Positions 1 to 18,548 of a stretch of DNA of 18,548 nucleotides are shown here, piece after piece. The first letter of the stretch is position 1; every line of letters begins with the position of its first letter. A program made the position numbers and the translations under genes. Under the pieces are notes generated by a model. That model did no database searches, was not told where the DNA came from, and worked only from the letters and a program-made list of their open reading frames with translations. Source of the stretch: Candidatus Omnitrophica bacterium UBA1443 (GTDB lineage Bacteria > Omnitrophota > Omnitrophia > Omnitrophales > Aquincolibacteriaceae); the NCBI GenBank assembly GCA_002329545.1, contig DCTJ01000038.1:7027-25574 (forward strand). Direction: 5' to 3'.

Positions 1-1
1 G

Positions 2-3000
2 GACCATGTTTTTTATCTCCTTCACCGGCCCCGGCGGTGGAATGAAAGAGAAAAAATCTGGATGGGGTATGAGCGGAAACGCGGGAAACTGGGAGATTTG
101 AACGCGCTTCTTCGGGGGGCCGGGGAGGACCGATTCAGCGTTATTCTTGGTGATCCCCAAAAACTGCAGAGCGTGAAATACGTAATCACTTTGGACGCGG
201 ATACCCGGATGTCGCGTGACGCGGCGCGGGACCTCGTGGGAGTGATTGCTCATCCGCTGAATCGGCCCGTTTACGATGAGGCAAAGAAGCGAGTGGTTTC
301 GGGATACGGAATTCTCCAGCCCCGGGTGGAGCCCAGTTATCCCGGAGAAACGCCATCGCTTTTTGTGAGGATTTTTGGCGGCGAGCACGGAATTGATCCT
401 TATACCAAAGCGGTTTCTGATGTTTACCAGGATTTGTTTTTTGAAGGGTCTTTCATCGGAAAAGGGCTTTACGACGTTGACGCCTTTGAAAAATCCACGA
501 AAGGCCGTTTTCCGGAAAATTTGATACTGAGCCATGATCTCCTAGAGGGGTGTTACGCCCGCTCAGGACTTGTGACGGACGTCCAGTTTTATGAGGAGCA
601 TCCCTCGGGATATCTTAAAGACGCGAGCCGAAGGCATCGCTGGATTCGCGGGGATTGGCAAATCCTTCCGTGGCTTTTTTCTAAAGTGCCCGGCGCGGAG
701 GGTTCGAAAGAAACCAACCCGCTCTCTTTTTTGGCCCAGTGGAAAATCGCGGACAATCTTCGCCGCAGTCTTGTCGCTCCCGCCACGGTTTTGCTTTTTG
801 TTTTGGGAGGAATTTTATTTCAACCGTCCTGGGTATGGTCCGCCTCGATCGTGGCCCTTCTCGGTTTGCCTCTTTTGCCGATGTCTCTCGCGGAGGCCGT
901 CAGGAAACGTGCGGACCTGACCTTTAAAAAGCATTTTGCGCTCGTCGGTGATTCCTTCTGTAGAAATATAATCCGGTTCTTTTTTTCTCTGGCATTTTTA
1001 CTTCACGAGGCCTGTTACTCGCTCGACGCGATTTTGAGGACCTTGTGGAGAATGGCTGTGTCACGGAAGCGTTTGCTGGAATGGAGGACGTTCCTTGAGG
1101 CGGAAGCCTTTCTCCCCAATCATATCGCCGGTTGCTACAGAAACATGTTGCCCGTGCCCGTCACTTCGTTTTTTATGCTCGCTTTTTTCTCCCGGATTTT
1201 CCCGGTGTTTGACGGGATTGCGCTGTCTCTTTTCATCCTCTGGTTTTTTTCTCCCGCGGTGGCCTACGTCATCAGCCAGCCTTCGTCTCCCCGGAAGATT
1301 TTGCTTTCCTCAAAACAGCTTTCCTTTTTACGCGTAACGGCCCGGCGGACGTGGGCGTTTTTTGAAAATTTCGTTACCGAAAAAGATCACTGGTTGCCGC
1401 CCGATAATTATCAGGAAAAGCCCGTGGGCATGGTGGCGCACCGGACTTCTCCCACGAATATCGGGATCTCGCTTCTGGCGAACTTGACGGCGTATGACTT
1501 CGGTTATATCTCGATGGGGATGATGTTTAACCGGACGGAAAAGACATTTGATACCCTGAACCTGATGGAGAAATTCAGAGGGCACTTTTACAACTGGTAC
1601 GACACGGAAACTCTCAGGCCGCTTGCCCCGCTTTATGTTTCCTCGGTGGACAGCGGAAACCTGGCCGGGCATCTGGTGGTCCTTCGCTCCGGACTCATGG
1701 AGATGGACTCCCACAAGATTGTTTCACCCGGGGTTTTTGACGGGCTTTCGGATACGCTCGAGGTTCTCCGGCAAAGTGTCGCCGAGATTGAGAAAAACCG
1801 AAAGAGCCCCGCGAGGGAACTTCTGCGGGAAATTTCCGCAAAAATGAAACAGATTCAGGAAAAGAGAAAGACCTCTCCCGTCTGCCTTTCCGAGATCCAT
1901 ACGCTTTTACGTCAGCTTTCTACCGATGTGTCCAAGGCCCTTTCGGGTCTGGATCCCAAGCGTTCCGAAAAAATCAAAAAGTGGGGCCGCGCTTTCGAAC
2001 AGCAATGTTACGACTTTCTGGAGGATATGTCTTTCATTGCCCCCTGGATCCTGCTCGCTCCGGAAGTGCCAGGGATATGGGACTCGGAAGATGAAAAACA
2101 ACAGGCACGACTTGATCAACTGAAGGAGTCGTTGAGATTCCTGGATGAAATTCCGGCGCTTGGGGAAGTGGCCAGGCTTGAGCAAAGACTGGTTCCGCTC
2201 ATTGAGGAAATTGTGGAAGGGATGACGGATTCGGAGGAAGTCTCGAGGCGCGCGCGCGAATGGTTCTTGAAACTTCGGGATTCGATCCGGGAAGCCGGAA
2301 CCCGGTCGGCCGAGAGAATTAAGGCGATCGATTACATCGTGCTCCGGTGCAGTGAGGTTTCATCGATGGAGTATGAATTCCTTTACGATAAAAACTCGCA
2401 TCTCCTGTCGATTGGTTACAACGTCAGTGAACATAAAACAGATCGGGGATGTTATGACCTTTTGGCCTCTGAAGCGCGACTTTGCAGTTTCGTCGCGATC
2501 GCGCAGGGGAGAATGCCCCAGGAACACTGGTTCAAACTGGGACGGCTGATTTCCAAAACCGACGGGGACCCTGTCCTGGTCTCCTGGGGCGGCTCGATGT
2601 TCGAGTATCTCATGCCTCTTTTGGTAATGCCGACGTATGAAGGAAGTTTGCTGGACAGGACGTACAAGGCCGCGGTGAACGGGCAAATAAGTTACGCGGC
2701 CAAGAACAACATTCCATGGGGCATTTCCGAGTCCGGTTACAACAAAGTGGACGCGAACATGGTTTATCAGTATCACTCCTTTGGTGTCCCCGACATGGGT
2801 TTTAAGCGCGGGCTTGCCGAGGATCTGGTTGTCGCGCCGTATGCCTCCATGCTGGCGCTGATGATCGAGCCCGAAAAAGCTTGCGCCAATCTTGAGCGCC
2901 TGATCTCGGAAGGAGCCGGAGGAAATTATGGATTTTATGAAGCGATCGATTATACGCCCGCCCGTCTGGCGCCGGACGAGGGAAAAGCCGTGGTTTACTC

Positions 3001-6000
3001 TTATATGGCGCACCATCAGGGCATGAGTTTGCTGTCGCTTGCCTATGTGCTCCTAGACCGCCCCATGCAAAGGCGCTTTCTCGCGGAACCCATGTTTAAA
3101 TCGACCGAACTTCTTCTCCAGGAGAAGGTCCCGGTGGCGGAGCCTTTCCTCTATGATTTTGAAGTCACCGGAATGCTCCGGAAAATTGGAGACAGGGAAA
3201 CGCTTTTACGTGTATTTACGACTTCGCAGACGCCGGTCCCTGAAGTCCACCCGCTTTCGAACGGCCGGTATCATGTGATGGTGACCAATGCCGGAGGAGG
3301 ATACAGCCGATGGCAGGACATGGCGGTCACTCGCTGGAATGAAGACGCCGCTTTGGACAACCAGGGCACTTTCATTTACTTCCGGGACGTGGAGTCCGGG
3401 CAGTTTTGGTCCGCGGCGCATCAGCCGACCCGAAAAACCCCCAAATTTTATGAAGCCATTTTTTCCCAAGCCTGGGCGGAATTCAAACGACGGGATCATA
3501 AGATCGACACGCATACCGAGATCGCGGTTTCTCCGGAGGATGATATGGAGCTTCGACGCGTAACGATCACCAATCGCTCCCATCACCGGCGGGTGATTGA
3601 AGTGACCAGCTACGCTGAAGTGGTTTTGAATGACGCCGCGAGTGATCAGGCGCACCGAGCTTTCAGTAATCTTTTTGTGGAAACGGAAATTATCAGGTCG
3701 CATCAGGCTATCCTCTGCCGCCGCCGCCCACGATCCGACAAGGAAAACTTTCCTCTCCTGTTGCATCTCATGGCGGTGCACGGAGACGCGGTGGTGGGGG
3801 CTTCTTATGAAACCGACCGGAGTCGATTTATAGGCAGGGGACGTACCGTGGCCCATCCCGCAGCCATGGAGAATCGGGGACTGCTCTCCGACAGTGAAGG
3901 CCCGGTTCTTGACCCGATTGTCGCGATACGTAGCCGGATCGAATTGGGGCCGGACGAGTCCGCCGTTGTCGATTACGTGACTGGAATTTGTGAAAGCCGG
4001 GAAGCCGCCCATGCGTTGATGGAAAAATACAGGGACCGGAATTTGGCGGACCGTGTTTTTAATCTGGCGTGGACTCACGGACAGGTGGCTTTACAGCAGA
4101 TTAATTCCACCGAATCCGCGGCCCAGCTCTATGGGCGTCTGGCGAGCGCGATTCTTTACGCGAATCCTTCATGGCGGGCGAGCGCGAGTATTTTAAGACG
4201 GAATATGAGGGGCCAGCCGGATCTTTGGGGGTACAGTATCTCGGGGGATCTCCCGATTGTTCTCGTCCGGATTGAGAACCAGGACAATATCGATCTTGTG
4301 GTGCAGATGATCCAAGCCCACGCCTACTGGCGGTTGAAGGGGCTGATTGTGGATCTTGTGATCTGGAATGAGGACAGTTCCGTTTATCGTGATTCTCTTG
4401 GCGAAAGGATTGCCGGTCTGATCGCGGCCGCGACCGAGGGAAAAACAGGCCAGAAGGGAAGCATTTTTCTGAGGCGGTCCGATCAGATGTCGGAAGAAGA
4501 CCGGATTCTGATCCAGACAGTGGCGCGGGTTATTATTTCGGATCGCGGGGGCACTCTGGCGGAACAGCTGAAAGATATGACACAGCCTAAAGCGAACCCT
4601 CTTCCGTTTGTTCCAACCCGTCGGGAAGATCCCGGTGAGAACGGCCCGGAAATTGGAGAGCGGTCGGATCTGACCTTCTTTAACGGCTTGGGAGGATTTA
4701 CCGGAGACGGGCGGGAATATGTCATTACGACGTCTCGCGCGAAGAGGACACCCGCGCCGTGGGTCAATGTGCTCGCGAATCCGAATTTTGGTACCGTGAT
4801 CTCGGAAAGCGGGAACGCCTATACCTGGAGCGAGAACGCCCATGAGTTCCGGCTGACTCCGTGGAAAAATGATCCGGTTACGGATGCTTCGGGAGAGGCC
4901 TTTTATATTCGCGACGAAGAAACCGGGAGGTTTTGGTCCCCGACCCCGCTCCCCGCTTCGGGGAAAACGCGTTATGTTTCGCGGCACGGGTTTGGGTACA
5001 GTGTTTTTGAGCATCTTGAAAGCGGAATTTTTTCGGAATTAACCGTCTTCGTTTCACTCGAAAACAGCGTCAAGTTTTCGATCCTGAAAATCCGGAATTT
5101 GTCCGGGCGACGAAGGAACCTTTCCGCGGCCGCGTACTGCGATCTGGTTCTGGGAACGTTTCGGGACAAGTACCATATGCATATCGTGACGGAAGTGGAT
5201 CCCAAAAGCGGCGCCCTTCTTGCCCGTAATCCTTACAACAAGGAATTCCCGGGGCGGGTCGTTTTTCTGGACGTCAATGAACCAACCCGTTTTGTAAGCG
5301 GCGACCGGATTGAATTTATCGGAAGAAACGGGACACTGGAGTCACCGTCCGCGATGTACCGGGACAGGCTTTCCGGCAAAGTGGGCGCGGGAATTGATCC
5401 CTGTGTCGCCGCGCAGGTTAAATTTGAAATCGGGGAAGGACAGGAAAAAGAGATCCTTTTTACTCTGGGCTCGGGAAAAACCCTAGACGAGGCCCGGGAG
5501 CTTCTCCGGCGTTTTGGCGGACTGGATTCGGCACGGCGGGAACTCGAAACGGTCTGGGAGTATTGGAAACGGACGCTCGGAGTGGTGTACGCGGAAACGC
5601 CCGATCTTTCCACGAATTTTCTCGTGAATGGCTGGCTTCAGTATCAGGTCATGAGCTGTAGGTTGTGGGGACGGAGCGGCTATTATCAGTCAGGCGGGGC
5701 TTTTGGTTTTCGCGATCAACTGCAGGATGTCATGGCCCTTATCCATTCGAAGCCGGAACTGGTCCGTGAAAAACTGCTGACCTTTGCCGCGCGTCAGTTT
5801 GTGGAAGGAGACGTCCAGCACTGGTGGCATCCTCCCGAAGGGCGTGGAGTCCGGAGCCGATGTTCAGATGATTATTTATGGCTCCCGCTCGTAACCTGCT
5901 TGTATGTCGATGAAATCGGGGATACGGGAGTTCTGGATGAGAAGGTCGGATTCCTGACGGGACCTTTGGTGAGGCCGGATGAAGAGTCCTATTATGATCG

Positions 6001-7066
6001 GCCTCAGGTCTCGGCGCAGGTTGGAACCTTGTATGAACACTGTGTTCTCAGCGTCAAGAGGGGTTTGAATTTCGGGGAGCGCGGATTGCCCCTGATGGGG
6101 ACCGGGGACTGGAACGACGGAATGAATTGGGTTGGTTACGAGGGAAAAGGGGAGAGTGTTTGGCTCGCCTTTTTCCTTTGCACCGTTCTCAAGTCGATGG
6201 CGAGTTTGGCGGCGCGTCATGGGGATCACGTGTTTTCCGGGTTATGCGGTGAAGAGGCTGTCAAACTTATCCGAAACATTGAGGCTCATGCCTGGGACGG
6301 AGAATGGTATCGACGAGCCTATTTTGACAACGGAGAGCCGCTTGGTTCCGCTTCGAACCATGAGTGCCGGATCGATTCAATACCGCAATCCTGGTCGGTC
6401 ATTTCGGGCGCGGCCCGTGACGAAAGGGCGAAAAAATCGATGGAGCAGGTGTATCAACAGCTCGTCGACAGGAAACATGCCCTGGTCAAGTTGTTTGATC
6501 CTCCCTTCGACAAGGCAATCCCCAACCCTGGGTATATCAGAGGCTATGTGCCGGGTGTCAGGGAAAACGGAGGTCAGTATACGCACGCCGCGGTCTGGGT
6601 CGCCATCGCCTTCGCGATGCTGGGAGACAGAAAACGGGCCTGGGAAATAATGAACCTGATTAATCCCGTGAAACATTCAGATACCCCGGAGAAATGCGCT
6701 ATTTACAGAACCGAGCCCTTTGTGATGCCGGCCGATGTTTACGCGTCAGCGGATCTGGCGGGGCGAGGCGGATGGACCTGGTATACCGGTTCCGCGTCCT
6801 GGATGTATCAGCTGATCGTCAAATATCTTCTTGGCATTCGGCTGAAAGTAGACCGGCTTTATTTTGAACCGTGCCTTCCGTCAGAGTGGTCGTCCTGGAA
6901 GATCCATTACCGGTACCGGGAAACTTTTTATCACATCACGTTTCTTCGTTCGGGGCCTTCGGATCGGGTTGTGTCAGTTGTTGTGGATGGTGTTGAGCAG
7001 AAAGAAAAGGCCATCCGGCTCATTGATGACCGGATCGAGCATTCAGCGGAAGTAAAGATCGGATGA
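2..7066 (+). CDS. ndvB: Cyclic beta-1,2-glucan synthase, NdvB/Cgs type, 5' partial
   Basis: This reading frame is open from the first bases of the window, so the true start lies upstream. The visible 2,355 codons compare with about 2,800 residues for full-length family members, so roughly the first 450-500 residues are missing. Numbering from the ATG at 62: a GT84/GT2-like transferase part carries LDADTR (about 44-49), EGSFIGKG, and RRHRWIRGDWQ (about 190-200). Hydrophobic segments follow at about 243-270, 299-315 and 363-403. A glycoamylase-like domain lies at about 770-1000 (GYNVSEHK, WGISESGYN, YMAHHQGMS). Two related beta-sandwich regions (about 1065-1330 and 1530-1850) precede a GH94 phosphorylase domain with GTGDWNDGMN, Asp2016/Asp2019 in the general-acid motif, and VRENGGQYTHA. 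Known role: an inner-membrane enzyme that polymerises UDP-glucose into beta-1,2-glucan, with the GH94 part trimming chain length before cyclisation. Family assignment is firm; the exact product is inferred. Confidence 0.93.
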   Translation, partial: DHVFYLLHRPRRWNEREKIWMGYERKRGKLGDLNALLRGAGEDRFSVILGDPQKLQSVKYVITLDADTRMSRDAARDLVGVIAHPLNRPVYDEAKKRVVSGYGILQPRVEPSYPGETPSLFVRIFGGEHGIDPYTKAVSDVYQDLFFEGSFIGKGLYDVDAFEKSTKGRFPENLILSHDLLEGCYARSGLVTDVQFYEEHPSGYLKDASRRHRWIRGDWQILPWLFSKVPGAEGSKETNPLSFLAQWKIADNLRRSLVAPATVLLFVLGGILFQPSWVWSASIVALLGLPLLPMSLAEAVRKRADLTFKKHFALVGDSFCRNIIRFFFSLAFLLHEACYSLDAILRTLWRMAVSRKRLLEWRTFLEAEAFLPNHIAGCYRNMLPVPVTSFFMLAFFSRIFPVFDGIALSLFILWFFSPAVAYVISQPSSPRKILLSSKQLSFLRVTARRTWAFFENFVTEKDHWLPPDNYQEKPVGMVAHRTSPTNIGISLLANLTAYDFGYISMGMMFNRTEKTFDTLNLMEKFRGHFYNWYDTETLRPLAPLYVSSVDSGNLAGHLVVLRSGLMEMDSHKIVSPGVFDGLSDTLEVLRQSVAEIEKNRKSPARELLREISAKMKQIQEKRKTSPVCLSEIHTLLRQLSTDVSKALSGLDPKRSEKIKKWGRAFEQQCYDFLEDMSFIAPWILLAPEVPGIWDSEDEKQQARLDQLKESLRFLDEIPALGEVARLEQRLVPLIEEIVEGMTDSEEVSRRAREWFLKLRDSIREAGTRSAERIKAIDYIVLRCSEVSSMEYEFLYDKNSHLLSIGYNVSEHKTDRGCYDLLASEARLCSFVAIAQGRMPQEHWFKLGRLISKTDGDPVLVSWGGSMFEYLMPLLVMPTYEGSLLDRTYKAAVNGQISYAAKNNIPWGISESGYNKVDANMVYQYHSFGVPDMGFKRGLAEDLVVAPYASMLALMIEPEKACANLERLISEGAGGNYGFYEAIDYTPARLAPDEGKAVVYSYMAHHQGMSLLSLAYVLLDRPMQRRFLAEPMFKSTELLLQEKVPVAEPFLYDFEVTGMLRKIGDRETLLRVFTTSQTPVPEVHPLSNGRYHVMVTNAGGGYSRWQDMAVTRWNEDAALDNQGTFIYFRDVESGQFWSAAHQPTRKTPKFYEAIFSQAWAEFKRRDHKIDTHTEIAVSPEDDMELRRVTITNRSHHRRVIEVTSYAEVVLNDAASDQAHRAFSNLFVETEIIRSHQAILCRRRPRSDKENFPLLLHLMAVHGDAVVGASYETDRSRFIGRGRTVAHPAAMENRGLLSDSEGPVLDPIVAIRSRIELGPDESAVVDYVTGICESREAAHALMEKYRDRNLADRVFNLAWTHGQVALQQINSTESAAQLYGRLASAILYANPSWRASASILRRNMRGQPDLWGYSISGDLPIVLVRIENQDNIDLVVQMIQAHAYWRLKGLIVDLVIWNEDSSVYRDSLGERIAGLIAAATEGKTGQKGSIFLRRSDQMSEEDRILIQTVARVIISDRGGTLAEQLKDMTQPKANPLPFVPTRREDPGENGPEIGERSDLTFFNGLGGFTGDGREYVITTSRAKRTPAPWVNVLANPNFGTVISESGNAYTWSENAHEFRLTPWKNDPVTDASGEAFYIRDEETGRFWSPTPLPASGKTRYVSRHGFGYSVFEHLESGIFSELTVFVSLENSVKFSILKIRNLSGRRRNLSAAAYCDLVLGTFRDKYHMHIVTEVDPKSGALLARNPYNKEFPGRVVFLDVNEPTRFVSGDRIEFIGRNGTLESPSAMYRDRLSGKVGAGIDPCVAAQVKFEIGEGQEKEILFTLGSGKTLDEARELLRRFGGLDSARRELETVWEYWKRTLGVVYAETPDLSTNFLVNGWLQYQVMSCRLWGRSGYYQSGGAFGFRDQLQDVMALIHSKPELVREKLLTFAARQFVEGDVQHWWHPPEGRGVRSRCSDDYLWLPLVTCLYVDEIGDTGVLDEKVGFLTGPLVRPDEESYYDRPQVSAQVGTLYEHCVLSVKRGLNFGERGLPLMGTGDWNDGMNWVGYEGKGESVWLAFFLCTVLKSMASLAARHGDHVFSGLCGEEAVKLIRNIEAHAWDGEWYRRAYFDNGEPLGSASNHECRIDSIPQSWSVISGAARDERAKKSMEQVYQQLVDRKHALVKLFDPPFDKAIPNPGYIRGYVPGVRENGGQYTHAAVWVAIAFAMLGDRKRAWEIMNLINPVKHSDTPEKCAIYRTEPFVMPADVYASADLAGRGGWTWYTGSASWMYQLIVKYLLGIRLKVDRLYFEPCLPSEWSSWKIHYRYRETFYHITFLRSGPSDRVVSVVVDGVEQKEKAIRLIDDRIEHSAEVKIG

Positions 7067-7105
7067 CAATCAACCACGCCTGTCGTTGCTCGGTCCGGCA
7101 TTAAA

Positions 7106-7135
7106 TTGACCCATCTTTAAATCATGTGGTACGAT
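7106..7135 (+). promoter_or_regulatory. Candidate sigma70 promoter downstream of ndvB
   Basis: TTGACC at 7106-7111 is followed after 18 nt by TACGAT at 7130-7135. This resembles a sigma70 promoter but would leave a leader of about 175 nt before fic. The consensus-like promoter at 7239-7267 is the stronger candidate. No gene or convincing terminator was seen elsewhere in 7067-7226. Confidence 0.25.
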
Positions 7136-7226
7136 GCCTTCTTCGGATTCAAAACGACGCCATATCTTTTAGGTTTCCAATCCGTTCTGAGAAACTGAAA
7201 GTATTGGTGAATCCGCACCCATAATA

Positions 7227-7312
7227 ATGTCATAATCATTGACATGTTATTCTTACACAATTATACTTCTTATTGTGACAAAACAACTTACGTGTGACAT
7301 ATAGAGTGACAT
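7227..7312 (+). promoter_or_regulatory. TGACA(T) box cluster, candidate fic operator
   Basis: An inverted repeat ATGTCA (7227-7232), N7, TGACAT (7240-7245) overlaps the -35 box. Further direct copies lie downstream of the -10 box: GTGACA at 7275-7280, GTGACAT at 7294-7300 and GTGACAT at 7306-7312, the last ending 4 nt before the start codon. Five half-sites in 86 bp, placed over and just after the promoter, look like a repressor array. The C-terminal winged-helix-like region of the Fic protein is the obvious candidate binder, but this is inference. Confidence 0.45.
7239..7267 (+). promoter_or_regulatory. Near-consensus sigma70 promoter for fic
   Basis: A perfect -35 box TTGACA (7239-7244) is followed, after the ideal 17 nt, by TATACT (7262-7267), one base off the -10 consensus. 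Transcription would start near 7274 and give a leader of about 43 nt before the fic ATG at 7317. The surrounding sequence is markedly A+T-rich. A promoter this strong in front of a potentially toxic enzyme fits with repression through the overlapping TGACAT boxes. Confidence 0.7.
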
Positions 7313-7316
7313 AAAA

Positions 7317-8447
7317 ATGGATAAAAGAGTGGATACATTCAGGTCGGGCCCCTTTGTTTTCAGCTTGAATCATGACAGAAGAAAGCTGGGGGATAGCCTT
7401 ATTCGGGCAAAGGTGCAATTTCTTACCATTCGAGAGATCCCAATCCTCCCAAACTTGGCATCAAACATTGAAGACGACTTGATCCGAAAGTCGATTTTTG
7501 GAACGGCCGCGATCGAAGGAAATCCCCTTTCTGAAGAAGTAGTCAATCGGATTTTGACCGAAGAAGAAAAAAAGAAGACCACTCAAAAGGCGGAACGGCA
7601 AATTCAAAATCTCAAACACGCGTACGCGTTCATACGCGAAACACCCCAGTCGGAAACTCCCTTCTTGCTGGATGAGAAACTCATAAAAAAACTGCATTCA
7701 TTAATCACGGAGGGTTCGGAAGATGACAGGAATACACCGGGACAATACCGGGATCACTCCGTGAAAGTCGGCAATGAAGAGCATGGAGGAGTTTACACGC
7801 CCCCCAAAATTTTTGATGATATTAAAAATTTGATGAAGGAATTTATCAACTGGATCAATTCACCCGATGTTCTTCAGGAAGATCCCGTGATTCGAGCCGC
7901 ATGCGCTCATTATTATTTTGCCCTCATACACCCTTTTGGAGATGGGAACGGAAGGACGGCAAGAGCCATTGAGGCCATTCTGCTCAGAAGTTCGGGATTT
8001 CGATTTGTGTATAACATGCTTTCCAACTTCTATTACAAAAACATTGATGACTACTTTTGGTCATTTTCTTTGGCTGGACGAAACAAGGAGGGGGGCATTA
8101 CGCCTTTTTTGGAGTTTTTCCTAAAAGGGCTTCTTCTTTCCCTCGAAGAAATTCGACTACGAATTTTTTCTTTGATCAGAGAGTTTACTCTTAAAGACTA
8201 TTACGTCTTCCTTCAAAAGAAAAAAGCTATTACCCAACGGCAGTACGACTTGATGAATTTGTTAATCAAAACCAGAAAACAATTCACTCTAAAGGATCTT
8301 TTTGATGATGACCAGTTGAAAATCATCTACCGTAGCGTCACGGAAAGAACAGCGCGGAGAGATCTGAAAAATCTGACTGAACAGAGGCTATTGGGAGTCA
8401 ACCCCAAAACATCTCTGTATTTTCTCAACCCGCGCGTGATCGGATAA
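7317..8447 (+). CDS. fic: Fic-family AMP-transferase, N-terminal inhibitory motif, C-terminal winged-helix-like domain
   Basis: The 376-residue protein carries the complete Fic catalytic signature HPFGDGNGRTAR at 205-216: catalytic His205, the metal/phosphate-binding Asp-Gly-Asn-Gly loop, and Arg. It also has the inhibitory motif T63-AAI-E67-G68-N69, matching the (S/T)xxxE(G/N) consensus; in characterised class II Fic proteins this Glu blocks productive ATP binding. Known activity is transfer of AMP (occasionally another nucleotide part) from a nucleotide cofactor to hydroxyl side chains of target proteins. Residues about 305-361 form a C-terminal region that looks like a winged helix, as in SoFic-like proteins. 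No antitoxin partner lies beside it, consistent with inhibition in cis. The start ATG has no clear Shine-Dalgarno sequence. Base use is A+T-rich (21 G+C in 60 at 8221-8280) compared with its neighbours, suggesting horizontal acquisition. The target protein cannot be inferred. Confidence 0.92.
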   Translation: MDKRVDTFRSGPFVFSLNHDRRKLGDSLIRAKVQFLTIREIPILPNLASNIEDDLIRKSIFGTAAIEGNPLSEEVVNRILTEEEKKKTTQKAERQIQNLKHAYAFIRETPQSETPFLLDEKLIKKLHSLITEGSEDDRNTPGQYRDHSVKVGNEEHGGVYTPPKIFDDIKNLMKEFINWINSPDVLQEDPVIRAACAHYYFALIHPFGDGNGRTARAIEAILLRSSGFRFVYNMLSNFYYKNIDDYFWSFSLAGRNKEGGITPFLEFFLKGLLLSLEEIRLRIFSLIREFTLKDYYVFLQKKKAITQRQYDLMNLLIKTRKQFTLKDLFDDDQLKIIYRSVTERTARRDLKNLTEQRLLGVNPKTSLYFLNPRVIG

Positions 8448-8479
8448 AGGGCTAAAAAAAAGAAAATCATTTTTAACAC

Positions 8480-8580
8480 GGACGAGCGGCATTCATGCAG
8501 GAACGCGTGGAGCGTGATCGTCCCCAGAATGACGGCGCGGGAGTGTCGCCCTCAATGTTGAGGCCCTGGGCGCAGTGCCC
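8480..8580 (+). other. Hairpin-rich leader between fic and prfC, possible structured RNA
   Basis: GGACGA (8480-8485) can pair with TCGTCC (8518-8523), enclosing two small hairpins: GCA/TGC around 8489-8498, and ACGC (8503-8506)/GCGT (8512-8515). This gives a three-way-junction shape. Downstream hairpins are CCTCA/TGAGG with an ATGT loop (8550-8563 region) and GGGC (8568-8571)/GCCC (8577-8580). The series continues into a terminator-like hairpin and T-run. I recognise no known riboswitch or ncRNA family, and some pairing is expected by chance in G+C-rich DNA. Confidence 0.25.
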
Positions 8581-8581
8581 G

Positions 8582-8610
8582 CCGGAGGTCGGATTTGTCC
8601 GGTGTTTTTT
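8582..8610 (+). terminator. Possible intrinsic terminator or attenuator before prfC
   Basis: CCGGA (8582-8586) can pair with TCCGG (8598-8602). An alternative compact form is CGGA (8590-8593)/TCCG (8598-8601) with a TTTG loop. A run of six T follows at 8605-8610. It lies about 135 nt after the fic stop and 86 nt before prfC. It may simply end the fic transcript, or act as an attenuator for prfC if a promoter lies upstream. The stem is short, so confidence is modest. Confidence 0.4.
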
Positions 8611-8696
8611 AACGAAAAGGGTTTCATGATTCCGTTGGAAAATTTCCCGCAATACCAGAGCCGGCGAATAATGCTCTCATTAAAGCAAAGGAAGTT

Positions 8697-10301
8697 ATGC
8701 AGATAAAAGATGAAATCTCGAGGCGGCGAACGTTCGCGATCATCTCGCATCCGGACGCGGGGAAAACTACGCTGACGGAAAAGTTTCTTCTTTACGGAGG
8801 CGCGATTCAGCTGGCCGGTTCCGTGACCGCGAGAAAACAGGAACGGGAAACGGCGTCAGACTGGATGGAGATGGAAAAAAAACGGGGTATCTCCATCAGC
8901 TCGACCTTGCTTCAGTTTGATTACGGCCCCTGGCGCGTGAACCTTCTTGATACGCCCGGCCACAAGGATTTTTCGGAAGATACTTACCGGGTCTTGATGG
9001 CGGTGGACGCGGTGGTGATGGTGATTGATGCCGGAAAAGGGATCGAGAATCAAACAAAAAAACTTTTTGAGATTTGCCGGCACCGGGGGATTCCGATTTT
9101 TACTTTTATGAATAAACTGGACCGGCCAATCCGCGACCCTCTGTCATTGATCGATGAGCTGGAGACGGTGTTGGGGATTCGCGCCTATCCCGTGAACTGG
9201 CCCCTCGGGAGCGGCAGGGATTTTCGGGGTGTTTATGACCGGCTTCAAAACAAGGTCCACCTTTTTCAGAAAGTTGCGGGAGGGGCTTACCGGGCGCCGG
9301 TTTCGACGCACGGCTTTTCGGATCCCGAGGTTAAAAAGATGGTGGACGAACAGGAATATCGCCAGGCGGCGGAGGCGTTGGAATTGCTGGATGCGGCCCA
9401 TACGGAATTTTCGCCCGAAGCGACGCTGAAAGGCGAGACCACGCCTGTTTTTTTCGGCAGTGCGGCCAATAATTTCGGAGTCCAGCTTCTTCTGGACGGG
9501 TTTATCAAATATTCGTCAGGCCCCGCGCCGCGGAAGTCGGGGGAGCGGACGATTGATGTCGCCACCGAAGATTTTTCCGGTTTTATTTTCAAGATCCAGA
9601 CCAATATGAACCCGCTTCACCGCGACCGGATCGCGTTTCTCAGAGTTTGTTCAGGAAAATTTTTCCGGGACATGGATGTTTATCATACCCGAACAGGAAA
9701 AAAAATCAGGATAACGGGATCGCACACGCTTCTTGGTCAGAGCCGGGAAACGGTCGATGAGGCGTATCCGGGCGATATTATCGGATTCGCGGTGAAATCG
9801 GATTTCCGGGTGGGAGACACAATCAGTGAAGATCCCTCCATTGTTTTTAACGCCATTCCGAGATTCGCGCCCGAATGTTTTGCCCAGATTTATAATCCCT
9901 CGCCGGCCAAGTACAAGCCGTTCCGGAAAGGGCTTGAGCATTTACTGGCTGAAGACATTGTCCAGGTATTCAGCTGGATCAAGCCGGCCAATCCCAATAC
10001 GGCGCTTTTGGGAGCGGTCGGGCCTTTGCAATATGAGGTGCTTCAATACCGGCTCAGGGAGGAGTATGGCGCTGAGTCCCGGCTCGAGACCCTTCCCTGG
10101 AAAGTCCTTCGGTGGGTCGAATCCGGACTGAATGATTCTGAAATGGGGAATTCCCTGCCGTATGGCGTGGCGCTGGCCCGGGACGAACAAGGGAGAAGGG
10201 TTTTGCTTTTTCTGAGCGAATGGATTTTGAATCATTTTCAGGAAGATCATCCGGATTTTAAGCTCTTTGTTTCTCCGCGGGAGAACCGTATTTCCTCATG
10301 A
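8697..10301 (+). CDS. prfC: Peptide chain release factor 3 (RF3)
   Basis: The 534-residue length and sequence match RF3 (E. coli is 529 residues) along the whole length. GTPase motifs are all present: P-loop HPDAGKTT (18-25), switch region with RGISISST, DTPGHKDF (85-92), NKLD (139-142), and RF3-typical stretches SDWMEMEKKRGISI, FSEDTYR and FKIQTNMNPLHRDR, followed by the translational-GTPase domains II and III. RF3 is a cytoplasmic GTPase that removes RF1 or RF2 from the ribosome after peptide release. Start: an ATG preceded by the purine-rich AAGGAAG at 8688-8694, with short spacing. The gene stands alone, between a hairpin-rich leader and the mqnD-like gene. An A8 tract at 8875-8882 falls in the conserved MEMEKK codons and looks incidental. 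The identification is secure. Confidence 0.96.
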   Translation: MQIKDEISRRRTFAIISHPDAGKTTLTEKFLLYGGAIQLAGSVTARKQERETASDWMEMEKKRGISISSTLLQFDYGPWRVNLLDTPGHKDFSEDTYRVLMAVDAVVMVIDAGKGIENQTKKLFEICRHRGIPIFTFMNKLDRPIRDPLSLIDELETVLGIRAYPVNWPLGSGRDFRGVYDRLQNKVHLFQKVAGGAYRAPVSTHGFSDPEVKKMVDEQEYRQAAEALELLDAAHTEFSPEATLKGETTPVFFGSAANNFGVQLLLDGFIKYSSGPAPRKSGERTIDVATEDFSGFIFKIQTNMNPLHRDRIAFLRVCSGKFFRDMDVYHTRTGKKIRITGSHTLLGQSRETVDEAYPGDIIGFAVKSDFRVGDTISEDPSIVFNAIPRFAPECFAQIYNPSPAKYKPFRKGLEHLLAEDIVQVFSWIKPANPNTALLGAVGPLQYEVLQYRLREEYGAESRLETLPWKVLRWVESGLNDSEMGNSLPYGVALARDEQGRRVLLFLSEWILNHFQEDHPDFKLFVSPRENRISS

Positions 10302-10415
10302 TCCGGGAAATATTTTGGCAGGATTCGCGGATGTCCCGCTTACTGGAGCGAGCATGATTTTTTCCGCGGATTTTGGACAAGTATGATTTGAAAGGAACCA
10401 ACGCATAATAAAGAC

Positions 10416-10420
10416 GGAGG
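10416..10420 (+). promoter_or_regulatory. Strong Shine-Dalgarno for the mqnD-like gene
   Basis: GGAGG lies 7 nt before the ATG at 10428 and fixes that start. The preceding gap (10302-10415) holds a small CGCT/AGCG hairpin and T-rich stretch near 10340-10365, too weak to call a terminator, and no convincing promoter was found. Confidence 0.8.
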
Positions 10421-10427
10421 TTTTAAA

Positions 10428-11318
10428 ATGAATCGGAGTTTATCTTTAAAGCGTATCCGGATCGGACACAGCCCGGACCCTGATGACGCGTTTATGTTTT
10501 ACGCGCTTGCTCATGAGAAGATTGATATGAGGGGATTTGAAGTCGAGCATGTGATCGAGGATATTGAGTCCCTGAACCAGCGCGCCCGAAAGGGAGAGCT
10601 TGAGGTCACGGCGGTTTCTTGTCACGCCTACGCGTATCTGGCGGACCGGTATGCCGTGATGCGTTCCGGGGCGAGCGTGGGGGATCATTACGGGCCGATT
10701 CTCGTACGGCGAAAAGCGGACGGTGAACCACGTGAAAAGGATTCCGTACCCAGGGTTGCTGTTCCGGGCCAGTTGACCACGGCCTATTTAATCATGCGAC
10801 TTTATGAAAAACTCGAATGCCAATCACCGACCGCCGTACTTCGCGCGCCGTCCCGGGCGATTTTTACTCCCTTCGATAAGATTTTTGATTCCGTCAAAAG
10901 CGGAAAATCAGATTACGGGCTTGTTATTCATGAAGGACAGATTACCTACGAAAAACACGGTCTCGAAAAAGCGCTGGATTTGGGATCGTGGTGGTGCGAA
11001 CGGACACGACTTCCGCTACCTCTTGGGGTGGACATCATCCGTAAAGACCTTGGGCCGGAGGTAATGAGGTCTTTTGCCGCCCTTTTCAAGGAGAGTATTC
11101 AATATGCCTTGAAACACCGCGAAGAAGCCTTAAAATACGCGAGCCAATTTGGCCGCGGGATTACTCCGGAATTGAACGATCGGTTTGTCGGGATGTACGT
11201 GAATGATTACACGGTCGAGCTGGGTGAAAAGGGAGAAGCTGGTTTCCGGGAGATGATGGAGCGAGCCTTTTCAGCAGGGATCCTTCCCAAAAAGATCCAT
11301 TTAGAATTCATAAGGTAA
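10428..11318 (+). CDS. mqnD: MqnD-like 1,4-dihydroxy-6-naphthoate synthase (futalosine menaquinone pathway)
   Basis: The 296-residue protein matches the MqnA/MqnD family, and MqnD best. It shows the same order of motifs as Thermus MqnD: an N-terminal SP-P-D loop, EDIESLNQRA, VAVPGQLTTAY (T117-T118), a VIHEGQITY motif with the presumed catalytic His168, LDLGSWWCERTRLPLPLG, and YVNDYTVELGE. MqnD converts cyclic dehypoxanthine futalosine to 1,4-dihydroxy-6-naphthoate. The fold is that of periplasmic binding proteins, but there is no signal peptide, so it should act in the cytoplasm. An oddity is that the family's usual SPCPND loop reads SPDPDD here. No other menaquinone genes lie in the window, so pathway membership is inferred. 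A substrate-binding protein or another MqnA/MqnD-family enzyme is the alternative. Confidence 0.8.
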   Translation: MNRSLSLKRIRIGHSPDPDDAFMFYALAHEKIDMRGFEVEHVIEDIESLNQRARKGELEVTAVSCHAYAYLADRYAVMRSGASVGDHYGPILVRRKADGEPREKDSVPRVAVPGQLTTAYLIMRLYEKLECQSPTAVLRAPSRAIFTPFDKIFDSVKSGKSDYGLVIHEGQITYEKHGLEKALDLGSWWCERTRLPLPLGVDIIRKDLGPEVMRSFAALFKESIQYALKHREEALKYASQFGRGITPELNDRFVGMYVNDYTVELGEKGEAGFREMMERAFSAGILPKKIHLEFIR

Positions 11319-11396
11319 AATTCATAAAAACCGGTAGGGCTTATAGCGCGTGGTGGAAAAGCTTTCACGTTGCGCGCCGGCCGCCCTTCCCCCTAT

Positions 11397-11402
11397 GAGG
11401 AG
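11397..11402 (+). promoter_or_regulatory. Shine-Dalgarno selecting the start at 11407
   Basis: GAGGAG ends 4 nt before the ATG at 11407. Upstream in-frame candidates are GTG 11350, GTG 11353 and ATG 11395. None of them has a comparable purine-rich site, and the added residues are low-quality sequence. Confidence 0.6.
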
Positions 11403-11406
11403 TATC

Positions 11407-12006
11407 ATGGCGAACGATGAGTTGCGAGATAAAACGCTGGATGTGGCGCGGCGGCACAAGGCGTCGTGGATTGAGTTGGGGCAGTATCTTTTTTCTATTT
11501 CCAAAAACAAGCTTTTCAAAGAATGGGGTTATCTGTCCTTTGAGGCCTATTGCGTCAAGGAACTGAAAATTCGTGAGGCCACCGCCTCCAAACTTCTGAA
11601 GTCCTACATGTTTCTGGAGAAGGAAGAGCCCCGGATGGTGAGACCTGAGTACGTGGCCGAAGAGGAGCCGAAAAAAATTCCGGACTACGAGTCCGTGAAT
11701 CTCCTGCGTCTCGCCAAGCAAAATCAGCATATCCCGGTCCAGGAATTTGCGGAACTTCGGCATGATGTTCTAGATGAAGCCAAGGATTTCAGGGATGTTC
11801 GCGCGAAGGTCAAGACGATTGTCCAGGAGCATAAGGCTAAGGACACGTCCGAGTCGAAGGAAGTGAAACGAAATTCCGTCATCAAACGCCTGATCGGATT
11901 TTTGAACGGCGCCAGGACCCAGCTTGAATCTGAAAATCTGGTGCCGGATTATGTCATCAAACAGATCGAAACCCTGGCTTCCAGGCTTGAGGATCAACTG
12001 CATTAG
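11407..12006 (+). CDS. Hypothetical helical protein with HTH-like N-terminal half
   Basis: I do not recognise a named family for this 199-residue protein. It is hydrophilic, strongly charged and predicted mostly helical, with no signal peptide or membrane segment. Residues about 30-62 (LFKEWGYLSFEAYCVKELKI, then REATASKLLKSY) resemble phage- and plasmid-type small DNA-binding proteins, in which a 'W/G-Y-x-S-F-E-x-Y' helix is followed by a helix-turn-helix-like recognition stretch. The C-terminal half (about 95-199) is rich in Lys, Glu and Arg and could form coiled coil. The start at 11407 is chosen for its GAGGAG site. The gene sits 88 nt after mqnD and 50 nt before a small membrane-protein gene, all on the same strand. 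A DNA-binding role is inference only. Confidence 0.7.
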   Translation: MANDELRDKTLDVARRHKASWIELGQYLFSISKNKLFKEWGYLSFEAYCVKELKIREATASKLLKSYMFLEKEEPRMVRPEYVAEEEPKKIPDYESVNLLRLAKQNQHIPVQEFAELRHDVLDEAKDFRDVRAKVKTIVQEHKAKDTSESKEVKRNSVIKRLIGFLNGARTQLESENLVPDYVIKQIETLASRLEDQLH

Positions 12007-12056
12007 AATCGGCTAACGGGTTTTCAGCGTTTCGGAAAAAACAGGAGAGCAACTCA

Positions 12057-12323
12057 ATGGAACTATGGCAGTATGTCGGCGCGATTGCCGGATTTTGCAT
12101 GCCGCTTTTCAACATTCCGCTCATCTTTCGTATCGTGAAACGAAAGTCAGCCGGGGATCTGAGTCTTTTTTGGCTGTTTGGCGTATGGACATGTATCCTT
12201 CTTATGAGTCCCGCGGCTTTGATGTCTCAGGACATCGCCTTTCGTCTCTTTGGATGGACCAATCTCATTTTTTTTACGGTCGTGGTGGTCGTAGCGGCAA
12301 AATATCACAAGGGTCAATCCTGA
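12057..12323 (+). CDS. Small PQ-loop/SemiSWEET-like membrane protein
   Basis: The 88-residue protein has three hydrophobic segments (about 5-25, 38-58 and 62-82). A PQ-loop-like stretch follows the first: PLFNIPLIFRIVKRKSAGDLSLFW, where K-R-K-S-A-x-D-L-S is typical of PQ-loop/SemiSWEET proteins. The usual Pro-Gln dipeptide is not intact: the position reads Ile-Pro-Leu. A single three-helix bundle of this size would dimerise to form a channel-like carrier in the inner membrane, with sugars or other small solutes as possible cargo. AGGAG at 12043-12047, 9 nt before the ATG, supports the start. The gene lies 50 nt after the hypothetical gene at 11407 and converges on the aminopeptidase gene. The substrate is unknown. 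Confidence 0.72.
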   Translation: MELWQYVGAIAGFCMPLFNIPLIFRIVKRKSAGDLSLFWLFGVWTCILLMSPAALMSQDIAFRLFGWTNLIFFTVVVVVAAKYHKGQS

Positions 12324-12454
12324 AATTCTCCCCGGTGATATTCCGGAACGGTACGATTTCCTTTCTGATTTTAAAAATGTTCGTCAGGTGGATTGGATTG
12401 TGGTGACGGAGCGTGGCGGAATGATTGAGGAAAGGATCCGGAAAAATCTTTGGA

Positions 12455-13579
12455 TCAGATCTCGAGAATTTTGGGGAATTGGGTGAGATTTTTACAGCCT
12501 GTCCGGGTGACCAGCACCAAATCTTCCAGCCGGATCCCGCCCGCGTCTTTATAGTAAAGCCCCGGCTCCACGGTGACCAGATGTCCCTCCTTCAGGATAT
12601 CATCACCTCCGCCGATTCGCGGAGGCTCATGAATTTCCAGCCCGAGCCCGTGGCCGGTGCTATGGAAAAATCCCTGCATTCGGCCGGCTTGTAATCCTGT
12701 CCGGAATCCAAGGCGCTCGAAGTAAGACTGAATGGCGTTGTGAATGGCCCGGCCCGAGACGCCCGGACGGATCATACGCATGGCGATGGCCTGTCCTCCC
12801 TTGACGGCGGCGAACATCTTTTTCAGTTTAGGGGAGGCTTTTCCCTTCACGACCGTTCTGGAGAAATCAGCGTAATAGAGGGTTTTATTGTTGCGGGGGA
12901 AAATATCAAAAAGGATCGGTTGATTCGCGAACAGCGGGCCCGTTCCTATGTGGAGGGGATCAACGGAGTGGCGGCCGCATGACACGATAGTGTTTTCTCC
13001 GGCGCAGTCGTGTTCCATCAGGACGGCAAGAATTAGTTTTCGGATGGATTCACTGGTCAATGGCGTGTTCCGGTAAAAGAGCCGGTTCTTCCGGATCGTC
13101 GCCTTTTTTAAAAGCGAGATAGCGGCGCGGGCGGCGTTTTCGGTGGCTCGCAGGGCCTGAATGACCGACCGGATTTCCCCGGGTGTTTTAATCGCGCGTT
13201 CCTTGAAGAAAATCCCGGGATGGCAGTCCAGGCGGATCCCGGCGCGTTTCAGGGAAAGGGCATAGAGATAGGGAAAATCTTGGGGAACCGTGAGGTGGCG
13301 CACTTTTTTTTCACGGAGGAAAAAAATGACCAAGTCGGACAGGGAGGCGTGGCGCTTGTGTTTTTCCCGGAATTTCCCCGCCAGGGCCGTGGTGCTGAGC
13401 ACGGCGTGGACGCGTGCCTGCTTTCTGGCACGGTCGATCTCCAAGTCGCTGATCAGGATGTATTTTTTTTCTCTGATTTGCACGAAGACAAACGGGTCGG
13501 GAGCGGCAAACCGCGTCGCGTAGTAAAGATCGGGATTTCGTTCACTGCTTCCGATGATCAGGAGGTTTTCTTTCATCAT
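12455..13579 (-). CDS. M24-family metallopeptidase, Xaa-Pro aminopeptidase-like
   Basis: Read from the ATG at 13579 the protein has 374 residues, in the normal range for PepQ/PepP-like M24 enzymes. A creatinase-like N-terminal domain (about 1-130, with NPDLYYATRF) is followed by a pita-bread catalytic domain. All five metal ligands are visible: Asp225 (LFDIFP), Asp238 (YADFSRT), His310 (STGHGLGLEIHEPP), Glu338 (TVEPGLYY) and Glu352 (IRLEDLVL). These enzymes release an N-terminal residue next to proline, or split Xaa-Pro dipeptides, using two Mn or Zn ions. The frame is open further upstream to 13753, but those 58 residues look non-coding and overlap a hairpin region. No signal peptide is seen, so it is probably cytoplasmic. 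It is the only clear minus-strand gene. Exact substrate class is unresolved. Confidence 0.9.
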   Translation of the reverse strand: MMKENLLIIGSSERNPDLYYATRFAAPDPFVFVQIREKKYILISDLEIDRARKQARVHAVLSTTALAGKFREKHKRHASLSDLVIFFLREKKVRHLTVPQDFPYLYALSLKRAGIRLDCHPGIFFKERAIKTPGEIRSVIQALRATENAARAAISLLKKATIRKNRLFYRNTPLTSESIRKLILAVLMEHDCAGENTIVSCGRHSVDPLHIGTGPLFANQPILFDIFPRNNKTLYYADFSRTVVKGKASPKLKKMFAAVKGGQAIAMRMIRPGVSGRAIHNAIQSYFERLGFRTGLQAGRMQGFFHSTGHGLGLEIHEPPRIGGGDDILKEGHLVTVEPGLYYKDAGGIRLEDLVLVTRTGCKNLTQFPKILEI

Positions 13580-13586
13580 GGCGGGA

Positions 13587-13592
13587 ATTATA
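13587..13592 (-). promoter_or_regulatory. -10 box immediately upstream of the M24 peptidase start
   Basis: On the minus strand a perfect TATAAT ends 7 nt before the chosen start codon (13579). If used, transcription would start at or next to the ATG and make a leaderless mRNA. Only a poor -35 (TTATCC at 13611-13616, 18 nt spacer) is present. No Shine-Dalgarno is seen before the ATG. Confidence 0.35.
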
Positions 13593-13681
13593 TCATGGCG
13601 CAAAATAAAAGGATAAGAGTGGTGAATTAAAATGAATCTAAAACCAGTTCCCCCCGTCGCCTCGGTGCCCTGGCTCCTGTC

Positions 13682-13710
13682 TTGACCAACTTGCGGAAAA
13701 ACAATAGACT
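13682..13710 (+). promoter_or_regulatory. Candidate sigma70 promoter for a short transcript
   Basis: TTGACC (13682-13687), a 17 nt spacer and TAGACT (13705-13710) resemble a sigma70 promoter. A transcript from about 13717 would hit the strong terminator at 13745-13780 after roughly 64 nt, before the tRNA gene. Confidence 0.3.
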
Positions 13711-13744
13711 TCAGATCACTAGGGCTTGTTTCGCGAATGGCCGT

Positions 13745-13780
13745 CCATGACACTCGCGTGAGCGCGTGTCATGGTTTTTT
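13745..13780 (+). terminator. Strong Rho-independent terminator upstream of tRNA-Ser
   Basis: CCATGACAC (13745-13753) pairs perfectly over 9 bp with GTGTCATGG (13766-13774). After one mismatch three more pairs form, CGC (13755-13757) with GCG (13762-13764), closed by a GTGA (GNRA-type) tetraloop. Six T follow at 13775-13780. There is no T-run on the other strand, so it acts on plus-strand transcription. No obvious plus-strand gene ends here: the last one stops at 12323. It therefore either insulates the tRNA operon from antisense read-through or ends a short RNA. Confidence 0.85.
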
Positions 13781-13798
13781 GCCCCGAACATTTTAGCT

Positions 13799-13828
13799 TT
13801 GAAAGAAATAATCTCGGGCGCGTAAATT
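13799..13828 (+). promoter_or_regulatory. Candidate promoter for tRNA-Ser and the downstream operon
   Basis: TTGAAA (13799-13804), an 18 nt spacer and TAAATT (13823-13828) would start transcription near 13834. That is about 10 nt before the tRNA 5' end and just downstream of the terminator. This is the only plausible promoter seen between the terminator and the tRNA. Confidence 0.4.
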
Positions 13829-13843
13829 CAAAAAATGATTTTT

Positions 13844-13930
13844 GGAGAGGTGGCAGAGTGGTCGAATGCGGCAGTCTCGAAAACTGTTATACGCGCAAGC
13901 GTATCGGGAGTTCGAATCTCCCCCTCTCCG
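13844..13930 (+). tRNA. tRNA-Ser (anticodon CGA)
   Basis: The acceptor stem GGAGAGG (13844-13850) pairs with CCTCTCC (13923-13929), with G at 13930 as discriminator base. The anticodon arm has the loop CT-CGA-AA, reading UCG codons. The long variable arm (TACGC-GCAA-GCGTA) is typical of class II tRNAs, as expected for serine. The T arm is GGGAG-TTCGAAT-CTCCC. No 3' CCA is encoded. The gene ends only 11 nt before the start codon of the TPR protein, which suggests co-transcription with it. Confidence 0.95.
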
Positions 13931-13941
13931 ATGGTTTTTAC

Positions 13942-15270
13942 ATGACCATAAAAAGAAAACTGATCGTTTTTTGTTTCTGCCTGTTTCTTACCCCTTTCGC
14001 CTTTCCCTCTTTTTTGCGCGCCGAGATCATTCAGCTTAAAAACGGCAATGCCATGGAAACAAAAATTCTGAGAGAAGACGATGAGTTTGTCACGGTGGAG
14101 GCGGTCGGCGGCAAGGTCAAAATTCCCAAAAGGGACATCTCGAAAATATGGCGAGGATCGAAAGAGGAACTCGTCGAAATTTCCGCAAAGCGGGTTTTTT
14201 TCACCAAAGGGATGGAGCTTTATAAAGATGGACGGTTTCGGGAATCCGCGGAATCTTTTAAGCAATCACTCGGGCCCGCCGCTGGCAACGCGATCATCTA
14301 CGCCAATCTCGGAAGCGCTTACGCTTCCGCGGGTGAATTTCAAAAAGCCGAAACCAGTTTTCTGGAGTCTCTGAAGCAAAAACCCGACCATCCGGACATC
14401 CTGCTGAACCTTGCACGGTTGTATGAAGCTCAAAAAGAATATCAAAAGGCCGTGTTTTATTACTTAAAAACACTGAATCGAAGCGCCACAGATATGAGCG
14501 CACAGCGAAGTTTGGCTTACTGCTATTACATGAACGGGGATTATTTGAAAGCGGCGGAAACGTTTGGGGTCCTCGGAGAAAAAAATGATATTGTCTCCCG
14601 GTGTAACAGCGCGGCCGCTTACATCCAGGCGGGGGAACTGGACAGGGCCGAAGCCATTCTTAACGAAATGGCCGAGGACCCCTTTCCGGTGCCACGCGTG
14701 TATCTGAATATGGGAAATCTCTATTTTTTAAAGGGGGATCTGGTACGGGCGGAGCAATATTACCGGCAAGGATTGCAACGAGATCCGAAAACCGCGGAGA
14801 TCCACCAGATGCTGGGTGACCTGTATTTGCGTCTCGAACAGCCGGAAATGGCGCGACAACATTTTAAGGAAGTTCTTGAGAAAGACCCGAAGAATGGCTG
14901 GGCTATGGCAGGTTTGGCGCAGGCGCTTATTAAGGCTGAAGAATTTGAGAAAGCGGGAGATCTGTGCCATCAATTAGCGAGGGAGCATGCTGGTGATTCC
15001 CGCGTGTTAAATCGTGTGGGTTTGATGTATCTGAAAATAGGTAAGCCGGCCCTGGCGCTTGAGATTTTTAACACGCTGATTGCCCGGGATGAAAAAGACG
15101 CCAGGGCGCATTCAAACGCCGGGCTTGCTTATGTCATGAGGAATGATGCCGATAATGCCCTAAAGGCATGGACCCGGGCGCTGGAACTGGAGCCCGGGCT
15201 AGAATCTGCCCTGCAAAACAAAAAACTTCTGGAAGAAGCTTTAAGCGGAGAATCGATGGATGTCCAGTAA
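13942..15270 (+). CDS. Exported TPR-repeat protein
   Basis: The frame stays open back through the tRNA gene, but the first sensible start is the ATG at 13942, followed by a signal peptide (KRK, then a hydrophobic stretch, with likely cleavage after A27 in FLRA). The mature part begins with a small beta-rich segment (about 29-69, IIQLKNGN to KIPKRDISKI) resembling the short domains found at the start of many exported bacterial TPR proteins. Ten tandem tetratricopeptide repeats then fill residues about 87-437. TPR arrays bind proteins and scaffold assemblies, here presumably in the periplasm. There is no Shine-Dalgarno, because the preceding DNA is the tRNA acceptor stem. The 3' end overlaps the pilin-protease gene by 11 bp, so the two are probably coupled. 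It may be a scaffold for that pilin, but this is inferred from position only. Confidence 0.88.
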   Translation: MTIKRKLIVFCFCLFLTPFAFPSFLRAEIIQLKNGNAMETKILREDDEFVTVEAVGGKVKIPKRDISKIWRGSKEELVEISAKRVFFTKGMELYKDGRFRESAESFKQSLGPAAGNAIIYANLGSAYASAGEFQKAETSFLESLKQKPDHPDILLNLARLYEAQKEYQKAVFYYLKTLNRSATDMSAQRSLAYCYYMNGDYLKAAETFGVLGEKNDIVSRCNSAAAYIQAGELDRAEAILNEMAEDPFPVPRVYLNMGNLYFLKGDLVRAEQYYRQGLQRDPKTAEIHQMLGDLYLRLEQPEMARQHFKEVLEKDPKNGWAMAGLAQALIKAEEFEKAGDLCHQLAREHAGDSRVLNRVGLMYLKIGKPALALEIFNTLIARDEKDARAHSNAGLAYVMRNDADNALKAWTRALELEPGLESALQNKKLLEEALSGESMDVQ

Positions 15271-16426
15271 AAAGGGATTTACCCTGCTTGAAATTCTTAT
15301 AACGGCAGTCATTATTATCGTCCTGGCCGCTTTAGTGCTTCCCCGGGTACTGCATCAGGTCCGAAAAGCGGAGGAAGCAGAGGCTATCGTCAACCTTGGC
15401 GCGATTCGGCGCGCTCAATTGGACCTCCACGGAATATCGGGGCGGTTTGTCGAAGCGGCGGATGAAAAGGGTATTCAGGCGGCTCTCGGCCTTTCCATTT
15501 CGAACCTGATCTATGATTTCAAGATTATTGATGCGGACGAAGATAATTTTCTGGGCGTTGCCACGCCGATTGATGCGCTTGAAAATTGGCTCGAAGAGAT
15601 CAAGATCGATAAAGATGGATTTGTCGGATATCCCGGATATGGTGATGGAGGAGGCAATAGTGGCGGAAGCGGTGGCGGCAGTAGTGGCGGAGGATCCGGT
15701 TCCGGTGGCGGCTCAAGCGGTAGTGGAAGCGGAGGTGGGAGTGGTGGCGGTTCCGGGGGTAGTTATGGTGGTTCCAGCGCCAGAACACATAGCCTGCCAA
15801 CTGTAACCGAAACTGGGCCTGTTTTCACAGGGTATGCATCAGAAATACAATCTGTTTTAGATGTATTGGCAACTTCGACCGCGGCATTAAGTTCTCCCGC
15901 TGCAATCACAGGAGCAAATCTTGCTAACTTTTTGACGACGAACAAAATTTCCGTTACATTTGGAGATACTGAGGATAACATTTATGGGTATTGTAATTGG
16001 GATTCTGCCCATAAAAAACCTTACATCGTATTGAGTTCCAAGCTTAAATTAAACCAATATGTAGCCGCGGAAACTTTGGCGCATGAAACACTGCATGCTC
16101 TTTGGATTATTGATGATTTTAGGCATCTGACAACAGGGAGCCCTTATCAGTATGGCGTACCCAATGAAAAGTTCGGAGAGCTTCGAACATCGGTGTTTGG
16201 TGAAAATGGGAGTGATACAATCGATCACGAATATAACGCTTTTATAACAGGGGCACAAGTTTGGATGGATTTAAAGGCCAAGTACAATGTCTTTGACCCT
16301 AGCGGGTTAGGCTCTCGTAATGATAGTCAGATGAGTGTTTTTGCTTATGATGATGGTTCCTTGAAACCTGAAAGCGTTGCGAAGGCGAATATTCGCGCGT
16401 GGTACGGAAATCTACCGGAATATTGA
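15260..16426 (+). CDS. Type IV pilin-like protein fused to an HExxH putative metalloprotease domain
   Basis: The 388-residue protein starts with a classic class III prepilin leader, MSSKKG^FTLLE: Gly6 before the cleavage site, Phe at +1, Glu at +5, then a hydrophobic helix to about residue 30. Residues 31-127 look like a short pilin/pseudopilin domain. Residues 128-173 are a linker of 28 Gly and 15 Ser. The remaining 215 residues (174-388) hold AETLAHETLHALW, with the zinc-protease signature H275-E276-T-L-H279. Further on is DHEYNAF, whose Glu324 (or His323) could be a third ligand. The metzincin extension HxxGxxH is absent, so a gluzincin-like arrangement is more likely. Export and display by a type II secretion or type IV pilus machine is inferred. 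GGAG at 15247-15250 supports the start. No other pilus genes are in the window. Fold and activity of the C-terminal domain are unproven. Confidence 0.82.
   Translation: MSSKKGFTLLEILITAVIIIVLAALVLPRVLHQVRKAEEAEAIVNLGAIRRAQLDLHGISGRFVEAADEKGIQAALGLSISNLIYDFKIIDADEDNFLGVATPIDALENWLEEIKIDKDGFVGYPGYGDGGGNSGGSGGGSSGGGSGSGGGSSGSGSGGGSGGGSGGSYGGSSARTHSLPTVTETGPVFTGYASEIQSVLDVLATSTAALSSPAAITGANLANFLTTNKISVTFGDTEDNIYGYCNWDSAHKKPYIVLSSKLKLNQYVAAETLAHETLHALWIIDDFRHLTTGSPYQYGVPNEKFGELRTSVFGENGSDTIDHEYNAFITGAQVWMDLKAKYNVFDPSGLGSRNDSQMSVFAYDDGSLKPESVAKANIRAWYGNLPEY
15641..15778 (+). repeat. Low-complexity Gly/Ser linker coding tract
   Basis: This is a tract of GGN and AGT/AGC/TCC codons encoding 46 residues, of which 43 are Gly or Ser (exceptions Asp, Asn and Tyr). 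It separates the pilin stalk from the HExxH domain. Codons vary, so it is not a simple DNA microsatellite, but near-repeats of GGTGGCGG-like units could recombine and change the length. Confidence 0.9.
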
Positions 16427-16439
16427 AAAAGAGGTATTT

Positions 16440-17087
16440 ATGAGTTCAGAAAGAAAACCTCGGCATATTTTTTTGATTCTTTGCATAGTGACCATTGGCA
16501 CAATTATGGTTTTTACGGTGTTAAGATGGCTTCCAGTGAGTTTTGGAGCTCGAGGGCAACAGGAAATGAAATATCAAAATTTGGAAACAAAAAACCCCGT
16601 TCTTAATTTTTCATTTGAATATCCGGAGACTGGGTGGTTCCCGGTAGAGTCTACAGGTAGGATGGAAAAGTATGACATGGTCTATTTGCGAGGCCCCAGC
16701 AATGAGAAAAATGGTTTTACAACCATTATCGACGTGACCGTGAGGCCGCTTGAATCTGGACAAACTCCGCGGAGTCTTTTGGGAAAGTACCAAAAAATAG
16801 ATTCTAATCAGAACAAGTTCAATATTCTCCATGAGAAGAATATAACTGTTGGGGGTGAGAGAGCAGTTTTTGGTTTTTGTGAATATGAAACTCCCCCAAT
16901 TTATAGGGCGATGGAACCGGCCGTTTTACTTAAGAAAAGAATGGTTTTTCTAATCCGGAATGACCAATCTTATGGGATTACGATGCTGACCCTTGCTTCT
17001 GAAGATGAAAAATACACATCAACCTTCGAGCGTGTTTTAAAAACATTTCAATTCAAAAATGACGCGCAAAGTTCCAAGTTGGCTTGA
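16440..17087 (+). CDS. Membrane-anchored PsbP/Mog1-like hypothetical protein
   Basis: The start is the ATG at 16440, with AGAGG (16430-16434) just upstream; an upstream in-frame extension would run back into the pilin-protease gene. The 215-residue product has a short basic N-terminus, one membrane helix at about 10-31 with no signal-peptidase-like site, and an outside domain of about 180 residues. That domain has alternating strands and the pattern 'F-x-Y-P-x-x-W ... V-x-V-R-P-L ... L-x-K-Y ... G-G-x-x-A ... F-x-R-V-L-K-T-F-x-F', resembling PsbP/Mog1-fold (DUF1795-like) proteins. Those domains usually have no catalytic activity and serve as accessory or binding modules. It follows the pilin-protease gene by 13 nt and is A+T-rich like that gene's 3' half (15 G+C in 60 at 16561-16620). 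The fold assignment is tentative and the function unknown. Confidence 0.75.
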   Translation: MSSERKPRHIFLILCIVTIGTIMVFTVLRWLPVSFGARGQQEMKYQNLETKNPVLNFSFEYPETGWFPVESTGRMEKYDMVYLRGPSNEKNGFTTIIDVTVRPLESGQTPRSLLGKYQKIDSNQNKFNILHEKNITVGGERAVFGFCEYETPPIYRAMEPAVLLKKRMVFLIRNDQSYGITMLTLASEDEKYTSTFERVLKTFQFKNDAQSSKLA

Positions 17088-17168
17088 ATAAGAACTTCTT
17101 GAAAACACTGTTCTTTTCCCGCATCATACGGTTCTTCTGATACTTCTCAACGGCAACCAAGGATTTTC

Positions 17169-18548
17169 ATGGACTACCTCGTATACGCCCGTAAATTTAG
17201 GCCGCAAACCTTCGATGAAATCGTGGGGCAGGAGACCGTCACGGTCACGCTCAAGAACGCGATTAAGCAGGGGCGGATCCCTCAGAGTTTCCTTTTTTCC
17301 GGTCCCCGGGGCGTGGGAAAAACTTCCACGGCCCGCATTTTGGCCAAGGCGCTTAACTGCAAAGAAGGCCCCACGGAAAAGCCTTGTGGAAAGTGTCTGG
17401 CCTGCAAGGAAATCGAGCGGGGGAACTCGATGGATGTGATCGAAATTGACGGAGCGTCCAACCGCCGCATCGAAGAAATCAGGGATTTGCGCGAAAACGT
17501 AAAATTCAAGCCGACGTCCGGAAATTTCAAAATCTACATTATCGATGAGGTCCATATGCTGACTCTGGAAGCGTTTAATGCGCTCCTGAAGACCCTCGAA
17601 GAACCCCCGCCTCACGTGAAATTTATTTTTGCGACGACAGAATCACATAAGGTGCCTCTTACCATCCTTTCGCGTTGCCAGCGGTTTCAGTTCAAGAGAA
17701 TTCCGGTTCCGGAAGTTGTGAAAAAACTTGAATCGATCGCCAAGAAAGAAAAACTCAAGTGTGACGAGAAGGCTTTGTTTCTGATGGCCAAGGCCAGTGA
17801 AGGCGCGTTGCGGGATGCTGAAAGCCTGCTGGACCAGCTCGCGAGTTTTTCGGGCGGGAAAATCACGGAAGAAGACGTTCTCACTCTCCTGGGGGCTTCT
17901 TCGGATGAAATATATCTTGACGTTCTGACGGCCATTCGTGAGAGAAAAGGGGCGGATTTGTTCGCCCTGGTAAAAAAAATCTACGAAGAAGGCGGCGAGT
18001 TAGCCCAGTTCGCGGCCGGTCTTTTTGAAGTCTTCAGGCATCTTCTGGTACTCAAAGTGATACGCGAGACCCCCGGGTTTATTGATGCGAGTGAGGCGAT
18101 GGTGAAAGGCCTTAAAAAAAAGGCGGCTGATTTTTCGGAAGGGGAACTTCTGCTGGCTTTGTCCATGCTTCAAAATCTTCAATATCAGTTGCGACGGCCC
18201 GTGGCGTCACCCAAATTACTTGTTGAAACCGCGTTGCTCAGGCTCATGAACGTCGGTCGTCTCAAGTCAGTCGAGGAGCTTGTGGGAAAAAACAAATTTG
18301 CCCCGGCATCAGCCTCGACGGCGGGTTCAATCACAAAACCCTTGCCTGAAAAAAAAACAGTTCCGCCGCCTCAAAAATCAAATGAACCGGTAAAATTTAA
18401 AAAGACAGCGGGGGATGAGAATTCTGTATCTCCTCAACACTCCTCCAGAGATTCGACGGAGTCGGTTGATCTGAATGCCGTGGTATCGGTGTGGCCGCAG
18501 GTCATCGAAAATGTGAAAGCGAAACGGATGTCCCTGGGGCTTTATCTT
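17169..18548 (+). CDS. dnaX: DNA polymerase III subunit tau/gamma, 3' partial
   Basis: The gene runs off the window end; 460 codons are visible. Clamp-loader motifs sit at E. coli-like positions: Walker A GPRGVGKT (45-52), the zinc cysteines C64, C73, C76 and C79, Walker B DEVH (126-129), sensor 1 FIFATTE and SRC (SRCQRF). Domain III (about 240-370), which binds other clamp-loader subunits, is followed by a Pro/Lys/Ser-rich linker from about 375, typical of the region before the tau-specific C-terminus. DnaX is the ATPase motor that loads the sliding clamp and, as tau, ties polymerases to the helicase. AAGGA at 17159-17163 supports the ATG start. Two A-runs (18114-18121 and 18349-18357) could allow production of a short gamma form. 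The identification is secure. Confidence 0.96.
   Translation, partial: MDYLVYARKFRPQTFDEIVGQETVTVTLKNAIKQGRIPQSFLFSGPRGVGKTSTARILAKALNCKEGPTEKPCGKCLACKEIERGNSMDVIEIDGASNRRIEEIRDLRENVKFKPTSGNFKIYIIDEVHMLTLEAFNALLKTLEEPPPHVKFIFATTESHKVPLTILSRCQRFQFKRIPVPEVVKKLESIAKKEKLKCDEKALFLMAKASEGALRDAESLLDQLASFSGGKITEEDVLTLLGASSDEIYLDVLTAIRERKGADLFALVKKIYEEGGELAQFAAGLFEVFRHLLVLKVIRETPGFIDASEAMVKGLKKKAADFSEGELLLALSMLQNLQYQLRRPVASPKLLVETALLRLMNVGRLKSVEELVGKNKFAPASASTAGSITKPLPEKKTVPPPQKSNEPVKFKKTAGDENSVSPQHSSRDSTESVDLNAVVSVWPQVIENVKAKRMSLGLYL
18114..18122 (+). other. In-frame A AAA AAG slippery heptamer within dnaX
   Basis: CTT AAA AAA AAG places the E. coli dnaX-type heptamer A AAA AAG (18116-18122) in the correct phase for -1 frameshifting. 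The -1 frame then reads GGC GGC TGA, giving a product of about 320 residues. An AAAGG (18105-18109) lies 6 nt upstream. The site falls inside domain III, earlier than the E. coli site, which argues against function. Confidence 0.3.
18349..18357 (+). other. A9 run in the dnaX linker, candidate slippage site
   Basis: Nine consecutive A span codons 394-397, just after domain III, where gamma-producing sites lie in other bacteria; Thermus dnaX uses an A9 run for transcriptional slippage. Both shifted frames stop soon: TGA at 18383-18385 in -1 and TAA at 18391-18393 in +1. Either would give a gamma-like product of about 405-408 residues. Confidence 0.5.

Follow-up and report, generated by a model that had tools for sequence, protein, structure and literature searches.

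A modular pilin with a zincin-like domain and its PsbP/Mog1-fold partner form a candidate effector–immunity-like pair in Omnitrophota

RESULTS

A modular pilin gene is followed by a partner gene

The window is the whole stretch of DNA that was analyzed, 18,548 nucleotides of contig DCTJ01000038.1 from Candidatus Omnitrophica bacterium UBA1443. On its forward strand, a TPR-repeat gene, a gene for a pilin carrying an HExxH domain, and a gene for a PsbP/Mog1-fold partner follow one another (Table 1).

Table 1. Features of the locus, in window coordinates
Feature	Position	Strand	Description and basis
Upstream TPR-repeat gene	13942..15270	+	TPR_1 138.4 bits; stop overlaps pilin start by 11 nt
Prepilin leader MSSKKG	15260..15277	+	predicted cleavage before F7; E11 = mature +5
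Pilin module, residues 1–127	15260..15640	+	α1 (9–60, AlphaFold2) and small β sheet
Gly/Ser-rich disordered linker, residues 128–185	15641..15814	+	pLDDT <50 (AlphaFold2)
Zincin-like metallopeptidase domain, residues 186–388	15815..16423	+	AlphaFold2; hhalign; divergent DUF6782 relative
HExxH, H275–H279	16082..16096	+	sequence and homologue conservation
Glu324, candidate third ligand	16229..16231	+	invariant in A2, nearly so in A4
AGAGG, plausible ribosome-binding site of partner gene	16430..16434	+	judged from sequence
Partner gene, 215 aa	16440..17087	+	hydrophobic helix (7–30) and PsbP/Mog1 fold; proposed immunity/inhibitor protein

An earlier note on this DNA had described the ORF at 15260–16426 as a 388-aa prepilin joined by a flexible linker to a separate HExxH domain. 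Frame and length were as claimed, and the leader, MSSKKG^FTLLE, scored above the Pfam N_methyl cut-off (22.6 vs 21.2 bits). The linker and the separate C-terminal domain were both recovered in an AlphaFold2 model, in which residues 191–388 had a pLDDT of at least 85 in ten-residue blocks, except for 301–320 (68), the loop preceding Glu324. The protein thus had the class III leader, the hydrophobic α1, and the globular pilin fold of type IV pilins, and it joined to its pilin module a domain unspecific to pilus biology, as modular pilins do. This architecture of pilin, linker, and HExxH domain is almost certainly real. The linker region was Gly/Ser-rich in homologues and family members also, and the two longer homologues scanned, P0013 and P0038, had an FN3-like insert ahead of the zincin domain, with sub-threshold Pfam scores. 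A sequence search of the PDB gave nothing meaningful, the single match having an E value of 5.

Within the source genome, only this gene gave a full-length match, five further matches being restricted to the pilin part. The same genome had 13 N_methyl, 7 T2SSE, and 2 secretin matches, and one Peptidase_A24 match, which shows that a prepilin peptidase is present and nothing more.

As to the surroundings, a tRNA-Ser (CGA) gene at 13843–13931 (+) lies inside the open frame 13771–15270, and we therefore moved the start of the TPR gene to the ATG at about 13942. A homologue of the TPR N-terminal region occurred in 7 of 41 loci (L052–L056, L060, and L065); several of the loci are truncated at that end. 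The TPR gene was accordingly set aside as a third component and regarded as general or accessory. About 7 kb upstream of the pair, at 7317–8447 (+), the window encodes a protein of the Fic/DOC family (PF02661, 73.6 bits), whose C-terminus weakly matches an HTH domain.

HExxH and Glu324 are conserved in a divergent relative of DUF6782

The earlier note had proposed structure prediction and inspection of homologues as checks on a zinc site. In the predicted structure, the HExxH motif (275–279) was on helix 266–292 and Glu324 on helix 321–341, so that sequence and helix placement agreed with a gluzincin-type site, namely HExxH with Glu as third ligand. We used two alignments, A2 with 13 domain sequences and A4 with 43 sequences but without P0036, P0043, and P0044. 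HExxH was found in 42 of 46 proteins (the query and 45 homologues), and H275, E276, H279, and E324 were invariant or nearly so in A4, which argues that the motif is not a product of chance. His323, the other third ligand that had been suggested, was discarded, since position 323 is mostly Q; Glu324 is therefore the better candidate. Taken together, it is very likely that the window domain has a zincin-type metal site.

The four proteins lacking HExxH were P0014, a 266-aa fragment on a contig of 1156 bases, and the pilins P0036, P0043, and P0044 (224–235 aa). These three have the pilin and the Gly/Ser linker, the HExxH domain being absent, and might be decayed copies or bear a different tail.

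The window domain scored 11.9 bits against Pfam DUF6782 (PF20573, a putative metallopeptidase), under the cut-off of 27, and so lies outside that family as Pfam defines it. A search with A2 for free-standing relatives returned none, but it also missed P0003, which was inside its length range, and was thus insensitive. With a Longilinea protein as query, 21 proteins were obtained, itself included, and 4 of the 7 free-standing relatives tested passed the DUF6782 cut-off. On hhalign, the pilin-borne domain and the free-standing relatives, that is, the two subfamilies, matched at 99.8% (E 2e-29). By profile comparison, then, the window domain is a divergent relative of DUF6782.

The family is borne by two types of prepilin leader

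Over 384 Omnitrophota genomes, the A2 domain profile gave 29 matches in 28 genomes. One of these (G216/L041), an unrelated HExxH protein with neither leader, linker, nor partner, was left out of the counts, leaving 28 members in 27 genomes. Combining the protease profile with the partner search (see below), the full family amounted to 37 members in 35 of the 384 genomes. Nine loci came from named genomes, of which seven were Omnitrophota/Omnitrophica, one was Ca. Velamenicoccus archaeovorus, and one was a Longilinea MAG (Chloroflexota). A search of plasmid and phage records with P0048 gave no match.

All 37 members had HExxH, with no filter applied, and all 31 members whose 5′ end could be assessed had a prepilin-type leader by motif, so homologues do keep both. 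In the other six, the gene was cut by a contig end (five cases) or the upstream frame was broken near the contig start (L154). The leader was of type IV (GFxxxE-type) in 27 of the 31, 24 by pattern and three by eye (L053, L062, and L162, in which Q replaces E). It was Flp/Tad-like in the remaining four (the second copy of L064, L077, L157, and L161); this label is a motif call, Pfam Class_IIIsignal giving 14.6–19.5 bits in three (cut-off 23.7) and no match in L077. One domain thus occurs behind two types of leader and retains its partner wherever the sequence allows a view of it, a pattern suggesting that selection acts on the pilin anchor as such.

We also built a pilin-module profile, A7, from the pilin-protease family itself. 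It matched 202 of the 384 genomes, weakly for most. Its best 30 matches (at least 79.8 bits) were 26 ORFs with the HExxH domain and four cut by contig ends, and the 31st (71.3 bits) was an ordinary pilin adjoining a pilus-assembly gene. No swapping of C-terminal domains on the pilin module was seen among these 30 strongest matches. The carrier therefore does not exchange tails, and the family departs from polymorphic toxins, in which one N-terminal carrier bears varied C-terminal toxins.

A PsbP/Mog1-fold gene lies directly downstream

The earlier note's observation was confirmed and its interpretation partly supported, but it took no account of the second gene, which starts 13 nt beyond the protease stop. 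The window partner passed the Pfam PsbP_2 cut-off (30.2 vs 27 bits), as did none of the six other partners scanned, and its AlphaFold2 model (pLDDT 91) had a PsbP/Mog1 fold. Among solved structures, the neighbours of this fold included the immunity proteins Tsi3 and Tli4/TplEi together with Eag effector chaperones and some non-toxin proteins.

A PsbP-like gene was found directly 3′ and on the same strand in all 26 profile-found members with 3′ sequence, which is the position of the cognate gene in effector–immunity pairs. Before any profile was built, 22 of these 26 partners were matched by the window partner as a lone query (E ≤1.2e-4, 450 ORFs). Two members, in G005 and G360, end at a contig edge, and the G005 partner is near the start of another contig. 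Apart from its single partner gene, the source genome gave just one match, of 18.7 bits; partner-like genes being so rare there, the adjacency is not a product of abundance.

The partner alignment, A5, was then searched over the 384 genomes. It gave 27 matches of at least 143 bits in 26 genomes, every one in the protease set, an overlap that is partly by construction, because A5 itself contains 23 of them (all except those of G005, G054, G154, and the second copy of G075). Nine matches ranked below these (82–111 bits, in eight more genomes); they were neither rows of A5 nor in the protease list, yet each had an HExxH ORF of the family's type directly upstream; these pairs were found through adjacency and are thus not counted as a test of it. 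Among the 58 matches below 70 bits, the neighbours of the five inspected (G218, G019, G033, G324, and G120) were unrelated and included no such protease. Two more of the 58 adjoined known pairs, as a second tandem partner (G364) and as a 69-codon fragment (G012). At L155:4020-5203, a single protease gene is followed by two PsbP-like partner genes in tandem (108 and 41 bits), and at L065:4689-4895, a 69-codon partner-like fragment lies past the pair.

Under a crude hydropathy/lipobox rule, export was predicted for 33 of the 36 partners of pilin-led members, and the N-termini of the other three (L156, L157, and L158) were signal-like by eye. The partner is thus predicted to reside where the effector would be exposed. 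The signal was absent in L051, the Longilinea locus, whose protease has neither leader nor linker. There, the partner overlaps the protease stop by four bases and has no hydrophobic N-terminus; it was matched by the window partner as a single query (E 7.5e-6), its later A5 score not being independent since it is an A5 row. Collectively, the protease and its partner are highly likely to function together.

In Chloroflexota, the domain is also found on an Rhs protein

Domain matches were present in 34 of 400 Chloroflexota genomes, with up to six in one genome, and at 2 of the 30 loci listed (L051 and L104/L122) a partner lay within ~1.5 kb. The further DUF6782-like ORFs of this phylum (L093–L121) belong to that list, at 28 of whose 30 loci no partner was nearby. 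Four of the six N-termini inspected by eye (L094, L095, L097, and L115) looked secreted or membrane-anchored.

At L104/L122, an Rhs core (TIGR03696, 57.4 bits) ends in the zincin domain (A6 42.0 and A2 31.7 bits). The gene behind it encodes a membrane-anchored PsbP-like protein (A5 52 bits, E 3e-15), which scored 18.8 bits with Pfam PsbP_2, under the cut-off. The Rhs ORF, cut by the contig end, gave no Pfam match. An arrangement of this kind, in which an Rhs protein ends in an enzyme and the partner is encoded downstream, is typical of toxin and immunity genes. Separately, P0059 has a DUF6782-type domain behind a long N-terminal coiled coil that could be assigned to no family. This N-terminus had suggested a toxin carrier, but it matched no carrier family, and P0059 was therefore rejected as evidence.

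DISCUSSION

The reading that we favor, with modest confidence, is that the locus encodes an effector–immunity-like pair whose effector is a modular pilin: a zincin displayed on a pilus and matched by a cognate protein that acts as its immunity factor or inhibitor. Through Sec and a prepilin peptidase, the pilin would come to sit in the inner membrane, its zincin domain facing the periplasm, and a type IV machine (Tad in relatives) would carry it to the outside, where the Gly/Ser linker would give the domain reach. The HExxH/Glu zinc center would then cleave proteins of a contacted cell, either on its surface or inside it. The partner, anchored in the membrane or as a lipoprotein, would bind the zincin in the producer's envelope, block it until export, and also protect against sibling cells. 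That it inhibits or neutralises the protease is probable. Its fold, common to toxin-neutralising proteins, suggests a weapon on hair-like surface fibers. A use against other cells is plausible, but slightly less likely than not.

A different possibility is that the protease, held on pili or a pseudopilus, serves nutrition or surface processing. It would then cleave polymers outside the cell or proteins on the surface of the cell itself and take no part in antagonism, and the PsbP-fold protein would be an envelope inhibitor. The fixed architecture, with no C-terminal swapping, would suit this, as would the Chloroflexota relatives, most of which have no partner nearby and several of which appear secreted or anchored; moreover, any anchored protease would have to be inhibited on its way across the periplasm, antagonistic or not. 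The domain that is fused to Rhs and has a partner of the same family is, however, hard to square with nutrition, as is the leaderless pair, and we consider this possibility unlikely. Less probable still is that the partner serves the modular pilin as a chaperone or assembly factor, as Eag proteins serve effectors, the zincin acting at the pilus tip. Eag proteins act in the cytoplasm, whereas the partners of exported members have a lipobox or a hydrophobic N-terminus, and the partner is retained even where both genes are leaderless. That the HExxH domain is no peptidase, and is instead another metal enzyme, such as an oxygenase, or a binding module, seems very improbable. Finally, an ordinary structural pilin with a chance HExxH, despite the three pilins with a linker and no motif, is already contradicted by the conservation of HExxH in every member and of Glu324 throughout A2 and by the separate fold predicted for this domain.

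The effector–immunity-like reading can be set against known systems. The earlier note knew of no named family with this layout. Modular type IV pilins, for example PilB and PilC of Streptococcus sanguinis, have the same placing of a C-terminal functional domain on a pilin module, and predicted S74 and M26 peptidase modules are already catalogued among them (PMC8179133); a pilin-borne protease domain is thus not new as a kind. The Omnitrophota family differs in its long Gly/Ser linker, theirs being a short loop, and in its DUF6782-related zincin, its dedicated downstream partner, and its two leader types. In the literature covered, which left most subscription papers and all preprints outside its scope and included several sources in part, no case came up of an effector carried on a pilin and paired with a dedicated immunity gene. 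Kil Tad-pilus tips in Myxococcus xanthus are similar in having minor pilins with extra domains that serve contact killing and predation, but the available part of that account describes neither an HExxH tip enzyme nor a cognate immunity gene (PMC12075869). Zincins of the Tox-MPTase1-5 group likewise bear HExxH at an Rhs C-terminus, and we found a homologous Rhs case; they are set apart by description, being tabled without an immunity partner in a text whose available part does not contain the words pilin, prepilin, or pili (PMC3482391), and here the domain rides on pilins. The T6SS pairs Tse3–Tsi3 and Tle4–Tli4 (TplE–TplEi) share an immunity protein of PsbP/Mog1-like fold, but their effectors are a muramidase and lipases delivered by the T6SS, those of the Tle4/TplE type being lipases. 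For Tsi3, the PsbP/Mog1-like resemblance and a periplasmic role are in print (PMC3792639).

In Omnitrophota predators, attachment and predation have been connected with Tad and type IV pili (PMC10066038). Ca. V. archaeovorus, which belongs to this phylum, has been described, in its strain LiM, as an epibiont that preys on a methanogen and expresses both kinds of pili (PMC10066038 and PMC13153191). Its genome has two tandem protease–partner pairs (L050 = L064, G075 C1:1630329-1634149), one type IV-led and one Flp/Tad-like-led. The pair is thereby tied to predation by association only. That Omnitrophota use toxin-type zincins on type IV/Tad pilins, with membrane-anchored PsbP-fold immunity, for contact-dependent predation on bacteria or archaea is a still more tentative proposal. 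If it is true, pilins would join the known carriers of antagonistic enzymes, a function would be suggested for the PsbP-like proteins encoded behind such protease genes, and the damage that Omnitrophota predators do to their prey would have a concrete candidate mechanism.
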